In this document: piece after piece, positions 1 through 64,000 of the stretch | Numbering within the stretch: position 1 is the first letter of the stretch | How the letters are laid out: the number at the start of each line of letters is the position of its first letter | Assembly (NCBI RefSeq): GCF_000023105.1 | Contig: NC_012669.1 | Coordinates: 3,845,025 to 3,909,024, forward strand | DNA: 64,000 bases | Direction: 5' to 3' | Origin: Beutenbergia cavernae DSM 12333 | GTDB lineage: Bacteria; Actinomycetota; Actinomycetes; Actinomycetales; Beutenbergiaceae | Position numbers and translations under genes: made by a program | Notes under the pieces: model-generated | Database searches by the model: none | What the model saw: the letters and a program-made list of their open reading frames with translations, nothing else | What the model was told of the DNA's origin: nothing

Positions 1-1017
1 CGGCCGGCCGCCGCCGCCCGGCTCGCCGCCCCCGAGGACGTTCCCCGTGAACGTCAGGTTCGTGCCGCCGGACGTCACGGCGATGATCGACCCGTTCGAG
101 CCGTTCTCGACGACGTTCCCGGAGAACGTCGAGTTCACGATCCCGCCGGCGAACAGGCGACGCCCGATGTCCAGCAGGTTGTTCGCGATGATCGCCCCGC
201 GGAAGTTGTGGGCGTCCGCGCCCGTGGTGATCACGGCCGTCCCCATGCTGTGGAAGTGGTTGCCCTCGATGAGCCACTTCCGCATCCCGTACGGGAGGAG
301 GTGCACGCCACTGCCGGCGACCCCCGCCGTCGGCCACGAGATGTCGAGCCCGTAGTCCCCGACCGCGACGAGGTTGTTCGTGAACACGAGGCCGCGACCG
401 ACGTGCTTCACCGCCGTGTAGAACTCGACGAACGTGCACTCGGTGATCGTCGGGTCGACGTCGTCGGTGTTCGGGCTCACGGCGTCGGGGTCGCGCGCGA
501 TGTGCAGCGCGACGGTGTTCTGCAGGCTCGCAGGCGCGACGAACGCCAGCCCCCGGATCCCGGCGAGCGGCGCCCGCAGGAGGATCGCCGTGCCGTCGAA
601 GTCCGCCTTGATGATCGACGAGCGCACGCCCATCGTCCCCGCGCCGGTCAGCACGATCCGGTTGAAGTTCGTTGCCCCGGCCCCCTCGGTGTCGGGGACG
701 ACGAGCGTGGCGGTGGTCCGGTACGTGCCCGGCGGGAAGTACACGATCTTGTTGAGCTTGCTCGCCTGGGCGTCGATCGCCTGCTGGATGGCGGCGGTGT
801 CGTCAGCGACGCCGTCGCCGACGGCGCCGAAGTCCTGCGGTGTCGTCGCTCCGGCGACGTCGACGGCGGGCGTGGCCCCGGCGGCGGCGTCGCCCGGCGT
901 GGCGCCGTCGTCGGGGGTGGCGCCCGCGGGCGCGCTGCCGGCCGCGAGCGCCGCGACGCCCAGGCCGGCGATGCCGGCCGCGCGGAGGAGGTGACGCCTG
1001 TCGACTGCCGTGTCCAT
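1..1017 (-). CDS. Right-handed beta-helix (pectate-lyase-like) protein, Tat-exported; C-terminal end lies outside the window
   Basis: An open frame runs from the ATG at 1017 to the window edge (339 codons seen, no stop). The N-terminus MDTAVDRRHLLRAAG followed by an Ala/Gly-rich hydrophobic stretch looks like a Tat signal. Residues about 62-85 carry DFGAVGDGVADDTAAIQ, the hallmark of the pectate-lyase-3 / GH28-like beta-helix fold. Repeated short Asn-rich turns follow (NNLVAVGDY, ISGNHFHS-like, ANNLLDIG, STFSGNVVEN, LTFTGNVLGG), as expected for helix rungs. It starts 4 nt after the aldolase stop and so is probably the last gene of the LacI-headed operon. An exported polysaccharide-binding or lyase/hydrolase role is inferred. 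No catalytic residue can be assigned in this part, and the fold is also shared with non-enzymatic proteins. Confidence 0.8.
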   Translation of the reverse strand, partial: MDTAVDRRHLLRAAGIAGLGVAALAAGSAPAGATPDDGATPGDAAAGATPAVDVAGATTPQDFGAVGDGVADDTAAIQQAIDAQASKLNKIVYFPPGTYRTTATLVVPDTEGAGATNFNRIVLTGAGTMGVRSSIIKADFDGTAILLRAPLAGIRGLAFVAPASLQNTVALHIARDPDAVSPNTDDVDPTITECTFVEFYTAVKHVGRGLVFTNNLVAVGDYGLDISWPTAGVAGSGVHLLPYGMRKWLIEGNHFHSMGTAVITTGADAHNFRGAIIANNLLDIGRRLFAGGIVNSTFSGNVVENGSNGSIIAVTSGGTNLTFTGNVLGGGEPGGGGRP

Positions 1018-1021
1018 GCTG

Positions 1022-1942
1022 CTATCCCTTCATCGGGTGGAGCTGGTCGGAATGCGTGACGACGAACTGCTGGAACGCCTCGCTCTCGGCGGGCACGCTG
1101 GCCAGCAGCGGCGGGGCCACGTGCGGCGGGCAGAGGCCGAGAACTGACAGGACCGCCTTGACCCCTGGCGTGCCCCGCCGGATCGCGTGGAGCGCGGTGA
1201 GCGCGGTGGTGACGTCCTGGAGGCGGTCGACGGCGGCCGCGTCGCCGGCGGCGTGCGCGGCCACCAGCTCGAGCGAGACGCGGGGCGCGATGTTCGCGAC
1301 CCCGGGGACGACGCCGTCGGCTCCCGCCGCGAGGCCGGCGGCCAGCTGGGTCTCGGCCCCCTGGCTCACGGCGAATCCGGGGCGACGGTGGCCGATCGCG
1401 ACGGCGTCGGCGAACAGCTCGAGGTCCCCGGAGCTGTCCTTGAGGCCCACGACGTGCTCGAGGTCGAGGAGCGCCTCGAGGATCTCGCGCGTCAGCGGGT
1501 TGCTGTACCGCGGCGCGTTGTACGCGATGACCGGGAGCCCGACGGCGCCGAGCGCCGCGTAGTGGGCGACGATCTCGTCGGCGCGGTGGTGGAAGTAGAT
1601 CGGCGGGCTCATGACCAGCGCGTCGGCGCCCGCGGAGGCCGCGATCTCGGCCCGCTCCAGCGCCTCGAGCGTGCCCGCAGCCGTCACGTTCACGGTCACG
1701 ACGCCGTCGGCCACCGACGATCGCCACCGATCGACCGCGCCGTCGACGAACGGGGCGATCGTCGACGTCGGGAGCAACGGACCCTCGCCGTTGCTGCCGA
1801 GCAGCATGAGCTTCTGCACGCCGACGTCGGCGAGCGCCACGAGCAGGTCGCCGGACGCCTCCGCGGACGGCCGCCCGCCGGGGTCCATCGGCGTGACGAG
1901 CGGGACCGTGACCCCACCGAGCAGGCGCGTGCCGTCCGTCAT
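1022..1942 (-). CDS. Dihydrodipicolinate synthase / N-acetylneuraminate lyase family aldolase
   Basis: 306-residue class I aldolase of the DapA/NanA superfamily, the usual length. The Schiff-base lysine is K168 in VGLKDSSGD and the catalytic tyrosine is Y141 in AYNAPRYS. The substrate loop at 49-53 is GSNGE, whereas true DapA normally has GTTGE. From family knowledge GSNGE is commoner in 2-keto-3-deoxy sugar-acid and 4-hydroxy-2-oxoglutarate aldolases, so a lysine-biosynthesis role is unlikely. Its ATG shares one base with the stop of the upstream FAD oxidoreductase. Context (LacI regulator, importer, oxidoreductase) suggests cleavage or dehydration of a keto-acid intermediate in the cytoplasm. 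The actual substrate is unknown. Confidence 0.85.
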   Translation of the reverse strand: MTDGTRLLGGVTVPLVTPMDPGGRPSAEASGDLLVALADVGVQKLMLLGSNGEGPLLPTSTIAPFVDGAVDRWRSSVADGVVTVNVTAAGTLEALERAEIAASAGADALVMSPPIYFHHRADEIVAHYAALGAVGLPVIAYNAPRYSNPLTREILEALLDLEHVVGLKDSSGDLELFADAVAIGHRRPGFAVSQGAETQLAAGLAAGADGVVPGVANIAPRVSLELVAAHAAGDAAAVDRLQDVTTALTALHAIRRGTPGVKAVLSVLGLCPPHVAPPLLASVPAESEAFQQFVVTHSDQLHPMKG

Positions 1943-3555
1943 CAGTACCCCTTGATCTCGGGCCACGCGAGCTCGAACCCGTCGCCGACGAGCTCGTGCT
2001 GGAACGCCTCGAGCCGGTTGTCGTCGGCACGGACCTGCTCCGGGGTGAGGCCCTGGTCCAGGCAGTGCGCGGCCAGCGCCCCGGCGGCCTCGCCGATGTT
2101 CCACTCCACCGGGTGCAGGCGGTAGCAGCCGTTGGTGATGTGGGTGGTCCCGATGTTCTTCCCGGCGGCCAGCAGGTTGCCGAGCCGGACCGGAAGCAGC
2201 GCGCCGAGCGGGATCTGGAACGGGCTGCTGGGCACGTCCAGGTAGTTGTCGCCGCCCGTCGAGGGGTGCAGGTCGATCCGGTACATCCCGACACCGACCG
2301 AGTCCCGGTACGCGACCGCGCCGGCGTCGCCGCGGACCGCCATCGACAGGTCCTGCTCCACCACCGTGGTGCGGGCCCGGATGCGCCGCGACTCCCGGAT
2401 GTACGGCGCGATCGCCAGCCCGTCCTCGGAGCCCATGAGGTCCGGCCGCAGGCGCAGCCCCGGCCAGCCCGTGCCGCCGTCGGGGCGGGGAGCCTCGGTC
2501 TGCAGCCAGTAGAGCATGCTGAACGACAGCTGGCGGGCGCCGTCCAGGTGCTTCTCCCGCTCCTCGTCGGAGACGCCGACGAGCGGCCCGGGCAGGTAGT
2601 CGATCATCGGCCAGTTCACGACCGTGACGTCGCTCCGGGCGAAGCCGGGCGTGAACTGGTCCCGCGCCAGGATGCGCCGGAACAGCCAGAGGTCGCGGTC
2701 GCCAGGGTCCTTGCTCTGGTCCGCCAGCACCGGACCGGAGTCGCTGTGCGGCACGAACGTCCGGGTCAGCGTCTCGAGCGTCCGGGGGTCCGGGGCGGTG
2801 AGGCTCAGGAGCCGGTCCGGCCAGACCTCCGGCTGGTACTCCCGCCAGAAGCCGTAGGAGTCCGGGCGATCGATCGTGTGGTCCGCCCCCTCGTCGTGCT
2901 CGACGGCGAACACCCAGGAGAACGCCTGCTGGTTCCAGGGCTGGGCCTCGGCCGGAGCGCTGGGCTCGCCGGTCTCGGCCTGCGACTCGAAGCCCGTCAC
3001 GTGCTCGGCGTCCGTCAGCGGCAGCAGGTCGCCCAGCTCCGTGGCGTCCAGGACGAACGGGGCCTCGATCGTCACGCGCTCCCCTGCGGCGTCGGCCACC
3101 GTCACGGCCCGGACCCGGTCGCCGTCGACGTCGGCCGCCACGGCGACGTGCCCCGTCAGCACCCGGAGCAGCCCCGCGGAGCGGTACGGCGCCAGCATCC
3201 CCTCGAGGACGGCGAGCGCGACGCGCGGCTCGTGGCAGAGCCGGCTCACCTTGCCCAGGCCCGGGTTGAGGTCCGGCGCCCGCCGCGCGGCCTCCGTCAG
3301 CGGGTACCAGGTGCGGTAGTAGTCGCGCACCCCCTCCCGGAACGCCCGGTAGGTGCGCGTGCACCCGAACTGCTCGATCCAGGTGTGCTCGTCCGGCGGC
3401 ACGGCCTGCGTGGTCAGCTGGCCGCCCAGCCAGGCGTACTCCTCCGTCATCACCACCGACCTGCCGCGACGCAGCGCGGCGAGCGCCGCCGCCACGCCGC
3501 CGACGCCACCGCCGACGATCAGGACGTCGGCCCGGAGGTTGTTCTGTCTGCTCAA
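1942..3555 (-). CDS. FAD-dependent oxidoreductase
   Basis: 537-residue flavoprotein of the large 'FAD-dependent oxidoreductase' family (PF12831-like). The dinucleotide-binding motif DVLIVGGGVGGVAAA lies at residues 10-24. The family's C-terminal flavin-contact segment is seen in GTTHITNGCYRLHPVEWNIG. The start chosen is TTG at 3555. It overlaps the ABC ATPase stop as TTGA and has AGGAG 8 nt upstream, while no ATG in this frame fits. It probably oxidises the imported substrate or an intermediate before the aldolase step. Proteins of this family are often mis-named xanthan lyase in databases. The substrate is not deducible from sequence. Confidence 0.85.
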   Translation of the reverse strand: MSRQNNLRADVLIVGGGVGGVAAALAALRRGRSVVMTEEYAWLGGQLTTQAVPPDEHTWIEQFGCTRTYRAFREGVRDYYRTWYPLTEAARRAPDLNPGLGKVSRLCHEPRVALAVLEGMLAPYRSAGLLRVLTGHVAVAADVDGDRVRAVTVADAAGERVTIEAPFVLDATELGDLLPLTDAEHVTGFESQAETGEPSAPAEAQPWNQQAFSWVFAVEHDEGADHTIDRPDSYGFWREYQPEVWPDRLLSLTAPDPRTLETLTRTFVPHSDSGPVLADQSKDPGDRDLWLFRRILARDQFTPGFARSDVTVVNWPMIDYLPGPLVGVSDEEREKHLDGARQLSFSMLYWLQTEAPRPDGGTGWPGLRLRPDLMGSEDGLAIAPYIRESRRIRARTTVVEQDLSMAVRGDAGAVAYRDSVGVGMYRIDLHPSTGGDNYLDVPSSPFQIPLGALLPVRLGNLLAAGKNIGTTHITNGCYRLHPVEWNIGEAAGALAAHCLDQGLTPEQVRADDNRLEAFQHELVGDGFELAWPEIKGY

Positions 3556-4400
3556 CTCATCTGCTCCTGGGTTTCCCGGAACGGCGCCTCGACGCCCTCC
3601 AGGTCGTAGGCGGCGGCCAGCAGGCCCTTCGTGTACGGGTGGGACGGCGAGGTGAAGAGCTCGCCGGCCGGTGCGAGCTCCACGAGCTCGCCCTTCCTCA
3701 TGACGGCGACGCGGTCGGCGATCTGCCGCACGACGGCGAGGTCGTGGGTGATGAAGAGCACCGTCAGGTCGTGGCTCGCCTGGAGGTCGATGAGCAGGCG
3801 GAGGATCTGCGCCTGGACCGAGACGTCGAGCGCCGACACGGCCTCGTCGCAGACCAGCAGCCGGGGCCGCAGGGCGAGCGCCCGGGCGATGCTCACGCGC
3901 TGCCGCTGCCCGCCGGACAGCGCCGAGGGCCGGCGTTCCGCGACGCCCGGGTCGAGGCCGACGTCGGTCAGCACCGCGGCCAGCGCCTCCCGACGGTCGC
4001 CGGCCGGGGCGACGGCGGGATGCACCTGCCACGCCTCCCGGATGATCGCCCCGACGCTCATGCGCGGGTTCAGCGACGAGCCGGGGTCCTGGAACACCAT
4101 CTGCACCGCGCGCTGCAGCTCCGGGGGGCGCTTGTCCACGGGGCCGAGCTCGCGTCCGTCGTACCGGATGGTCCCCGCCTGCGGGCGGACGAGACCCAGC
4201 ACGCAGCGAGCGACGGTGGACTTCCCGGATCCGGACTCGCCGACGAGCGCGAGGGTCTCGCCGGCGCGCACGTCCAGGCTCACGCCGTCGACGGCGCGGA
4301 CCACCGTGGGAGGCGTCCGCAGCGACCGTCGCGGACCCGTGAACGTGACGTCCAGGTCGCGGATCTCCAGTAGGCTCGCCCCGCCCGGCGCCGTCGTCAT
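3552..4400 (-). CDS. Oligopeptide/opine-type ABC transporter ATP-binding protein (DppF/OppF-like)
   Basis: 282-residue ATPase subunit of a family-5-type importer. Walker A GESGSGKS lies at 54-61, the Q-loop in MVFQDPGSSLNPRM, the signature LSGGQRQR, and the H-loop in FITHDL. Walker B reads LLVCDEAVSALD, with Ala where most relatives have Pro (DEPVSALD). The catalytic Glu is intact, so function should hold. The C-terminal PSHPYTKGLLAA element is typical of OppF. The ATG at 4400 overlaps the previous ATPase gene by ATGA. It acts on the inner face of the membrane with the paired ATPase and the two permeases upstream. Confidence 0.93.
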   Translation of the reverse strand: MTTAPGGASLLEIRDLDVTFTGPRRSLRTPPTVVRAVDGVSLDVRAGETLALVGESGSGKSTVARCVLGLVRPQAGTIRYDGRELGPVDKRPPELQRAVQMVFQDPGSSLNPRMSVGAIIREAWQVHPAVAPAGDRREALAAVLTDVGLDPGVAERRPSALSGGQRQRVSIARALALRPRLLVCDEAVSALDVSVQAQILRLLIDLQASHDLTVLFITHDLAVVRQIADRVAVMRKGELVELAPAGELFTSPSHPYTKGLLAAAYDLEGVEAPFRETQEQMS

Positions 4401-5428
4401 GAGCCGACCTCCTCGGCGAAGTGGCAGGCGCTGAAGCGGCCCGGCTCGACCTCGCGCAGCTCCGGCGTCGTCGTGCGGCACACCGCCTGCGCCAGCGGGC
4501 ACCGCGGGTGGAACGCGCAGCCGGGTGGCCGGTCGAACGGGTTGGCGGGGGCGCCGCGCAGGGGCTCCGCGATCGCTGACTTCGTGGTGACGGCCGGGAC
4601 GTTGTTCGCCAGCGCCCGGGTGTACGGGTGGCGCGGCCGCGCGAGCACGGCGTCGGCGCGCCCGCGCTCGGCCACGCGGCCCGCGTACATGACGACGACG
4701 TCGTCGGCCACGTGGGCCATGACGCGCAGGTCGTGGCTCACCAGGAGCATCGCGACGCCGTCGCTGTCGCGCAGGTCGGCGAGCAGCCGCAGGATCCGGG
4801 CCTGCGTGGTGACGTCCAGCGCCGTCGTCGGCTCGTCCGCGATGATCAGCCGCGGAGATCCGGCCAGCGCCGTCGCGATCATCACCCGTTGGCGCATGCC
4901 CCCGGACATCTCGTGCGGGTAGACGCCGATCCGCTGCTCCGGGTCGGGGATGCCGACCCGGTCGAGGAGCTCGAGCACCCTGGCCCGCACCTGGGCCCGC
5001 GGCATGCCGCCCCGCCGCAGGGTCTCGCCGATCTGCTTGCCCACCGTCTGGAGCGGGTTGAGCGCCGAGAGCGGGTCCTGGAAGATCACGCCGATCTCGT
5101 GGCCCCTGACCTCGCGCATCCGGCGCGCGGGCGCCTCGAGCAGGTCCTGCGTCCCCCAGATCACCCGGCCGGACGTCTCGGCGCCCTCCGGGAGCAGCCG
5201 GACGATCGCCATCGCGCTCATCGTCTTGCCGCTGCCGGACTCGCCGATCAGCCCGGTGGTGCGCCCGGCTCCCACGGAGAAGGACACCGAGTCGAGGACG
5301 ACCCCTCGCGTGGCACCCGAGGACAGGACCACCGTGAGGCCCTCGACGCGGAGCAGGGGTGCCTGCTCCGCGCCGGGGGTCGACGGCGCCTCGGGTGCCA
5401 CGACGGCGGGCGTACGGTAGTCAGTCAC
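4397..5428 (-). CDS. Oligopeptide/opine-type ABC transporter ATP-binding protein (DppD/OppD-like)
   Basis: 343 residues. Walker A GESGSGKT is at 62-69, the Q-loop in GVIFQDPLSALNP, the signature MSGGMRQR, Walker B LIIADEPTTALD and the H-loop LLVSHDL. The C-terminal oligopeptide-transporter extension has the expected cysteine cluster (GCAFHPRCPLAQAVC ... SACHF), which in relatives binds an Fe-S cluster. It overlaps the solute-binding-protein gene by 8 nt upstream and the second ATPase by 4 nt downstream, so the two ATPases are translationally coupled and presumably act as a heterodimer. Confidence 0.94.
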   Translation of the reverse strand: MTDYRTPAVVAPEAPSTPGAEQAPLLRVEGLTVVLSSGATRGVVLDSVSFSVGAGRTTGLIGESGSGKTMSAMAIVRLLPEGAETSGRVIWGTQDLLEAPARRMREVRGHEIGVIFQDPLSALNPLQTVGKQIGETLRRGGMPRAQVRARVLELLDRVGIPDPEQRIGVYPHEMSGGMRQRVMIATALAGSPRLIIADEPTTALDVTTQARILRLLADLRDSDGVAMLLVSHDLRVMAHVADDVVVMYAGRVAERGRADAVLARPRHPYTRALANNVPAVTTKSAIAEPLRGAPANPFDRPPGCAFHPRCPLAQAVCRTTTPELREVEPGRFSACHFAEEVGS

Positions 5429-6968
5429 CCGAGACCGTGACCTCGTCGAAGTAGGGGATCCCGTCGGACACGGGCGTGAATCCCTCGACCCGGTTCTGCC
5501 ACGCGTACGGCGTCTCGACGAACATCGGGTACATCCCGACGGCGTCGTTCCAGATGATCTCCGTGGCCTGCGCGTACAGGTCCTCCCGCTCGGCGGTGTC
5601 GCTGGTCGACCCGGCCGCCGCGAGGAGGTCGTCGAGCTCGGGGTTGCAGTAGCCCATCCGGTTCGCCTCGCACGTGTAGAGGCGGCCGAGGTTGGTCGCC
5701 GCGTCGTACCCCTGCGACCCGAGCTGCTGCATGTTCATGTCCCAGTTCAGCGCCAGCAGGTCCTCGAGGAAGACCGCCTGCTCCTTCTCCAGCGGCTCGA
5801 CGGTGACGCCGATCTCCGCCAGGTCGGAGACGACGGCGTTCATGAAGTTGCGGAAGCTGGCCTGCGAGAACTGCCACCGCAGGACGGTGTTCTCAAAGTC
5901 GAAGCCCGCGGCCTCCAGCGCGGCCCGGGCGGCGTCCGGGTCGTACGCGACCGGCTCCTGCGGGGCGTAGCCCAGGACCGTGGGAGAGACCGGCGCGTCG
6001 GCCGGCGTCCCGGTCTCCGGGTAGAGCGAGGCGATGATCTCCTCGAAGTCGACGGCCTGCCAGAGCGCGCGCCGCACCGCCGGGTCCTCGAGCGCCGGCG
6101 TCGAGCTGTTGAACCACATCGTGAACACGCCCGGGCTCGGCACCGTCTCGACGGTGAGCTCCGCGTTCGTGCGGAGCTCGGCGATCTGGTCGTCGGGCAT
6201 GCTCCAGGTGATGTCGACCTCGCCAGTCTGGAGCGCCGTCATCCGCGCCGCCGTCTCCGGGATCGACTGGAGCTCCAGCGAGGCGATCTCCGGCTCGCCG
6301 TCCCAGTAGTCCGGGTTCGGGCTCAGACGCAGCGTGGCGCCCGGCTCGAAGGACTCCACGAGGAACGGGCCGGAGCCGACCGGGTCGGAGAAGAAGCCGT
6401 CCTCCGCCGCGCCGGCGGGCGTCACGAAGAACGACGAGATCTTGCCCAGGAACGCGGCGTCCGGCGTCGGCGACGTGAAGACGACCGTCGCGTCGTCGGG
6501 GGCGGCGACCGTGTACCCGCCGAAGTTCCCGGCGAGCGGACCCTCGGCGGCGAGGACCCGCTCGAACGAGGCGACGACGTCGTCCGCCGTCACCGGCGAG
6601 CCGTCGGAGTACGTGACGCCGGCGCGCAGCGCGAACGTCCACACGCTCGCGTCGTCGTTCGACTCCCACGACTCGGCCAGCTCGCCGTCGAACTCGCCCT
6701 GCCCGGTGCTCACGAGCAGCTGGCTGAAGATCGCCCGCGCAGCGAGCTGGGTGCCGGCGTCCATGCTGGCCGCGCCGTGCGGGTCGAGGTTCTCGATGGG
6801 GATCGGGCCGGCGACGACGAGGTCGCCACCGCCGCCGTCGCCCGTCTCGTCCCCGGTGGTGTCACCGGAGCCGTCGGTCGACCCACCGAGCGAGCACGCG
6901 GCGATCGACGTCATCAACGTCAGCGTGGCTGCAGCCGCGATCAGCGGCCGGCGCCTACGGAGCGTCAT
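5421..6968 (-). CDS. ABC transporter substrate-binding lipoprotein, family 5 (DppA/OppA-like)
   Basis: 515-residue extracytoplasmic binding protein. The N-terminus MTLRRRRPLIAAAATL ends in the lipobox SIAAC, followed by a Gly/Asp-rich linker. Family-5 signatures include the early DPHGAASMDAG segment and LAESWESNDDASVWTFALR. It sits between the permease and ATPase genes (40 nt after the permease stop), the standard importer arrangement but with the binding protein third. Family 5 proteins bind peptides, opines, nickel complexes and some oligosaccharides. The LacI regulator and catabolic genes here favour a sugar-like or acidic carbon compound, but that is inference. Confidence 0.93.
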   Translation of the reverse strand: MTLRRRRPLIAAAATLTLMTSIAACSLGGSTDGSGDTTGDETGDGGGGDLVVAGPIPIENLDPHGAASMDAGTQLAARAIFSQLLVSTGQGEFDGELAESWESNDDASVWTFALRAGVTYSDGSPVTADDVVASFERVLAAEGPLAGNFGGYTVAAPDDATVVFTSPTPDAAFLGKISSFFVTPAGAAEDGFFSDPVGSGPFLVESFEPGATLRLSPNPDYWDGEPEIASLELQSIPETAARMTALQTGEVDITWSMPDDQIAELRTNAELTVETVPSPGVFTMWFNSSTPALEDPAVRRALWQAVDFEEIIASLYPETGTPADAPVSPTVLGYAPQEPVAYDPDAARAALEAAGFDFENTVLRWQFSQASFRNFMNAVVSDLAEIGVTVEPLEKEQAVFLEDLLALNWDMNMQQLGSQGYDAATNLGRLYTCEANRMGYCNPELDDLLAAAGSTSDTAEREDLYAQATEIIWNDAVGMYPMFVETPYAWQNRVEGFTPVSDGIPYFDEVTVSGD

Positions 6969-7008
6969 GGGAAGGTCCTTTCCGTCGTTGGAAGAGAGGT
7001 CGCACGCG

Positions 7009-7890
7009 CTAGTCGCGCTTGCGGGTGTAGCGCTTGGTGAGCCGGTCGCCGATCAGCCCGATGCAGACGACCAGCACCGTGAGGGCGATCCCGGGGAAGA
7101 CGGTGATCCACCACGCGGTCCCGAGGTACTCCCGGCCGTTCGCGATCGTCTGCCCCCACGAGACGACGTCGGGCGGCAGGCCGAGCCCGAGGAAGCTCAG
7201 CGCGGCCTCCGAGAGGATCGCGCCGGCGAGCTCGATCGTGGCGAGCGCGATCACCGACCCGGCGAGGAACGGCGCGATGTGTCGCGTGAGCGTCGCCGTC
7301 GTCGAGACGCCCATGATGCGGGCCGCCGCGACCCAGTCCCGCTCGCGGGTGGACATCGAGATGCTGCGGGACAGCCTCGCGAAGCCGACCCAGCCTCCGA
7401 CGGACAGGGCGAGGATCACGACGTCCATGCCGCGGTCGAGGAGACCCGCGATGAGGATCGCGAGCAGGATCCCCGGGAACGCCATGAGGATGTCGATCGC
7501 GCGCGAGACCACGGCGTCGGGCAGCCGCCGGAAGTAGCCGGCGACGGCGCCGAGCGTGACGCCGACGATCCCGCAGATGCCGACCACCGAGATGCCGATC
7601 ACGAACGACGTGCGGGTCCCGGCCACGATCTGCGCGAAGACGTCCCGCCCCACGGCGTCGGTGCCCAGCCACGCGGTGCCCGACGCCGTCGCCGAGCCGG
7701 GCGGCAGCAGTCGCTCGGTGACCTCGGTGGCAACCGGGTCGTACGGCACGAGGACCGGCCCGATCGCGGCGGCGACTAGGTAGATCGCCACGACGACGTA
7801 CGGCAGGGCCGCGAGCGGCCGGGCACGCCGGCGGCGGGAACCGGCACCGGTCGGCGCCGCCGCTGCGACCATCACATCCGTCTGGCTCAC
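7009..7890 (-). CDS. ABC transporter permease (DppC-like)
   Basis: 293-residue inner-membrane permease of the DppC type. It has an Arg-rich cytoplasmic N-terminus, one isolated transmembrane segment near residues 25-45, then the periplasmic WLGTDAVGRDVFAQIVAGTR motif typical of DppC/OppC. Five further membrane spans and the ATPase-contacting EAA loop (AAARIMGVSTTATLTRHIAPF) follow. The start is GTG at 7890, which overlaps the DppB-like stop as GTGA. It forms the translocation pore with the preceding permease. Confidence 0.92.
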   Translation of the reverse strand: MSQTDVMVAAAAPTGAGSRRRRARPLAALPYVVVAIYLVAAAIGPVLVPYDPVATEVTERLLPPGSATASGTAWLGTDAVGRDVFAQIVAGTRTSFVIGISVVGICGIVGVTLGAVAGYFRRLPDAVVSRAIDILMAFPGILLAILIAGLLDRGMDVVILALSVGGWVGFARLSRSISMSTRERDWVAAARIMGVSTTATLTRHIAPFLAGSVIALATIELAGAILSEAALSFLGLGLPPDVVSWGQTIANGREYLGTAWWITVFPGIALTVLVVCIGLIGDRLTKRYTRKRD

Positions 7891-8816
7891 CGTCGGACCT
7901 CCAGCCGGATGCGCGGGTCGAGGCGGGCGTTCACGACGTCGGCCGCGAGGTTCAGCAGGACCACGCACATGGCGATGAGCACCGACGCCGCCTGGACGAC
8001 GGCGTAGTCGCGGTTGCCGACGGCGCCCACGAGCAGCAGGCCGAGGCCCGGCCACGCGAACACCGTCTCGATCACGACGGCGCCGCCGAGCAGCGTCCCC
8101 ACCTGGAGCCCGACCACGGTGACGACCGGGACCAACGAGTTCTTCAGCACGTGACCGCCGAGGACCTGCCCCTCGGTGAGCCCCTTGGACCGCGCCGTCT
8201 GCACGAACGGCTCCGTCATCGCGTCGGCGACGCCGCTGCGCGTCATGCGCGCGACGAGCGCGGTGAACGGGATCGACAGCGTGAGCGCGGGCAGCACCAG
8301 GTGGGCGAGGCTCCCGCCGTTGGCGCTCGGCAGCACCTGCAGCCGCAGGGCGAAGACCAGGATGAGCATGATGCCGACCCAGAACGGCGGCGCGGCCTGC
8401 AGCCCGAGCGTGAACGTCGAGACGGCGCGGTCGACGACGCTCCCCGGGTTCCGCCCGGCGAGGACGCCGAGCAGCAGGCCCGCGGCGACGGCGATCACCG
8501 TCGCCGTGAGGGTGAGCGTGATCGTGGCCGGGAACCGCTCCAGGACAGCGTCCATGGCCGGCCGGCCGAAGCGGTACGACTCGCCGAAGTCGAGGCGGAG
8601 GACGTCGCCGAGGTACGAGACGTACTGGACGAGGACCGGGCGGTCGAGCCCGAGCGAGTGCCGGAGCGCCTCGACCTCCGCCGTCGTGGCGTCCGGGCCG
8701 AGCGCCACTGTCGCCTGGTCCCCGGGCGCCATCCGGACCACGATGAAGACGGCGGTGACGACGCCCCAGATGGTGAGGAGCCCGATCGCGAGCCGCTTGG
8801 CGATGTAGAACGTCAT
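7887..8816 (-). CDS. ABC transporter permease (DppB-like)
   Basis: 309-residue permease. It starts with a membrane span (AIGLLTIWGVVTAVFIVVRM) followed by the DppB/OppB-typical APGDQA segment and the loop LGLDRPVLVQYVSYLGDVLRLD-like sequence. The EAA motif lies in QTARSKGLTEGQVLGGHVLKNS. Its ATG overlaps the LacI-family regulator stop by ATGA, so regulator and transporter are one transcription unit. Length and topology are normal for the family. Confidence 0.93.
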   Translation of the reverse strand: MTFYIAKRLAIGLLTIWGVVTAVFIVVRMAPGDQATVALGPDATTAEVEALRHSLGLDRPVLVQYVSYLGDVLRLDFGESYRFGRPAMDAVLERFPATITLTLTATVIAVAAGLLLGVLAGRNPGSVVDRAVSTFTLGLQAAPPFWVGIMLILVFALRLQVLPSANGGSLAHLVLPALTLSIPFTALVARMTRSGVADAMTEPFVQTARSKGLTEGQVLGGHVLKNSLVPVVTVVGLQVGTLLGGAVVIETVFAWPGLGLLLVGAVGNRDYAVVQAASVLIAMCVVLLNLAADVVNARLDPRIRLEVRR

Positions 8817-9892
8817 CGCGGGCCCACGCCGTCCGGGGCACCCGAGGGCGGCGCTCCGACCGAGGCACCGGGAACCGGCGTGCAGGCGAGGCTCAGCTGG
8901 CGCGGCTCCCGGTCGTCGGAGTCGAGGAGGTCGAGCAGCAGCCGGACCGCCTCCCGGCCCATCTCCTCCCGCGGGAGCGAGTAGCGGGTCCAGTCGGGGC
9001 TGCTCTCACCGAGCGGCGGATCGCCGAGCAGGACGACCGAGCAGTCGGAGGGGATGCCGATCCCGGCGGCGTCCGCCGCGGCCGCCACGGCGGAGATCGT
9101 CGCGTCGTCCTCGCCCGGCTCCACCAGGAGCGCCGTGACGCCCGACGAGACCCAGTCGCGCAGGAGGTCGCTCGTGATCGAGTGGGCGTCCCCGACCGGG
9201 TGCACGCGCGCGTCGCCGGCGGCGATCCCGGCGTCGTCGAGACCGAGCCGGAAGCCCTCCTCGCGGTCGCGGGTCGGCTCCAGCTCGTCGCTCAGCTTGA
9301 GGTAGGCGAGACGGCGGTGGCCCTGCGCCACGAGCATGCGGACCATGTCGCGGGTGGCCCCCACGTAGTCGGCGCCGACGTAGGAGAGGTTCCCGCCCGG
9401 GACCTCGCGTCGGCCGATGAACACGAACGGGAAGTCCTCGTGCACGAGGTCGGCCAGGTCGTCGCGGTCGAGGTGGCGGCCGAGGAGCACGCAGCCGTCC
9501 GCGACCTTCAGCCGGTTGACGCCGTCGGTGTAGATGCGCCGCGAGTCGGCGCCGGTGGTCGAGCTGAACAGCAGCAGGTCGTACCCCTGGCGTGCCGTCG
9601 CCTCCTCGACGCCGAGGAGGAACGGGAAGTAGAAGTCCCGCTGGTCGACCGGGAACACGGATTCGAACGTGTACAGCCCGAGCATCCGGCTCCGCCCGCC
9701 CTTGAGCCTGCGGGCGGCGGCGTTGACCGTGTACCCGAGCTCGGCCGCGGCCTGGAGCACGGCCTGGCGCGTCTCCTCCGCGACGTTCGAGCTCGCGGGT
9801 CCGCCGCTGATGACGAGCGAGACCGTGGCCTGCGAGACGCCGACACGACGAGCGATGTCCACCTGGGTGGGGCGCCGTCGTTGCGCGTTCAT
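8813..9892 (-). CDS. LacI-family transcriptional regulator of the transport/catabolic operon
   Basis: 359 residues. An N-terminal helix-turn-helix (TQVDIARRVGVSQATVSLVIS, about 8-28) and hinge (ARRLKGGRS) precede a periplasmic-binding-protein-like effector domain (LGLYTFESVFPVDQ..., GRREVPGGNLSYVGADY). The C-terminal tail is Gly/Pro-rich. Translation probably starts at ATG 9892, with AAGGA 7 nt upstream. A near-perfect palindrome overlaps that ribosome binding site (9900-9917), which suggests autorepression of the whole operon. The effector is likely the imported compound or a breakdown product. LacI regulators usually sense sugars. Confidence 0.92.
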   Translation of the reverse strand: MNAQRRRPTQVDIARRVGVSQATVSLVISGGPASSNVAEETRQAVLQAAAELGYTVNAAARRLKGGRSRMLGLYTFESVFPVDQRDFYFPFLLGVEEATARQGYDLLLFSSTTGADSRRIYTDGVNRLKVADGCVLLGRHLDRDDLADLVHEDFPFVFIGRREVPGGNLSYVGADYVGATRDMVRMLVAQGHRRLAYLKLSDELEPTRDREEGFRLGLDDAGIAAGDARVHPVGDAHSITSDLLRDWVSSGVTALLVEPGEDDATISAVAAAADAAGIGIPSDCSVVLLGDPPLGESSPDWTRYSLPREEMGREAVRLLLDLLDSDDREPRQLSLACTPVPGASVGAPPSGAPDGVGPR

Positions 9893-9899
9893 CGCGGAT

Positions 9900-9917
9900 C
9901 CTTAATACGTATGAAGG
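9900..9917. promoter_or_regulatory. Probable LacI-family operator
   Basis: CCTTAATACGTATGAAGG is an 18-bp palindrome with a single mismatched pair and the central CG step typical of LacI-family operators. It lies 8 nt upstream of the LacI start and includes the AAGG of its ribosome binding site, so bound repressor could also mask the translation start region. Confidence 0.7.
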
Positions 9918-9994
9918 GGTGCTGGAGTGAGACGTTACGGCTCGACGTCCGCCGTCGTCAACACCCGGCGCGAATCGGTGGCACGATCCGCCGC

Positions 9995-10378
9995 ATGAGC
10001 GACGACGTCGAACCCTGGACCGTCGAGCGGCACCTGGCGGCAGCCTCGGCGCCGTCGGCGGCCTTGTACGAACGCCTCGACGCCGTGCTGCGGTCCTTCG
10101 GGCCGGTCCGGGTGTCGGTCTCGAAGACGGCCGTCACGTTCAAGGGCACGCGCCGCGGGTTCGCAGGCGCCCGGCCGAAGGGCGACGGCCTGGTCGGCTA
10201 CCTCGACCTCATGCGTCGCCTGCCCGAGGATCCGCGCATCCGCAGCGCCGTGCCGTACCAGCGCAACCTGGTCGTCCACCAGTTCCGCCTGCTCGAGGAC
10301 GCCGACCTCGACGACCAGTTCGTCGCCTGGCTGCGTGAGGGGTACGACGTCGGGTGCGGCGCCCACCTCCAGGCGTAG
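9995..10378 (+). CDS. DUF5655 domain protein
   Basis: 127 residues, cytoplasmic, no signal or membrane span. The sequence (PWTVERHLAAASAP..., GPVRVSVSKTAVTFKGTRRGF..., LVVHQFRLLEDADLDDQFVAWL) matches the DUF5655 family of small single-domain proteins, usually found alone or fused to DUF4287. The function is not established. The start at ATG 9995 has no clear ribosome binding site but a CACGAT box 7 nt upstream, consistent with a leaderless transcript. It is divergent from the LacI operon. Confidence 0.75.
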   Translation: MSDDVEPWTVERHLAAASAPSAALYERLDAVLRSFGPVRVSVSKTAVTFKGTRRGFAGARPKGDGLVGYLDLMRRLPEDPRIRSAVPYQRNLVVHQFRLLEDADLDDQFVAWLREGYDVGCGAHLQA

Positions 10379-10454
10379 CGCCCGGAGTGACGCCGCGACC
10401 CGGGTGGGCCCGCCGGCAGGGCAGCGGGCCTGCGACTCCGGCAGGATCGGTGCC

Positions 10455-10838
10455 ATGGCCGACGACGCAAGGGTCCCGCGCGACCTGACCGCGCTCGCCC
10501 GCGCCAGCACGTGCCGGATCGCGACCACGGGCCGCGTCACCGGCCGCGAGCACGTCGCGACCGTCTGGTTCGCGCTCGTCGGGCGCACGCTCTACGCCCC
10601 CTCCAGGCACGGCCTCGACGGCGACTGGCTGCGCAACGTCGTCGCGTCGCCCGACGTCGAGGTGCGACGGCGACGCCGGACCTGGGCCGGCGTCGGCCAC
10701 GTCGTCGTGGAGCCGGACGAGCTCGCCCGCGCCGTCGACGCCCTGGTCACCACGTACGCCCGCTATCGAGAGATCACCGACGCCTGGCGCTCCCACCCAC
10801 CCGTCGTCGTCGGGATCGCGCTCGCGGATCCCGCGTGA
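10455..10838 (+). CDS. Deazaflavin-dependent (F420) nitroreductase/PNPOx-like protein
   Basis: 127 residues. The split-barrel core CRIATTGRVTGREHVATVWFALVGRTLYAPS and the following GDWLRNVVASPDVEVR segment fit the DDN/F420H2-dependent quinone-reductase family common in actinobacteria. The specific substrate is unknown; relatives reduce quinones, nitroaromatics or serve in redox defence. The nearest upstream element is CAGGAT 7 nt before ATG 10455, again without a ribosome binding site. The deazaflavin cofactor assignment rests on family resemblance, and an FMN- or heme-binding relative is the alternative. Confidence 0.75.
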   Translation: MADDARVPRDLTALARASTCRIATTGRVTGREHVATVWFALVGRTLYAPSRHGLDGDWLRNVVASPDVEVRRRRRTWAGVGHVVVEPDELARAVDALVTTYARYREITDAWRSHPPVVVGIALADPA

Positions 10839-10899
10839 GACGCCGGTCCGGCGCCCACCCGCGCGCCACGTTCCCGACCGCCCGACCGAGGAGGCACCC

Positions 10900-11256
10900 G
10901 TGCCCCACCTGAAGCGCTTCGCGATCCTCCTGTACGAGGACGAGTCCGTGTGGGCCGCCGCCACCGACGAGGTGCGGCAGGACCACATGGCACGCCACGA
11001 CGCGTTCTCCGACGCGGTCGGCGCGGCCGGACGGATCGTCTCCGGCGAGGCGCTGAGCACCGTCTCGACGGCGACCACCGTCCGCAACGATCGCGGCGGC
11101 GTCGTCACGAGCGGGCCGTTCGCCGAGCTGACGGAACAGCTCGGCGGCTTCTACGTCGTCGACCTGCCGGACCTCGAGACCGCCGTCGACATCGTCCGGC
11201 TGCTGCCGGCGTACACGGTGGAGATCCGCCCCGTCATGGACGTCGAGGACCTGTAG
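10900..11256 (+). CDS. YciI-like (DGPF) family protein
   Basis: 118 residues. A YCII/DGPF ferredoxin-like fold is indicated by the N-terminal KRFAILLYEDE strand, a central GGVVTSGPFAELTEQLGGFYVVD block (the DGPF element appears here as SGPF), and the C-terminal VEIRPVMD. Start GTG 10900 has a strong GAGGAGG ribosome binding site. Family members are often encoded next to ECF sigma factors or act as small dehalogenase-like enzymes. No partner gene is adjacent here, so the role is open. Confidence 0.8.
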   Translation: MPHLKRFAILLYEDESVWAAATDEVRQDHMARHDAFSDAVGAAGRIVSGEALSTVSTATTVRNDRGGVVTSGPFAELTEQLGGFYVVDLPDLETAVDIVRLLPAYTVEIRPVMDVEDL

Positions 11257-11543
11257 CGGTTGCCGCCGTCTCAGATGCCGCACCGTTACCGAACTGTGAT
11301 CTGAGCCGAGCGGGCCATGCGCCAGGTGCGCGTTTGCGCTGGTGGATGCGTGGTCCGCGCACACAAGCGTCCCGCCCGTCACGCCAGCGCCGGTGAACAT
11401 GGGGAGAACTCCCCGCGAAGGGCCCCCCGGGTGAGGGTGCCCTTCGATAGGGTCCGTTTCGGCACGCCGCAGGGGGACCTGGTATTTCCGCCACGTCGCG
11501 TGGTCGTGCCACGCCATGACGGAGTACCAACCTGGGAGTGCCT
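11257..11543 (+). other. 287-bp gene-free stretch upstream of the S1 protease, with two hairpins
   Basis: No coding frame is supported. It holds a perfect GGGGAG-AA-CTCCCC dyad at 11401-11414 and, right after it, an 8-bp stem CGAAGGGC/GCCCTTCG at 11416-11446. These may be a terminator for the preceding gene or structure in the protease 5' leader. No known riboswitch consensus could be matched with confidence. Confidence 0.4.
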
Positions 11544-13946
11544 GTGTCGACACCCTCGACAATCGCGCGCCGCCTTGCGGCGACCGGAGCCGTAGCGACG
11601 CTCAGCCTGACCACCGTTCTCGCCACGAGCGCGTTCTCGGCTCCCGCCGACGAGCCCGCTGCGCCGGCGGCGACCGAGTCGACCGACGGTGCGACCGCCG
11701 GCCAGCTCGCCCCCGGCATCGAGGAGGCCCTCGGCCGCGACCTCGGCATCACGTACGAGGAGTTCGTCGCCAACGGCGACCTCGCCGCGGCGCTGGACGC
11801 CGCGCTGCCCGCGCTGCAGGAGATCGACGTCACCGTCTCCGGTGCCCTCGTCGACGGCGAGATCGTCGTCTACGCGGACGCCGCGAACGGCGACCTCACC
11901 GCCGCGGTCCAGGCTCTCGGCGGCCGCGTCGAGGTCCGCACCGACGCCCAGGCGCCGGCCGACGACGACGCGACGACGTCTCCGGAGCCGACCGACGTCC
12001 CCGAGGCGACGGAGCCGGCCACGTTCGACGCCGTCCTCGCCGAGGTCAACGGCAGCTCGCACGCCCGCACGTTCGCCGCCGGCTCGTCCGACAGCCTGTG
12101 GGCTCAGGGCGTCACCGCCGTCACGGTGGACGCCGCCGGCCAGGTGACCGTCGCGCACAGCGGCGAGTCCGTCTCGCCCGAGGTCGAGGCACGTCTCGAG
12201 GCGTTCACGGGCATCACGTTCGAGCAGCGCGAGGTCGCCCAGCCGCTCGCCCAGGACCAGATCGTGGGCGGCGCCGGCTTCGCTGCCGGCCCGGACGAGG
12301 ACGGCTTCTACGCCCTGTGCTCGGTCGGTTTCCCGGCGTTCGACGGTTCCCGCGACAACCCGGCGATCATCACGGCCGGGCACTGCACGCACGACGACGC
12401 GGCGAACCCCGTCGTCCGCACCGTGCCGTCCGCGGACGACGCAGCGTTCTACCCGGACCCGTCGCCGCAGCCGGAGCTGTGGGACGACCTCGGTGAGTAC
12501 GTCGCCTCGCAGTTCGGTGGCCCGGGCCACGCGCCGGGCGTCGCCGGCACCGACGGTGCGCTCATGGAGGTCACGAACAGCGCGCTCAGCCTGCTCCCCC
12601 GCGTGTCCGACTGGACGACGGAGGCGGACGACGACCTCGCCGCCTCGGGACCGGACGTCCGTTCCACCGCCCACGCGACGATCGGCGCCGACACGTGCCG
12701 CTCCGGTCGCACCACCGGGTGGCACTGCGGCGAGATCCTCGAGGAGGGCGTCTACCAGGTCGGCGGGCACAACTACCCGGCTGACCCGAACGACATCCGC
12801 CTCGTGCGCGGCTTCGCGACCCTGGCTCTCGCTGACCAGGGCGACTCGGGTGGCTCGTTCATCTCGGGCACGACCGCTGTCGGCGTCCTGAGCGCTGGCG
12901 GGGAGTTCGACGACGGCACGCCGTACACGATCGCCGCGCACCTCGACGAGGTGCTCGAGACCGTGGCCCCGAACGCGGAGGTCGTGCTCCTCATCGACGT
13001 CCCGACCGTCACGACCACCGGCGACGTCCAGACCGGCGCCGCCATCACGGGCACCGGCGTGGCCGGCGACACGATCGTCGTGACGCCGACCACGGGCGCC
13101 CCGTTCGAGGTCACCGTGGCCGGCAACGGCACGTGGAGCTTCTCGGCCCCGGCCGAGGAGGGCGCCTACACGTTCACCGTCCAGGCGGTGCGCAGCCTCA
13201 ACCAGTCCGAGGTGTCCGAGCCGATCACGGTGAACGTCGTCGAGGCGCCGCTCGCGGCCCCGGCGATCACGTCGCCGGCCGACGGCGCCACGGTCACCGA
13301 GCCGGTTGCGGCGATCACGGGCACCGGCGTCGCCGGCGCCACCGTCACCCTGGGTGGCGACGTGACCGGTGAGGCCACGGTCGAGGCGAACGGCAGCTGG
13401 AGCTTCGCCCCGGCGGAGGCTCTGTCGTACGGCACGTACGAGATCACGGCGTCCCAGGCGGTCGAGGACCAGACCTCGCCTGAGGCGGCTGCCTCGTTCA
13501 CGGTCGCCCCGGTGGCCCCGACGATCACGGCTCCGACCGCGGGTGAGTACGCCCAGGACGAGCTGCCCACCGCCGTCACCGGCACGGGCATCGACGGCGC
13601 CGAGGTCACGGTGCTCCTCAACGGCCAGCCGCTCGAGGCGCCCGAGGCCGCGACGGACGTCGCGTCGACGTTCGCCGCGGTGACCGACGGCGCGTTCTCG
13701 GTGGCCCTCCCGACGCTCGCGCCGGGTGAGCACACCGTCACGGCTACGCAGACGATCAACGGCGTCACCTCGGTTCCGACGGAGGTCGTGCTGACCGTCC
13801 TCGCGGCCGAGGAGCCCGCACCGGACGGGGAGCTCCCCGAGACCGGTTCGAACGACGCCGGTCTGCTGATCGGGATCGCCGCGTCGCTCGTCGTCGCCGG
13901 TGGCCTGACAGTCGTGGTCCGGCGCCGGATCGGCCAGCGCGGCTGA
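11544..13946 (+). CDS. Secreted trypsin-like (S1) serine protease with three Ig-like repeats and an LPXTG sortase anchor
   Basis: 800 residues. A signal peptide (cut near AFSA, about residue 32) and a long acidic propeptide precede a chymotrypsin-fold domain with the triad H280 (ITAGHC), D337 (DGALM) and S435 (GDSGGS). Three related Ig-like repeats follow (each with TGTGVAG-type and WSF-type motifs, about 495-755), then LPETG at 764-768, a membrane span and a basic tail. It should be attached to peptidoglycan by a sortase. Two sortase-like genes occur at 21957 and 51904 but neither is adjacent. GTG 11544 is preferred over GTG 11538 because GGGAG lies 5 nt before it. The propeptide resembles the alpha-lytic/streptogrisin group, but the substrate is unknown. 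Confidence 0.88.
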   Translation: MSTPSTIARRLAATGAVATLSLTTVLATSAFSAPADEPAAPAATESTDGATAGQLAPGIEEALGRDLGITYEEFVANGDLAAALDAALPALQEIDVTVSGALVDGEIVVYADAANGDLTAAVQALGGRVEVRTDAQAPADDDATTSPEPTDVPEATEPATFDAVLAEVNGSSHARTFAAGSSDSLWAQGVTAVTVDAAGQVTVAHSGESVSPEVEARLEAFTGITFEQREVAQPLAQDQIVGGAGFAAGPDEDGFYALCSVGFPAFDGSRDNPAIITAGHCTHDDAANPVVRTVPSADDAAFYPDPSPQPELWDDLGEYVASQFGGPGHAPGVAGTDGALMEVTNSALSLLPRVSDWTTEADDDLAASGPDVRSTAHATIGADTCRSGRTTGWHCGEILEEGVYQVGGHNYPADPNDIRLVRGFATLALADQGDSGGSFISGTTAVGVLSAGGEFDDGTPYTIAAHLDEVLETVAPNAEVVLLIDVPTVTTTGDVQTGAAITGTGVAGDTIVVTPTTGAPFEVTVAGNGTWSFSAPAEEGAYTFTVQAVRSLNQSEVSEPITVNVVEAPLAAPAITSPADGATVTEPVAAITGTGVAGATVTLGGDVTGEATVEANGSWSFAPAEALSYGTYEITASQAVEDQTSPEAAASFTVAPVAPTITAPTAGEYAQDELPTAVTGTGIDGAEVTVLLNGQPLEAPEAATDVASTFAAVTDGAFSVALPTLAPGEHTVTATQTINGVTSVPTEVVLTVLAAEEPAPDGELPETGSNDAGLLIGIAASLVVAGGLTVVVRRRIGQRG

Positions 13947-13971
13947 TCGGTAGCTCCTAGCACCACCCGAG

Positions 13972-14011
13972 CGGCGGTGCACCTGGTCCCCACGGGCCGG
14001 GTGCACCGCCG
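13972..14011. terminator. Stem-loop terminator after the protease gene
   Basis: A perfect 12-bp stem (CGGCGGTGCACC / GGTGCACCGCCG, 13972-13983 with 14000-14011) has a 16-nt loop and lies 26 nt after the protease stop. It is followed by a T-containing stretch. Confidence 0.7.
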
Positions 14012-14170
14012 TTCGGCTTTCCGCGCTTTGTCCGGGTTCCGAGCGCCTTGAACGACGATGCCCAGCGCGCTCAGAGTCTGCACGACGAGGACGCCACCGA
14101 AGACCACAAGGCCCCAGATGAGCATGGAGGTGGGAATCTCGGACCCGAGTGGTCGTTGTCGTCTCATCAT
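14012..14170 (-). pseudogene. N-terminal relic of a small membrane-protein family (paralogue of 16055-16285)
   Basis: From ATG 14170 the frame reads MMRRQRPLGSEIPTSML and then a hydrophobic segment. The first 15 residues are nearly identical to the intact gene at 16055-16285 (MKRQRPLGSQIPTPML). After about 55 residues the frame has no stop and runs antisense into the protease gene and its terminator, so the C-terminal half with the WRRL-GRD motif is missing. It is best read as a truncated duplicate. Confidence 0.55.
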
Positions 14171-14227
14171 GTGCGACCGTCACGGCCCCGCGGCCTCCGC
14201 GGTCCCGCCGCACCCGACTGCACGAGT

Positions 14228-15097
14228 TCAGCCGGCTCGTCGCTGGTGGTCGCTGGACGCGCGCCCCCTCACGAGGAAGATCGCGACGATCGCGACGACG
14301 ACGAAGATGCCGTTGAACGACCCCGCCAACGAGTTGAGCGCCTCGGATCCGGCGTGGGCACCGGTGCTGTCCACGCCGCCGGTCGCGAGGAACGTGGTCG
14401 GGTCGGTGGCGGCGTGCAGCAGGATCGCCGGCACGATGCTGCCGGTGACGCGCATCGAGAGGTACATCATCGTCCCGAACCCAAAGGCGTAGACGAGCGT
14501 GACACCCACCGTGGTGATCTCCTGGCCCGAGGTCAGGTTCGAGGCGTGCAGCAGCGCGAACAACGCCGACGACAGCACCATCACGACCTTCTCGCCGTAC
14601 CCCGCGCTGCGCAGCATCCTGACGGCGATGCCGCGCGTCAGCACCTCCTCCGCGAGCCCGATGCACAGGCCGAGCGCCAGCACGGTGAGCACCACCGTGA
14701 CGTCGTAGGACGCCCAGCTCGTCCCGACGACGTGCACCACGATCGGCACGAGCACCAGGACGACGGCGATCCACATCCAGGGGCGTCCCGAGACGGGCTG
14801 CGGACCGAAGACCTCGCGCCGCCAGCCCACCGTCGCCAGGAACACGAGCAGGAGGAGGCCCATGACGAGGATCGGCAGGAGCAGCCCGAAGAACACCGAG
14901 CCCGCGGACTCGAGAACCTCGTCGAGGCTGTCCGGCCCCAGCCCCAGGGTGCCCACGACGGCGCTGACGCCGAGGAAGACGGCGATGTACAACACCGCGA
15001 GAAGGAGCGCGCGCCACCATCCGCCGCGGTCCCAGAACCGTTGCCAGGCCGACGCCGGGGGCGATGCCTCCTCGACCGACCCTGTCACCTCGGTCAT
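14228..15097 (-). CDS. CPBP-family intramembrane metalloprotease
   Basis: 289 residues with about seven to eight hydrophobic spans. The glutamic-membrane-endopeptidase motif EEVLTRG (E150, E151, R155) is followed by ALLHASN with the second-motif His, and a further LLHAATD His. ATG 15097 is chosen at the first conserved hydrophilic N-terminus (MTEVTGSVEEA). CPBP proteases are related to Rce1/Abi enzymes; bacterial members process membrane peptides or give self-immunity. No bacteriocin gene is visible beside it, so its substrate is unknown. Confidence 0.85.
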   Translation of the reverse strand: MTEVTGSVEEASPPASAWQRFWDRGGWWRALLLAVLYIAVFLGVSAVVGTLGLGPDSLDEVLESAGSVFFGLLLPILVMGLLLLVFLATVGWRREVFGPQPVSGRPWMWIAVVLVLVPIVVHVVGTSWASYDVTVVLTVLALGLCIGLAEEVLTRGIAVRMLRSAGYGEKVVMVLSSALFALLHASNLTSGQEITTVGVTLVYAFGFGTMMYLSMRVTGSIVPAILLHAATDPTTFLATGGVDSTGAHAGSEALNSLAGSFNGIFVVVAIVAIFLVRGRASSDHQRRAG

Positions 15098-15370
15098 GCC
15101 TCTCACCCGCCTCGGAGTGCGCGCCCGTCGACAACCATGCCGCCACGGCACCTGCACTGACGAGATCGAGCGTAGGTATCTGCTGCTCGCCACGCACGCC
15201 GAGGACTGGGGTTCTTGGGGTCATCCGGCACGGGCGCCGAATTTCACTGCCGGCATTCGTCCGGAAGCGCGATCCCCTTCCATGTGGTGGGATCTGTTCG
15301 CCCTCAGCGTCGGAGGTACGCTGCGGTTTGGGCGAGGCGGCTCGTCCTGCGACCAGCCAGGAGGTCCATG

Positions 15371-15673
15371 ATGTTCTGCGCCTCAGTCGTCTACCCCGCG
15401 GACGCCGAGAGGTTCGACGCGGAGTATTTCGCCACCCAGCACGCCCCGATGTTCGCGCGGCTGCTCGGCGAGAATTGCGTGCGCTGGGAGGTGCACCGCG
15501 CGCTCGCCACGCCAGGCGCCCCGACGTCACCATTCCTCGCAGCGGCGTACTTCTGGGTGACGTCGGGCGAGCTGTTCGGCGCGACTCTCGCCGAGCATGG
15601 CGAGGAGATCTACGCGGACATCCCGCGATTCAGCGCGACGCAACCCGCGCGCGGATGGGCCGAAGTCCTCTAG
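15371..15673 (+). CDS. EthD-domain protein
   Basis: 100 residues forming a dimeric alpha-beta-barrel type domain. The N-terminal FCASVVYPADAERFDAEYF and HAPMFARLL fit the EthD family (relatives of the ethyl tert-butyl ether degradation protein). A GGAGG ribosome binding site at 15360-15364 lies 6 nt before ATG 15371; ATG 15368 is an in-frame alternative. It stands alone between a divergent CPBP gene and the small membrane-protein cluster. No enzyme activity is established for most family members. Confidence 0.75.
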   Translation: MFCASVVYPADAERFDAEYFATQHAPMFARLLGENCVRWEVHRALATPGAPTSPFLAAAYFWVTSGELFGATLAEHGEEIYADIPRFSATQPARGWAEVL

Positions 15674-15756
15674 AAAAGGATCGCGGTGGGAGGTGAGGCT
15701 CATCGACGCCCGGGAACGATTGCGGCTGCTGGTGGAGGTTGTGTCCCCTTGCCGGG

Positions 15757-16068
15757 CTAGGGGCCGTCGGGCGGCGTTTCATTACTTCTCCCTCTGTGTC
15801 GTTTGTCCCGTCCGGTGAGCCGGCGCCACAGGAGCCAGCCGTAGAAGCCCATGATCCCGGCCGCGCCGACCATGAGCACCAACCACCCCCGTGCGAACGG
15901 GCTGTCGCCGACGAACGCGAGAATGCCGGAGGCCTGGGAGGGAGGAGCCGCTCGAGGGCATTCGAGACGGCCGGGCGCGGTGAAGCTCGCACCGGGCTCG
16001 TGGACTGAGCTGAGCCATCCTCGCGCCCTAGGCGGTGTCCTCGCTGACCTGGCTTCACTGGCCGTCAC
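15757..16068 (-). CDS. Degenerate or divergent tandem copy of the small membrane protein encoded at 16055-16285
   Basis: The frame runs from GTG 16068, overlapping the stop of the upstream paralogue by 14 nt, to 15757 (103 residues). Only its C-terminal part resembles the family: GWLVLMVGAAGIMGFYGWLLWRR then LTGRDK matches the paralogue's membrane span and WRRLSGRDG end. The first about 55 residues lack the conserved MKRQRPLGS start and look like non-coding sequence read through. It could be a coupled second gene or a decayed tandem duplicate. The remaining 15674-15756 holds no recognisable gene. Confidence 0.4.
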   Translation of the reverse strand: MTASEARSARTPPRARGWLSSVHEPGASFTAPGRLECPRAAPPSQASGILAFVGDSPFARGWLVLMVGAAGIMGFYGWLLWRRLTGRDKRHRGRSNETPPDGP

Positions 16069-16285
16069 GTCCGCTCAGCCGACGCCACAGGATCCAGCCA
16101 CTCATCCCCGCGGCACCCGCCGAGCCGACCCCCACGAACAGCCACAGCCCTAGCGTCAGTGGGTCATCGCTGATCGGACGTGCGACGCTGACGATCCCCA
16201 TCACCGCGAGGCACGCTTGCAGCACGGCGAGAGTTGCGAGCATCGGGGTCGGGATCTGCGAACCCAAGGGTCGTTGCCGTTTCAT
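16055..16285 (-). CDS. Small two-span membrane protein
   Basis: 76 residues. A basic start (MKRQRPLGSQIPTPML), a first membrane span about 16-38, a short polar loop (RPISDDPLT), and a second span 46-68 are followed by the basic end WRRLSGRDGQ. GGAGAG lies upstream of ATG 16285. Two partial copies lie nearby (14012-14170, N-terminal half; 15757-16068, C-terminal half), so this is the intact member of a locally duplicated family. No function is recognised. Confidence 0.65.
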   Translation of the reverse strand: MKRQRPLGSQIPTPMLATLAVLQACLAVMGIVSVARPISDDPLTLGLWLFVGVGSAGAAGMSGWILWRRLSGRDGQ

Positions 16286-16377
16286 GACCACTCTCCAGCG
16301 GTGTGGTCGCAACCGTAGTCCGGCTGGGTTCGAGCGCTCTTCGGGACCACCCACTGCGGTCGATTGAGTACCGGACG

Positions 16378-16383
16378 TACGGT
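16378..16383 (+). promoter_or_regulatory. -10 box (TACGGT) for a leaderless transcript
   Basis: TACGGT ends 7 nt before ATG 16391, and no ribosome binding site is present between them. Transcription would start at or next to the start codon. Confidence 0.5.
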
Positions 16384-16390
16384 TCGGGGC

Positions 16391-16639
16391 ATGGCCACGA
16401 ACGACGACGAGAACTGGCGTCCCACTCTGGGGGCAGCGCCGGGCGCGTTCTGGGTGCCAGGGTTGGGCTTCGTGCTGGGCCTCGCCGGACTGCTCGTCGG
16501 CGAGCTCTGGCTCGACGAGACCTGGCCGTGGATCGTCGGACTGATCGTCGGCAACCTGATCGGCGGGTTGCTGCTCCTGCTGCGAAGGCGGCGGGAGCGT
16601 GGTCAGGCGCCGCCTTCGGAGCCCGGGGAGGTTCCGTGA
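16391..16639 (+). CDS. Small hydrophobic protein of unknown function
   Basis: 82 residues. A soluble N-terminus (MATNDDENWRPTLGAAPGAF) is followed by two closely spaced membrane spans (about 22-40 and 46-62) and a basic tail (RRRRERGQAPP). It is divergent from the small membrane protein at 16055. No family is recognised. The membrane topology with an Arg-rich cytoplasmic end suggests a small inner-membrane protein. Confidence 0.6.
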   Translation: MATNDDENWRPTLGAAPGAFWVPGLGFVLGLAGLLVGELWLDETWPWIVGLIVGNLIGGLLLLLRRRRERGQAPPSEPGEVP

Positions 16640-16792
16640 GACGCCGGGACCCGAGCGACAGCAGCTGAGCCGCCGCCCGCACCAGCCGGCCAGGTTGACG
16701 ATGACGGCGTCGATCACGGTCCCCTTCGCGTCGGGATGTCTGAGAAGGGCGACCCCCGCCGATGAGCCCAGGGGTGGTTCGTCGCGCAGGCC

Positions 16793-17374
16793 TCAGTCGA
16801 CGCGAGTGAGGGCGCGCCCGCGTCGAGCGACCTTCACGATCACGCGGGACCCGTAGCCAGTGACCGAGAGCACCTGCGCCGCGCGAGCCAAGCTCTCCTC
16901 CACGTCGGAGACCGTGGTCGCGAGTTCCGCGGTCGGTTCGACGGTGGCGACGAGCACGAGGACCTCGTGCTGCGCGATGACGCCGCGGGCGTCGCGCACG
17001 GCACGGGAGGCCTCGAGGTCTGTCGCCGCGGCTCGCGCCACCGCTGCGCCGTCGAGGCGCAGCCGGGAACCGGGTGTCGCGCTCGGCAGGACGACGACTG
17101 CGGACGCTCGGCGCGGCAGGTGCGCGATCAGCCACCACAGAGCGAGGACGCCGATGACCACGGCGGCCGCCGCCGCGACGCCAGTCCACCACGACGCCTC
17201 GAGCGTGTCGGTGACGCCGCCCGCATCCACGGCGTCCGGGGCGTCGACGCCGAGACGGTCGACGGCGCTCGGCCCTGCCCATGCCCAGACGGCGAGGGCG
17301 GCTCCCACCACGAGCAGCGCGAGTCCGAGGACGACGGCGACCGTCCTGTCGACACCGCGCACGCCTCGGCTCAC
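16793..17374 (-). CDS. AmaP-like membrane protein, Asp23 cluster
   Basis: 193 residues. It has two membrane spans (about 12-34 and 62-84) and a C-terminal cytoplasmic domain (VVVLPSATPGSRLRLDGAAVARAAATDL..., EVLVLVATVEPTAELATTVSDVEESL). That domain resembles the anchor protein AmaP, which tethers Asp23 to the membrane in Firmicutes. It is the last gene of a five-gene minus-strand operon and overlaps the preceding gene by 4 nt. The role in envelope stress is inferred from family and neighbours. Confidence 0.75.
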   Translation of the reverse strand: MSRGVRGVDRTVAVVLGLALLVVGAALAVWAWAGPSAVDRLGVDAPDAVDAGGVTDTLEASWWTGVAAAAAVVIGVLALWWLIAHLPRRASAVVVLPSATPGSRLRLDGAAVARAAATDLEASRAVRDARGVIAQHEVLVLVATVEPTAELATTVSDVEESLARAAQVLSVTGYGSRVIVKVARRGRALTRVD

Positions 17375-17976
17375 GGAGTTCCCTCGATCGTCGGAGTCGG
17401 CTCCGGCCGCGGCGGAGAGGTGGTCACGGGCGCCTGGGGTCGGACGCTGATGCGCAGCGGGGCCAGTGGCGCCAGCGCTGCGTGCAGGCGACTCTCGACT
17501 GCTGCCGCGATCTGCGTGTCTCCGGTCGTGCGCACCTGGACGCGCACCCCGCGGCGCGAGGCGACAGTCGAGGCGTGGAGCACGCCAGGAACCTCACGGG
17601 CCTGCGCGGAGGTGAATCGGGCGAGGTCGGCGAGGGGCATCCAGATCCCCGCGTCGCTGCGGAACCGCACGGCGCGACGGGGGCGTCGGGCGAGCCCGGC
17701 GATGAGCAGGGTGAGGCCGAGCAGGCCGACGACAAGCCCGATGGCGCCGACCGCTGACGTCGGCTCCTGCCCGTCGACGGCACGGGCACCAGCCACGAGC
17801 CAGGGGCTGCCGCCGAGCCACCCGAGCCCGACGAGGGCGTCGTGCGCCAGCACCAGGGCGAGCGCGAGGACGGCGACGGCGAGGAGCGGCCCCACGACCG
17901 CCGTCGCACCGGCTCCTCGTGGCGCGGGCGCGGCTGGCAACGGTGCCTGGCGTGGCGCGTGCGGCTGCGACGTCAT
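17371..17976 (-). CDS. DUF6286-type membrane protein, Asp23 cluster
   Basis: 201 residues. A Pro/Ala-rich cytoplasmic N-terminus precedes two membrane spans (about 28-46 and 75-95) and a basic RRPRRAVRFRSDAG linker. The C-terminal domain (VPGVLHASTVASRRGVRVQVRTTGD) resembles the Asp23-binding part of AmaP-like proteins. It overlaps its neighbours by ATGA on both sides. DUF6286 proteins occur almost only in actinobacterial Asp23 operons. Biochemical function is unknown. Confidence 0.75.
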   Translation of the reverse strand: MTSQPHAPRQAPLPAAPAPRGAGATAVVGPLLAVAVLALALVLAHDALVGLGWLGGSPWLVAGARAVDGQEPTSAVGAIGLVVGLLGLTLLIAGLARRPRRAVRFRSDAGIWMPLADLARFTSAQAREVPGVLHASTVASRRGVRVQVRTTGDTQIAAAVESRLHAALAPLAPLRISVRPQAPVTTSPPRPEPTPTIEGTP

Positions 17977-18296
17977 TCGACTCTCCGGGTGGCCGTTGCG
18001 GCCGGGGCGACGACGTCGACCACCGTGAGCTCGATGTGGTCGGGCTGGAGGCCGGCCTCGCGTGGGAGCCGCGACCGCAGGGCGTCGACCACCGCCTGGC
18101 ACACCTCGACGGCCGGTCGTGGCCACTCGATCGCGACGTCGACGTCGATCCGGGCACGGTCACCCGCGATGTCGCACGCGACCCGCGGGGCGTGGGACGT
18201 CGCGACACCCGGTGCGTCGCGCAGCACATGGCGCACCACTTTCCCGAGCGCGCGCTCGGTGACGACCAGCCGGCCGCGGGACGCCGGTGAGGGCAT
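17973..18296 (-). CDS. Asp23/Gls24-like envelope stress protein
   Basis: 107 residues, soluble. The pattern LVVTERALGKVVRHVLRDAPGV ... ARIDVDVAIEWPRPAVEVCQAVVDALRSRL ... HIELTVVDVV follows the Asp23 family (short conserved strand, V-D-V block, helix, terminal strand). ATG 18296 begins one base after the stop of the DUF2273 gene, so translation is probably coupled. It is one of three Asp23-like genes in this operon; the paralogues may form mixed assemblies on the membrane anchor. Confidence 0.75.
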   Translation of the reverse strand: MPSPASRGRLVVTERALGKVVRHVLRDAPGVATSHAPRVACDIAGDRARIDVDVAIEWPRPAVEVCQAVVDALRSRLPREAGLQPDHIELTVVDVVAPAATATRRVE

Positions 18297-18297
18297 C

Positions 18298-18477
18298 TCA
18301 GCCACGGCGTCGGCCGACGAAGATGGCGCGGATGTCGACCTGCCCCGACAGCTGGGCGGCCACGAGCCAGCCCACGGCTCCGAGCACGACCGCCAGCAGG
18401 AAGCCGGTGAAGCCTCCGGTCGTCGCCGCGATCGCCAGCAGGATCCCGGCGATGAGGCCGGTGGAGGGAACGGACAT
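18298..18477 (-). CDS. DUF2273 small membrane protein
   Basis: 59 residues: MSVPSTGLIAGILLAIAA then a second hydrophobic stretch (GFLLAVVLGAVGWLVAAQL) and the polar end VDIRAIFVGRRRG. Two membrane spans with this spacing and its place between Asp23 genes identify the DUF2273 family, a standing component of Asp23 operons. It ends one base before the next gene. A membrane-anchor or pore-like role is only inferred. Confidence 0.8.
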   Translation of the reverse strand: MSVPSTGLIAGILLAIAATTGGFTGFLLAVVLGAVGWLVAAQLSGQVDIRAIFVGRRRG

Positions 18478-18489
18478 GGGAACTCCTCG

Positions 18490-18939
18490 TCACGTGGTGG
18501 ACGTCGGGGCCGGGTCGGCCGGCGTGGCGGGGCCGCGCGTGGTTGCTCCGGCGGCGTCGGCCACCGGGGGGATCGGGACGACGTCGTCGATGTGGACGTC
18601 GATCCGGAGCGAGGTCTCGGTGCGTAGCGCCTCCCGCACAAGGGCCACGACCTCAGGCACCGCCGTGTCCATGCTCAGGACCAGGTGCACCTCGACGCGG
18701 TCCTCACGCAGTCGGACGCCGGGCACCCGTCGGCCCGGCAGGTACGTCGCCACCTCACCGAACGGGCCCGGTGAGATGTCGACGACGCCGGGCACATCGC
18801 GCACGAGGCGGAGGACCCGATCGGCCGGCTCCTCCTCGAGCGCGGCCGCGAGAGGTGCGCCGCGCCCCGCTGGCACCGGTGGGATCGGCGCCGGGACCGC
18901 CGGCGCCGCCGGCGGGCTCGGGATGTCGGACGGGGTCAC
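18490..18939 (-). CDS. Asp23-related protein with Pro/Ala-rich N-terminus
   Basis: 149 residues. A low-complexity leader (SPPAAPAVPAPIPPVP) is followed by an Asp23-like core: RVLRLVRDVPGVVDISPGP, RVEVHLVLSMDTAVPEVVALV, and the terminal SLRIDVHIDDV strand. It overlaps the first Asp23 gene by 4 nt. The core is shorter and more diverged than the classical Asp23 domain, so a specialised partner role is possible. Confidence 0.65.
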   Translation of the reverse strand: MTPSDIPSPPAAPAVPAPIPPVPAGRGAPLAAALEEEPADRVLRLVRDVPGVVDISPGPFGEVATYLPGRRVPGVRLREDRVEVHLVLSMDTAVPEVVALVREALRTETSLRIDVHIDDVVPIPPVADAAGATTRGPATPADPAPTSTT

Positions 18940-19433
18940 TGGACCCTCGCCGGCGTGTTCTCCTCCTGCCCACCCTGGTCGCGCTGGCCACCCTGATTGC
19001 GCGGGGCGGGCGCCGGCTCCTCGTCGGGGATGTAGACGTCGTGCACGGTGATGTTGACCTCGGTCACCCCGAGACCCGTCATCCGTTCGATGGAGCTCAC
19101 CACGCTGCGGCGCACGGCCTGCGCGAGGTCGGCGATCGAGACGCCGTAGTCCGCCACGAGGTCGAGATCGACCGCGGCCTGGCGCTCGCCCACCTCGACG
19201 CTGACGCCCTGGTTCTCCTGCCCCGGGACGAAGTCCCTGATCGCCCCCGCGAACCGGCCGCCGCCTCCGAGCTCATGAACTCCGGACACGTTGCGCGCGG
19301 CGATCCCCGCGATCTTGGTGACGACCTGATCGGCGATCGTCGTCGTGCCGCCGCCGTCCGACGGGGCCGTCCCCGCCTCGGGCGACGTCGCCCCGGCGCG
19401 TGTCACCGTCGGGCGCTCGCTCTTCTCGGCCAT
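18936..19433 (-). CDS. Asp23/Gls24 family envelope stress response protein
   Basis: 165 residues. The central domain TTIADQVVTKIAGIAARNVSGVHEL, SVEVGERQAAVDLDLVADYGVSIADLAQAVRRSV and MTGLGVTEVNITVHDVYIP is a clear Asp23 domain. The C-terminus is Gln/Gly/Pro-rich and disordered. Of two in-frame ATGs, 19433 is chosen because AAGGAG lies 6 nt upstream, whereas ATG 19439 directly abuts it. It is the first gene of the five-gene cluster and divergent from the ECF sigma gene, whose product may drive it. Confidence 0.88.
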   Translation of the reverse strand: MAEKSERPTVTRAGATSPEAGTAPSDGGGTTTIADQVVTKIAGIAARNVSGVHELGGGGRFAGAIRDFVPGQENQGVSVEVGERQAAVDLDLVADYGVSIADLAQAVRRSVVSSIERMTGLGVTEVNITVHDVYIPDEEPAPAPRNQGGQRDQGGQEENTPARVQ

Positions 19434-19570
19434 GGCCATCTCCTTCGATCCTTGACGCTCTGGTCGCGTCCCACGTGTCATCTATGAGTGCCGAGTCGCA
19501 CCAGATCGTCACGCGCCTCTCGGGGTGAACTTCTCCGCCGTCTCCGGGTGTGCAGCACGAGGCGCGGCCT

Positions 19571-19576
19571 TACCGT
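19571..19576 (+). promoter_or_regulatory. -10 box (TACCGT) of the ECF sigma gene
   Basis: TACCGT is followed by 6 nt and then ATG 19583, without a ribosome binding site, consistent with a leaderless transcript. Confidence 0.45.
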
Positions 19577-19582
19577 CGACAG

Positions 19583-20140
19583 ATGTCCGAGACCGCGCCG
19601 CGCGCCGTCTCGGACGCCGCGCTCGCCCGGCGCGCCGCGCTCGGTGACCGGGACGCGTTCGCGCAGCTCGCAGACCGGCACGGCCCGGCGCTCTACCGGT
19701 ACGTGCGCCGCCTCGTCCGCGACGACGACCAAGCCGCGGACTGCCTGCAGGAGACGTTCCTCGCCGCGTGGATGTCGCTGCCGGGGTTCCGCGGCGACTC
19801 GACGGTGCGGACGTGGCTCTTCGGCGTCGCGACGCGCCAGGTCTACCGCTTCCGGTCGCGATGGGTGCGCTACCACGACCCGCTGCCCGAGGACCTCGCG
19901 CTCGTCGACCCCGGCGCACGGCCGGAGGACATCGCTGTCGCGGCCGGACTCCTGACGGCGTTGGAGGCGGGTCTGCGACGATTGCCCCCGACGCAGCGCG
20001 CATGCTGGCTCCTGCGAGAGGTCGAGGAGCTCAGCTACGAGGAGATCGCACTCGTGCTCGGGACGAGCACGGGGGCCGTCCGGGGCCAGCTGCACCGCGC
20101 CCGCGGCGCACTGTCGACGATGCTGGAGGAGTGGCGATGA
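19583..20140 (+). CDS. ECF-type RNA polymerase sigma factor
   Basis: 185 residues with both conserved sigma regions. Region 2 contains FAQLADRHGPALYRYVRRLV and DDQAADCLQETFLAAW; region 4 is LRRLPPTQRACWLLREVEELSYEEIALVLGTSTGAVRGQLHRAR with the helix-turn-helix. No anti-sigma gene with a zinc finger follows. Instead an Asp23-like protein is encoded with an ATGA overlap. Divergent placement next to the Asp23 operon suggests that this sigma factor controls envelope-stress genes, including that operon. Confidence 0.92.
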   Translation: MSETAPRAVSDAALARRAALGDRDAFAQLADRHGPALYRYVRRLVRDDDQAADCLQETFLAAWMSLPGFRGDSTVRTWLFGVATRQVYRFRSRWVRYHDPLPEDLALVDPGARPEDIAVAAGLLTALEAGLRRLPPTQRACWLLREVEELSYEEIALVLGTSTGAVRGQLHRARGALSTMLEEWR

Positions 20141-20595
20141 GTCCGCGAAGCGACCAGACGTCGCGGCTCGCGGCGGCGACGTCGATGCTGCGAGAGCACA
20201 CCGACGACGGCTGGATCCATGCACGCCCCACGGTGCTCGAGCGCCTCCGAGGCGCCATCCGCCCCTCGCAGGAGCTGCGCGGCCGGACCGACGACGGCGA
20301 CGCCTACGCGGTCTCCGCCAGCGTCGTGGAGCAGCGGCTGCGGCACCGGGTCGACGACGGCGAGCGCGTCGCGGTCTCGAGGACCGCCTTCACCGCTGAC
20401 GACGACGGCCGGCTGACGTCCGTCGCGCTGCACGTCGTGGTCAGGTTCGGCGAACCGGTGCTCGCCCTCGGCGAGGACGTGCGCACGATCGCGCGCGCGG
20501 AGCTCGAGCGGATCCTCGGCCCCCACGCGGGACGGGCGGAGATCCTCGTGGACATCGCCGTCACGGACGTCACGGACGACCCCTCGGACCTCTGA
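20137..20595 (+). CDS. Asp23-like protein coupled to the ECF sigma factor
   Basis: 152 residues, soluble. After a polar N-terminus (DQTSRLAAATSMLREHTDDG) come VSASVVEQRLRHRVDDGERVAV, SVALHVVVRFGEPVLALGEDVRTIARAELERILG and the terminal AEILVDIAVTDV, the strand-helix-strand order of Asp23 proteins. The ATG overlaps the sigma stop, so both are made together. It may act as a sensor or antagonist of the sigma factor, but no zinc motif or membrane span is present. That role is inference. Confidence 0.6.
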   Translation: MSPRSDQTSRLAAATSMLREHTDDGWIHARPTVLERLRGAIRPSQELRGRTDDGDAYAVSASVVEQRLRHRVDDGERVAVSRTAFTADDDGRLTSVALHVVVRFGEPVLALGEDVRTIARAELERILGPHAGRAEILVDIAVTDVTDDPSDL

Positions 20596-20645
20596 CCGCG
20601 CGAAAGGCTCGCCAGTTCCGCTGGTCACCGACGCACGCGCCGCGG

Positions 20646-21380
20646 CTAGGTGAGCTCCCCGCGCGCGATGCTGTCTCCCGAGTGCGCGGGGTCGCCGTCG
20701 AGCGGTTCCGCTGAGACGTCGACGATGGCGAAGTCGTCGAGATCGATGCCGTCCGGGATGTCGAAGCGCCCGGTGGTCCCGGTGAGGACCCCGAGGCTGA
20801 TGAGTCGTTCGAGGTCGGACGAGATCAGCCAGACCTCCCGATAGCCCTCGTCCGGCGCTGTGGCGAGATCGACGGCGAGCACCCGCCCTTGGCCCTCGAC
20901 CTCCAGGTCGGCGCGGCCCGCATCGTCCCAGCCGGGCAGAGGCACCAGCTCGGCCGTGGCGATGATCTCCGCGGGGCCGGGTCGGAGGGCGCGTTCGACG
21001 AGGACGGCGCCGATCGCGCCGACGGCGAAGGCGGCCGCCGCGATCCATGCGGTGGGTCGTCGCCACCACGCTCTGGGTCGGGTCTCCGCTGCGGGGTCGC
21101 CGCCATCGCCGTCGGGTCGGCCCGTGGTGGGTGGTGGCGCCGCACCGTCCGGCTGAGCGGAGGGGGCACTGAGCGCGAGCTCCGCGGCGATGCGATCCCA
21201 GACATGGGGCGCGGGTGTCGCGAGCTCACCGGATCGCATGCGTCCGGCTTCGGCGATGCGGCGGAGAGCAGCGAGCTCCTCCTGGCACTCGTCGCAGGAG
21301 TCGACGTGGAGATGCGCGTCGTCGGGCATGGTGCCGTCGACCGCCCACGCCGAGAGGTCCTCGCGGTCAGGATGTGACAT
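20646..21380 (-). CDS. Anti-sigma factor, RskA-like
   Basis: 244 residues. The N-terminal zinc-binding anti-sigma motif H25-x3-C29-x2-C32 (HVDSCDEC) and a helix rich in Ala/Arg are followed by a single membrane span (about 109-130) and an extracytoplasmic RskA-type domain (ELVPLPGWDDAGRADL..., YREVWLISSDLERLISLGVL, FAIVDVSAEPLDG). The start overlaps the sigma gene by 14 nt. Membrane-bound RskA proteins hold SigK-like factors until regulated proteolysis releases them. Confidence 0.9.
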   Translation of the reverse strand: MSHPDREDLSAWAVDGTMPDDAHLHVDSCDECQEELAALRRIAEAGRMRSGELATPAPHVWDRIAAELALSAPSAQPDGAAPPPTTGRPDGDGGDPAAETRPRAWWRRPTAWIAAAAFAVGAIGAVLVERALRPGPAEIIATAELVPLPGWDDAGRADLEVEGQGRVLAVDLATAPDEGYREVWLISSDLERLISLGVLTGTTGRFDIPDGIDLDDFAIVDVSAEPLDGDPAHSGDSIARGELT

Positions 21381-21951
21381 CGGGCACCTCCAACGTCGAG
21401 CGCAGGCGTTCGAGGCTCCTGCGGAGGTGACTCTTGACGGTCCCCAGGGGAAGACCGGTGTGCGCTGCGATCTCGGTGTGCGTCAGCTGCTCGTAGAACG
21501 CCAGGGCGACGACGCGGCGCTGGGGCTCGGGCAGCCGGCCGAGGGCATCGGTGATGATCACGGAGTCGAGGACCTGAGTGACGTTCTCCGCGTGACCGTC
21601 GCCGGCGGCCGGGGAAGCCTCGACGGCACGGCGTTCGCGGGCCCGGACCTCGAACGCGTCGGCGATGCGTCGCCTCGTGATCCCGACGAGCCACGCCGGA
21701 AGCGGCCCGAGATCGGATCGGTAGGAGGTTCGGCTCCGCCACGCCGACACGAAGACCTGCTGCGTCACGTCCTCCGCCTCCGCTACGTTGCCCAGCGCCC
21801 GCACGGCGAGCGTGTACACGAGTGGTGACCACCGGTCGTAGGCGATCCTCACGGCGTCCGGGTCACCGTCGCTGAAGGCAGTCTCGAGCTCGGCGTCCTC
21901 GTCGACGACGATCACCTCCGGGCATCCGCGGCCGTGCGCATGCTGGTGCAC
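21367..21951 (-). CDS. ECF sigma factor, SigK/SigL-like
   Basis: About 194 residues. Region 2 is DAVRIAYDRWSPLVYTLAVRALGN with AEDVTQQVFVSAW; region 4 is LGRLPEPQRRVVALAFYEQLTHTEIAAHTGLPLGTVKSHLRRSLERLR. The start is uncertain. GTG 21951 has AGGA nearby and lies 5 nt after the upstream stop, but gives a His-rich N-terminus. GTG 21915 gives a more typical N-terminus but no usable ribosome binding site. The next gene is its RskA-like anti-sigma partner. In mycobacteria SigK controls fasciclin-domain proteins; a fasciclin gene is divergent just upstream here. Confidence 0.88.
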   Translation of the reverse strand: MHQHAHGRGCPEVIVVDEDAELETAFSDGDPDAVRIAYDRWSPLVYTLAVRALGNVAEAEDVTQQVFVSAWRSRTSYRSDLGPLPAWLVGITRRRIADAFEVRARERRAVEASPAAGDGHAENVTQVLDSVIITDALGRLPEPQRRVVALAFYEQLTHTEIAAHTGLPLGTVKSHLRRSLERLRSTLEVPDVTS

Positions 21952-21956
21952 CAGTC

Positions 21957-22628
21957 CTAGATACCCGAGAGCGTAGCGGTCACGAGCACGTTGCTGAGGT
22001 AGCTCTGGGCGGAGTCGTCCCAGACCCCTCCGCAGGTGATGAGGATCAGGTGCGGAGGGCCGGAGCGGACGAAGTACGGGCCGAGGTCCAGACCGTCCTT
22101 CTCCAGCAACTCCACCGCCGTCACCGTGAACGAGGCAGCCGTCCCGTCGTCGAGCTCCACGTCGATCCGCATCCCGGGTTCGGCGTCGGTGAGCGTCGAG
22201 AACGGGCCGAACGGGGTGATGTAGGACCCTGCATGCGCGACGATGACGGACGACCCGGCTTCGCTCGGGGCCGGGCCGAACCGGTACCACCCGGCACGCA
22301 GGGCATCGGGCGGCACCTCGACCTGGCCGTCCGGAGCCACACCAACGGGGTCGACCGGGACCGCGATCTCGAGCTCGTCCACCGTGACCCGCACCGGCGC
22401 GGCTGCGTCGTCCGCCCGGTCCAGCACCGTCGCATCCTGAACCGGCGGATCCTCGGTCGCGACGTCCCCAGGCCCGACGGCGGTGGCGGTCGGTGAAGCC
22501 GGAGAGCTGGCGCTGCTGCCGTCGCCGAGCGTCTCCGGAACCGGTCCCGACGCCGAGTCCGTCGTCGCACAGGAGACGAGCGACGCGGCCGCGAGGGTGC
22601 CGGCGAGCACCCTCACGGCCGCGCGCAA
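21957..22628 (-). CDS. Class F-like sortase with atypical active site and a possible lipobox
   Basis: About 223 residues. The N-terminus (VLAGTLAAASLVSC) could be a lipoprotein signal with Cys20, instead of the usual uncleaved anchor. The sortase fold shows EIAVPVDPVGV, SVIVAHAGSYITPFG (His132) and LILITCGG (Cys199). At Cys+12, where the catalytic Arg of class F enzymes is expected, there is Leu211 (SYLSNVLV). The start is TTG 22628, with GTG codons at 22616 and 22610 as alternatives; no clear ribosome binding site is seen. It lies between a DUF4397 gene and the sigma factor in one operon. Confidence 0.8.
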   Translation of the reverse strand: MRAAVRVLAGTLAAASLVSCATTDSASGPVPETLGDGSSASSPASPTATAVGPGDVATEDPPVQDATVLDRADDAAAPVRVTVDELEIAVPVDPVGVAPDGQVEVPPDALRAGWYRFGPAPSEAGSSVIVAHAGSYITPFGPFSTLTDAEPGMRIDVELDDGTAASFTVTAVELLEKDGLDLGPYFVRSGPPHLILITCGGVWDDSAQSYLSNVLVTATLSGI

Positions 22629-22645
22629 CGACGGCCGGTCGGCGG

Positions 22646-23467
22646 TCAGCGGGCGTCCTTCGACGTCCGGCGCAGCACACCCGCCACGACGACCGCCACC
22701 AGCACGAGTCCGATCGCGGCGATGGTGAACACCGTGGTCCCGGACGGCCCCGAGGGCACCTGGACCTGCCCCGTCGGGACGCCGCCGGGCGGGGAGTGGA
22801 GTCCCTCGACCGTCTGCGTCGCGAGGGCGAGGTTGCCGGCCTCGAGGCTCCCCCAGGCGTAGACCACCGTGAGCGCGCCCTCGGCCACAGTCACGTCGGC
22901 CGGGCCGATCACCGGATCGGTTGTCCCGGTCGCCGCGACGGAAGCGCTGACCGTGCCGGCCGGGAGGTCGAGCGACTGCTCGCCGCCGTTCTCCAGGGCG
23001 GTCATGACGGCCTCTCCGCCCGCGAGGACGTCGACCGCCGGAGCGGCCGCGACGTGGCGCACGGTGAGCCTGCCCTGCCCGGCCTCCGTGGCCGAGGTGT
23101 CGTTGGTGAACAGTGCAGCGGTCGGTTCACCGGCGGCGTCCAGGAACGCTGCCGCGGTGTAGTTGCCGCCGGCCTCCAGCGGCAGGTCGACCGGCCCGAT
23201 CACCGGGGCGCTGGCGTCGGCCGCGTCGGCGGCGGTGATGGCCACGGTGTAGGTGCCGGCGGGCAGCTCCAGCGGACCGGCGAGCTCGCCGGGCTGGAAG
23301 TCGTCGAGCGTCAGCTCGTCGTTGACGTAGACGTCGACCGGGGTGTCGGGAACGCCGTGCAGCACGGAAAGCATGGCCGGTGAGGACCCCTGAGCCGCGG
23401 CTGGCCCGGCGGCCAAGCCCATGGCTGCGGCGGCGAGGACAACCGGGATGACGTGCACTCTTCGCAT
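22646..23467 (-). CDS. Exported DUF4397 protein with C-terminal membrane anchor
   Basis: 273 residues. A signal peptide (cut near GPAAAQG, about 26) is followed by two beta-rich DUF4397 repeats: SVLHGVPDTPVDVYVNDEL... and TVRHVAAAPAVDVLAGGE..., each with an LPAGTY/LPAGTV element. A C-terminal span (VFTIAAIGLVLVAVVVAGVL) and a basic tail end the protein. There is no LPXTG. GGAGGAG lies just before ATG 23467. It is first in the operon with the sortase, sigma factor and anti-sigma. DUF4397 proteins are cell-surface proteins of unknown function. Confidence 0.85.
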   Translation of the reverse strand: MRRVHVIPVVLAAAAMGLAAGPAAAQGSSPAMLSVLHGVPDTPVDVYVNDELTLDDFQPGELAGPLELPAGTYTVAITAADAADASAPVIGPVDLPLEAGGNYTAAAFLDAAGEPTAALFTNDTSATEAGQGRLTVRHVAAAPAVDVLAGGEAVMTALENGGEQSLDLPAGTVSASVAATGTTDPVIGPADVTVAEGALTVVYAWGSLEAGNLALATQTVEGLHSPPGGVPTGQVQVPSGPSGTTVFTIAAIGLVLVAVVVAGVLRRTSKDAR

Positions 23468-23538
23468 GACTCCTCCATCAACTGGTCCCGCGGTGAGCGG
23501 ATCTACGGACACCCCTACTACAGGCGGAGGGCGGCGAT

Positions 23539-23564
23539 CGGATGCAGGAGTTCGGGTGCATCCG
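23539..23564. promoter_or_regulatory. Mirrored -35-like elements between the DUF4397 and fasciclin genes
   Basis: CGGATGCA (23539-23546) and its exact complement TGCATCCG (23557-23564) are 10 nt apart. On each strand TGCATCCG faces outward, toward its own gene, and resembles the CCATCC-type -35 of SigK-dependent promoters. Candidate -10 elements lie 15 nt further on (CGGAAG on +, CTGTAG on -). Confidence 0.5.
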
Positions 23565-23655
23565 TGGTGGCGGTTCGCCCGGAAGAGTAGATGGACGCAC
23601 GACCGGCGTCCGGTGGCCACGGCCACCTCCACCGTGTGGATGACGAAGGGACTCG

Positions 23656-24300
23656 ATGATGAAGCTTCGACGCGCACTCGTTTCCGTGGGCCTCGGCGTG
23701 GTCGCGCTGACGGGCGCCACGCTCGTCGCCTCGCCCGCCGCTGCGGCACCTGCCGGGACGACGAGCCTCGCGGCCGTGCTTGCGGCTGACGGAGACACGT
23801 TCGATCGCCACTGGTACGACTTCGACATCGCCGACCAGGCGATCGCCGCGGTGCTTCAGGCCAAGCCCGACAGCCCTGTGGCCGTGCTCGCGGACGGCTC
23901 GGTCCCCCTGACCGCGTTCCTCCCGAACGACCGAGCGTTCCAGCTGCTCGCCCTGGACCTGACCCATCAGTGGCTGCGCACCGAGGAGCAGGTTCTCACC
24001 GCCGTGGCCGGGGCGGTCGGCATCGACGCCGTCGAGCAGGTGCTGCTGTACCACGTGGTTCCCGGCGTGACGATCGACTCCGGCACGGCGCTTCGATCGG
24101 ACGACGCCGTGCTGACCACCGCGCAGGGCGCGACGTTCCGCGTCGACGTCCTCAGCCGATGGTTCTCGCTCGTCCGGCTCGTCGATCAGGACCCCGACGC
24201 TTTCAACCCGTTCCTGATTCGAAGCAAGCTGGACATCAACGAGGGCAACGTTCAGATCGCCCACGGCATCACGGCCGTCCTCCGTCCGATCAACCTGTAG
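23656..24300 (+). CDS. Secreted fasciclin-domain (FAS1) protein
   Basis: 214 residues. A signal peptide (MMKLRRALVSVGLGVVALTG, cut near AAAAP) is followed by one FAS1 domain: the H1 region PLTAFLPNDRAFQLLALDL, the H2 region QVLLYHVVPGVTI, and the end IAHGITAVLRPINL. Relatives include mycobacterial MPT70/MPT83, which depend on SigK. This gene is divergent from an operon carrying a SigK-like factor. GAAGGG precedes ATG 23656 (ATG 23659 is also possible). It is probably an adhesion or surface-stress protein. Confidence 0.9.
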   Translation: MMKLRRALVSVGLGVVALTGATLVASPAAAAPAGTTSLAAVLAADGDTFDRHWYDFDIADQAIAAVLQAKPDSPVAVLADGSVPLTAFLPNDRAFQLLALDLTHQWLRTEEQVLTAVAGAVGIDAVEQVLLYHVVPGVTIDSGTALRSDDAVLTTAQGATFRVDVLSRWFSLVRLVDQDPDAFNPFLIRSKLDINEGNVQIAHGITAVLRPINL

Positions 24301-24308
24301 CGGTGCAC

Positions 24309-24346
24309 GGGCGGCGGGCCGGGTGTTCTCGGCCGGCCCGCTGCCC
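24309..24346 (+). terminator. Stem-loop terminator after the fasciclin gene
   Basis: A 14-bp stem with one G-T pair (24309-24322 with 24333-24346) and a 10-nt loop begins 9 nt after the stop codon. Confidence 0.65.
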
Positions 24347-24420
24347 AGCGCCATCGGCGGGCGAGTCGGAGCCGCCTTCGCCTCGGGTCAGGTGGGCCGC
24401 CGTCAGGCAGAATGACTCAG

Positions 24421-24756
24421 ATGACCGACAGCGAGGGTGCGGCCGGCGCGGACGGTGGCGGCGCCGTCGTCGTCCACGTCCCGCAGCACCAACGGTTCGA
24501 GATCCGCCTGGGCTCCGAGACCGTGGGTTTCACCGCGTACGTGCCCGACGGCGACAGGCTCGTCTTCGTGCACACCGAGATCGACGAGCGCCACGAGGGG
24601 CAGGGACTGGCCGGAGAGCTGGTGCGCGAGGCGCTCGACGACGTCCGTGCGGCCGGCAGGCGGATCGTCGCTGTCTGCCCGTACGTCGCGCGCTACGTCC
24701 GTCGCCACCACGACTGGGACGACCTCCTCGACCCGCCGACGAGCACCCGGGCGTGA
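24421..24756 (+). CDS. YjdJ-type GNAT-like acetyltransferase
   Basis: 111 residues. The short GNAT fold contains RFEIRLGSETVGFTAYV, RLVFVHTEIDERHEGQGLAGELVREAL (the acetyl-CoA-binding region with Gly-Gln-Gly) and VAVCPYVARYVRRH. It belongs to the small YjdJ/PF14542 group. ATG 24421 is preferred to ATG 24412 because CAGAAT lies 7 nt before it and overlaps the earlier ATG, pointing to a leaderless transcript. It precedes the pirin gene by 4 nt; substrates of this group are unknown. Confidence 0.82.
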   Translation: MTDSEGAAGADGGGAVVVHVPQHQRFEIRLGSETVGFTAYVPDGDRLVFVHTEIDERHEGQGLAGELVREALDDVRAAGRRIVAVCPYVARYVRRHHDWDDLLDPPTSTRA

Positions 24757-24760
24757 CGCC

Positions 24761-25720
24761 ATGACCAACCTCGAGACCCATCCGCACGAGACCGAGTGCA
24801 CAGCCACCGGCGCTGCCGGTCCTGTGCGCGAGCGGTACGAGGCCCGTCAGGTGCCGCTCGGCGGGCTCCGCGCCGCCGTCGTCAGCCGGACGCTGCCGCA
24901 CCGCGAGCTGTCGACAGTGGGCGCGTGGTGCTTCCTCGACGCGTTCACGCCCGGCGACGCGCCGATGAACGTCCTGCCGCACCCGCACATCGGGTTGCAG
25001 ACGGTGACGTGGCCGCTCGAAGGACGCATGCTCCACCGGGACAGCCTCGGCTCGGAGCAGCTCCTGCGGCCCGGCGAGCTCAACCTCATGACGAGCGGGG
25101 CGGGCGTCTCCCACTCGGAGTTCACCGTCGACGACGTGGGGGCACGCGGCCTCCAGCTCTGGGTCGCCCTGCCGGACCCGGACCGGCACGCCGATGCCGC
25201 GTTCGAGCACGTCGGCGCGGACGACCTGCCCGTGGTCGAGACGGGGGGTGTGCGCGCCCGCGTGTTCGTCGGCGAGCTCGACGGCGTCAGCTCGCCCGCC
25301 CACGTGCACACGCCGCTCGTGGGGGCGCAGATCGACCTGAGCGCCCGCTCCTCCGCGGCGGTGCCGCTGCGACCCGACTTCGAGTACGCCGTGCAGACCA
25401 TCGACGGCGAGGTGCGCGTGGCGGGCGAGCGGCTCGAGCCGGGTCCGCTCCTGTATCTCGGCACCGGCCGCGAGGAGCTCCCGCTCGCCGCCGACGGCGT
25501 CGCCCGCCTGCTCCTGCTGGGCGGTGAGCCGCTCGGCGAGGACCTCCTCATGTGGTGGAACTTCGTGGGCCGCACCCACGCGGAGATCGCCGAGGCACGT
25601 GAGGACTGGGAGGCGCACAGCGTCCGTTTCGGCACGATCCCCGCGCACGGCGACGAGCGCATCCCGGCGCCCGCGCTGCCGAACGTCCGCCTGACGCCGC
25701 GCCGTCGTCGCCACCGCTGA
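24761..25720 (+). CDS. Pirin family protein
   Basis: 319 residues with the two-cupin pirin fold. The N-terminal metal-site motif is in VLPHPHIGLQTVTWPLEG (two His), with HRDSLGSEQLLRPGELNLMTSGAGVSHSE giving further ligands (His and Glu). The C-terminal cupin contains EDLLMWWNFVGRTHAEIAEAREDW, typical of pirins. Pirins bind iron and act as quercetinases or redox-dependent regulators. It starts 4 nt after the GNAT stop, so the two share a transcript. Confidence 0.92.
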   Translation: MTNLETHPHETECTATGAAGPVRERYEARQVPLGGLRAAVVSRTLPHRELSTVGAWCFLDAFTPGDAPMNVLPHPHIGLQTVTWPLEGRMLHRDSLGSEQLLRPGELNLMTSGAGVSHSEFTVDDVGARGLQLWVALPDPDRHADAAFEHVGADDLPVVETGGVRARVFVGELDGVSSPAHVHTPLVGAQIDLSARSSAAVPLRPDFEYAVQTIDGEVRVAGERLEPGPLLYLGTGREELPLAADGVARLLLLGGEPLGEDLLMWWNFVGRTHAEIAEAREDWEAHSVRFGTIPAHGDERIPAPALPNVRLTPRRRRHR

Positions 25721-25731
25721 CCCCGGCGAGC

Positions 25732-25758
25732 GTGACCCGATCGTGACTGGGCTGTGAC
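25732..25758 (+). promoter_or_regulatory. Three GTGAC repeats at exact 11-bp spacing
   Basis: GTGAC occurs at 25732, 25743 and 25754, in phase with the DNA helix, upstream of the GlsB/YeaQ-like gene. Such 11-bp direct repeats are the binding pattern of OmpR/PhoB-type response regulators (for example PhoP or MtrA boxes in actinobacteria). Confidence 0.4.
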
Positions 25759-25855
25759 CGTGTCGTGCCGCGGTTCGGCGTGCATGCGACCTCACCCGCT
25801 GCGAGGCTCCTCCTTGCGCAGACCCCTGTGGACTGCCGGACGAAGGGAGAACACC

Positions 25856-26125
25856 GTGGGCATCATCGGCTACATCATCGTCGGCCTGATCTGCGGAACG
25901 ATCGCGAAGGCCATCCTCAAGGACCGCGCCGTCGGCGGGTGGGTCGCGAGCCTCGTCATCGGCATCGTGGGCGCGATCCTCGGGGGCTGGATCGGCAGCC
26001 TGATCTTCGGCGGCGGACTCGGCGACTTCTTCGACATCCGCACCTGGCTGCTCGCGCTGCTGGGGTCGGTCATCGTGCTGTTCCTCTACACCGGACTGAC
26101 CGGCAAGCGCCGCACGGCCACCTGA
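25856..26125 (+). CDS. GlsB/YeaQ/YmgE family small membrane protein
   Basis: 89 residues. Three hydrophobic spans carry the Gly-zipper pattern of the transglycosylase-associated protein family: MGIIGYIIVGLICGTIAKAI, VASLVIGIVGAILGGWIGSL and WLLALLGSVIVLFLYTG. GTG 25856 is preceded by GAAGGGAGA. Family members are general-stress membrane proteins of unknown mechanism. Confidence 0.88.
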   Translation: MGIIGYIIVGLICGTIAKAILKDRAVGGWVASLVIGIVGAILGGWIGSLIFGGGLGDFFDIRTWLLALLGSVIVLFLYTGLTGKRRTAT

Positions 26126-26155
26126 CGGCCCGCCGTCCCGCGGCGTCGAGGGGGG

Positions 26156-27043
26156 TCACGGCGGCGCCGCGGTGACCGGCCGGGGTCGCGCCGTCGTGAT
26201 GGCGACGGCGACGCTGATCGCGACGAGCCCGGCGACCTCACCCCACGACGGCACCTGCCGCAGGCTGATGACGCCGACGAGGGTCGCCGTCGCCGGCAGG
26301 AGCGCGTTGAGCAGGGCGAACACCGGCGTCGACAGCCGGCGCATCGCGACCTGGTCGATGGCGTACGGCACGGCGCTCGAGAGCACCCCGACGGCGACGG
26401 CGAGGAGCGCGAGGTCCCACGACGCGAGGAGCGGACCCACGAACGGCGCCCCGACGGCCGCGTAGACCAGCGCCGCCACGCCCATCCCGACGGCGAGCGA
26501 CGTCGTGCCGTCCCGCTGCACGGCGATCCGCCGGCCCAGCACCATGTAGACCGCCCACGACGCACCCGCCGCGAGCGCGGCGGCGATCCCGAGCGCGGTG
26601 CCGTGCGTGTCGGAGCTCCACTCCAGCCCGACGACGCTGATCGCGAGCACCCCGGCCACGGCGAGCACGATCGCGAGCCGCGCCCGCGCCGTCCGCCCGC
26701 CCCAGGCCGCGAGCGCCACCGGTCCGGCGAACTCGATGGCGACGGCGGCGCCGAGGGGCAGGTAGGCGATCGCGACGTAGAACAGCAGGTTCATCCCGCC
26801 GAGCACGAGGCCGAAGAGCGCGCTGGCGAGCAGCTCGCGCCGGGTCCAGGCCACGCGCCACGGGCGCTTCCATGCCAGCAGCACGACGGCGGCGACGAGC
26901 AGCCGGACCCACGCCACGGTGGTCGGGAGCGTGACGGCGAACAGTCCGATCGCGAGCGCCGCGCCGTAGTACTGCGAGACCCCTGCCGCGATGAACAGGG
27001 CCGGGGCCGGCACCCGGTCGGCGACGCCGGTGGGGCGCGTCAC
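26156..27043 (-). CDS. EamA/DMT-superfamily transporter (RhtA-like)
   Basis: 295 residues with ten predicted membrane spans in two homologous halves. EamA marks are GLVLGGMNLLFYVAIAYLPLG and AVAIEFAGPVALA in half one, and SSAVPYAIDQVAMRRLSTPVFALLNALLPATATLVG in half two, close to the threonine/homoserine exporter RhtA. The start GTG 27043 overlaps the stop of the AEC-type transporter as GTGA. Export of amino acids or related metabolites is inferred. Confidence 0.9.
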   Translation of the reverse strand: MTRPTGVADRVPAPALFIAAGVSQYYGAALAIGLFAVTLPTTVAWVRLLVAAVVLLAWKRPWRVAWTRRELLASALFGLVLGGMNLLFYVAIAYLPLGAAVAIEFAGPVALAAWGGRTARARLAIVLAVAGVLAISVVGLEWSSDTHGTALGIAAALAAGASWAVYMVLGRRIAVQRDGTTSLAVGMGVAALVYAAVGAPFVGPLLASWDLALLAVAVGVLSSAVPYAIDQVAMRRLSTPVFALLNALLPATATLVGVISLRQVPSWGEVAGLVAISVAVAITTARPRPVTAAPP

Positions 27044-27963
27044 GTCAGCACCGCCGCGACGGCCAGGATCACGGGCACGGAGGCGATCGTGCTCACGAGG
27101 ATCGCCTCGCGGGCGAGCGCGACGCCGGAGCCGTAGCGCATCGCGAACGTGAACACGTTCTGCGCGGTCGGGAGCGCGGCGACGACGACCGCCGCGAGCA
27201 GGGCGGGCCCGGTGAGCCCGAACGCGAACGTCCCCAGCACCCACGCGAGCGCCGGCTGGCCGGCGTTCTTGAGCGCGACGGCGAGGACGAGCGGACGGCG
27301 CAGCTCGGTGCGCCCGGGGATCGGCGCCCCGTGCAGCGAGATGCCGAACGCGATGAGCATGACGGGGACAGCGGTGGCGCCAAGCATGTCGATCGGGCCC
27401 ATGACCACCTCGGGCAGCTCGACGCGCGCGAGGGACACCCCGATCCCGGCGAGCGCGGCCAGCAGCATCGGGTTGAGCAGCGGCACGACGGCGGAGCGGA
27501 GCCCGGAGCGGTCGCCGCGGCCGGTCAGCACGTCGAGCACCACGAACGCCGCCGGCGCCAGCACCACCATCTGGAACATCATCGCGGGAACGACGGCGGC
27601 CGCACCGCCGAGGGCGTAGACGGCGATCGGGATGCCGAGGTTCCCGGCGTTGACGTACCCGGAGCACAGCGCCCCGATCACGCTCTCGGCGCCGGGGCGC
27701 CGCAGCCACCAGCGGGCGGCGACGGCGTACACGACGAGCATCGCGCTCGCGCTCACCCAGCCGGTGACCGACTGCGCCGAGAAGACCTCGCTCGCCCGCG
27801 ACGCCGCGAGCGTGCTGAACAGCAGCGCCGGCGTCGCGACGAAGAACGCCAGCCGGGACAGCACGAGAGGCGCCGCGTCGCCGAGCACCCGGAACCGGCC
27901 GAGCACGTAGCCGATGGCGACGATGGCGGCGATCAGGGAGAACCCGGACAGGACGCCGCTCAC
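27040..27963 (-). CDS. AEC family transporter (auxin-efflux-carrier-like)
   Basis: 307 residues with about ten membrane spans. Family features are GYVLGRFRVLGDAAPLVLSRLAFFVATPALLF near the N-terminus and CSGYVNAGNLGIPIAVYALG, with the Asn-Gly of the conserved crossover. GTG 27963 is chosen over GTG 27969 because the -10 box TACGGT (27971-27976) lies 7 nt upstream of it. The family exports organic acids or auxin-like molecules; the substrate is unknown. Confidence 0.88.
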   Translation of the reverse strand: MSGVLSGFSLIAAIVAIGYVLGRFRVLGDAAPLVLSRLAFFVATPALLFSTLAASRASEVFSAQSVTGWVSASAMLVVYAVAARWWLRRPGAESVIGALCSGYVNAGNLGIPIAVYALGGAAAVVPAMMFQMVVLAPAAFVVLDVLTGRGDRSGLRSAVVPLLNPMLLAALAGIGVSLARVELPEVVMGPIDMLGATAVPVMLIAFGISLHGAPIPGRTELRRPLVLAVALKNAGQPALAWVLGTFAFGLTGPALLAAVVVAALPTAQNVFTFAMRYGSGVALAREAILVSTIASVPVILAVAAVLT

Positions 27964-27970
27964 GCCCACG

Positions 27971-27976
27971 ACCGTA
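27971..27976 (-). promoter_or_regulatory. -10 box (TACGGT) before the AEC transporter
   Basis: TACGGT on the minus strand is separated by 7 nt from GTG 27963 with no ribosome binding site, so it decides the start and implies a leaderless two-gene transcript. Confidence 0.5.
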
Positions 27977-28028
27977 GTGCGAAGCCCCGCGGTCCCCGAC
28001 GGGCATCCGCCATCCGGCACGGCTCGTG

Positions 28029-28820
28029 TCAGCGATATCCACGGGCGGGGGCGGACGGGAGGCCGAGGGTGACGGCGACCGGTCGGTGGTCGGCGACGTC
28101 GAGCGCGGGAAGCGGCGCGCCCGGCCCCTCGGGCAGCGCCCACCCCTCCCCCAGCACGTGGTCGATCTCGCGCGTCGGTGCCCACGACGGGTAGGTGTCG
28201 CCGCGCGCGAGCGGGGCGAGGTCCGTCGCGAGCCGCACGGACGGCGTCCTCAGGTTGAGGTCGCCGCAGACGAGCCGCGGGCCGGGCATCCCGCGCACCA
28301 GCCGCACGACGCGGCGCAGCTGGCCTGTCGCCGTCGCCGGGAACGTCGAGAGGTGCGTCGTGGCGATGCTCACCGGCCCGCCCGCCACGTCCAGCACCGC
28401 CGCCAGGGCGACGCGGGGCTCGTCGATCGCCACGCGCCAGCGCCCCGCGCGTCGTCGCGGCCACCGCACCCAGCCGCCGGGCAGCGGCTGGGCGAACGAG
28501 GCGAGCACCGGGAACGCGCTCAGCAGGGCGACGCCGTATGACTCCGGGTGCTCCGCGCCTGCCCGGTCGGGGCGGACGACGCCGGCCCGCACGTTCCCGA
28601 CGAGCGCGGCCGCCTGCCGCACGTGCGGCAGGCCGAGGGCGGCGGCCACGACCGCCGCCTGATCGAGACCGCCGCTGCGCACCTGCCCGCGGTCGACCTC
28701 CTGGAGCGCGAGCACATGCGTCCCGGCGAGCGGGGCGACGGCGGCCGCCAGCGCGTCGGCGTCGAGCGCCCCGCCGCCCGTCCCGAGCCCGTGCTGGAGG
28801 TTGAGCGTGACGAGCCGCAT
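28029..28820 (-). CDS. Endonuclease/exonuclease/phosphatase family protein
   Basis: 263 residues. The EEP fold motifs are LVTLNLQHG (Asn), LALQEVDRGQ (metal-binding Glu), ATTHLS, LVCGDLN (Asp-Leu-Asn) and the terminal DVADHRPVAVTL (Asp-His). All catalytic residues are present. No signal peptide is seen, so it is probably a cytoplasmic metal-dependent phosphodiesterase or nuclease. Its substrate is unknown. Confidence 0.88.
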   Translation of the reverse strand: MRLVTLNLQHGLGTGGGALDADALAAAVAPLAGTHVLALQEVDRGQVRSGGLDQAAVVAAALGLPHVRQAAALVGNVRAGVVRPDRAGAEHPESYGVALLSAFPVLASFAQPLPGGWVRWPRRRAGRWRVAIDEPRVALAAVLDVAGGPVSIATTHLSTFPATATGQLRRVVRLVRGMPGPRLVCGDLNLRTPSVRLATDLAPLARGDTYPSWAPTREIDHVLGEGWALPEGPGAPLPALDVADHRPVAVTLGLPSAPARGYR

Positions 28821-28855
28821 CGGTGCGACGCCGTCGTCCTCCGCACTCCCGGGGC

Positions 28856-29257
28856 TCACGCGGACGGTGCGAACGTCATCGCGATCGAGTTCATGCAGTA
28901 GCGGTCGCCGGTCGGCGTCTGCGGGGCGTCGTCGAACACGTGGCCCAGGTGCGACCCGCACGTGGCGCACCGCACCTCCACGCGGACCATCCCGAGGGTG
29001 CGGTCCTCGATGAGCTCGACGGCGTCGGAGTCCTGCGGCGCGAAGAAGCTGGGCCAGCCGCAGTGGCTGTCGAACTTCGTGGTGGAGCGGAACAGCTCCG
29101 CGCCGCACGCCCGGCACGAGTAGACGCCCACGCGCTTCTCGTCGAGCAGCTCTCCGGTCCACGGGCGTTCGGTCGCTGCCTCCCGGAGCACCGCGTACTC
29201 CGCGGGCGCGAGCTCCGCGCGCCACTGGTCGTCGGACTTCGTCACGTGCTCGGTCAT
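28856..29257 (-). CDS. msrB: Peptide-methionine (R)-S-oxide reductase MsrB
   Basis: 133 residues. Two CxxC pairs bind structural zinc (YSCRACG and [13 protein letters not shown]), and the catalytic cysteine is in [21 protein letters not shown] is the family signature. GAGGAG lies before ATG 29257. It repairs oxidised methionine (R-sulfoxide) with thioredoxin. The CPBP and F420-type genes elsewhere are not functionally linked to it. Confidence 0.97.
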
Positions 29258-29395
29258 GTGGGTCCTCTCCTCGGCCAGGACAACGGTAGGACGCCCCGCG
29301 TCATTCCGCGGCTCCGGGCTGCGCATCGCGGGGGCGTCCCCAGGACGGTGCGGCTGCGGCGGGACCCGGGTAGCGTCGCGGCCGAGGAGGTGGCG

Positions 29396-30787
29396 ATGAG
29401 CGGGGACGACGACGGCGTGCCGCCCCCCGTCGAGCAGCCTCACCGCATCTCGATCGTGGGGCGCCTCCGGCGCGCGATCGAGGCGCTCAACGAGGACACC
29501 GGGTCCCTGACTCCCGTCGCCGACACGTTCCACGGCGACCCGCAGCTCGTCCCGCTCCTGCGCGACGTCGGCGAGGCCGAGCTGCGCGCGGGACGCTCGG
29601 TGATGGACACGGCTGACGTCGTCGAGGACGTGGCGCGCGCCTACGGCGTCGCGTCGGTGCGCACGATCGTGCTCCCGACGGCGATCTTCGTCCGCGTCCA
29701 GCAGCGCACCGACTCGCAGGTGGAGATCGACCTCGGGAGCCCCAGCGGCGACACGCTGAGCCTGCGCCAGGTGGGCGACGTCCACGCGCTCGAGGACCGC
29801 CTGCGCCGCGCCGAGGTCTCGCCCGCGGAGGGACGGACCCTGCTCGCCGCGATCCTGGCGCAGCCGCCGTCGCTCGGCGCCGGCTCGCTCGTGCTCGGGC
29901 ACGCGACGCTCGCGCTCGGGTTCGCCCTCATCCTCAACCCCACGCTGAGCGTGCTGCCCGTGACGGCGCTGCTCGGCGCCGTCATCGGTCTCCTCCGGGT
30001 GGTCGCGAGCCGCTGGTCCTCCCTGAGCACCGGCCTGCCCGTCCTCGCGACGTTCGTCGTGACGCTCATGGGCGTCACGTGGTTCGCGCCGTGGCTCGGC
30101 GTCGACCCCGTGCTCGTCATCGCGCCGCCGGTGGTCAGCTTCCTGCCGGGAGCCCTGCTCACGATCGCGGCGATGGAGCTCACGAGCGGTCAGGTCGTCG
30201 CGGGCACGAGCCGGCTGGGACACGGGCTGGCGCAGCTGCTGCTGCTCGCGTTCGGCGTCGTCGCGGGCGTGACGATCGCCGGCCCGCTGCCGCAGGGCAC
30301 GTCCGACACGACGCTCGGCACGTGGGCGCCGTTCGTCGGGATCGCCGTCGTCAGCATCGGCTACTTCTTCTACGCCGCGCCGTCGCCGCGCGCCCTCCCG
30401 TGGATCTTCGTGCTGCTCGTGGCCGTCTACGGCGCGCAGCTCCTCGGCGCCACGGTCCTCGCCGGACCGCTGTCCGGGTTCGTCGGTGGGCTGGTCGTCG
30501 CCCCGCTCTCCGAGCTGATCGCCCGCCGCCCGTCCGGGCCGCCCGCCGTCGTCACGAGCCTGCCGGCGTTCTGGCTGCTGGTGCCCGGCGCTCTCAGCTT
30601 CGTCGGCGTCTCCGAGCTCGCCGGCGGGAACGCGGCGGGCGTCGAGGACGCGGTGCAGGCGGTGATCGCCCTCTTCTCGATCGCGCTCGGTGTGCTCTTC
30701 GGCACGGCGCTCGCCCGTGACGCCCGGCGGGTCACCCGGTCCATCGCCGCCGCCGCCCGCGACAGCGGCGCGCCGGGCGGGCGGTGA
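29396..30787 (+). CDS. Threonine/serine exporter family protein (ThrE-like)
   Basis: 463 residues. A cytoplasmic N-terminal domain ([27 protein letters not shown], the hydrolase-like region of ThrE) is followed by about ten membrane spans in two blocks (ThrE and ThrE_2), as in Corynebacterium Thr[26 protein letters not shown] and [13 protein letters not shown] are typical. A GGAGG ribosome binding site lies before ATG 29396. Export of threonine or serine is a family inference. Confidence 0.9.
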
Positions 30788-30820
30788 CGGACGCTCGGCG
30801 CACCGGTCCGGCGTCGCGTC

Positions 30821-30826
30821 GATAAT
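30821..30826 (+). promoter_or_regulatory. -10 box (GATAAT) before the hydroxyacid dehydrogenase
   Basis: GATAAT is followed by 7 nt and then GTG 30834. It overlaps the in-frame ATG 30825, so translation from GTG 30834 on a leaderless transcript is the better reading. Confidence 0.55.
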
Positions 30827-30833
30827 GGCGCGG

Positions 30834-31781
30834 GTGAAGATCCTCCTGCCGACCTCGCTCCCCCTGCACCCCACGTTCGGCGACGGCGTCACGGCCGTTC
30901 CGTACAACGTCGCCGCTCCTCTGCCGTCCGAGCACCACGACGCCGCCGCGCTGGTGGTGTGGGCGAACGCCTCCGACCGGCTCGCGGACGCGGCGCATGC
31001 CCTGCCGGGCCTGCGCTGGGTCCAGACGCTCGCGGCCGGTCCCGACCAGGTGCTCGCCGCGCCGTTCGGGCCTGACGTCACGATCACCGCGGGCCAGGGC
31101 CTGCACGACGGGCCCGTGGCCGAGCACACGCTCGGGCTGATCCTGGCCGCCGCCCGCCGGCTCGACGTCGCCGACGAGGCGCGGCGCGCACGGCGGTGGG
31201 CGAGCGAGCTGTCGCTCGGGCAGCCGCTCGACAACGCCGAGCGGTTCACCACCCTGCACGGCGCGCGCGTGCTCGTGTGGGGGTTCGGCGGGATCGGTCA
31301 GCGGCTCGCCGGGTACCTGCGGGCGCTCGGCGCCTCGGTCACGGGCGTCGCCCGGTCCGCGGGCGAGCGGGCCGGCGTGCCGGTGGTCACCGACGCCGAG
31401 GTACCGGGACTGCTGCCCACCCTCGACGTGCTGGTGAACATCCTGCCCGCGACACCCCAGACCGCCGGCGTCGTCGACGCGTCCGTGTTCGCCGCCCTGG
31501 CGCCGAAGGCGTGGTTCGTCAACGTGGGTCGCGGGGCGACCGTCGACGAGGGTGCCCTCGACGACGCGCTGCGCTCGGGCTCGATCTCCGGGGCGGCACT
31601 CGACGTGACGGCGACCGAGCCGCTGCCCGCATCCTCGCCCCTGTGGGACGCACCGAACCTCATCCTCACGCCGCACTCCGCGGGTGGGCGGCCGCAGGGC
31701 GCCGAGGCGCTCATCGAGGACAACCTGCGGCGCCTGCTCGCCGGGCAGGAGCTGCGGAACGTGGTCCGGGCGGCCGGCTGA
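30834..31781 (+). CDS. D-2-hydroxyacid dehydrogenase family protein
   Basis: 315 residues. The NAD-binding Rossmann motif [18 protein letters not shown] and the catalytic triad elements are present: Arg in [14 protein letters not shown], Glu in DVTATEPLP, and His in [23 protein letters not shown] is typical of the family. The start is GTG 30834 ([11 protein letters not shown]). It likely reduces a 2-keto acid or oxidises a D-2-hydroxy acid; the exact substrate is not deducible. Confidence 0.92.
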
Positions 31782-31799
31782 CGCGCTGCACGCTCGGGG

Positions 31800-31941
31800 C
31801 TCAGCCCCTCGATGGCCCACGCCGACGTGTCGGCGAGGATCATCCGCCACCGCGCGGGACGACGTCGTCGGGGATCTCCTCGATCGCGTGCGCGCCGCGC
31901 ATCGCGAGCGCCTCCTCGACCGTCAGGTGTATCGACCTCTC
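31800..31941 (-). pseudogene. Relic of a VapBC-like toxin-antitoxin pair
   Basis: On the minus strand a 30-residue frame reading HLTVEEALAMRGAHAIEEIP stops in an ATGA overlap with ATG 31843. From there the sequence reads MILADTSAWAI, the diagnostic PIN-domain start (DTSxW with the first catalytic Asp). Homology ends after about 12 residues, at the end of the dehydrogenase gene. Both parts are truncated, so no functional toxin is encoded. Confidence 0.4.
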
Positions 31942-33208
31942 AGGCGGCGCGCGAGATGCGCACCTCGCGTGCGCCGTCGCCCGGTGCGAGGAACCTCAGC
32001 AGCGCGTCCACCTCGCGGCGCAGCGCCGCCCGCTCGCCGGCCGCCGGACGCCGCACGAGCTCCATCTCGATCCGCGCGGCGTCCTCGGGGCGGCCTCTCC
32101 CGTCACGGAGCAGGCGCCACCACCCGGCCGTGGTGCCGTCGAGGGTGACGGCACCGGGCACGATGCCGTTCGTGTCGCGCGGCCACGCGGCGCGCACGGC
32201 GTCGTCGCCGACGCGTGACCGGTCGGCGTGCGACAGGAACGTGTTGTCGAAGTCGTACATCACGCGCGGCGGTGCCGGCGTGTCCGCATCCGGGAGCGGT
32301 GCGCCGTCGACGTCGAGCAGCTCGCGGCCCTTCTCGTCGCGGGTACGCACGAGGTCGTCCATGCGGTCGGTGGTCTCCGCCAGGCGCGTGAGCGCTGTGA
32401 ACGCCTGGACGTCCTGCACCGTCGCCGGACCGAGTGCCGCCAGGTAGCGGCGGATCAGGGCGCGGAGCTCCGGGGAGTCGTCGGCGGCGCGCAGCGGGCG
32501 CTCCCCTGGTCGCCCGCGGTCGAACCAGGACGTGCACGACGACGAGACGACGTCGCCCACCTCACGCGCCAGTGCCCAGGCGGGCGGGGTCTTGCCGCGG
32601 CGCTCGGCCGTCTCGACGACCCAGTCGTGCAGCACCCGGTAGCGCGTGGCGCCCGGCTTGCCCCAGACACCACGGGGCGGAACCTGGACGAGCGGCATGG
32701 CGTTCCGGGCCGTGTACGCGATGGTCCGTGGCGCGACGTCCGGCCACCTCGAAGCCAGGCGCTCGCTGAGCTGCTTCGCGGTCAGCGCCTCGTCGGCGAG
32801 CACCTCGCGCGCCGCCGACGCGATGGCGAGGGCGTCGTGATCGGCGAGGTGCTTGTGCTGCGCCTGCCAGAGCTCGCTGTCGAGCACCGGCTGCAGGGCG
32901 CGCCGCCAGGCGTAGGCGTCGTCCGGGCTCACGAGGTGGATCGTCGAGCGCATGACGGCGATCCGGACCAGGCGGCCGTCCTCGATCATCCGGCCCACGG
33001 ACGTCGGGTCGAAGTCAGCGATCCGGTTCCACAGCCCCGCGTACCAGGTCTGCGGCGTCTGCGCCTGGAAGCCGGCGACGCGGGCGACGAGCGCGACGAC
33101 GTCGTCGTCACCCGCCACCTCGGCGCGCTCCAGGAGCTGCTGGCGCGCCAGCGTCGCGCGGCCCAGGGTGCGGGTGTCGAGGACGGCGTCGGTCGGGCTC
33201 TCTGTCAC
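31940..33208 (-). CDS. AlkZ/YcaQ-like winged-helix DNA-binding protein
   Basis: 422 residues of the HTH_42 (AlkZ-like DNA glycosylase) family. It contains tandem winged-helix repeats, the conserved ARVAGFQAQTPQTWYAGLWNR segment (the QxQ catalytic motif appears as QAQ) and MRSTIHLVSPDDAYAWRR. The C-terminal half carries VMYDFDNTFLSHADRSRV, as in relatives that excise alkylated or cross-linked bases. The start is GTG 33208, 6 nt after the -10 box TAGAGT. Glycosylase activity is inferred from the family. Confidence 0.8.
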   Translation of the reverse strand: MTESPTDAVLDTRTLGRATLARQQLLERAEVAGDDDVVALVARVAGFQAQTPQTWYAGLWNRIADFDPTSVGRMIEDGRLVRIAVMRSTIHLVSPDDAYAWRRALQPVLDSELWQAQHKHLADHDALAIASAAREVLADEALTAKQLSERLASRWPDVAPRTIAYTARNAMPLVQVPPRGVWGKPGATRYRVLHDWVVETAERRGKTPPAWALAREVGDVVSSSCTSWFDRGRPGERPLRAADDSPELRALIRRYLAALGPATVQDVQAFTALTRLAETTDRMDDLVRTRDEKGRELLDVDGAPLPDADTPAPPRVMYDFDNTFLSHADRSRVGDDAVRAAWPRDTNGIVPGAVTLDGTTAGWWRLLRDGRGRPEDAARIEMELVRRPAAGERAALRREVDALLRFLAPGDGAREVRISRAA

Positions 33209-33214
33209 GTCCGG

Positions 33215-33220
33215 ACTCTA
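33215..33220 (-). promoter_or_regulatory. -10 box (TAGAGT) of the AlkZ-like gene
   Basis: TAGAGT on the minus strand lies 6 nt upstream of GTG 33208; no ribosome binding site is present. Confidence 0.5.
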
Positions 33221-33272
33221 CGGCTCCGCACCGACGTCCCGGCGGGCAGACCTGAGCTCGACCGGTCGCCCG

Positions 33273-33490
33273 ACCGTGCGGTTGTTCACCCCAACACCGC
33301 CCGACACGGGACCAACCACACGGTCCGGCCCCGCCCGCACGCCGACCACTCACCCGAGCGTGCGGTTGCTCACCCCAACACCGCCCGACACGGGACCAAC
33401 CACACGGTCCGGCCCCGCCGGCACGCCGACCACTCACCCGACCGTGCGGTTCCTCACCCCAACACCGCCCGACACGGGACCAACCACACG
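33273..33490. repeat. 84-bp tandem repeat, 2.6 copies
   Basis: Copies start at 33273, 33357 and 33441, exactly 84 bp apart. Copies 1 and 2 differ at 3 of 84 positions; copy 3 stops after 50 bp. Each contains CACCCCAACACCGCCCGACA, a CCCG-ACA-CGGG hairpin, and AACCACACGGT, which is the near inverse of the next copy's ACCGTGCGGTT. Confidence 0.95.
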
Positions 33491-33552
33491 CTCGACCATT
33501 GACCCGGACCCGGACCCGGACAGGGACCCGGACCCGGATCGGGCGGGGCGGC

Positions 33553-35463
33553 TCAGCGGGAGCGGCCGCCGCCGCGCTGCGACATCTGCACGATCCCGCC
33601 CGCACGCGAGCCCGACCCCCGACCGCCGGAGGACCCGGAGCGCTGGCCGTTCCGGCCGCCGTTCGAGCCGCCGTAGCCACCCGAGCCGCCGTTGCCACCA
33701 CGGCCACCGGACGAACCCGAACCGCCGTAGCCACCCGAGCCGCCGTTCCCGCCACGGCCGCCGGACGAACCCGAACCGCCGTAGCCACCCGAGCCGCCGT
33801 TCCCGCCGCGACCACCGGACGAACCCGAACCGCCGTAGCCACCGGAGCTGGAGCCGCCCGACGAGCTCGACCACGCGAGGCTCGAGCCGCCGCTGCGCGC
33901 GCCGCGCCCACCGCGCGCGGGACGCTGCCCGGACCGGCCGTCGACGGCGCTGCGCTGGTTGTCGCCGCGGCGAGCGTCGCCCTGGCGCGCACCCCGCTGC
34001 TGGCCGCCGTCACCGGCGGGGCCACCCTGGCCACCGCGACCCTGGCCACGACCCTGGCCGCCGGCGCCGCCGGCGCCGTTGGCGGACGCCCCCGTGGACC
34101 CGCCACGGCGACGACGACCGCGGCCGCCCCCGTCGCGCGCGTCGTCGGACGCCGCACCCCGGCCGCGGCGCGGCTGCGGCGCCGCCGACGGCTTCACCGC
34201 GGCACCCTCGGGCGCCCGAGCCGGGTCGACGCGCGGGGCGACGTCACCGACGAGCGCGCGCACGTCGTCGTCGGACAGCGAGACCCGACGCGGCTGAGCG
34301 CTGATCTTCGCGGCACGCGTGAGCGACCGGACGTCGGAGCGCTGCTCGGGCAGCATGATCGTGACGACGTCGCCGCCGGCGCCCGCGCGGGCCGTGCGAC
34401 CGGACCGGTGCAGGTACGCCTTGTGCTCGGCAGGCGGGTCGACGTGCACGACGAGGTCGACGTCGTCGACGTGGATGCCGCGCGCGGCGATGTCCGTGGC
34501 GACCATGACCTTGAGCTCGCCGGACGTGAACGCCGCGAGGTTCCGCTCGCGGGCGTTCTGCGACAGGTTGCCGTGCAGGTCGGCGGCGGGGATGCCGGAC
34601 TCGGTCAGCTGGCGCGCGAGCTTGCGGGCCTGGTGCTTCGTCCGCATGAAGAGCAGTCGGCGGGTGCTGCCGGACGCGAGCAGCTCGACGAGCTCCCGCT
34701 TCGCGTCGGCGTTCGCCACCTCGAAGATGTGGTGCGTCATGCGGGCGACGGGCGACGACGCCGAGTCCACCGAGTGCGTCAGCGGGTCGCTCAGGTAGCG
34801 CTTGACGAGCACGTCGACGCCGTTGTCCAGCGTCGCGGAGAACAGCATCCGCTGGCCGCCGCGCGGCGTCCGGTCGAGGATCCGCTTCACGCCGGGCAGG
34901 AAGCCGAGGTCGGCCATGTGGTCGGCCTCGTCGAGCACGGTGATCTCGACGGCGTCGAGCGTCAGGAGGCCCTGGCCGAGGAGGTCCTCGAGGCGGCCGG
35001 GGCACGCGACGAGGATGTCGACGCCGTCGTTCAGCGCCGTCACCTGGCGCCCCTGGGACACGCCGCCGAAGATGACGGTCGTGCGCAGGCCGAGCGCCTG
35101 AGCGAGCGGGGTGAGCGTCTCGGAGATCTGGGTGGCGAGCTCACGGGTCGGCGCGAGCACCAGGCCGCGCGGGCGCGCCCGGCCGACGGCGCTGCCGCCG
35201 GCGAGGCGGGCGACCATCGGCAGGGAGAACGCGAGCGTCTTGCCGGAGCCGGTACGGCCCCGGCCGAGCACGTCGCGGCCGGCGAGCGTGTCGGGCAGCG
35301 TCGCCGTCTGGATGGGGAAGGGCATGGTGATGCCGCGCTCGGCGAGGGACCGCGCGAGCGGTCCCGGCACGCCGAGGTCGGAGAACGACGGCGTCGCCTC
35401 CGTCGCGGTGGTGGGCGCCGCCGCGCTGTCGTCGCGCGTGCGGGCAGGGCTGAGTGAAGTCAC
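33553..35463 (-). CDS. DEAD-box RNA helicase with a Gly/Arg-rich repeat tail
   Basis: About 636 residues. The Q motif is in FPIQTATLP; motif I GRTGSGKT; motif Ia APTRELATQ; motif II VLDEADHM (DEAD); motif III FSATL; motif VI HRSGRTARAG. The C-terminal third is basic and then strongly Gly-rich, ending in RGGGRSR. It includes three 18-residue repeats (GGYGGSGSSGGRGGNGGS). Such tails bind RNA and favour condensates. GTG 35463 is the likely start (MTSLSPARTRDD); the frame extends to 35610 without conserved sequence. It probably acts in RNA unwinding at low temperature or in ribosome assembly. Confidence 0.92.
   Translation of the reverse strand: MTSLSPARTRDDSAAAPTTATEATPSFSDLGVPGPLARSLAERGITMPFPIQTATLPDTLAGRDVLGRGRTGSGKTLAFSLPMVARLAGGSAVGRARPRGLVLAPTRELATQISETLTPLAQALGLRTTVIFGGVSQGRQVTALNDGVDILVACPGRLEDLLGQGLLTLDAVEITVLDEADHMADLGFLPGVKRILDRTPRGGQRMLFSATLDNGVDVLVKRYLSDPLTHSVDSASSPVARMTHHIFEVANADAKRELVELLASGSTRRLLFMRTKHQARKLARQLTESGIPAADLHGNLSQNARERNLAAFTSGELKVMVATDIAARGIHVDDVDLVVHVDPPAEHKAYLHRSGRTARAGAGGDVVTIMLPEQRSDVRSLTRAAKISAQPRRVSLSDDDVRALVGDVAPRVDPARAPEGAAVKPSAAPQPRRGRGAASDDARDGGGRGRRRRGGSTGASANGAGGAGGQGRGQGRGGQGGPAGDGGQQRGARQGDARRGDNQRSAVDGRSGQRPARGGRGARSGGSSLAWSSSSGGSSSGGYGGSGSSGGRGGNGGSGGYGGSGSSGGRGGNGGSGGYGGSGSSGGRGGNGGSGGYGGSNGGRNGQRSGSSGGRGSGSRAGGIVQMSQRGGGRSR
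33671..33832. repeat. 54-bp coding repeat, three copies, in the helicase tail
   Basis: Copies begin at 33671, 33725 and 33779 and encode 18-residue Gly/Ser/Arg/Asn units. The period is an exact multiple of three, so copy-number change would keep the frame. Confidence 0.9.
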
Positions 35464-35700
35464 GAAGAGATCCGTCTCGATGGTGCGGCCAGAGCCGCGG
35501 AGGATGCGATCGCGCTCGGACGCGAAGCCTGTGCTCGAGGAGCTGGCGTTCGCCGGCGCGGAAGAAACTCGCGGCACGGGCCCCGGGTGCGGGGCGCCGT
35601 CGTCGGACATCCTCTCACGGTTCCGCGCGACGCCGGTGTGGGCTGCGCAACGCGAGGCGCGCAGACCGGCGCACGACGAACGTGTGGCCTCTCGACGCCG

Positions 35701-36162
35701 TCAGCGCGACGAAGCTCGCGGACCGGCCGCCGGCCCTCGCTCCCACGCAGCTACCGGGCCGGCGACGACGCGGAACGACGGGTGCGGGTCCGGCAGCTGG
35801 ACGGCGCTCCACCGGTCGAGGAGCTGGGGCGATCGCCGCTGCAGCTTGGCCACGAGGTGCGCCCACTCGTGCCTCAGCTGCCCGTCCGTGACGAGCATGG
35901 TCGGCACGTCCGCGCCCGGCTCGCGCACGCGCCCGAGGTCGAACGTGTAGCCGCGCGCGGACGCCTCGACGTGCACACCGGTCAGGTAGGCGCCGATCGT
36001 CCGCACGGGCGCGGCGGTCGCGCGGAACCGCTCGAGCTGGGGGTGTCGCGTGTACCCGCGCGTCGCGCCCACGAGCACCGCCTGCGCCAGCAGCCCTTCT
36101 CGCCAGCACGCCGTCAGTCCCTGGCGGTCGAGGTACCGCGGATGGACGGACCACAGGCGCAT
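35701..36162 (-). CDS. Pyrimidine-dimer DNA glycosylase (T4 endonuclease V-like)
   Basis: 153 residues. MRLWSVHPRYLDRQGLTACWREGLLAQAVLVGATRGYTRHPQL-type N-terminus is diagnostic of the PF03013 family, and RHEWAHLVAKLQRRSP follows the family's second half. In T4 endonuclease V the N-terminal Thr is the nucleophile; here the residue after Met is Arg, as in bacterial relatives. The -10 box TAGTCT (36169-36174) lies 6 nt before ATG 36162. UV-damage repair is inferred. Confidence 0.82.
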   Translation of the reverse strand: MRLWSVHPRYLDRQGLTACWREGLLAQAVLVGATRGYTRHPQLERFRATAAPVRTIGAYLTGVHVEASARGYTFDLGRVREPGADVPTMLVTDGQLRHEWAHLVAKLQRRSPQLLDRWSAVQLPDPHPSFRVVAGPVAAWERGPAAGPRASSR

Positions 36163-36168
36163 CCCGCG

Positions 36169-36174
36169 AGACTA
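36169..36174 (-). promoter_or_regulatory. -10 box (TAGTCT) of the dimer-glycosylase-like gene
   Basis: TAGTCT is followed by CGCGGG and ATG 36162 on the minus strand, with no ribosome binding site. Confidence 0.5.
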
Positions 36175-37668
36175 CGCAGCACCCCGTTCCGGCACGGCGT
36201 GCGCGGCCGAGGCCGCGAGCGCGATGTTGCGCTGCATGCCCCCGAACACGACGCCGTGGAACGGCGTGACGGCCCGCCAGTACACCTGGCCCAGGAGACC
36301 CCGCGGATGATACGTCGCCAGCTGCCGGAACAGGGTGCGTCCGCGCTCGTCGACGCTCACGGCGAGGTCGAGCCACGCGAGGCCCGGCAGCCGCATCTCC
36401 GCTCGCAGGCGCAGGAGCGAGCCGGGTTCGATCACCTCGACGCGCCACCAGTCGAGGGCGTCACCCACGGCGAGCCGGTGGGGGTGCCGGCGGCCGCGGC
36501 GCAGGCCCGGACCGCCGAAGACCCTGTCCATCAGGCCGCGAGCCACCCACCCGAGCCGCCAGGAGTACCAGCCGTGGGCTCCACCGATGCCCTCGATCAC
36601 CTCCCACAGCTCTTGCGGGCTGGCGTCGACGGCGATCTCCCGTTCGTCCACGAACAGGCTGCCTCCGGCCCAGTCCGGGTCGGCGGGCAGCGGATCGCTC
36701 GGCGCCCCCGGCGTGGACGCCGACGCCCAGGACGTGGCCACGTCGTGATCCCGGATCCGCTTCAGCGCCAGCTCGACGGCGCGGGTGAAGGAGGTGAGAC
36801 CGCCCGGAGGGTCCGGGACGTACGCGCGGATGTCCTGCTCCTTCACCACGACCTCGTGGATCAGCGACTCGACGAGCGGCTTCGCGATGCCCGTCGGAAC
36901 GGGGGTGACGAACCCGACCCAGTGGCTGGCCAGGCGAGGCGTGAGGACCGGCACCGTCACGATGACCCGCCGCGGGAGCCCGGCGACCCGCGCGTACTCC
37001 TGCATCATCTGGCGGTAGGTGAGCACCTCCGGGCCGCCGATGTCGAAGGTGCGGTTCACGTCCGCCGGCAGGTCGGCGGCCCCGACGAGGTAGTGCAGCA
37101 CGTCGCGGACGGCGATCGGCTGGATCCGGTTGTCCAGCCACCTCGGCGCGACCATCGCGGGCAGCCGCTCGGTGAGGTACCGCATCATCTCGAAGGACGC
37201 ACTGCCCGAGCCGAGGATCACCGCGGCCTGGAGCACCGCCGTCGGCACTCCCGAGGCGAGGAGGATCTCGCCGACCTCGCGCCGCGACCCGAGGTGGGGT
37301 GAGAGCTCCTCCGTGTCGGGGTGCATGCCGCCGAGGTAGACGATCCGCTGGACGCCGGCGGCCCGCGCGGCTGCGCCGAAGCGGAGGGCTGTGGCGCGGT
37401 CACGCTGCTCGAACGTGGCACCCGACCCGAGCGAGTGGATGAGGTAGTACGCCACCTCGATGCCGTCGAGCGCCCGACCGAGCTGCTCCTCGTCCCGGGC
37501 GTCGGCCTTCACGGTCTCGACGTCGTCTGCCCACGGCCGGCCCTCGAGCCGCTCGGGGTGCCGCGCCATCGCCCGCACGGAGGCGCCGGCAGCGAGCAGC
37601 TCGGGCACGAGTCGGCCACCGATGTACCCCGTGGCGCCCGTCACGAGCACGCGCCTGCCGCTCGTCAT
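36172..37668 (-). CDS. SDR-family oxidoreductase with DUF2867-type C-terminal domain
   Basis: 498 residues. The N-terminal Rossmann domain (VLVTGATGYIGGRLVPELL) is atypical-SDR, with AYYLIHSLGS and VYLGGM typical of the YlbE/YesF-like group. From about residue 330 a START/DUF2867-like domain begins (PQELWEVIEGIGGAHGWYSWRLGW, DALDWWRVEVIEPGSLLRL). The fusion is common in actinobacteria. ATG 37668 follows GAGACT by 6 nt; GTG 37671 is possible. The substrate is unknown. Confidence 0.88.
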   Translation of the reverse strand: MTSGRRVLVTGATGYIGGRLVPELLAAGASVRAMARHPERLEGRPWADDVETVKADARDEEQLGRALDGIEVAYYLIHSLGSGATFEQRDRATALRFGAAARAAGVQRIVYLGGMHPDTEELSPHLGSRREVGEILLASGVPTAVLQAAVILGSGSASFEMMRYLTERLPAMVAPRWLDNRIQPIAVRDVLHYLVGAADLPADVNRTFDIGGPEVLTYRQMMQEYARVAGLPRRVIVTVPVLTPRLASHWVGFVTPVPTGIAKPLVESLIHEVVVKEQDIRAYVPDPPGGLTSFTRAVELALKRIRDHDVATSWASASTPGAPSDPLPADPDWAGGSLFVDEREIAVDASPQELWEVIEGIGGAHGWYSWRLGWVARGLMDRVFGGPGLRRGRRHPHRLAVGDALDWWRVEVIEPGSLLRLRAEMRLPGLAWLDLAVSVDERGRTLFRQLATYHPRGLLGQVYWRAVTPFHGVVFGGMQRNIALAASAAHAVPERGAA

Positions 37669-37717
37669 CACGCCAGTCTCCGACGCGCCCGCGGAACGCG
37701 CGAGCAGTGGGCACCGG

Positions 37718-38620
37718 TCAGTGGTTCGCGGCGAGCAGCAGGATCGTGACGGCCGCCCCGGCCACGAGGTTGAGGCGGAGGAAGACGCGCCAGCCGGCGT
37801 TCGCGCGCTCGCAGTCGTCGTCGGTGACGTCGAGGAACCGCGCCGCGTTCGCCGCGTACGCCAGGGGCAGCACCGCCGCCAGCCAGCCCGGCCACGGCAG
37901 CACCGCGAGCGCGGCGGCGGAGAGCACGTACGCGCCGACCACCAGCCGCACCGTCGTCCGCGCGCCGAGCGCCGTCGCCACCGACGCGATCCCGCCGGTC
38001 CGGTCCGCCCGCACGTCCTGCACCGCGCCGAACGCGTGCGACGCCATCCCCCACACCACGAAGGCGACCACGGCGGGCCACACCGCTCGCGCCGTCAGCG
38101 GCGCGCCGACGAGCACCAGCGCGTACAGCAACGGCCCGGCAAAGTGCATCGCCGACGTGAACGAGTCGAGCACCGGGCGTTCCTTGAACCGCATCTCCGG
38201 CGCCGAGTACGCGACGACACCGAACACGACGACGAGCAGCGTCAGCGACGGCCACGGCGGCACCCCGCCCAGCCTCCCGCCGGAGCCGAGCGCGAGGAGC
38301 GCGACGACGAACGGCGTCGTCGTCGCCACGCTCGCGACGACGATCCGCCGGTGCACCACACGCGCCCGCTCCGGCGCGACGAGGCCGCCCTCGATGCCGC
38401 CCTTGCGGGGGTTCGCGAGGTCGGACGAGTAGTCGAAGACGTCGTTCACGCCGTACATCAGGAGGTTGTAGGGCACGAGGAAGAAGAGCGTGCCGACGGC
38501 GAACGTCACCCAGCCGGCGACGTCGAGCCGGCCTTGGGTCGCCACGAGCATCCCCGCGGCGAACGGGTACGCCGTGTTGATCCACGAGAACGGCCGCGAC
38601 GCGGCGAGCACCTCCCTCAC
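37718..38620 (-). CDS. crtEb: Lycopene elongase/hydratase-type prenyltransferase (C50 carotenoid)
   Basis: 300 residues, UbiA superfamily, eight or nine membrane spans. The two Asp-rich motifs are MYGVNDVFDYSSD and VQDVRADRTGGI. It is last in crtB-crtI-crtYe-crtYf-crtEb, the gene order of decaprenoxanthin/C50 pathways. There the enzyme adds two C5 units to lycopene. GTG 38620 overlaps the crtYf stop as GTGA. Confidence 0.92.
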   Translation of the reverse strand: MREVLAASRPFSWINTAYPFAAGMLVATQGRLDVAGWVTFAVGTLFFLVPYNLLMYGVNDVFDYSSDLANPRKGGIEGGLVAPERARVVHRRIVVASVATTTPFVVALLALGSGGRLGGVPPWPSLTLLVVVFGVVAYSAPEMRFKERPVLDSFTSAMHFAGPLLYALVLVGAPLTARAVWPAVVAFVVWGMASHAFGAVQDVRADRTGGIASVATALGARTTVRLVVGAYVLSAAALAVLPWPGWLAAVLPLAYAANAARFLDVTDDDCERANAGWRVFLRLNLVAGAAVTILLLAANH

Positions 38621-39012
38621 CGGCCGGCACCGCCCTCGGGGGTGGCGCCGTCGTCGTCGACCGGTCGCCCACGGACCAGGCCGGCCCGGCGGGCGCCGCG
38701 GGCTCGTCGCCCGAGCGCGATCCACAGCGCCGGGGCGAGCGCGAGCACCGCGAACGTGTACGCGAAGTCCTCGAGCGGCGCGAGACCGACGCGCACTCCG
38801 AGCAGCGCAGCCTCGTCGTAGGCGATGACCCCTGTCGCGATGAGCAACGAGTCGAACACCGCCGTCATCGCGACGAGCACCAGGGCCGTGAGAGCCAGGG
38901 GTCGCCCGAGCTCGCGGCGTTCGGCGCGCGTCGGCCGCGCCCGCCGCAGCAGGAGGGCCGCGGCGAGGACGACGACGGCGAGCACGGCCGCGTTGAGGAG
39001 CAGGTACCTCAC
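38617..39012 (-). CDS. crtYf: C50 carotenoid cyclase subunit (CrtYf-like)
   Basis: 131 residues with three membrane spans. LGVRVGLAPLEDFAYTFAVLALAPALW carries the P-x-E-[DE] motif of heterodimeric lycopene cyclases. GTG 39012 overlaps the crtYe stop by 4 nt. With the adjacent subunit it should cyclise the ends of the C50 chain (epsilon- or gamma-type rings not decidable). Confidence 0.88.
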   Translation of the reverse strand: MRYLLLNAAVLAVVVLAAALLLRRARPTRAERRELGRPLALTALVLVAMTAVFDSLLIATGVIAYDEAALLGVRVGLAPLEDFAYTFAVLALAPALWIALGRRARGARRAGLVRGRPVDDDGATPEGGAGR

Positions 39013-39353
39013 CGCTCCTCCCGTCGCCACGGCCTCGGCTCGCCGCCACGCGTCGCGAGGAGGCGCCACGTCAGCAACGTCACGTACACGAGCAGCGTCA
39101 GGAACACGACCTCCTCGACCGGGATCTCGGGCGCGACCTGCCACCCCAGGAGGTGGTCGCCGTCGCCCCGGAAGAAGAAGCCGGCGGCGACTCCGGCGAG
39201 ATCCCACAGCAGCAGCACGGCGACGACGAGCGCGATCGTCACGAGCCCGCGCGCCGGCCCGCCGCGGTCCGCGACCACCAGGCGCCGGTGCCAGTCGAGC
39301 AGCCCCAGCCCGCCGAGCGAGAACAGGAGCAGGGCCAGGTACGCGCCGCTCAT
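39009..39353 (-). CDS. crtYe: C50 carotenoid cyclase subunit (CrtYe-like)
   Basis: 114 residues, three membrane spans. PEIPVEEVVFLTLLVYVTLLTWR carries the P-x-E-E motif of the cyclase family. ATG 39353 overlaps the crtI stop by 4 nt. It is the partner of the downstream subunit. Confidence 0.88.
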   Translation of the reverse strand: MSGAYLALLLFSLGGLGLLDWHRRLVVADRGGPARGLVTIALVVAVLLLWDLAGVAAGFFFRGDGDHLLGWQVAPEIPVEEVVFLTLLVYVTLLTWRLLATRGGEPRPWRREER

Positions 39354-41056
39354 CGCGCGGCTCCGCGATCGTGCGCGCCCCAGTGGCGATGCCCGGACGG
39401 GCGGGCCGCGTCCAGGTAGCCCGGGCGCAGGGGCGCGGGCAGCGGGTGCGCCGACGTCTCGCCGAGCAGGCGCTTCACGACGAGCTCCGCGCTGATGAGG
39501 CACATCGGCAGGCCGACGCCCGGCGTCGTCGATCCCCCGGCGTACAGGAGGTTCGGCACACGGGCGCTGACGCCGGCCGGGCGGAACATCGCCGACTGCG
39601 CGAGCGTGTGCTCGAGGCCGAGGGCGCCCCCGCGCCAGGCGCCGTACCGACTCGCGAAGTCCGCCGGCCCGACGACGCGGCGCAGCACCACCCGCCCGCG
39701 CAGGTCAGGGATGTGCGCCCAGGCGCCGATCTGGTCGAGGTAGCGGTCCGCGAGCGCCTCCAGGTGAGCGCGGCCGTCCGCCCCGGCGCCGAGCGCGGGA
39801 TCCGACGGCACCGGCACGAGCACCACGAGCGCCTCGTGGCCGGGCGGCGCGAGCGCCGGGTCGGTGGCCGTGGGCCGGGAGACGTACAGCGAGGCGGGAT
39901 CGGGGACGCTCAGCCGCTCGGCGCCCACGCGGCGCGGGCCGGGTGGCCACACGCGGTGCCGCCCGGGGCCCAGGACCGCCTCGAAGTTCGCGTCCCAGTC
40001 CCGGGTGAAGAACAGCGAGTGGTGGGCGAGCTCGGGCAGCTCGCCGCGGACCCCGGCGTAGACCAGCAGCGCCGACACTCCCGGGTTGCGCCGCGCCCAC
40101 CGCCGCTCCGGGTGCGTCCGCCACGGCGCGTCGAGGAGCGCCGTCTCGACGTGGTGGAGGTCCGCCGCGCCGACGACGACGTCGGCCGGTACGTGCACCG
40201 TGTCACCTCCGCCGCGCGAGGGGTGCGTCAGCACGCCGGTGGCGGTTCCGCCGTCGACCACGATCCGCCGGACCGTCACGCCCGTGCGGACGTCGACGCC
40301 CTCCTCGCGGGCCGCGGCGGCGAGCGCCTCGACGACGGCGTAGATCCCGCCCTCCGGGTAGAGCACGCCGCCCGCCGAGGTGCCCAGGTCCAGGTGCGAC
40401 ATCAACGAGTAGAGCGCGGGGACCCGCCCCGGCGCCGAGCCGAGGAACACCGCGTGGTAGCCGAGCAGCTGGGCGAGCAGCGGGTGCGTCGTCGTGGAGG
40501 AGACGTGGTCGGCCAGCGACGACGTGAGCAGCCGTCGGAGCTCGGCGCCGCGGGCGAGCACCACGGGGTCGGCGGTGCGGGCGGGACGCTCGAACGTGCT
40601 GTACAGGAAACGGTCCAGCGCGATCCGGTACGTCTCGGCCGACTCCTCGGCGTACCGGCGCATCCGCGCCCCGGCGCCGGGCTCGAGCGCCTCGAACGCC
40701 GCCCAGTTCGCCGACGCGTCAGCGACGACGTCCAGCGGCTCGCCGGCCTCCGGGAACACCCGGTACGCCGGGTCCAGGCGCCGCAGCGCGACGGCGTCGG
40801 ACCACCGCCGCCCGAGCAGCGCGAAGACGTGCTCGAACACCTCGGGCATGAACAGCCACGACGGACCCAGGTCGAACGTGAAGCCGTCCTGCCGCCACTG
40901 CCCGGCCCGGCCGCCGACGTCGTCGTGCTGCTCGAACAGCGTGACGTCCGCACCCCCGCGGGCCAGCAGGGCGGCGCTCGCCAGGCCGGCGACGCCGCCG
41001 CCCATTACGACGACACGCGGCCCGGCCGGCCGGGCGCGCGCCGCCGGGTCAGTCAC
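39350..41056 (-). CDS. crtI: Phytoene desaturase CrtI
   Basis: 568 residues. The FAD-binding VVVMGGGVAGLASAALLARGGADV motif is at the N-terminus and the CrtI-type C-terminal signature is in LLYAGGSTTPGVGLPMCLIS. Length fits bacterial CrtI. It converts phytoene to lycopene. GTG 41056 overlaps the crtB stop by 8 nt. The C-terminal tail (RPSGHRHWGAHDRG) is longer than usual and His-rich. Confidence 0.95.
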   Translation of the reverse strand: MTDPAARARPAGPRVVVMGGGVAGLASAALLARGGADVTLFEQHDDVGGRAGQWRQDGFTFDLGPSWLFMPEVFEHVFALLGRRWSDAVALRRLDPAYRVFPEAGEPLDVVADASANWAAFEALEPGAGARMRRYAEESAETYRIALDRFLYSTFERPARTADPVVLARGAELRRLLTSSLADHVSSTTTHPLLAQLLGYHAVFLGSAPGRVPALYSLMSHLDLGTSAGGVLYPEGGIYAVVEALAAAAREEGVDVRTGVTVRRIVVDGGTATGVLTHPSRGGGDTVHVPADVVVGAADLHHVETALLDAPWRTHPERRWARRNPGVSALLVYAGVRGELPELAHHSLFFTRDWDANFEAVLGPGRHRVWPPGPRRVGAERLSVPDPASLYVSRPTATDPALAPPGHEALVVLVPVPSDPALGAGADGRAHLEALADRYLDQIGAWAHIPDLRGRVVLRRVVGPADFASRYGAWRGGALGLEHTLAQSAMFRPAGVSARVPNLLYAGGSTTPGVGLPMCLISAELVVKRLLGETSAHPLPAPLRPGYLDAARPSGHRHWGAHDRGAAR

Positions 41057-41960
41057 GGTGGTCAGCGAGCCAGCTCCGGCTCATCGCGCGGCCCGCGACG
41101 AGCGCCTTCCGCACGTCCGGGACCCGCACCCGTGTCGCGCGGATCTCCTCCGGGGTCATCGCGGAGAGCGTGTCGAACAGCTCCGTGTAGAGCTCGAGCG
41201 TGACGGTGACGGCCGCCCGCGGGCGAGGCGGCAGCGCCGCCAGCGCATCGCGCGCGAGCGCCAGGTCCTCCTCGATCTCGTCGAGGATCTCGAGCAGCGC
41301 GCCGTGGTCGAGGACCCCGCCGTGCGCCGCCGGGAAGTAGTCACGCCCGAGGCGCCCGGCGTCGTCGCCGAGGTCGCGCAGGAAGTTGACCTTCTGGAAC
41401 GCGGCGCCGAGTGCGCGAGCGCCGGTGAGCGCGTCGTCGTCGGGCTCGAGGGCTGCGGCCCCCGCGGGCCGGCCGGCCGTGAGGAACGCCCGCAGGCACA
41501 TGAGGCCCACGACCTCCGCCGAGCCGTACACGTAGCGCTCGTAGCTCGCTCGGTCGTGGTCGCGGACGTCGAGGTCCATCGCCATCGACGCGAAGAACGG
41601 GTCGGTCTCCGCCCGGGTGATCCCGACGCGGGCGGCGGTGAGCACGAACGCGTGCACGATCACGTTCGTGGACCAGCCGCGTTCCAGGGCTGCCTCCGTC
41701 TCGGTCCGCAGTGCCTCGAGCTGGTCGCGGGACTGCCCAGGACTCGCGGGTCCCTGCGCCGCGAACGTGTCGACGATCTCGTCGGCGATGCGCACGAGTG
41801 CGTAGATCGACTCGACGTAGGCGCGGGTGCGCGCGTCCAGGAGCCGCGTGCCGGCGCTGAAGGACGTCGAGTAGTCGGCGAGCACCACGCGCGCGCACCG
41901 GTACGCGGTGGCGTCGTACCGGCGGCGGGGGCTGGGCTGCGTCCTCACTCCCAGCATCAT
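41049..41960 (-). CDS. crtB: Phytoene synthase CrtB
   Basis: 303 residues. Two Asp-rich prenyl-diphosphate motifs ([14 protein letters not shown] and [19 protein letters not shown]) and the conserved [14 protein letters not shown]-like start identify the squalene/phytoene synthase family. It condenses two GGPP to phytoene. It heads the carotenoid operon; no crtE (GGPP synthase) or idi gene is present next to it. ATG 41960 or 41957 is the start. Confidence 0.95.
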
Positions 41961-42031
41961 GCCCGGACCGTCGGCGCGCGGCACCCTCCCGGGTGCTGCC
42001 CGACGCCGTCGCGCACCACCCGGCGCCGCCC

Positions 42032-42037
42032 TACGCT
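42032..42037 (+). promoter_or_regulatory. -10 box (TACGCT) of the PfkB-kinase gene
   Basis: TACGCT ends 6 nt before ATG 42044 and no ribosome binding site is seen. Confidence 0.5.
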
Positions 42038-42043
42038 CTGCCC

Positions 42044-42994
42044 ATGAAGGCCGAGGAGCACGCACCGGTACTGTGCGTCGTCGCGCCCGCGCCGCTCCTC
42101 ATGGTCGAGATCGAGCCGACCGGCGACGCCGACGACCCCACCGTCGCCGACGTCCACACGCACCTCGGCGGGCAGGGCCTGTGGGTCGCACGGATGGCGA
42201 CGTCGCTCGGCGCGAAGGTGGTCGTCTGCGGGCCGATCGGCGGCGAGATCGGCGCTCTCCTCGCGCCCATGATCACCGGGATGGGCATGACCCTCCAGGC
42301 GTCGCCGTCGGGCACGGGCAACGGCGCGTACGTGCACGATCAGCGCTCCGGGGAGCGCGAGACCGTGGCGCACATGCCGCCGGCCCGACTGACCCGGCAC
42401 GAGGTCGACGACCTGTACGGCACGGTGCTGGTCGCCGCGCTCGACGCCGACGCGTGCGTGCTCACCGGGGCGCAACCGGCGCGGGTGCTCCCGAGCAGCT
42501 TCTTCGCGCGGCTCGTGCGGGACCTGCGCGCCGCCGGGAAGCCCGTGGTCGCGGACCTGTCCGGCGGGCACGCGAAGGCTGCTGCGGACGCGGGCCCGTC
42601 GGTGCTCAAGATGTCGGACGAGGAGCTCGTCGAGGCCGGGCTCGCGCCGGGCGACGGCGAGGAAGCGCTCGTCGACGCCGCGCAGCGCCTCGTCACGCGC
42701 GGCACGGGCGCCGTCGTCGTCTCGCGGGCGGGCAACCCGGCTCTCGTCGTCACGGCGGAGGCGGTGGTGCGGGTCGTGACGCCGGTCGTCACACCGCTGG
42801 ACCACCGCGGCGCCGGCGACTCGATGACGGCGGGGATCGCCGTCGCGCTCGCGAGGGGTGAGGTCATCGCCGACGCCGTACGGTTGGGAGCGGCGGCGGG
42901 TGCGCTGAACGTGACACGCCGGGGCCTCGGGACCGGGCGGCGCGAGCAGATCGAACGGTTCGCCGCGCGGATCAGGGTGGAGGACCTGGGCTGA
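42044..42994 (+). CDS. PfkB-family carbohydrate kinase (1-phosphofructokinase-like)
   Basis: 316 residues. The first PfkB signature is in [26 protein letters not shown] and the second in [17 protein letters not shown], with the catalytic Asp after [14 protein letters not shown] at the N-terminus and the kinase length fit FruK/LacC-like members. The sugar is unknown. It overlaps surE by one base, an uncommon pairing. Confidence 0.88.
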
Positions 42995-43830
42995 TGCGGG
43001 CGCTGGTGACGAACGACGACGGCGTCGCCTCCCCCGGCCTCGCGGTGCTCGCCGACGTGGCCCGCGAGGTGGGCTGCGACGTCGTCGTCGCCGCCCCGAA
43101 CCGCGAGTACTCCGGCGCGAGCGCGTCGCTCATCGGGCACGAGGCAGAGGGTCGGCTGCGGCTCGCCGCGGCCCGGCCGCCCGGGCTGCCAGACGACGTC
43201 CCCGCGTTCGCCGTCCGGGCGGCCCCGGCGCTCATCACGTTCACGGCGTCCTACGGGGCGTTCGGCCCGAAGCCCGACCTCGTGCTGTCCGGGGTGAACC
43301 TCGGCGCGAACACCGGGCACGCCACGCTGCACTCGGGCACGGTCGGGGCAGCGCTGTCGGCGGCGACGCAGGGCATCACGGCGATGGCCGTGTCGATCGC
43401 CTCGCCGGCGCCCCGACACCTCGAGACGGCGCGGGCCTACACCCGGCGGGCGCTGGACTGGCTGCTCGAGCAGCCCCCGCTCGGCGACCGGGTGCTCAAC
43501 CTCAACGTGCCCGACCTCCCGATGGACGCGGTGCGCGGGATGCGCCCGGCCCGGCTCGCGACGTTCGGCGCCGTGCAGGGCCGCGTCAAGGAGAAGGGCC
43601 ACGACTACGTGACGCTCACCTACTCCGGCCTGGGCGCCGGCACCGAGGACGGCAGCGACGCGTTCCTCCTCGCGCGCGGCTGGGCGACGCTCACGCTGCT
43701 GCGGGCGCCGGTGAGCGACGACGCCGGCGTGCAGCTCCCGCGGGTCGACGGGCACCGGGCCGCGGACTGGGTCGACGGCGGCGAGCTCGGCGAGGTCTCG
43801 GCCGGGCGCACGATGTCACCCGGCGCCTGA
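42994..43830 (+). CDS. surE: 5'/3'-nucleotidase SurE
   Basis: 278 residues. The metal-binding TNDDG motif (Asp8, Asp9) starts the protein; the NREYSGASASLIG loop, SGVNLGANTGHATLHSGTVGAA and LNVPDLP are standard SurE features. It dephosphorylates nucleoside monophosphates. The overlap with the kinase gene makes the two co-translated. Confidence 0.95.
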   Translation: MRALVTNDDGVASPGLAVLADVAREVGCDVVVAAPNREYSGASASLIGHEAEGRLRLAAARPPGLPDDVPAFAVRAAPALITFTASYGAFGPKPDLVLSGVNLGANTGHATLHSGTVGAALSAATQGITAMAVSIASPAPRHLETARAYTRRALDWLLEQPPLGDRVLNLNVPDLPMDAVRGMRPARLATFGAVQGRVKEKGHDYVTLTYSGLGAGTEDGSDAFLLARGWATLTLLRAPVSDDAGVQLPRVDGHRAADWVDGGELGEVSAGRTMSPGA

Positions 43831-43842
43831 CTGACCCCTTCG

Positions 43843-43952
43843 CGAGAGGATCCGTGCGCCACCGCGAGAGGATCCGTGCGCCACCCCGAGAGGATCCGTG
43901 CGCCACCGCGAGAGGATCCGTGCGCCACCGCGAGAGGATCTTCGCGGCGTGA
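43843..43952. repeat. 22-bp tandem repeat array A (five copies), between surE and galE
   Basis: Copies begin at 43843, 43865, 43887, 43909 and 43931. The core CGAGAGGATCCGTGCGCCAC is invariant in four of them apart from one base; the fifth decays after CGAGAGGATC. No spacers are present. It is the reverse complement of array B (19 of 22 consensus positions). Confidence 0.95.
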
Positions 43953-43974
43953 CGCCGACGACGACGCCGCGCAT

Positions 43975-44009
43975 GTTCGATCATGGTAGTTTGTGTTCGG
44001 TTTAGTTCG
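43975..44009 (+). promoter_or_regulatory. Three GTTCG repeats upstream of galE
   Basis: GTTCG occurs at 43975, 43995 and 44005, spaced 20 and 10 bp and so on one helix face, in a locally A+T-richer stretch. DeoR-family operators often contain repeated TGTTCG-like units. The galE promoter probably lies here. Confidence 0.4.
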
Positions 44010-44026
44010 AGACGAGAGGACGACTG

Positions 44027-44995
44027 ATGACCTGGCTCGTGACCGGCGGTGCCGGCTACATCGGCGCACACGTGGTGCGGTCGTTCCGCGAGGCGGGCAT
44101 CGACGTCGTCGTGCTCGACGACCTCTCGAGCGGGCACGCGAGCTTCGTGCCCGACGGCGTCCCGTTCGTGCGCGGCACGATCCTCGACACCGCGCTCGTC
44201 GAGCGCACGCTGCGCGAGCACGAGGTGACCGGCGTCGTCCACGTCGCGGCCTTCAAGTACGCCGGAGTCTCCGTGCAGCGCCCCCTCCACACGTACGCCC
44301 AGAACGTCACCGGGACGGCGAGCGTGCTGGAGGCGATGGAGTCGGCCGACGTGGACGCCGTCGTCTTCTCCTCGTCGGCCGCCGTGTACGGGACGCCCGA
44401 GACCGACCTCGTCACGGAGTCGACGCCGACGGCGCCGGAGTCGCCCTACGGCGAGTCGAAGCTCGTCGGCGAGTGGCTGCTGGCCGATGCCGGCCGGGCG
44501 AGCGGGCTCCGCCACACGTCGCTGCGGTACTTCAACGTCGTCGGCTCCGCGTCGCCGGACCTGCCCGACACGAGCCCGCACAACCTGTTCCCGCTGGTCA
44601 TGGACGCCCTCGCGGAGGATCGCACACCGCGCATCAACGGCACCGACTACCCCACGCCGGACGGCACGTGCGTGCGCGACTACGTGCACGTCGCCGACCT
44701 CGCCGCCTCGCACGTCGCCGCCGCCCGCGCCCTGACCGAGGGCTGCACCCTGCAGCCGGTGTACAACCTCGGCAGCGGTGAGGGGGTCTCGGTCCGGCAG
44801 ATCATGGACACGGTGGCCGAGGTCACCGGGATCGCGTTCACGCCCGAGGTGGCGCCACGCCGTCCGGGCGACCCGGCGCGCATCGTCGCCGACGGTTCCG
44901 CCGCCGCCCGCGACATCGACTGGGCGATGCGCCACACGCTCCGCGAGATGGTGGCGAGCGCGTGGGAGGCCCGGGGGGCCGACGACCCCGCCTGA
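44027..44995 (+). CDS. galE: UDP-glucose 4-epimerase
   Basis: 322 residues. The NAD-binding TGGAGYIGAH motif, SSSAAVYG with catalytic Ser, YGESK (YxxxK) and LRYFNVVGS are all present. A GAGAGGA ribosome binding site lies before ATG 44027. It interconverts UDP-glucose and UDP-galactose for cell-wall sugars. It is flanked by inverted 22-bp repeat arrays on both sides. Confidence 0.95.
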   Translation: MTWLVTGGAGYIGAHVVRSFREAGIDVVVLDDLSSGHASFVPDGVPFVRGTILDTALVERTLREHEVTGVVHVAAFKYAGVSVQRPLHTYAQNVTGTASVLEAMESADVDAVVFSSSAAVYGTPETDLVTESTPTAPESPYGESKLVGEWLLADAGRASGLRHTSLRYFNVVGSASPDLPDTSPHNLFPLVMDALAEDRTPRINGTDYPTPDGTCVRDYVHVADLAASHVAAARALTEGCTLQPVYNLGSGEGVSVRQIMDTVAEVTGIAFTPEVAPRRPGDPARIVADGSAAARDIDWAMRHTLREMVASAWEARGADDPA

Positions 44996-45020
44996 GTGAA
45001 CCTGCGCCGCGGTCCGACCG

Positions 45021-45130
45021 CAGAGATCCTCTCGCGGTCGCGCAGAGATCCTCTCGCTGTCGCGCACAGAACCTCTCGCGGTCGCGCAGAGAACCTCTCG
45101 CGGTGGCGCAGAGATCCTCTCGCGGTGGAG
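45021..45130. repeat. 22-bp tandem repeat array B (five copies), between galE and the CDF exporter
   Basis: Copies begin at 45021, 45043, 45065, 45087 and 45109 with core GATCCTCTCGCGGT (ACCTCTCGCGGT in two). The array ends exactly where the CDF stop codon begins, in a convergent intergenic region, and is in inverse orientation to array A. Confidence 0.95.
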
Positions 45131-46033
45131 TCAGGCGTGGACGCCGCGCTCGGTGTGCGTGGCCGGTTCGAGCTGCAGGGTGGAGTGCTCGACGTCGAAG
45201 TGGCCGCGCAAGCAGTGCTGCAGCTCGTCGAGCACGCCGCAGAACCGCGCCGGGTCGAGCACGTCGTCGTCGACGACGACGTGTGCGCTGAGCACCGGCA
45301 CGCCCGAGGTGATCGTCCACGCGTGCAGGTCGTGCACGGCGACGACGCCGGGCACGCCGGCGAGGTGGCGCCGCACGGTGTCGAGCTCCATCTCCTTGGG
45401 CGTGCCCTCGAGCAGCACGCGGGCGACGTCGCGCAGCAGGGAGAACGCGCGGGGCGCGATGAGCACGGCGATCGCGATCGAGGCGACGGCGTCGGCCTGC
45501 ACCCACCCGGTGGTGGCGATCACGAGCGCGGCGGCGATGACCGCCACGGACCCGAGGAGATCGCCGAGCACCTCGAGGTAGGCGCCGCGCACGTTGAGGC
45601 TCTCCTTCTGCCCGGCGGCGAGGAGCCGCAGCGCGACCAGGTTCGCCACGAGTCCGAGCGCGCCGACGGCGAGCATCACCGGTGCCTCGACCTCGCCCGG
45701 CGTGGAGAACCGCCGCAACCCCTCGATGAGCACGGTGACGGCGACGACGGCGAGGATCACCCCGTTCGCCAGGGCGGCGAGCACCTCGGCGCGCTGCCAG
45801 CCGAACGTCCAGCGGTGCGACGTCGGCCGCGCGGCGAGCCACGTCGCGATGAGCGCGAGCGTGAGGCCGGTGGCGTCGGAGAGCATGTGCCCGGCGTCGG
45901 CGAGGAGCGCGAGCGATCCGGTGAGCCACGCCCCGATGACTTCGACGACCATGACCGTGACGGTGATCGCGAGGGCTGCGGCCAGCCGCCCGCGATGCCG
46001 CCCGGACGCCGTCGGCGCGTGCGAGTGACCCAT
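45131..46033 (-). CDS. Cation diffusion facilitator (CDF) metal exporter
   Basis: 300 residues with six membrane spans. The metal-site residues are in LLADAGHMLSDATG (Asp, His, Asp) and the second site in YLEVLGDLLGSV. The C-terminal cytoplasmic domain ends with a His-containing VEHSTLQLEP. The ZitB/CzcD group exports zinc and similar ions. Its ATG overlaps the stop of the ArsR regulator gene by one base. Confidence 0.93.
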   Translation of the reverse strand: MGHSHAPTASGRHRGRLAAALAITVTVMVVEVIGAWLTGSLALLADAGHMLSDATGLTLALIATWLAARPTSHRWTFGWQRAEVLAALANGVILAVVAVTVLIEGLRRFSTPGEVEAPVMLAVGALGLVANLVALRLLAAGQKESLNVRGAYLEVLGDLLGSVAVIAAALVIATTGWVQADAVASIAIAVLIAPRAFSLLRDVARVLLEGTPKEMELDTVRRHLAGVPGVVAVHDLHAWTITSGVPVLSAHVVVDDDVLDPARFCGVLDELQHCLRGHFDVEHSTLQLEPATHTERGVHA

Positions 46034-46398
46034 CAACCGACCCCTTCCGCGTGGCTGTGGACGACGGCGTGGAGCCCGTCCTCGAGCAGCTCCTCCGCCC
46101 GGTGCACGAGTGCGACGAGCGCCGTCGTCGTCAGCGAGTAGTACGTCGACCGCCCCTCGACGCGAGGCGCGACGAGGCCGGCCTCCCGCAGCACCGCGAG
46201 GTGCGCGGACGTGGTCGACTGCGCGAGCCCGACGGCGCCGACGAGGTCGACGACGCGCTGCTCGCCACTCGCGAGGCTGTGCACGATCTGGAGGCGCGCC
46301 GGCTCGCCCAGGGCACGGAAGACCGCGGCGACGGCCTCGTGGTCGTGGCGGTCGCTGACCGGGGCGCAGTCGGCGGCGTCCGCCCGATTCATCGTCAT
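46033..46398 (-). CDS. ArsR/SmtB-family metal-responsive repressor
   Basis: 121 residues. Winged-helix core: FRALGEPARLQIVHSLASGEQRVVDLV, the recognition helix AQSTTSAHLAVLREAGLV and the wing VEGRSTYYSL. Candidate metal ligands are DRHDHE at the N-terminus and HAVVHSHAE at the C-terminus, compatible with alpha-5-type zinc sensing. The -10 box TATCAT (46405-46410) lies 6 nt upstream of ATG 46398. It probably represses itself and the CDF exporter. Confidence 0.92.
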   Translation of the reverse strand: MTMNRADAADCAPVSDRHDHEAVAAVFRALGEPARLQIVHSLASGEQRVVDLVGAVGLAQSTTSAHLAVLREAGLVAPRVEGRSTYYSLTTTALVALVHRAEELLEDGLHAVVHSHAEGVG

Positions 46399-46408
46399 GT
46401 GACGATGA
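46389..46408. promoter_or_regulatory. ArsR operator covering the -10 box and start codon
   Basis: TCATCGTCATGTGACGATGA is a perfect palindrome with 9-bp arms and a TG centre. It covers the arsR start codon and part of the TATCAT -10 box; a second dyad ATCGG-N6-CCGAT follows at 46410-46425. Confidence 0.75.
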
Positions 46409-46498
46409 TATCGGCAGATTCCGATGCCGGCTACACCGCAGCGGCGCCCACGGTGTGGCCTGGCACACGCCGAGGGAATACCGCCGCCCGCGGCGTGC

Positions 46499-46505
46499 TT
46501 AGGTT
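46499..46505 (+). promoter_or_regulatory. Half of a DtxR/IdeR-like iron box
   Basis: TTAGGTT upstream of the binding-protein gene equals one half of the DtxR/IdeR consensus. The second half is poorly conserved, so regulation is doubtful. Confidence 0.2.
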
Positions 46506-46543
46506 TGCTGCAGACGCCCATCCGCCCCACCCGAGGATCGTCC

Positions 46544-48226
46544 GTGCCCCTGCCTGCCCGCCGCTCCGCCGTCCGCCACCCCGCGACGCGACCGGCCGCC
46601 GTCGTCGTCTCCCTCGCCGCTGCACTCGTGCTCGCGGCCTGTTCGTCGGGCACCGACCCGGGCGACGCCGACGCCGGCGACGCCACACCCGTCACCGGCG
46701 GCACCCTCACGTACGCCTCGGGCGACGCGGAGCCGACCTGTCTCGACCCGCACGTCGGCGGCAACTACCCGCAGGCGCTCGTCGCGACGCAGTTCCTCGA
46801 GCCGCTGGTCGGCCGGGACTCGAGCGGCGAGATCACGCCCTGGCTCGCCACCGACTGGGAGGTGAGCGACGACGGCCTGACGTGGGACTTCACGCTCGCG
46901 GACGACGTGTTCTTCCACGACGGCACGCCGCTGGACGCCGCGTCGGTGCAGGCGTCGATCGAGCACCTCCAGGACCCGGCGACGGCGTCCTCCACCGGGT
47001 ACCTCGCCGTCGCCAAGGTCGAGAGCGTGGAGCCCGTCGACACCCAGCACGTGCGCTTCCACCTCAGCGCCCCGGACAGCGCCCTGCTGGAGTCGCTCTC
47101 GCAGCCGTGGACGGCGATCCAGGCCGCCTCCGGTCTCGCGCGCAGCCAGGAGGAGAACTGCGCGGCACCCATCGGCACCGGCCCGTTCCAGGTGACGGAC
47201 TGGGTCACGCAGGACCACGTGGAGCTGACCCGCTACGAGGGGTACACGTCGCCGCCCGCGGATGCGGAGCACGACGGCGCCGCGTACCTCGATCGCATCG
47301 TGTGGCGGTTCATCCCCGACTCGGCCACGCGCTACGCCGCGCTCGTCGCCGGCGACGTCGACGTCATCGACAACGCACAGCCCGACACGATCGCCCAGGC
47401 CGAGAACGACGACGCGATCGAGCACCTCGACGCGCCCCGACCCGGGTCCGTCAACCGCCTCGAGCTCAACAGCGGCCGCGCACCGTTCGACGACGTCCGC
47501 GTCCGCGAGGCGTTCCTCCATGCTGCCGAGGTCGACCCGGGCATCGAGAGCCTGTTCTTCTCCACGGCGACGCGCTCGCACTCGCCGCTGTCGAGCGTCG
47601 AGTCGATGGCCGTGAGCGACGAGGACCCGCTCCCGTACGACCCGGACGCCGCCGCGGCCCTGCTGGACGAGGCCGGCTGGGTGGTGGGTTCCGACGGCGT
47701 GCGCGTGCGCGACGGCGAGCGCCTCACCGTGCGGATCCCGGTCAGCACGAACCAGTCCATCCCCGCCGAGGTCTCGCTGCTGGAACAGATCCAGGCGTCG
47801 GCGCGCGAGGTCGGCTTCGACGTGCAGCTGGACCTGCTCGACCTCTCGAGCTGGTACGCCGCCCTCGCCGCCGACGACTACGAGGCCGTCACCGCGCCGT
47901 ACACGAAGGTCGGCCCCGACGTCCTGCGGATCCTCTACCACTCGGACGGCATCGTCCCCGCGCCCAGCGGGTACTTCGCCAACCTGTCGCAGGTCGCGCT
48001 CCCGGAGCTCGATGCCCTGCTCGACGAGGCGTCGCTCGAGACCGACACCGACGCGCGCGCGCAGCTGTACGCCGAGGCCCAGCGCCTCGTGCTCGAGGGC
48101 CGCTACATCCTGCCCCTCTACGACCAGCAGAACCACTTCCTCTACCGGTCCGACGTCCGGGGCCTGCGGGCGCTCGCCACCGTGTCGACGCCCACGTTCG
48201 CTGACGCGTGGCTCGCCCAGGGGTGA
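46544..48226 (+). CDS. ABC transporter substrate-binding lipoprotein, family 5
   Basis: 560 residues. A signal with lipobox (SLAAALVLAAC, then SSGTDPGDADAGD linker) precedes a family-5 fold: LTYASGDAEPTCLDPHVGGNY, TDWEVSDDGLTWDFTLADDVFFHDGTP. GTG 46544 is chosen because GAGGAT lies 5 nt before it. It heads a second dpp-type importer. The ligand is unknown; peptides, metal chelates or siderophore-like compounds are possible. Confidence 0.92.
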   Translation: MPLPARRSAVRHPATRPAAVVVSLAAALVLAACSSGTDPGDADAGDATPVTGGTLTYASGDAEPTCLDPHVGGNYPQALVATQFLEPLVGRDSSGEITPWLATDWEVSDDGLTWDFTLADDVFFHDGTPLDAASVQASIEHLQDPATASSTGYLAVAKVESVEPVDTQHVRFHLSAPDSALLESLSQPWTAIQAASGLARSQEENCAAPIGTGPFQVTDWVTQDHVELTRYEGYTSPPADAEHDGAAYLDRIVWRFIPDSATRYAALVAGDVDVIDNAQPDTIAQAENDDAIEHLDAPRPGSVNRLELNSGRAPFDDVRVREAFLHAAEVDPGIESLFFSTATRSHSPLSSVESMAVSDEDPLPYDPDAAAALLDEAGWVVGSDGVRVRDGERLTVRIPVSTNQSIPAEVSLLEQIQASAREVGFDVQLDLLDLSSWYAALAADDYEAVTAPYTKVGPDVLRILYHSDGIVPAPSGYFANLSQVALPELDALLDEASLETDTDARAQLYAEAQRLVLEGRYILPLYDQQNHFLYRSDVRGLRALATVSTPTFADAWLAQG

Positions 48227-49293
48227 GCCCTCGCGCGGCGCGCGGAGATCCTCTCGCGGATGCGCGCACATCCTCTCGCGGTCGCGCCGATCACCTCTCG
48301 GGGAGGGGTCGGGGCACCGCGGGGTCCGGCGCCCGCGCCGCGCGCGGCACCCCCGCCGTCCGGGGCGTCCGGGCGGTCGCGTGGCGGCTGGCCGGCGCCG
48401 TCGGCGTCCTGTGGGCGGCCGCGACGGTCACGTTCGTCGCCATCCGGACCGTGCCCGGTGACCCGGCCCAGGCGATCCTCGGCGGGCCGGGCTCCCAGGC
48501 GTCGGCCGAGGCGCTCGCGCAGGCTCGCGCCGACCACGGCCTCGACCGGCCCGTGCTCGAGCAGTACCTCGCCTACCTCGGACGGCTCGTCCGCGGTGAC
48601 CTCGGGACGTCCTACGCCAGGCGCACGCCCGTGGCGGAGCTCATCGGCGACCAGCTGCCCGGGACGCTCACCCTCGCGGCCCTCGCGCTGGTGCTCGCGT
48701 GGGCGCTCGCGCTCGTCTCCCTCCTGGTGACCACGCGACAGCGGGGCGGCTGGGACGCCGTCGGGAACGCGATCGACACGTTCGCCGCCGCACTCCCCGC
48801 CTACTGGCTGGGCGCCGTCGGAATCCTCGTGTTCAGCACGTGGCTCGGGTGGCTCCCGGCCATCGCCGGGCAGAGCGCGGCGAGCCTCGTGCTGCCGACC
48901 CTGACGCTCGCGATCCCGCTGGCCGGCTTCCTCGCCCAGTCCATGCGCGAGACGCTGACCGACAGCCTGCACGCGCCCTACACGCTGTCGGCGCGGGCAC
49001 GCGGCGAGGGCGAGGCGGGCGTGCGCCTGCGGCACAGCATCCGCCACGCGAGCCTGCCGGGCATCGCGCTGTCCGGCTGGGCGCTCGGTCACCTCGTCGG
49101 GGGCGCCGTCGTCGTCGAGACGATCTTCGCGCGGCCGGGCCTGGGCCGGACGCTCGTCGCGGCGGTGACGGCGCGGGACGTGCCGCTGGTCACCGGCGTG
49201 GTCCTCGTCTCGGCGCTCGCGTACGTCGTCGTCACGATCGTGGCTGACGCCGTCACGCGCCTCGCGGACCCGCGTCCGGAGGCCGCCCGATGA
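48223..49293 (+). CDS. ABC transporter permease (DppB-like) with a repeat-derived N-terminal extension
   Basis: 356 residues. From about residue 50 it is a normal DppB permease: AGAVGVLWAAATVTFVAIRTVPGDPAQ, then GLDRPVLEQYLAYLGRLVRGDLGTSY. The preceding Arg/Gly-rich about 45 residues include translated 22-bp repeats (array C). GTG 48223 overlaps the binding-protein stop as GTGA and there is no later in-frame ATG or GTG before the first membrane span. The extension is thus most likely translated. Confidence 0.88.
   Translation: MSPRAARGDPLADARTSSRGRADHLSGRGRGTAGSGARAARGTPAVRGVRAVAWRLAGAVGVLWAAATVTFVAIRTVPGDPAQAILGGPGSQASAEALAQARADHGLDRPVLEQYLAYLGRLVRGDLGTSYARRTPVAELIGDQLPGTLTLAALALVLAWALALVSLLVTTRQRGGWDAVGNAIDTFAAALPAYWLGAVGILVFSTWLGWLPAIAGQSAASLVLPTLTLAIPLAGFLAQSMRETLTDSLHAPYTLSARARGEGEAGVRLRHSIRHASLPGIALSGWALGHLVGGAVVVETIFARPGLGRTLVAAVTARDVPLVTGVVLVSALAYVVVTIVADAVTRLADPRPEAAR
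48243..48304. repeat. 22-bp tandem repeat array C (three copies) inside a permease gene
   Basis: Three copies with the conserved CCTCTCG at 48250, 48272 and 48294, 22 bp apart, in the same orientation as array B. It lies in the 5' coding part of the DppB-like gene. Confidence 0.85.
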
Positions 49294-50147
49294 GCGGCGT
49301 CGTCGTCCCGACGCGCGGGACGGCGTCGCGCCGCGGCGCCGGTCCGGCCGTGTGGCTGGCGGCGGCGTTCCTCGTGCTGCTCGCCGTCGCCGTCCTGGCC
49401 CCGCAGGTGCTCGCGCCGGGCAACCCCCTGGCGACCGACCCGCCCGCCGCGTTCACGCCGCCTGGCCCGGCGCACTGGTTCGGCACCGACGCGTCGGGGC
49501 GCGACGTCGCCACCCGCGTCGTGCACGGCGCCCGCGCGTCCCTCACGATCGGCGTGCTCGCCACGGCGATCGGCGTCGGGCTCGGCCTCGCCCTCGGCCT
49601 CCTCGGCGCCCGCCTCGTGCCGGGCCTCGCCGGCCGCGTCCTCGACACCGCGAGCACCCGCTTCACGGAGGTCATGCTCGCGTTCCCCGGCCTCGTGCTC
49701 GCACTGTTCGTCATCACGCTGTACGGGCCCGGCCCCGTCACGGTGACGATCGCCGTCGGACTCTCGACGGCGCCCGGGTACGCGCGCATCATCCGGGCGC
49801 AGGTGCGCCAGGTGGCGTCCTCCGGCTACGTCGAGGCGGAACGCCTGCTCGGGCGCCCCTGGCCGGGGATCGTGGCGCGCACGATCGTCCCGAACGCCGT
49901 GTGGCCGCTGGTCGCCGTCGTCACGCTCGGCATCGGGCAGGCCGTCGTGTGGGCGTCGGCGCTCAGCTACCTGGGGTTCGGTGTCGCGCCGCCAGCGCCG
50001 GAGTGGGGCGCGATGCTGTCGGACGGCCGCACCTACCTGACGACCGCCTGGTGGATGAGCGTGTTCCCCGGGCTGGCGATCGTGGCGACGGCGCTCGCGA
50101 CGGCGTCGCTCGGGCGGTTCTGGCAGCGCCGGGTGCGTGAGCGATGA
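49290..50147 (+). CDS. ABC transporter permease (DppC-like)
   Basis: 285 residues. The first span (VWLAAAFLVLLAVAVLAP) and the DppC motif HWFGTDASGRDVATRVVHGARASL are followed by five spans and the EAA loop EAERLLGRPWPGIVARTIVPNAV. It overlaps both neighbours by 4 nt. It pairs with the DppB-like permease. Confidence 0.93.
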   Translation: MSGVVVPTRGTASRRGAGPAVWLAAAFLVLLAVAVLAPQVLAPGNPLATDPPAAFTPPGPAHWFGTDASGRDVATRVVHGARASLTIGVLATAIGVGLGLALGLLGARLVPGLAGRVLDTASTRFTEVMLAFPGLVLALFVITLYGPGPVTVTIAVGLSTAPGYARIIRAQVRQVASSGYVEAERLLGRPWPGIVARTIVPNAVWPLVAVVTLGIGQAVVWASALSYLGFGVAPPAPEWGAMLSDGRTYLTTAWWMSVFPGLAIVATALATASLGRFWQRRVRER

Positions 50148-51793
50148 GCGCGGGGACGGCGACGGGCTCAGCCGCCGGCGACGTGCTGCGGGTGCGCGAC
50201 CTGCGGGTCTGGTTCGACGGCGCGGCGACGCCGGCCGTCGACGGCGTGACCTTCGACCTCGAGCCCGGAAGGTGCGTGGCGCTCGTGGGCGAGTCCGGGT
50301 CCGGCAAGAGCGTGACGGCGCGCACGCTGCTCGGCCTGGCCGGTCCCGGCGCGCACGTGACGGCGTCCGAGCTGAGCCTCGGCGGCCTCGACCTGCGCGC
50401 GGGAGCTCCGTGGCGGCAGATCCGCGGGCGGCGCATCGGGTTCGTGCACCAGGACGCCCTCGTCGCGCTCGACCCGCTGCGCCGCGTCGGTGAGGAGGTC
50501 GGCGATGCGCTCCGGCTGCACCGCGGCATGTCCCGCACCGACCGCCGTCGCGCGGCGACCTCCCTCCTGGAGGACCTCGGGGTCGACGACGCCGCGAACG
50601 CCGTCGCGGTCCGCGCAGGCGAGCTCTCCGGCGGGCAGCGCCAGCGCGCCCTCCTCGCGTCCGGCCTGGCCGCCGGGCCGGCGCTGCTCGTCGCCGACGA
50701 GCCGACGTCGTCGCTCGACGCCATCACGCAGGAACGCCTCGTGGAGCTCCTCGGCCGCCTGCGCGACGCCGGACGCGGCCTGCTCCTCATCACGCACGAC
50801 CTGCCGCTCGTGGCCCGGCTCGCCGACGACGTCGTCGTCCTGCGCGCCGGACGGGTGCAGGAGTCCGGCCCGGCGGCACGCGTGATCGGCGCGCCGTCGT
50901 CCGCCTACACGCGGGAGCTGCTCGACGCCGTCGGGTCGCTGGAGCCGCGGGCGGCTGGCTCCGCGCGGCGCGCGACGGCTGCGGCGGCCGGGGCAACGGC
51001 GGCGGCCGGGGCACCGGTGGTCGTCGAGCCCGTCCTGTCGGCGCGCGGCGTCACGCGATCGTTCCGCCGCGGGGCCGGCACGATCGACGCCCTGCGCGGC
51101 GTCGACCTCGACGTCGCACCGGGCGCCTCGCTCGGCGTCGTCGGCGAGTCCGGGGCCGGCAAAACGACGCTCCTGCGGGTGCTCCTGGGCGTGACGACCC
51201 CGGACTCCGGCAGCGTGACGTTCCTCGGCCGCGACTGGTCCGGCGTGCCGGAGCGTGCACGACGGGACCTTCGCCCGCTCCTGGGCTTCGTGCCGCAGGA
51301 CGTGCTGGGCACCGTGAACCCGCGCCACACCGCCGGGCAGGTGCTCGAGGGCGCGATCGCCGCCGCCCCGGCCTCACGGGCGCTCGGGCGTCGCGCGCGA
51401 GCGGCGCGCGTCGCGGAGCTGCTCGACGCCGTCCGCCTGCCCGCGCACGTCGCCGGTCAGCGCCCGGCGCACCTCTCGGGCGGCCAGCGGCAGCGGATCG
51501 CCGTCGCCCGCGCCCTTGCCGGCGACCCACGCGTGCTGCTGTGCGACGAGCCGGTGTCGGCGCTCGACGCGAGCGTGCGCGGCGCCGTCCTCGACCTCCT
51601 CGACGACCTGCGGCGCGAGCGGGGCGTGGCGCTCGTGCTCGTGTCGCACGACCTGCGCGCCGTGGCGCGGCTGGCCGACGAGATCGCCGTGCTCGAGCAC
51701 GGCCTGCTCGTGGAGCGCGGCCCGGCCGAGGCCGTCCTGCGCACGCCCGCACACCGCTACACGCAGCGGCTCGTCGCCGCCTTCGGCGGCTGA
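50144..51793 (+). CDS. Fused double ATP-binding protein (DppD-DppF) of the importer
   Basis: 549 residues with two complete ABC domains in one chain. Domain 1: GESGSGKS at 49-56, LSGGQRQR, VADEPTSSLD. Domain 2: GESGAGKT at 334-341, LSGGQRQRIAVARAL, LCDEPVSALD. An Ala-rich linker (about 268-290) joins them. The fusion replaces the two separate ATPases seen in the first importer of this window (3552-5428). No Cys-rich OppD extension is present. Confidence 0.94.
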   Translation: MSAGTATGSAAGDVLRVRDLRVWFDGAATPAVDGVTFDLEPGRCVALVGESGSGKSVTARTLLGLAGPGAHVTASELSLGGLDLRAGAPWRQIRGRRIGFVHQDALVALDPLRRVGEEVGDALRLHRGMSRTDRRRAATSLLEDLGVDDAANAVAVRAGELSGGQRQRALLASGLAAGPALLVADEPTSSLDAITQERLVELLGRLRDAGRGLLLITHDLPLVARLADDVVVLRAGRVQESGPAARVIGAPSSAYTRELLDAVGSLEPRAAGSARRATAAAAGATAAAGAPVVVEPVLSARGVTRSFRRGAGTIDALRGVDLDVAPGASLGVVGESGAGKTTLLRVLLGVTTPDSGSVTFLGRDWSGVPERARRDLRPLLGFVPQDVLGTVNPRHTAGQVLEGAIAAAPASRALGRRARAARVAELLDAVRLPAHVAGQRPAHLSGGQRQRIAVARALAGDPRVLLCDEPVSALDASVRGAVLDLLDDLRRERGVALVLVSHDLRAVARLADEIAVLEHGLLVERGPAEAVLRTPAHRYTQRLVAAFGG

Positions 51794-51860
51794 CCGGGGC
51801 GGACCGCGGCGGCTCCTCTCGGGCCGTCCCCGGCGTGACCCATCCGCCACGGCCGCCGCT

Positions 51861-51894
51861 CCGAACCAGGGTCAGAAGCTGACCCGAGGTTCGG
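51861..51894. promoter_or_regulatory. Long two-part inverted repeat before the sortase gene
   Basis: CCGAACC (51861-51867) pairs with GGTTCGG (51888-51894) and GGGTCA (51869-51874) pairs with TGACCC (51880-51885), with a GAAGC loop. It ends just before the ribosome binding site of the sortase gene, so it may be an operator or a translational hairpin. Confidence 0.5.
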
Positions 51895-51903
51895 GAGGTC
51901 CGA

Positions 51904-52692
51904 GTGAGTCCCCGTGCGATGCCCGAGCGAGACGAGCCCGGTCGCCACGCGCCCGAGCAGGGCGCCCCCGAGCACGGTGGTCGTCCCAGCGGCGACCCCG
52001 GCACCCGGCGGCGGTTCCTCGGATGGCGCACCGCCGTCACCGGCGCAGCCGTGGCCCTCGGGGCCGCCGCCCTGGTCCTCCTCCCGGGCGCCGCCGACGA
52101 CCCGGCGGACTCGCCCGTGGCACGCGCGCTGGAGGAGCGCGAGGACCAGCAGCCGCCCACCCGGGAGACGGTCGACGACCTCGCCGCCGACCTCCGCGAC
52201 ATCGCCTCGGAGGGCTACGACCAGCCGATCGACCCCGCACGGGTCTCGGCCGTCGTCACGCAGCCCGGGCCGTACGAGGCGATGGGTCGGATCCAGATCC
52301 CCGCGATCGGCCTCGACGCCGAGTACGGCAACGGCGTCCACGAGTCCGCGCTCGCGCGTGGACCGGGTCACTGGCCGGGCACGCCGGCGCCCGGTCAGGC
52401 GGGCAACGCCGTGATCTCGGGCCACCGGACCACCCACACGGCGCCGTTCCGCGACCTGGACGACCTCGTCGAGGGCGACGAGATCGTCGTGTCGACAGGC
52501 GCTGCGGAGCCTGTCACCTACGTCGTCGTCGACACCGTCGTCGTCCCGGTCGAGAGCTACACGGAGCACGTCCTGGCCCCACCCGACGACGCGACGTCGC
52601 GCGAGCTCACGCTCTTCGCGTGCCACCCCGAGGGAAGCCTCGCGAACCGGATCGTCGTCCACGCGCGCGCAGGCGGCGCGGGCGATGCCTGA
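51904..52692 (+). CDS. Class E/F-like sortase
   Basis: 262 residues. An N-terminal signal-anchor (RRRFLGWRTAVTGAAVALGAAALVLL) precedes the sortase fold: MGRIQIPAIGLDAEYG, AVISGHRTTHTAPF (His174), LTLFACHPEGS (Cys240) and ANRIVVHA (Arg249). All three catalytic residues are present, in contrast to the sortase at 21957. GGGAGG lies before GTG 51904. It precedes two exported ferritin-like genes, which carry no recognisable sorting signal, so its substrates may be elsewhere. Confidence 0.88.
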   Translation: MSPRAMPERDEPGRHAPEQGAPEHGGRPSGDPGTRRRFLGWRTAVTGAAVALGAAALVLLPGAADDPADSPVARALEEREDQQPPTRETVDDLAADLRDIASEGYDQPIDPARVSAVVTQPGPYEAMGRIQIPAIGLDAEYGNGVHESALARGPGHWPGTPAPGQAGNAVISGHRTTHTAPFRDLDDLVEGDEIVVSTGAAEPVTYVVVDTVVVPVESYTEHVLAPPDDATSRELTLFACHPEGSLANRIVVHARAGGAGDA

Positions 52693-52789
52693 CCACCGAG
52701 CCACCGACGAAGGGAGCGCCCGCGCACGTCCGACGACGGACCCACCAGGCACGGCACGCGCCGTTCCTCAGGAAGAAGGTGTGAGATCC

Positions 52790-53476
52790 ATGCACGACAC
52801 CCACGAACCACCGACGGCCGATCCCGGCCGGGCGGCACGCGCCCGCAGGTCGAGCAAGCTGTTCGGCGGGGCGCCAGTGATGCAGTTCCGGACCGAGGCG
52901 AGCCGACGGACGTTCCTCACCGGAGCGGCCCTCATCGGCGTCGGGGGAACGTTCGTCGCTGCCACCCGCAACGACCCGCGGGCGTTCGCCCTGTCCGAGG
53001 GCGACCTCGAGATCCTCAACTACGCGCTCACCCTGGAGTACCTGGAGGCCGAGTTCTACACCCAGGGCATCTCCGGCGGGGTTCTCGTCGACCGCGAGCT
53101 GGAGCTCGTGACGCCGATCCGCGAGCACGAGCAGACGCACGTCACCGGCATCACGCAGCTCATCACCGACCTCGGAGGGACGCCCGTGGAGTCCCCGGTC
53201 TTCATGTTCCCGGACGGCACGTTCACCGACCGGACCATGTTCCTGGAGGCGGCGTCGATGTTCGAGGAGCTCGGCGTCGACGCCTACCACGGCCAGGTCG
53301 CCCTGATCGAGGACGCGGAGATCCTCGCCACGGCAGCGTCGATCGCCGGGACCGAGTCGCGGCACGCCGCCGTGGTCGCGGACCTGCTCGGCGGCGACCC
53401 GTTCCCGGCCCCGTTCGAGAACAACCTCCCCATGGAGGACGTGCTCGAGGCCGCCGGTCAGTTCATCGAGGGCTAG
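52790..53476 (+). CDS. Ferritin-like protein with Tat-like signal
   Basis: 228 residues. A twin-arginine signal (SRRTFLTGAALIGVGG, about 42-57) precedes a four-helix ferritin-like domain: ILNYALTLEYLEAEFY, REHEQTHVTGI, AYHGQVALIEDAEILATAASIAGTESRHAA with Glu/His diiron-type ligands. ATG 52790 follows GAAGAAGG. It is a Ferritin_2/desiccation-related-type protein, probably exported folded. Iron or redox function is inferred. Confidence 0.88.
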   Translation: MHDTHEPPTADPGRAARARRSSKLFGGAPVMQFRTEASRRTFLTGAALIGVGGTFVAATRNDPRAFALSEGDLEILNYALTLEYLEAEFYTQGISGGVLVDRELELVTPIREHEQTHVTGITQLITDLGGTPVESPVFMFPDGTFTDRTMFLEAASMFEELGVDAYHGQVALIEDAEILATAASIAGTESRHAAVVADLLGGDPFPAPFENNLPMEDVLEAAGQFIEG

Positions 53477-53485
53477 GAGGATCCC

Positions 53486-54097
53486 ATGTTGAAACGCAAG
53501 GACCTGATCCGCGACGCCGGGCTCGTGATCCCCGGCGCGATCGCACTGACCATGATCGGAGCCAAGTTCGCGTTCGCGGACGACGGCGACTTCGACGGTC
53601 CGCTGGACGTGCTCAACTACGCGCTGACCCTGGAGTACCTGGAGGCCGAGTTCTACCGCCAGGGCAACGAGGTCGGGCTCCTGGACGGCAAGGCCGCGGA
53701 CTACCTCGCCACCATCCAGACCGACGAGGAGACGCACGTCATGACGCTCCAGGACACGATCGCCTCGCTCGGCGGCACTCCCGTCCCCGCTCCGCAGGTC
53801 GACTTCGGGGAGTCGTTCGCCACGGCGGACAGCTACCTCGAGACGGCGTACACGTTCGAGAACCTCGGCGTGCAGGCGTACCTCGGGGCCGCACCGTCAC
53901 TGTTCCAGGAGAAGGAGCTCCTGACGGCGGCCGCGAGCATCTTCGGGGTCGAGGCGCGGCACGCGGCGATCATCGGGGTGCTGCAGGAGAAGCCCGCCGA
54001 GGGTGGCGTGTACCAGGGCGCCTTCGAGACCCCCTTGGCGCGGGCGGAGGTGCTGCAGGCCGCCTCGCCGTTCATCGTCAGCGCGGAGACGCTCTGA
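53486..54097 (+). CDS. Second exported ferritin-like protein
   Basis: 203 residues. A short signal (LVIPGAIALTMIGAKFAFA) is followed by the same ferritin-like fold: VLNYALTLEYLEAEFYRQG, DEETHVMTLQ, FGVEARHAAII. It is a paralogue of the preceding gene, 9 nt downstream with GGAGGA before ATG 53486. Tat motif is absent, so export may differ. Confidence 0.87.
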   Translation: MLKRKDLIRDAGLVIPGAIALTMIGAKFAFADDGDFDGPLDVLNYALTLEYLEAEFYRQGNEVGLLDGKAADYLATIQTDEETHVMTLQDTIASLGGTPVPAPQVDFGESFATADSYLETAYTFENLGVQAYLGAAPSLFQEKELLTAAASIFGVEARHAAIIGVLQEKPAEGGVYQGAFETPLARAEVLQAASPFIVSAETL

Positions 54098-54121
54098 CGC
54101 CCGGTCCGCCGGGACAGAACG

Positions 54122-54157
54122 CCGGCGTGGTGACGACTCTCCTCGTCACCACGCCGG
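54122..54157. terminator. Bidirectional terminator hairpin
   Basis: A perfect 15-bp stem (54122-54136 with 54143-54157, CCGGCGTGGTGACGA and its complement) has a 6-nt loop. It lies between two convergent genes. Confidence 0.85.
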
Positions 54158-54161
54158 TCCG

Positions 54162-54527
54162 TCAGCCCCAGCCGAGCTCGTGCAGCCGCTCGTCGTCGAT
54201 CCCGAAGTGGTGCGCGATCTCGTGGACCACCGTGACGGCCACCTCCTCGGCGACGTCGTCGCGCGTGTCGCAGATCGCCAGGGTCGGATTGCGGAAGATC
54301 GTGATGCGGTCCGGGAGCGAGCCGGCCGCCCACCAGGAGTCGCGCTCGGTGAGCGGCGTGCCCTCGTAGAGACCGAGCAGCTCGGGGTCCTCCGACGACG
54401 GCGGATCGTCCTCGACGAGCACCACCACGTTGTCCATGAGCTCGGTGAGCTCGGTCGGCACCAGGTCCAGGCCGTCGGCGACGCACGCCTCGAACTCCTC
54501 GCGGGACATCTCGATCACGCGTGCCAT
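54162..54527 (-). CDS. Zincin-like minimal metallopeptidase (PF06262)
   Basis: 121 residues. The zinc motif VHEIAHHFGIDD is HExxHxxGxxD, and YEGTPLTERD and PDRITIFRNP match the minimal gluzincin family. The protein is small and soluble. Its substrate and role are unknown in most actinobacteria. Confidence 0.9.
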   Translation of the reverse strand: MARVIEMSREEFEACVADGLDLVPTELTELMDNVVVLVEDDPPSSEDPELLGLYEGTPLTERDSWWAAGSLPDRITIFRNPTLAICDTRDDVAEEVAVTVVHEIAHHFGIDDERLHELGWG

Positions 54528-54657
54528 CTTCCCGGGAAGAGACCCGCGGCGCCGAGTATGGGCCGTGCGTCCGAGTGTGGCCCGGCACGCACCGCACTCG
54601 GACCTCCACCCCACCCTCGGCGAAGCGCAGCGAAGGGACCGGTGGTCGCCGGAGCCC

Positions 54658-55743
54658 TCAGCCGGCCCGGAGGAGCTCGAGCCCGAGCCAGCCTGCGAGG
54701 GCGGCGATCTCGGCGTCGACGTCGTCGCGCACGGCACCGCTGAGCGGGACGTCCTCGTGCACCGCGTTCACGGTGAACGTCCCCGCCTTGCGGTCGGCCT
54801 TCGCGTCCAGCTTCCCGACGAGCCGGTCGTGGTGCAGGATCGGCAGCGCGAAGTACCCCCAACGCCTCTTGGCCGCCGGCTTGTACATCTCCAGCAGGTA
54901 CTCGAAGCCGAACAGGTCCAGCGCCCGCTCGCGGTCGTGGATCAGCCGGTCGAACGGCGACAGCAGCGCCGTCCGGCCGGTGAACTCGCCGTCGAAGGCG
55001 TCCGGGTGGACCCGCCACTCGCCGTCGACGCCCTCGACGACCACGGGGACGCCGAGCTCGCCCGCGGACGTCGGTTCCCCGGGCACCGGTTTCCGGCCCG
55101 GCCGCGCGATGCCGAGCGCGCGCAGCCGTCGCTCGTCGCGCCGCCGTTTCGCCGCCTCCGGGGACAAGGGCTCGAACGGCGGGTACACGCGCTCGGGCAC
55201 GTCCCAGACCCGCTGCCGGCCGACCCGCCCCGCGACGGCCACCTCGCCGCGCGCCGACAGGAACTCCAGCATCTGCGTGACGTTCCGGTTGTTGGTCCAC
55301 CCGGTCGAGCCCCACGGCACCTGCGCCGTGTCCGGCACGTCCCGCGAGGGCAAGGGCCCGGCGTCGCGCAGCAGCGCGAGCACGTCGCGGCGGAAGGCGT
55401 CGTTGGCCTCGATCCAGTGCGCGATCGACGGCTGCGCGAGGTAGTCCGTGACCTCCGGCACCTGCCACGGCAGCGCCGTCACGGGGCGGATCATCGCGCG
55501 CAGCTCGAACAGCGAACGCTCCACCTCCTGCGCCCGCGTCAGGTCCGCGGGTCGGTAGCCGGCGCCCAGCCGGCTCCACGCGACCAGGTCCGCGTTCGGC
55601 GCCACCGCCGCCGTCGGGTCGATCTGCAGCAGCGTCAGGCGATCCACCATGTCGACCAGCTCCGTCGGCTGGGGCACGTCGAGCAGCTGCGCGCGCACGG
55701 CGATCCGCCGCGCCTCGTCGCGATCCAGCCGTCGCATCGTCAC
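54658..55743 (-). CDS. AlkZ/YcaQ-like winged-helix DNA glycosylase
   Basis: 361 residues, closer to YcaQ/AlkZ than the protein at 31940: LLQIDPTAAVAPNADLVAWSRLG carries the catalytic QxD motif, with EYLLEMYKPAAKRRWGYFALPIL in the C-terminal half. The start is GTG 55743, preceded by the -10 box TAGCCT (55750-55755) at 6 nt. It probably unhooks DNA cross-links or excises alkylated bases. Confidence 0.88.
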   Translation of the reverse strand: MTMRRLDRDEARRIAVRAQLLDVPQPTELVDMVDRLTLLQIDPTAAVAPNADLVAWSRLGAGYRPADLTRAQEVERSLFELRAMIRPVTALPWQVPEVTDYLAQPSIAHWIEANDAFRRDVLALLRDAGPLPSRDVPDTAQVPWGSTGWTNNRNVTQMLEFLSARGEVAVAGRVGRQRVWDVPERVYPPFEPLSPEAAKRRRDERRLRALGIARPGRKPVPGEPTSAGELGVPVVVEGVDGEWRVHPDAFDGEFTGRTALLSPFDRLIHDRERALDLFGFEYLLEMYKPAAKRRWGYFALPILHHDRLVGKLDAKADRKAGTFTVNAVHEDVPLSGAVRDDVDAEIAALAGWLGLELLRAG

Positions 55744-55749
55744 GGCGCC

Positions 55750-55755
55750 AGGCTA
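55750..55755 (-). promoter_or_regulatory. -10 box (TAGCCT) of the AlkZ-like gene
   Basis: TAGCCT on the minus strand, 6 nt before GTG 55743; no ribosome binding site. Confidence 0.5.
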
Positions 55756-55950
55756 GCGACGCCCGCCGACACGCACCCGGTCCCGCCGAGTGCGTGATCC
55801 CTGCGTGCGACACGCCGGTGGGACCGAGACAGGTCATGCACTCGACGGGAAAGGCGGCGGCGGGGGCGGGGCGCCGGCGGGAGCGGCACCGGCGGGAGGG
55901 AGCCCGGCGGGACCGTGGCCGCGCGCGCACGGGCAGATGGCGGGAAGCCC

Positions 55951-55981
55951 TTGCGCTGGAGTGCACTCCAGCTCCTAACGT
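55951..55981 (+). promoter_or_regulatory. MerR-type promoter/operator
   Basis: TTGCGC (55951-55956) and TAACGT (55976-55981) are separated by 19 nt. The spacer holds the perfect 18-bp palindrome GCTGGAGTGCACTCCAGC (55955-55972). Overlong spacers with a central dyad are the hallmark of MerR activation. The start codon lies 6 nt after the -10 box. Confidence 0.85.
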
Positions 55982-55987
55982 CAAGGC

Positions 55988-56464
55988 ATGACCGCGACGA
56001 TCGCACCCGAGGTCCTCATCCTCGCCACCGAGGACGACGGCGCCCCTCCCCTGGGCATCTCCGCCGTCGCCGAGCGGACGGGGCTGAGCGCCGACACGCT
56101 GCGCTGGTACGAGCGCGAGGGCCTCCTCCCGCCCGTGGCCCGTTCGCCGGACGGCAGACGCCGGTACGGCGCCCGCGCCGTCCGGATCGTCGAGCTCGTG
56201 AGCCGGCTGCGGCGGACGGGGATGCCCGTGGAACAGATGCGCGAGTTCGCGCAGCTCGTCCTGCGCGGGCCGGAGTCCTACGAACGCCGCCTCGACCTGC
56301 TCGCGGAGCATCGCACCCGGCTCCTGGCGAGCATCGCCGAGCTGCAGGCCGACCTCACCGCGCTGGACGAGAAGACGGCGCACTACACCCGGCTCATCGC
56401 CGAGGGCAGCGACTGCCTCGACGAGCCGACCACCCACGACCACACGAGCGGAGCCTCCCGATGA
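55988..56464 (+). CDS. MerR-family transcriptional regulator
   Basis: 158 residues. The helix-turn-helix (GISAVAERTGLSADTLRWYEREGLLPPVARSPDGRRRYG) and dimerisation coil (YERRLDLLAEHRTRLLASIAELQADL) are clear. The C-terminus DCLDEPTTHDHTSGASR has one Cys and several His. The transcript is probably leaderless from the 19-bp-spacer promoter. It likely activates itself and the aldo-keto reductase that overlaps its stop. Confidence 0.93.
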   Translation: MTATIAPEVLILATEDDGAPPLGISAVAERTGLSADTLRWYEREGLLPPVARSPDGRRRYGARAVRIVELVSRLRRTGMPVEQMREFAQLVLRGPESYERRLDLLAEHRTRLLASIAELQADLTALDEKTAHYTRLIAEGSDCLDEPTTHDHTSGASR

Positions 56465-57492
56465 CCAGCACCCCGGCGATCCCCACCACCACGCTCGGCG
56501 ACGACCTCGAGGTCAGCGTCATCGGCTACGGCGCGATGGTGCTCTCGCCCACCGTGTACGGCGAGGTGGACGACGACGCCTCGCTCGCCACCCTGCACCA
56601 CGCCGTCGACGCCGGCGTCACGTTCCTCGACACGGCCGACGTCTACGGCGCCGGGCACAACGAGCGCCTGATCTCCCGGCTCCTCGCCGACCGCCGGGAC
56701 GACGTCCAGCTCGCCACCAAGTTCGGGATCGCGGGCAACCCGGCCGACCGCGCCGCCGGGACACCGCCCACCCGGGGCGACGCCGCGTACGTCCGGGCGG
56801 CCGCGGACGCCAGCCTGGAGCGGCTCGGCACCGACGTCATCGACCTGTACTACATGCACCGGCGCGACGCGCGCGTCCCGATCGAGGAGACGGTCGGTGC
56901 GATGGCGGAGCTCGTCACGGCCGGGAAGGTCCGCCACCTGGGCCTCTCCGAGGTCACCGCGACCGAGCTGCGCGCCGCGCACGCGGTGCACCCGATCGCT
57001 GCCGTCCAGTCCGAGTGGTCGGTGTGGAGCCGCGACGTCGAGGGGTCGGTGGTGCCGACGGCGGCCGAGCTCGGCGTCGGCTTCGTGCCGTACTCGCCGC
57101 TCGGCCGAGGCTTCCTCACGGGCACCCTCGCGTCCGGGTCGGACCTCGGCGAGCGGGATTTCCGCCGCCTGCTCCCCCGCTTCGGCGAGGCGAACCTCGA
57201 GGCGAACCTCGCCGTCGTCGACGGCATCCGCGCCATCGGGACGGAGCTCGGCGCCACGCCGGCCCAGGTCGCGCTCGCGTGGCTCTACGCGAAGGGCCGT
57301 GCGCTGGGCCTCCCCGTCGTCCCGATCCCCGGCTCGCGGCGCGCGGCACGGGTCGAGGAGAACGCGGGCGCGCTGCGCCTCACCCTCACCCCCGACCAGG
57401 TGAGCGGCCTCGACAGCCTGGCGGACGCCGTCGTCGGACACCGCAGCGAGGACCCGAACTGGGTGTCCGAAGGGCGCGAGCGCACGGTGTGA
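56461..57492 (+). CDS. Aldo/keto reductase
   Basis: 343 residues. The catalytic tetrad is seen in DTADVYGAG (Asp, Tyr), LATKFGI (Lys) and YYMHRRD (His). NADPH contacts follow in IPGSRRAARVEENAGAL. It overlaps the MerR gene by ATGA and should be induced with it. It probably detoxifies a reactive carbonyl compound. Confidence 0.93.
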   Translation: MTSTPAIPTTTLGDDLEVSVIGYGAMVLSPTVYGEVDDDASLATLHHAVDAGVTFLDTADVYGAGHNERLISRLLADRRDDVQLATKFGIAGNPADRAAGTPPTRGDAAYVRAAADASLERLGTDVIDLYYMHRRDARVPIEETVGAMAELVTAGKVRHLGLSEVTATELRAAHAVHPIAAVQSEWSVWSRDVEGSVVPTAAELGVGFVPYSPLGRGFLTGTLASGSDLGERDFRRLLPRFGEANLEANLAVVDGIRAIGTELGATPAQVALAWLYAKGRALGLPVVPIPGSRRAARVEENAGALRLTLTPDQVSGLDSLADAVVGHRSEDPNWVSEGRERTV

Positions 57493-57513
57493 ACGAGGTC
57501 TCCACGACGCGAG

Positions 57514-57543
57514 TTGGGCGAAGCGCCGGGCATCCCGTATGCT
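57514..57543 (+). promoter_or_regulatory. Promoter of the tRNA operon
   Basis: TTGGGC (57514-57519) and TATGCT (57538-57543) with an 18-nt spacer lie 53 nt before tRNA-Glu. Confidence 0.55.
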
Positions 57544-57596
57544 CCTCTAGGTCTTGGGGCGTGAACAACGCCACGGGCGCTCAACGCACGGCTCGG

Positions 57597-57669
57597 GCCC
57601 CCATCGTCTAGCGGCCTAGGACCCCGCCCTTTCACGGCGGTAGCACGGGTTCGAATCCCGTTGGGGGTA
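57597..57669 (+). tRNA. tRNA-Glu (anticodon TTC)
   Basis: 73-nt cloverleaf with acceptor GCCCCCA/TGGGGGT (one G-T pair), anticodon CCCTTTCACGG and T-arm GGGTTCGAATCCC. CCA is not encoded. Confidence 0.97.
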
Positions 57670-57701
57670 CGGTTCGTGCACGTGGAAAGGTCTCACCACG
57701 A

Positions 57702-57775
57702 GGCCCCGTAGCGCAGTTGGTTAGCGCGCCGCCCTGTCACGGCGGAGGTCGCGGGTTCAAGTCCCGTCGGGGTCG
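57702..57775 (+). tRNA. tRNA-Asp (anticodon GTC)
   Basis: 74 nt. Acceptor GGCCCCG/CGGGGTC, anticodon CCCTGTCACGG and T-arm GGGTTCAAGTCCC. CCA is not encoded. Confidence 0.97.
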
Positions 57776-57812
57776 CCGATCATCGGCGCCGGTCGTCCGG
57801 CCGGCGCCACCG

Positions 57813-57888
57813 GCCCATGTAGCTCAGTTGGTAGAGCGTTCGACTGAAAATCGAAAGGTCAGCGGTTCGACCCCGCTCGTGGGCACCA
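57813..57888 (+). tRNA. tRNA-Phe (anticodon GAA) with encoded CCA
   Basis: Acceptor GCCCATG/CGTGGGC, anticodon ACTGAAAAT and T-arm CGGTTCGACCCCG. The 3' CCA is encoded (57886-57888), unlike in the two preceding tRNAs. Confidence 0.97.
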
Positions 57889-57892
57889 GCGC

Positions 57893-57923
57893 AAGCCCCG
57901 TTCCGTCACTCGGAGCGGGGCTT
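57893..57923. terminator. Terminator between tRNA-Phe and the GNAT gene
   Basis: A 12-bp stem with one G-T pair (57893-57904 with 57912-57923) and a 7-nt loop. It overlaps the 3' end of the convergent GNAT gene and can serve both. Confidence 0.75.
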
Positions 57924-58439
57924 CGTCGTTCCTCCGCCCGAGCTCGCCGGAGCACCCGTCGCCGAGTGGAATCGCGTGTAGGTGTCGAAGCGCTGCACGG
58001 CGACGAAGCCCGCCCGCCGCAGGACGGCGGCGCTCGCCTCGTTGCCGTGCGTGACCCCGGCGTACACGTCGCTGGCGCCGAGCGACGCTCCCGCGTACCC
58101 GACGATCGTCCGGACGGCGATGGTCGCGAGCCCGCGTCCGGTCGCGTCGGCGGCGAGCCAGTACCCGAGGCCGTACCGGGGTGGGTCCACCGGCACGAGC
58201 TCGACGGCGCCGACCAGCCGGCCGGCCTCGACGATCCCGAACGCGAGGGCCGGGCCGCCGGCGCCGAACTGCTCGGCATACTGGCCGGCGTCGGCGCTCA
58301 CCTGGTCGCGGAAGTCGCCCCGCGACGTCAGGTGGGCCTCGTTCGCCTGCATCAGGTCGGTGTACGTGCCCGCGTCCGCTCGGGTCAGCCGGCGGAGCAC
58401 GACGCCCTGCCGTTCGGTGTCGAGGATCACGAGCGACAT
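57906..58439 (-). CDS. GNAT-family acetyltransferase (RimJ/RimL-like)
   Basis: 177 residues. N-terminal GVVLRRLTRADAGTYTDLM, the acetyl-CoA region YWLAADATGRGLATIAVRTIVGYA and the C-terminal NEASAAVLRRAGFVAVQRFD are typical of ribosomal-protein-type N-acetyltransferases. The substrate is unknown. The ATG at 58439 has GGGAGG immediately adjacent, which is unusually close. Confidence 0.9.
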   Translation of the reverse strand: MSLVILDTERQGVVLRRLTRADAGTYTDLMQANEAHLTSRGDFRDQVSADAGQYAEQFGAGGPALAFGIVEAGRLVGAVELVPVDPPRYGLGYWLAADATGRGLATIAVRTIVGYAGASLGASDVYAGVTHGNEASAAVLRRAGFVAVQRFDTYTRFHSATGAPASSGGGTTKPRSE

Positions 58440-58537
58440 CCTCCCGCGCGCATCCCCCGCCGCCGTCCTGGGCCGAACGTCCCGGTCGCGTGTGCGCTCG
58501 GCGGACGTACGGTCGAGACATCGGAAAGGAGCACATC

Positions 58538-59293
58538 ATGGGACAGTTCGACGGCAAGGTAGCGATCGTCACCGGCGGAGGCTCCGGCCTCGGCGAGGCG
58601 ATCAGCACCGAGCTCGCGGCGAAGGGCGCGCAGGTCGTCGTCACGGACATCGACCTGGCGTCGGCGCAGCGCGTGGTCGGCGCGATCGAGGCGGCGGGCG
58701 GCACGGCGACAGCGATCCAGCAGGACACGGCGAAGCCGGAGGGCAGCGAGCGGGTGGTCGACCACGCCGTCGCGACGTACGGCGGCCTCCACCTCGCCGT
58801 CAACAACGCCGGCATCGGCGGGCGTCAGGCCCCGGCCGGCGACGTCGACCTCGCCGACTGGGACCGCGTCATCGCGATCAACCTCAACGGCGTCATGTAC
58901 GGGATGCGCTACGAGATCCCGGCCATGCTCGCGACGGCGGACGGCGCCGGCTCGATCGTCAACATGGCGTCGATCCACGGCACCGTCGCCGCGCCCGGGA
59001 ACGGCGCGTACACGGCGGCCAAGCACGGCGTCGTCGGCGTCACCAAGAACGCGGCGGCGGAGTACGGGGCGCAGGGGTTGCGCGTCAACGCCGTCGGCCC
59101 CGGCTACATCGACACGCCCCTGCTGCGGGACCTGCCGGCGCAGGCGCGGGAGTTGCTCGTGACGAAGCACCCGCTCGGCCGGCTCGGCCGTGCCGAGGAG
59201 GTCGCGCACCTCGTGTGCTTCCTGCTGTCCGACGACGCGAGCTTCATCACCGGCAGCTACCACCTCGTCGACGGCGGCTACACCGCCGTGTAG
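58538..59293 (+). CDS. Short-chain dehydrogenase/reductase
   Basis: 251 residues, classical SDR. TGGGSGLGEA is the cofactor motif, NNAGIG the core, and the catalytic YTAAK (YxxxK) with Ser in NMASIHG. Asp in TDIDL suggests NAD preference. AAGGAG lies before ATG 58538. The substrate is unknown. Confidence 0.93.
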   Translation: MGQFDGKVAIVTGGGSGLGEAISTELAAKGAQVVVTDIDLASAQRVVGAIEAAGGTATAIQQDTAKPEGSERVVDHAVATYGGLHLAVNNAGIGGRQAPAGDVDLADWDRVIAINLNGVMYGMRYEIPAMLATADGAGSIVNMASIHGTVAAPGNGAYTAAKHGVVGVTKNAAAEYGAQGLRVNAVGPGYIDTPLLRDLPAQARELLVTKHPLGRLGRAEEVAHLVCFLLSDDASFITGSYHLVDGGYTAV

Positions 59294-59296
59294 GCG

Positions 59297-60256
59297 TCAC
59301 GCGGCGCGGGCGGCCAGCGCCTCCACGAGCCGCGAGACGGCGCCCCCGAGGCCCCACCGCTCGGCCAGCGCGTCGAGCGCGTCGGGGTCGGCGGGCGCCG
59401 TCGGCAGCGCGTCGTCGACGACGCCGACCGGCACGTCCCGCGCCACCTGGACGACGGTCGGTGCGACGTCGAGGTAGCCCGCCGCCTCAGTCAGGCGCTT
59501 CCGCTGCGTCGCCGACAGGCCGGGATCGCCGTCGTCGCGGGCCCGCAGCACGCCGGCCAGGTCGCCATACCTGTTGAGGAGCGCGACCGCCGTCTTCTCC
59601 CCGATCCCGGGCACTCCGGGCAGGCCGTCGCTCGGGTCGCCGCGCAGCGCGGCCATGTCGGCGTATGCAGCCCCCGAGGCGACGCCGTAGCGCTCCCGCA
59701 GCCGGGCGACGTCGACCACGTCCAGGTCACGCATCCCGCGTGCCGTGTACAGCACGCGGATCGGGGCGTCGTCGTCGACCAGCTGGAACAGGTCGCGGTC
59801 GCCGGTGACGATCTCGACGGCGGAGCGCTCCCCGTCCGGGCGGCCGGCCTCGAGCGTGGCGAACGTGCCGATGACGTCGTCCGCCTCGTACCCCGGCCTC
59901 CCGATGCGCGGGATGCCGATCGCGGCGAGCGCCTCCACGATCACCGGCACCTGCACGGAGAGGGCATCGGGGACCTCCTCCTCGCCCGTCGTGCCCGGGA
60001 CGTCCCGCGCCACGCGGTGCGCCTTGTACGACGGGATGGCGGCGACGCGGAACGCGGGCCGCCAGTCGTCGTCCCAGCACGCCACGAGCCGGCTCGGCGA
60101 CCGGGTCGTCAGGAGCAGCGTGATGGCCTCGAGGAACCCACGGACGGCGCCGATCGGCTGGCCGTCCGGCGAGCGCACGGAGTCCGGCACCCCGAAGAAC
60201 GCACGGAAGTACATCGAGGCGGAGTCGAGCAGGAGGAGAGAGCCGCGGGACGTCAC
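59297..60256 (-). CDS. 5'-3' exonuclease (PolI N-terminal/FEN-like)
   Basis: 319 residues. FEN-fold metal-binding acidic residues are in LLLLDSASMYFRAFFG, GYEADDVIGTFA, IVTGDRDLFQLV, and the helix-hairpin-helix GLPGVPGIGEKTAVALLNRYG. It is a stand-alone relative of the DNA polymerase I 5'-nuclease domain. GTG 60256 follows CAGACT by 6 nt. Function in repair or replication is inferred. Confidence 0.92.
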   Translation of the reverse strand: MTSRGSLLLLDSASMYFRAFFGVPDSVRSPDGQPIGAVRGFLEAITLLLTTRSPSRLVACWDDDWRPAFRVAAIPSYKAHRVARDVPGTTGEEEVPDALSVQVPVIVEALAAIGIPRIGRPGYEADDVIGTFATLEAGRPDGERSAVEIVTGDRDLFQLVDDDAPIRVLYTARGMRDLDVVDVARLRERYGVASGAAYADMAALRGDPSDGLPGVPGIGEKTAVALLNRYGDLAGVLRARDDGDPGLSATQRKRLTEAAGYLDVAPTVVQVARDVPVGVVDDALPTAPADPDALDALAERWGLGGAVSRLVEALAARAA

Positions 60257-60352
60257 ACGACGAGTCTGGCAGCCGGGCCCGACACACGCCCGCTTGCCCG
60301 CACCCCCGCGGCGCGGTTGGCTGGGTGGAGCACCCCACCCGAAGGGCCTCCC

Positions 60353-60751
60353 ATGGCGAACGACTCCCCTATCCAGCCGACGATCGGCGAGCTGGTCGGC
60401 AAGCTGACCAGCCAGCTCTCGACCCTCGTCCGGGACGAGCTGCAGCTCGCCCAGGCTCAGCTTGCGGAGAAGGGCAAGCGTCTGGGCGCCGGCGCGGGAG
60501 CGTTCGCGTTCGCGGGAGTCCTCGCGTTCTTCGCCGTGGGGGTTCTCATCGCCGCAGCCGTCCTCGGTCTCGCCGAGGCGGTGCCCGCCTGGCTCGCCGC
60601 ACTCATCGTCGGGGTCGCGCTCCTGCTGCTGGCCGGCGCCGTGGCGTTCGTCGGCAAGGTCCTCATCGACAAGAGCAAGGCGTTCAAGCCGGACCCGGTG
60701 TCCGGGCTCAAGTCGGACGTGTCCGCGCTCAAGGACGGGTTGAGCTCATGA
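60353..60751 (+). CDS. Phage-holin-superfamily (DUF1469/YqjE-like) membrane protein
   Basis: 132 residues. An amphipathic helix (GELVGKLTSQLSTLVRDELQLAQAQLAEKGK) precedes two spans (about 47-68 and 78-98) and a basic tail. It belongs to the YqjE/DUF1469 group; despite the name it is not a phage lysis protein. It overlaps the DUF3618 gene, its usual partner. Confidence 0.88.
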   Translation: MANDSPIQPTIGELVGKLTSQLSTLVRDELQLAQAQLAEKGKRLGAGAGAFAFAGVLAFFAVGVLIAAAVLGLAEAVPAWLAALIVGVALLLLAGAVAFVGKVLIDKSKAFKPDPVSGLKSDVSALKDGLSS

Positions 60752-61056
60752 CGACGACGCCGCCCCCCGTCACCAACGCCGTCTCCGACGACGCCCCGAA
60801 GCCCCCGAAGCGGTCCGCGGCCGAGATCGAGGCAGACCTGCAGCGCACGCGGGAGGACCTGACCCGCACCGTCGACGAGCTGGCGGGGCGCGTCGACCCG
60901 CGCGAGCAGGTGAGCCGAGCCACCGAGAAGGCGACCTCCGCCGTGTCGGGGTTCGTGGACGACGTGCGGGCGGGCCAGCCGCGCGCCCTGGCCATCCTGG
61001 GCGGGATCGTGGCTGCCGTCGGCGCGGTGGTAGCCGTCTCACGGCGCAAGCGATAG
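60748..61056 (+). CDS. DUF3618 protein
   Basis: 102 residues. The family motif AAEIEADLQRTREDLTRTVDELAGRVDPREQ lies in the first half and a C-terminal span (ALAILGGIVAAVGAVVAVS) with RRKR end. It is co-translated with the preceding membrane protein. Function unknown; it is widespread in actinobacteria. Confidence 0.92.
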   Translation: MTTTPPPVTNAVSDDAPKPPKRSAAEIEADLQRTREDLTRTVDELAGRVDPREQVSRATEKATSAVSGFVDDVRAGQPRALAILGGIVAAVGAVVAVSRRKR

Positions 61057-61212
61057 CGTCTCACCCCACGCGCGTGACCCGCTCCCACCTGCGCATTGGG
61101 TGGATCGGGGAGTGTCGTTGTACCTTTGACCCGCGCACAAATGACCAATCCCCGGGGTCACTACGTCCTTGACGATGTCTCCCCGGCACCTACGGTGGAG
61201 GGGGTCGAGTCC

Positions 61213-61401
61213 ATGGGACGCGGCCGTCAGAAGGCGAAGCAGACGAAGGTCGCCCGGCAGCTGAAGTACTACAGCCCGGAGACCGACTACCGAGCCCTCG
61301 AGAAGGAACTCACGTCGCCCGGAACCGACACGGACGTGGTCGACCGGAACGACGAACCCGACACCGAGGACGAGGACTGGAGCTCCGACAACCGTCGGTG
61401 A
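61213..61401 (+). CDS. DUF3073 small acidic protein
   Basis: 62 residues: the basic start MGRGRQKAKQTKVARQLKYY is the DUF3073 signature and the second half is strongly acidic (DEPDTEDEDW). GGAGGGGG precedes ATG 61213. DUF3073 is nearly universal in actinobacteria; function is unknown, with the charge pattern suggesting nucleic-acid or ribosome association. Confidence 0.92.
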   Translation: MGRGRQKAKQTKVARQLKYYSPETDYRALEKELTSPGTDTDVVDRNDEPDTEDEDWSSDNRR

Positions 61402-61504
61402 CCTCCCGGCGCTCCGCCTGACGTTCCCCGCGGTCGGCACACGATGCCGACCGGTCGATGGGTCGCGCCCGCGCTGCCCACGCCCGGACCCCCGCGGAGC
61501 GGCG

Positions 61505-62617
61505 TCAGGCGGTGCGGTAGCTCCCGTGCAGGCGCACCGCGCCGCCGGTCACGCCCTTCGTGCCCCGCACGAGAGGCGACGCGGCCGCGCCGGGGGCGTC
61601 GCCGTCGTCCTCCGCACGAACGCTGCCGAGCTCCCAGGCCTGCACGCCGCGGTCGGCGCACACCCGCAGGGCCTCGTCGAGATCCTCCGGGGCGACGACG
61701 GCGACCATGCCCACCCCGAGGTTGAGCGTGGCCTCGAGGTCGGACCACGGCACGTCGCCGCCGCGGCGGACGACGTCGAAGATCGGCGGGACGACCCAGG
61801 TGGTGCGGTCGACGTCGGCCACGAGGCCCCCGGGCAGGATCCGGGCGAGGTTCGCGGCGAGGCCGCCGCCGGTGACGTGAGAGAACGCGTGGACGACGCC
61901 GGCGTCGGCGAGCGCGAGGCAGTGGGCGGTGTACAGGCGGGTCGGGACGAGGAGCTCCTCGCCGAGCGTCCGGCCGAACTCCCCGACGTGGGTGTGCAGC
62001 GACCAGCCCGCGACGTCGATCACGCGGCGCACGAGCGAGTAGCCGTTCGCGTGCAGACCGCTGGACGCCATCGCCACGAGCACGTCGCCCGCGCGCACGC
62101 GGTCAGGGCCGAGCAGCGAGTCGGCCTCGACGACACCCGTGGCCGCCCCGGCGACGTCGTACTCGTCCGGCTCCAGCAGGCCGGGGTGCTCGGCCGTCTC
62201 GCCGCCGACGAGCGCCGTCCCCGTCTCCTCGCACGCCGCCGCGATGCCGCGCACGATGTCCGCGATGCGCTCCGGCACAACCTTGCCGCACGCGATGTAG
62301 TCGGTCATGTAGAGGGGCTTCGCGCCGACGACGACAATGTCGTCGACCACCATGCCGACCAGGTCCGCACCGATCGTGTCGTGCACATCGAGCGCCTGCG
62401 CGATGGCGACCTTCGTGCCGACGCCGTCCGTCGACGTCGCCAGCAGCGGCCGGCGGTAGCGCGTCAGCTCCGTCGCGTCCCACAGCCCGGCGAACCCGCC
62501 GACGCCCCCGAGCACCTGGGGTCCGTGGGTCGCCCGCACGGCATCCTTCATGAGCTCGACGGCCTTGTCGCCGGCCTCCGTGTCGACGCCGGCCTCGGCG
62601 TAGGTGACCCGGGTCAT
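61505..62617 (-). CDS. purM: Phosphoribosylformylglycinamidine cyclo-ligase PurM
   Basis: 370 residues. N-terminal YAEAGVDTEAGDKAV, ATSTDGVGTKV, VDDIVVVGAKPLYMTDY, ALVGGETAEHPG and SGLHANGYSLVRRV are all standard PurM motifs. It makes aminoimidazole ribotide in purine synthesis. Its ATG overlaps the purF stop by ATGA. Confidence 0.97.
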   Translation of the reverse strand: MTRVTYAEAGVDTEAGDKAVELMKDAVRATHGPQVLGGVGGFAGLWDATELTRYRRPLLATSTDGVGTKVAIAQALDVHDTIGADLVGMVVDDIVVVGAKPLYMTDYIACGKVVPERIADIVRGIAAACEETGTALVGGETAEHPGLLEPDEYDVAGAATGVVEADSLLGPDRVRAGDVLVAMASSGLHANGYSLVRRVIDVAGWSLHTHVGEFGRTLGEELLVPTRLYTAHCLALADAGVVHAFSHVTGGGLAANLARILPGGLVADVDRTTWVVPPIFDVVRRGGDVPWSDLEATLNLGVGMVAVVAPEDLDEALRVCADRGVQAWELGSVRAEDDGDAPGAAASPLVRGTKGVTGGAVRLHGSYRTA

Positions 62618-64000
62618 GGCTGATCGAGCGCGCTCGCGCCACCGGTCGCGGGCACGAGCGAGAGGAGCTTGTCCTCGGGCGGACCGAGCGGGAGCTCGTC
62701 CTGCTCGAGGCCGAGATCCTTGCGGTGCGCCAGCCGCTCCTGGTCGGTCAGCTCGACCGGGTAGGTGCCGGTGAAGCACGCCGAGCACAGCTTGGACGCC
62801 GGCTGCTCCGTGGCCTCGATCATGCCCTCGAGCGAGATGTAGGCGAGCGAGTCGGCCCCGAGGCTGGCGCCGATCTCGTCGGGGCTCAGGCCGTTCGCGA
62901 TGAGCTCCGCACGGGTCGGGAAGTCGATGCCGTAGAAGCACGGCCACTTCACCGGCGGCGAGGAGATCCGCACGTGGACCTCGGCCGCGCCCGCCTCGCG
63001 CAGCATCCGCACGAGGGCGCGCTGTGTGTTGCCGCGGACGATCGAGTCGTCGACGACGACGAGCCGCTTCCCGCGGATCACCTCGCGCAGCGGGTTCAGC
63101 TTGAGCCGGATGCCGAGCTGCCGGATCGTCTGGCTGGGCTGGATGAACGTGCGCCCGACGTACGCGTTCTTCGTGAGGCCCTGCCCGAACGGGATGCCGG
63201 ACTCCGTGGCGTAGCCGATCGCTGCCGGTGTGCCCGACTCCGGCACCGGGATCACGAGGTCGGCCTCCACGGGGGCCTCCTGCGCGAGCGTGCGGCCCAT
63301 CGCGACGCGCGCCGCGTGCAGCGACCGGCCGACGATCGTGGTGTCGGGCCGGGCGAGGTAGACGTACTCGAACACGCAGCCCTTGCGGTCGGCGGGTGCG
63401 AAGCGCTCGGTGCGCAGGCCGTCGGCGTCGATCGTGACGAGCTCGCCGGGCTCGACCTCGCGCACGAACGAGGCACCGACGATGTCGAGCGCCGCCGTCT
63501 CCGAGGCGATGACCCAGCCGCGCTCGAGGCGGCCGATGACGAGGGGGCGGATGCCCTGCGGGTCGCGGGCGCCGTACAGCGCGTGCTCGTCCATGAACAC
63601 GAGCGAGAACGCGCCGCGCAGCCGCGGCAGGACCTCGAGCGCCGTGGCCTCGAGCGTGTGGTCGGGGTCGCCCGAGAGCAGCGCGGTGATCACCGTGGTG
63701 TCGGTCGCACAGCCGTCCGCGAGGTCGTGGCGCATGCGCGGCCCGTAGCGTTCCTCGACGAGCTCGACGAGCTCGGAGGTGTTCGTCAGGTTGCCGTTGT
63801 GGCCGAGCGCGACGGTGCCCGACGCCGTCGGGCCGAGCGTCGGCTGCGCGTTCTGCCAGGTGCTGGCGCCCGTGGTGGAGTACCGGGTGTGGCCCAGCGC
63901 GATGTGGCCGGTGAGCGACGAGAGAGCGACGTCGTCGAACACCTGGGACACGAGGCCCATGTCCTTGTAGACGAGGATCTGCTCCCCGTTCGACGTCGCG
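62614..64000 (-). CDS. purF: Amidophosphoribosyltransferase PurF (N-terminus beyond the window)
   Basis: The frame enters at the window edge (visible residues begin ATSNGEQILVYKDMGLVS) and runs to the stop at 62614, about 461 residues. The glutaminase part shows GHTRYSTTGAS and LGHNGNL; the PRT domain contains VVVDDSIVRGNTQ. CFTGTYPVEL near the end has Fe-S-type cysteines. It makes the first committed step of purine synthesis. The catalytic N-terminal Cys lies outside the window. Confidence 0.97.
   Translation of the reverse strand, partial: ATSNGEQILVYKDMGLVSQVFDDVALSSLTGHIALGHTRYSTTGASTWQNAQPTLGPTASGTVALGHNGNLTNTSELVELVEERYGPRMRHDLADGCATDTTVITALLSGDPDHTLEATALEVLPRLRGAFSLVFMDEHALYGARDPQGIRPLVIGRLERGWVIASETAALDIVGASFVREVEPGELVTIDADGLRTERFAPADRKGCVFEYVYLARPDTTIVGRSLHAARVAMGRTLAQEAPVEADLVIPVPESGTPAAIGYATESGIPFGQGLTKNAYVGRTFIQPSQTIRQLGIRLKLNPLREVIRGKRLVVVDDSIVRGNTQRALVRMLREAGAAEVHVRISSPPVKWPCFYGIDFPTRAELIANGLSPDEIGASLGADSLAYISLEGMIEATEQPASKLCSACFTGTYPVELTDQERLAHRKDLGLEQDELPLGPPEDKLLSLVPATGGASALDQP

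What the first reader, a model, noticed from the sequence alone, without database searches (positions are those of the whole stretch)
43843..48304. Three arrays of one exact 22-bp tandem repeat within 4.5 kb
Arrays A (43843-43952, five copies), B (45021-45130, five copies) and C (48243-48304, three copies) share the core GATCCTCTCGCGGT at a strict 22-bp period (about two helical turns). There are no spacers and no known repeat family comes to mind. The tight clustering and constant period suggest either repeated protein-binding sites or a mobile mini-repeat. This is the least explained structure of the window.
Basis: partly seen in the sequence, partly recalled or inferred. Interest (0 to 1): 0.75.

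Follow-up and report, generated by a model that had tools for sequence, protein, structure and literature searches.

The report
Dispersed repeats paired with a nuclease
The three repeat arrays are scattered copies of a short DNA sequence that also flanks, on both sides, a nuclease gene elsewhere in the same chromosome; nuclease and repeat change together from species to species, which points to an undescribed system that spreads or maintains short repeats in actinobacteria.

Summary
The window holds three of more than 55 arrays of a 22-bp unit (CGCGAGAGG-N6-GC...) dispersed over the Beutenbergia cavernae chromosome (164 exact adjacent-unit pairs; control 0). Arrays sit in 3' intergenic DNA and are rare between divergent genes (2 of 93 such gaps).

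The explanation lies outside the window. Two nuclease genes (AbiEi-like DNA-binding domain plus Vsr/DUF559-type nuclease domain) are each flanked by outward-facing arrays of this unit. All ten close homologues examined in six related genomes, and 24 of 30 class-wide homologues, are flanked by inverted copies of a repeat (random genes: 2 of 134). At one orthologous locus in five genomes the nuclease is conserved but the repeat differs in each, while left and right arrays still match. Two predictions held: the repeat beside a nuclease is dispersed in that genome only (75 copies in G008, 63 in G911, 0 in controls). No RAYT-type (Y1) transposase was found.

Best reading: a REP/RAYT-like arrangement built on a non-homologous nuclease, the arrays being its dispersed non-autonomous repeats. 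Association and co-evolution are shown; binding, cleavage and mobility are inferred.

The parts
43841..43946 (+). Array A: five 22-bp units CGCGAGAGGATCCGTGCGCCAC in sense orientation on the + strand (last unit partial); its CGCG end abuts the surE stop codon (43828-43830) after a CCCCTT leader (43835-43840)
45017..45126 (-). Array B: five units in sense orientation on the - strand; CGCG end abuts the stop codon of the cation-efflux gene (45131-46033, -)
48239..48304 (-). Array C: two good units and one decayed unit (CCCGAGAGGTGATC...) between the ABC substrate-binding protein gene and the permease gene; one of the minority whose CGCG end does not point at a stop codon
42994..43830 (+). surE-like gene (PF01975), upstream of array A
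44027..44995 (+). NAD-dependent epimerase gene (PF01370), lying between the outward-facing arrays A and B
45131..46033 (-). cation-efflux transporter gene (PF01545), its 3' end abutting array B

Best explanation
The arrays are dispersed copies of the repeat that flanks, in inverted (outward) orientation, the chromosomal genes of an AbiEi-Vsr-type nuclease family. Shown: (1) the same 22-bp unit flanks two nuclease paralogues in this genome, at 1,939,319-1,940,227 and 1,992,084-1,992,986; (2) flanking by matched inverted repeats is general for this nuclease family in the class Actinomycetes; (3) the repeat changes together with the genome's nuclease, and the flanking repeat predicts which repeat is dispersed in that genome. 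Inferred: the AbiEi-like winged-helix domain binds the units, several side by side at two-helical-turn spacing; the nuclease domain cuts or nicks at the arrays; repair or copying then spreads arrays to new sites, and they persist in 3' intergenic DNA where they do least harm. The nuclease gene with its two arrays is the source unit; the arrays of the window are non-autonomous copies, as REP/REPIN elements are to RAYT genes, but with an unrelated enzyme.
For: Genome-wide family, 196 units in 55 arrays read. A gene between outward arrays in G005 and its orthologue between outward arrays in G000 are the same nuclease. Close homologues (E<1e-50) occur in six of 24 family genomes, and all ten loci examined carry outward arrays of 21-22 bp on both sides. 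The CG-GAG end points outward in the loci of close homologues printed. A Nocardioidaceae contig found from the array pattern alone (L139) encodes the nuclease, flanked by its own 22-bp arrays. Class-wide: 24 of 30 homologues have flanking inverted repeats above the random-gene 99th percentile, against 2 of 134 random genes (Fisher p = 5e-21); the direct orientation is much weaker. Orthologous nuclease locus in G004, G005, G008, G013, G017 (flanks 71-94% identical) with a different repeat in each. Predictions met: the unit beside a G008 nuclease occurs 75 times in G008 and 0 times in seven other genomes; the 26-bp unit beside the G911 nuclease occurs 63 times in G911 and 0 times in nine genomes, seven of them from its own genus. 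An array locus of G017 is empty at the orthologous site in G008. Catalytic E-D-ExDG residues nearly invariant in 64 homologues. AbiEi is known to bind inverted repeats of up to 23 bp at its own promoter (PMC3985639).
Against: No direct evidence of DNA binding, cleavage or movement. No target-site duplication was recognised. The nuclease is nearly absent from phages and plasmids and vertically inherited at a conserved locus, so it does not behave like an ordinary transposase. Six of 30 class-wide homologues lacked a detectable flanking repeat (two of these loci were truncated). The empty site could equally be a loss. The AlphaFold model from a single sequence was useless (pLDDT 39), so the domain assignment rests on profile matches.
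Confidence: 0.62

Rival explanations
1. The arrays are transcription-termination or 3'-UTR elements that insulate genes; the nuclease gene merely carries strong ones on both sides.
For: 3' location and depletion between divergent genes (2 of 40 array-bearing intergenic regions against 91 of 230 without, p = 4e-6); CGCG end usually 2-20 bp from a stop codon; eight back-to-back arrays fold as extremely stable hairpins (z -5 to -16).
Against: 38 one-directional arrays do not fold clearly better than shuffles (mean z -0.75) and lack a U-tract. Most genes have no array. The sequence differs completely between related species and tracks the nuclease, which termination would not require.
Confidence: 0.13
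2. The arrays are operators: the AbiEi-like domain autoregulates the nuclease gene from the flanking arrays, and dispersed arrays are decoys or a regulon, spread by other means.
For: AbiEi autoregulates by binding inverted repeats at its own promoter (PMC3985639); the unit has two conserved blocks about one helical turn apart.
Against: Arrays lie on both sides of the gene, including downstream, and dispersed arrays avoid promoter regions.
Confidence: 0.12
3. The nuclease is a homing endonuclease that inserted into pre-existing arrays; the arrays spread independently of it.
For: The nearest solved structures by profile are an endonuclease-like protein (3hrl) and the mobile-intron protein 3r3p, both weak; the gene sits where the centre of a back-to-back array would be.
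Against: The dispersed unit was found only in genomes whose nuclease carries that unit, and at an orthologous locus the flanking repeat is replaced while the gene stays.
Confidence: 0.1
4. Simple slippage-generated tandem repeats without a functional partner.
For: Units within an array are homogenised, as slippage or unequal exchange would do.
Against: More than 50 dispersed loci share the unit, with fixed polarity and a partner gene; slippage cannot disperse repeats.
Confidence: 0.03

Closest known systems
REP/REPIN elements with REP-associated tyrosine transposases (RAYTs)
   Same: One or few chromosomal enzyme genes flanked by two inverted copies of a short repeat that is also dispersed in extragenic space, with several repeat classes per genome matching several enzyme paralogues (PMC2817692, PMC3116915)
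   Different: The enzyme is an AbiEi-Vsr/DUF559-type nuclease, not an HUH Y1 transposase (none in six genomes); the unit is a tandem direct repeat of 21-26 bp, not a GTAG- or CGTC-tagged palindrome
AbiE type IV toxin-antitoxin systems (AbiEi antitoxin)
   Same: AbiEi-like N-terminal domains; AbiEi binds repeats up to 23 bp long (PMC3985639)
   Different: Fused to a nuclease domain; in the array-bounded cassettes read no second gene accompanies it
Vsr-like homing endonucleases and DUF559 nucleases
   Same: Conserved E...D...ExDG...DxxR core; weak profile match to mobile-intron protein 3r3p
   Different: Not inside an intron or intein; flanked by its own tandem arrays; vertically inherited at one locus
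Mycobacterial interspersed repetitive units (MIRUs)
   Same: Actinobacterial tandem repeats in intergenic DNA near stop codons (from general knowledge)
   Different: MIRU units are several times longer and have no partner enzyme that I know of

Membership tests
REP/RAYT | HUH-type Y1 (IS200/IS605-like) transposase gene | tested here: not met
   PF01797 absent from G000, G005, G008, G017, G004 and G013, with five control genomes ringing
REP/RAYT | enzyme gene flanked by two inverted repeats of the dispersed family | tested here: met
   met with a different enzyme: ten of ten close homologues, 24 of 30 class-wide
REP/RAYT | repeat is an imperfect palindrome with a GTAG or CGTC tag | tested here: not met
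   unit CGCGAGAGG-N6-GC is not palindromic and carries no such tag
REP/RAYT | repeat dispersed in extragenic space at high copy | tested here: met
AbiE toxin-antitoxin | AbiEi-like protein | tested here: met
   PADLOC AbiEi profiles match the N-terminal two thirds of all eight proteins tried; Pfam AbiEi_1 and AbiEi_4 in about a third of 30 members each
AbiE toxin-antitoxin | adjacent AbiEii nucleotidyltransferase toxin | tested here: not met
   the nuclease is the only gene between the arrays in L071 and L174; other loci not checked gene by gene
Vsr-like/DUF559 nuclease | catalytic-core residues E, D, ExDG, R | tested here: met
   E202, R206, E245, G248, R264 invariant and D234, D247 nearly so in 30 aligned homologues
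Vsr-like/DUF559 nuclease | DNA cleavage activity | not testable with these tools
   needs an experiment; structure prediction failed
Tn7/Mu-like transposons (ends with multiple sites of about 22 bp) | DDE transposase and core genes between the ends | tested here: not met
   genes between outward array pairs are the nuclease alone or ordinary genes; no DDE profile search was run on every gene
CRISPR | repeats separated by unique spacers | tested here: not met
   units abut; linkers fall into a few homogenised classes
intrinsic terminator | stable RNA hairpin followed by a U-tract | tested here: inconclusive
   strong hairpin only in back-to-back arrays; one-directional arrays hardly better than shuffles

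The most novel reading that the evidence does not exclude
A new class of bacterial repeat-spreading system: chromosomal AbiEi-Vsr-type nucleases, vertically inherited and common in Actinomycetes (180 of 247 genomes sampled have a homologue), each recognise and propagate their own short tandem repeat, so that every lineage carries its own dispersed repeat family co-evolving with its nuclease, parallel to but independent of REP/RAYT.
Probability: 0.5. Interest if true: 0.9.

Novelty: categorically new. Interest (0 to 1): 0.8.

Why it matters
As far as I could find, dispersed intergenic repeats of actinobacteria have had no explanation of the REP/RAYT kind. If a DNA-binding nuclease of a different superfamily does the same job, the RAYT-REP relationship has a convergent counterpart. 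It would also give a function to a very common gene family annotated only as DUF559 or AbiEi-like, and yield lineage-specific DNA-binding specificities that can be read directly from the genome, because the repeat beside the gene is the candidate site.

Tried and rejected
RNA structure of the unit: rejected for one-directional arrays. Literature searches for the repeat core and for the GTGATCATGCA unit gave only chance matches such as primers; searches for tandem repeats in Beutenbergia and for DUF559/AbiEi with repeats found no description; only open-access papers are held. Viral contigs hold nine single-pair matches to the array pattern, not pursued beyond a check that none encodes the nuclease. 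A phylum-wide search for the window's unit found only chance-level singletons outside the genome itself, because the repeat sequence is lineage-specific. DNA-uptake-sequence and CRISPR ideas were dropped on anatomy. An early orientation rule ('CGCG end points at the stop codon') is a tendency but weak where it can be tested fairly: among codirectional gene pairs 15 obey and 7 do not, and it is partly a consequence of arrays filling short convergent gaps. The single-sequence AlphaFold model was too poor to search with.

Full report
OBSERVATION. The three arrays exist at the stated places with a strict 22-bp period. Array A reads in the opposite direction to B and C, and the units are variants rather than exact copies. 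The window's genome is 4,669,183 bp in one contig, the size published for Beutenbergia cavernae HKI 0122T/DSM 12333 (PMC3035217); I take it to be that genome.

GENOME-WIDE FAMILY. The 14-bp core occurs 131 times at up to one mismatch (reversed-pattern control 12). Pairs of CTCTCGCG exactly 22 bp apart occur 164 times (control 0). In the roughly 0.6 Mb read, mostly around hits, there are 55 arrays with 196 units, two to eight per array. In sense, positions 1-9 read CGCGAGAGG (the first eight were the search seed), position 16 is G in 195 of 196 units and position 17 is C in 180; the rest is variable but homogenised within an array. No single-copy unit was seen in intergenic DNA of the stretches read.

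PLACEMENT. Of intergenic regions of at least 60 bp, array-bearing ones are 20 codirectional, 18 convergent and 2 divergent; the others are 120, 19 and 91 (p = 4e-6 for divergent against the rest, p = 2.5e-5 for convergent against codirectional). Most of this DNA was fetched because it holds arrays, and genes were called by a simple codon-usage predictor of my own, so these numbers are indicative. The CGCG end usually lies 2-20 bp from a stop codon after a C-rich leader, typically TGA-CCCTT-CGCGAGAGG. In back-to-back arrays the CGCG ends always point outward, and the two arms are often reverse complements even in the variable linkers.

THE PARTNER GENE. Comparing genes beside arrays in this genome with those beside arrays in a related genus (G005) gave one clear shared gene, flanked by outward arrays in both. 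It encodes about 303 residues with AbiEi-like N-terminal domains (PADLOC and Pfam profiles) and a C-terminal nuclease domain of the REase_MTES_1575/DUF559 (Vsr-like) type. In 30 aligned homologues E202, R206, E245, G248 and R264 are invariant and D234 and D247 nearly so. The best profile matches in the PDB are weak: 3hrl (endonuclease-like protein, E 0.05) and 3r3p (mobile intron protein, E 0.07).

THE ASSOCIATION IS GENERAL. Close homologues (E < 1e-50) occur in six of 24 genomes of the family. Each of the ten loci examined carries outward-facing tandem arrays of 21-22 bp on both sides, every lineage with its own version: CGCGAGGCCYTTCGGGYCC.. and CGGCGAGGGGYTTCTGCAC.. (G008), CGCGAGGTGGTTCTGCAGGCAC (G004), CGCGAGGTCCTTTCGGGCGTC (G013), CGCGAGAGACTTCGGGACGTC and GCGAGAGGATTGCTGACCCTC (G017), CGCGAGAGGAAGTCCGTCCTTT (G005), and the window's unit (G000). 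Polarity is constant: the CG-GAG end points outward. More distant homologues in other genera are often flanked by inverted repeats too (scores 51-79 in eight genomes; 99th percentile of random genes 42). In the class-wide sample, 24 of 30 homologues exceed that level against 2 of 134 random genes, one of which is the window's epimerase gene between arrays A and B (p = 5e-21). The median score of matched flanks is 68, of mismatched flanks 24, and of the direct-repeat orientation 25.5; a few mismatched pairs score high because different genomes share a motif. Two of three annotated plasmid-collection homologues checked are also flanked by inverted repeats (Tsukamurella tyrosinosolvens 95, Arthrobacter sp. 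ERGS1:01 54; Nonomuraea 29, not). Independently, a Nocardioidaceae contig picked up by the array pattern alone (L139) proved to encode the nuclease with its own 22-bp arrays on both sides.

CO-EVOLUTION. DNA on both sides of the nuclease shows one orthologous locus in G004, G008, G013 and G017 (73-94% identity), and in G005 on the one side available (71-76%); a second locus is shared by G017 and G008. The gene has stayed in place while the repeat was replaced in each lineage, yet left and right arrays still match. In G000 the two paralogues carry two linker classes (TGCG-type at 1,939,319; GTGGCCC-type at 1,992,084), and both classes occur among the dispersed arrays (29 arrays purely of the first, 9 purely of the second).

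PREDICTIONS TESTED. If the repeat beside a nuclease is the one its genome disperses, the G008 unit should be scattered in G008 and absent elsewhere: 75 paired matches against 0 in seven genomes, including its congeners G013 and G017. The same held in a different family: the 26-bp unit beside the G911 nuclease gave 63 matches in G911 and 0 in nine others, seven from its own genus. These two units were chosen because their arrays were clear; I made no other such test.

FILLED AND EMPTY SITE. A G017 array lies between two genes whose orthologues in G008 and G013 are adjacent; G008 has only about 40 bp there, G013 a different short repeat. This shows gain or loss within a genus but not its direction.

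NOT RAYT. No Y1 transposase was found in the six genomes, while the control genomes rang. The nuclease has no match in 50,697 phage records and weak matches in eight plasmid records, consistent with chromosomal, vertical inheritance.

MECHANISM. Shown: shared repeats, flanking polarity, co-evolution and genome-specific dispersal. From the literature: AbiEi binds inverted repeats of up to 23 bp (PMC3985639). Inferred: the nuclease binds several units side by side and cuts there; repair or copying spreads arrays; survivors are those in 3' intergenic DNA. Back-to-back arrays would form strong hairpins and may also terminate transcription, but one-directional arrays are not structured.

NOVELTY. 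The arrangement works like REP/RAYT, but fails two defining features of it (enzyme superfamily, tagged palindrome), and no description was found in the open-access literature searched. It is rated categorically new on that basis; an unseen earlier description would change this.

LIMITS. Only stretches of the genomes were read; gene calls are approximate; class-wide loci are the best-scoring homologues; literature coverage is open-access only; the structure prediction failed. Whether the enzyme moves the repeats, merely binds them, or protects them is open.

Noticed in passing
L062:8271-8380 (genome about 818274) and L055:8345-8423: A second dispersed palindromic family in B. cavernae (CGAACCTCGCACTTCACGTCGAACCTCGCAC.../...GTGCGAGGTTCG) lies directly downstream of another AbiEi-nuclease paralogue; similar copies in L084, L093, L063 and L066.
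   Followed up: partly
L248, around the paralogue at genome 715511-716275: Hairpin GGGTGC(G/A)(T/C)CTGGTGACCACATGGGTCACCAGACGCACCC on both sides of a further nuclease paralogue, with related copies in five other stretches of the genome.
   Followed up: partly
L092 about 10803-11060 (genome about 210801): Tandem series of a perfect hairpin TACGTCACTGATCC-ACCCAGC-GGATCAGTGACGTA in a convergent intergenic region; no nuclease seen beside it.
   Followed up: no
L272, L273, L275, L277, L281, L286, L289: The flanking repeats of nuclease homologues in seven Actinomycetes genomes share an ATCATGCA motif, suggesting one widespread specificity class.
   Followed up: no
L188:6583-6658 (G017): A palindromic sequence (CGAGTTCGGGGCCGAG.../...CTCGGCCCCGAACTCG) that matches many places in both orientations in the congener G013.
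   Followed up: no
G005 contig ends (C59, C60, C74): Assembly contigs of G005 end inside or within a few bases of these arrays, so draft genomes will under-count them.
   Followed up: no
window 33269-33490 and 33664-33848: Two further tandem arrays (84-bp and 54-bp units) with unrelated sequence.
   Followed up: no
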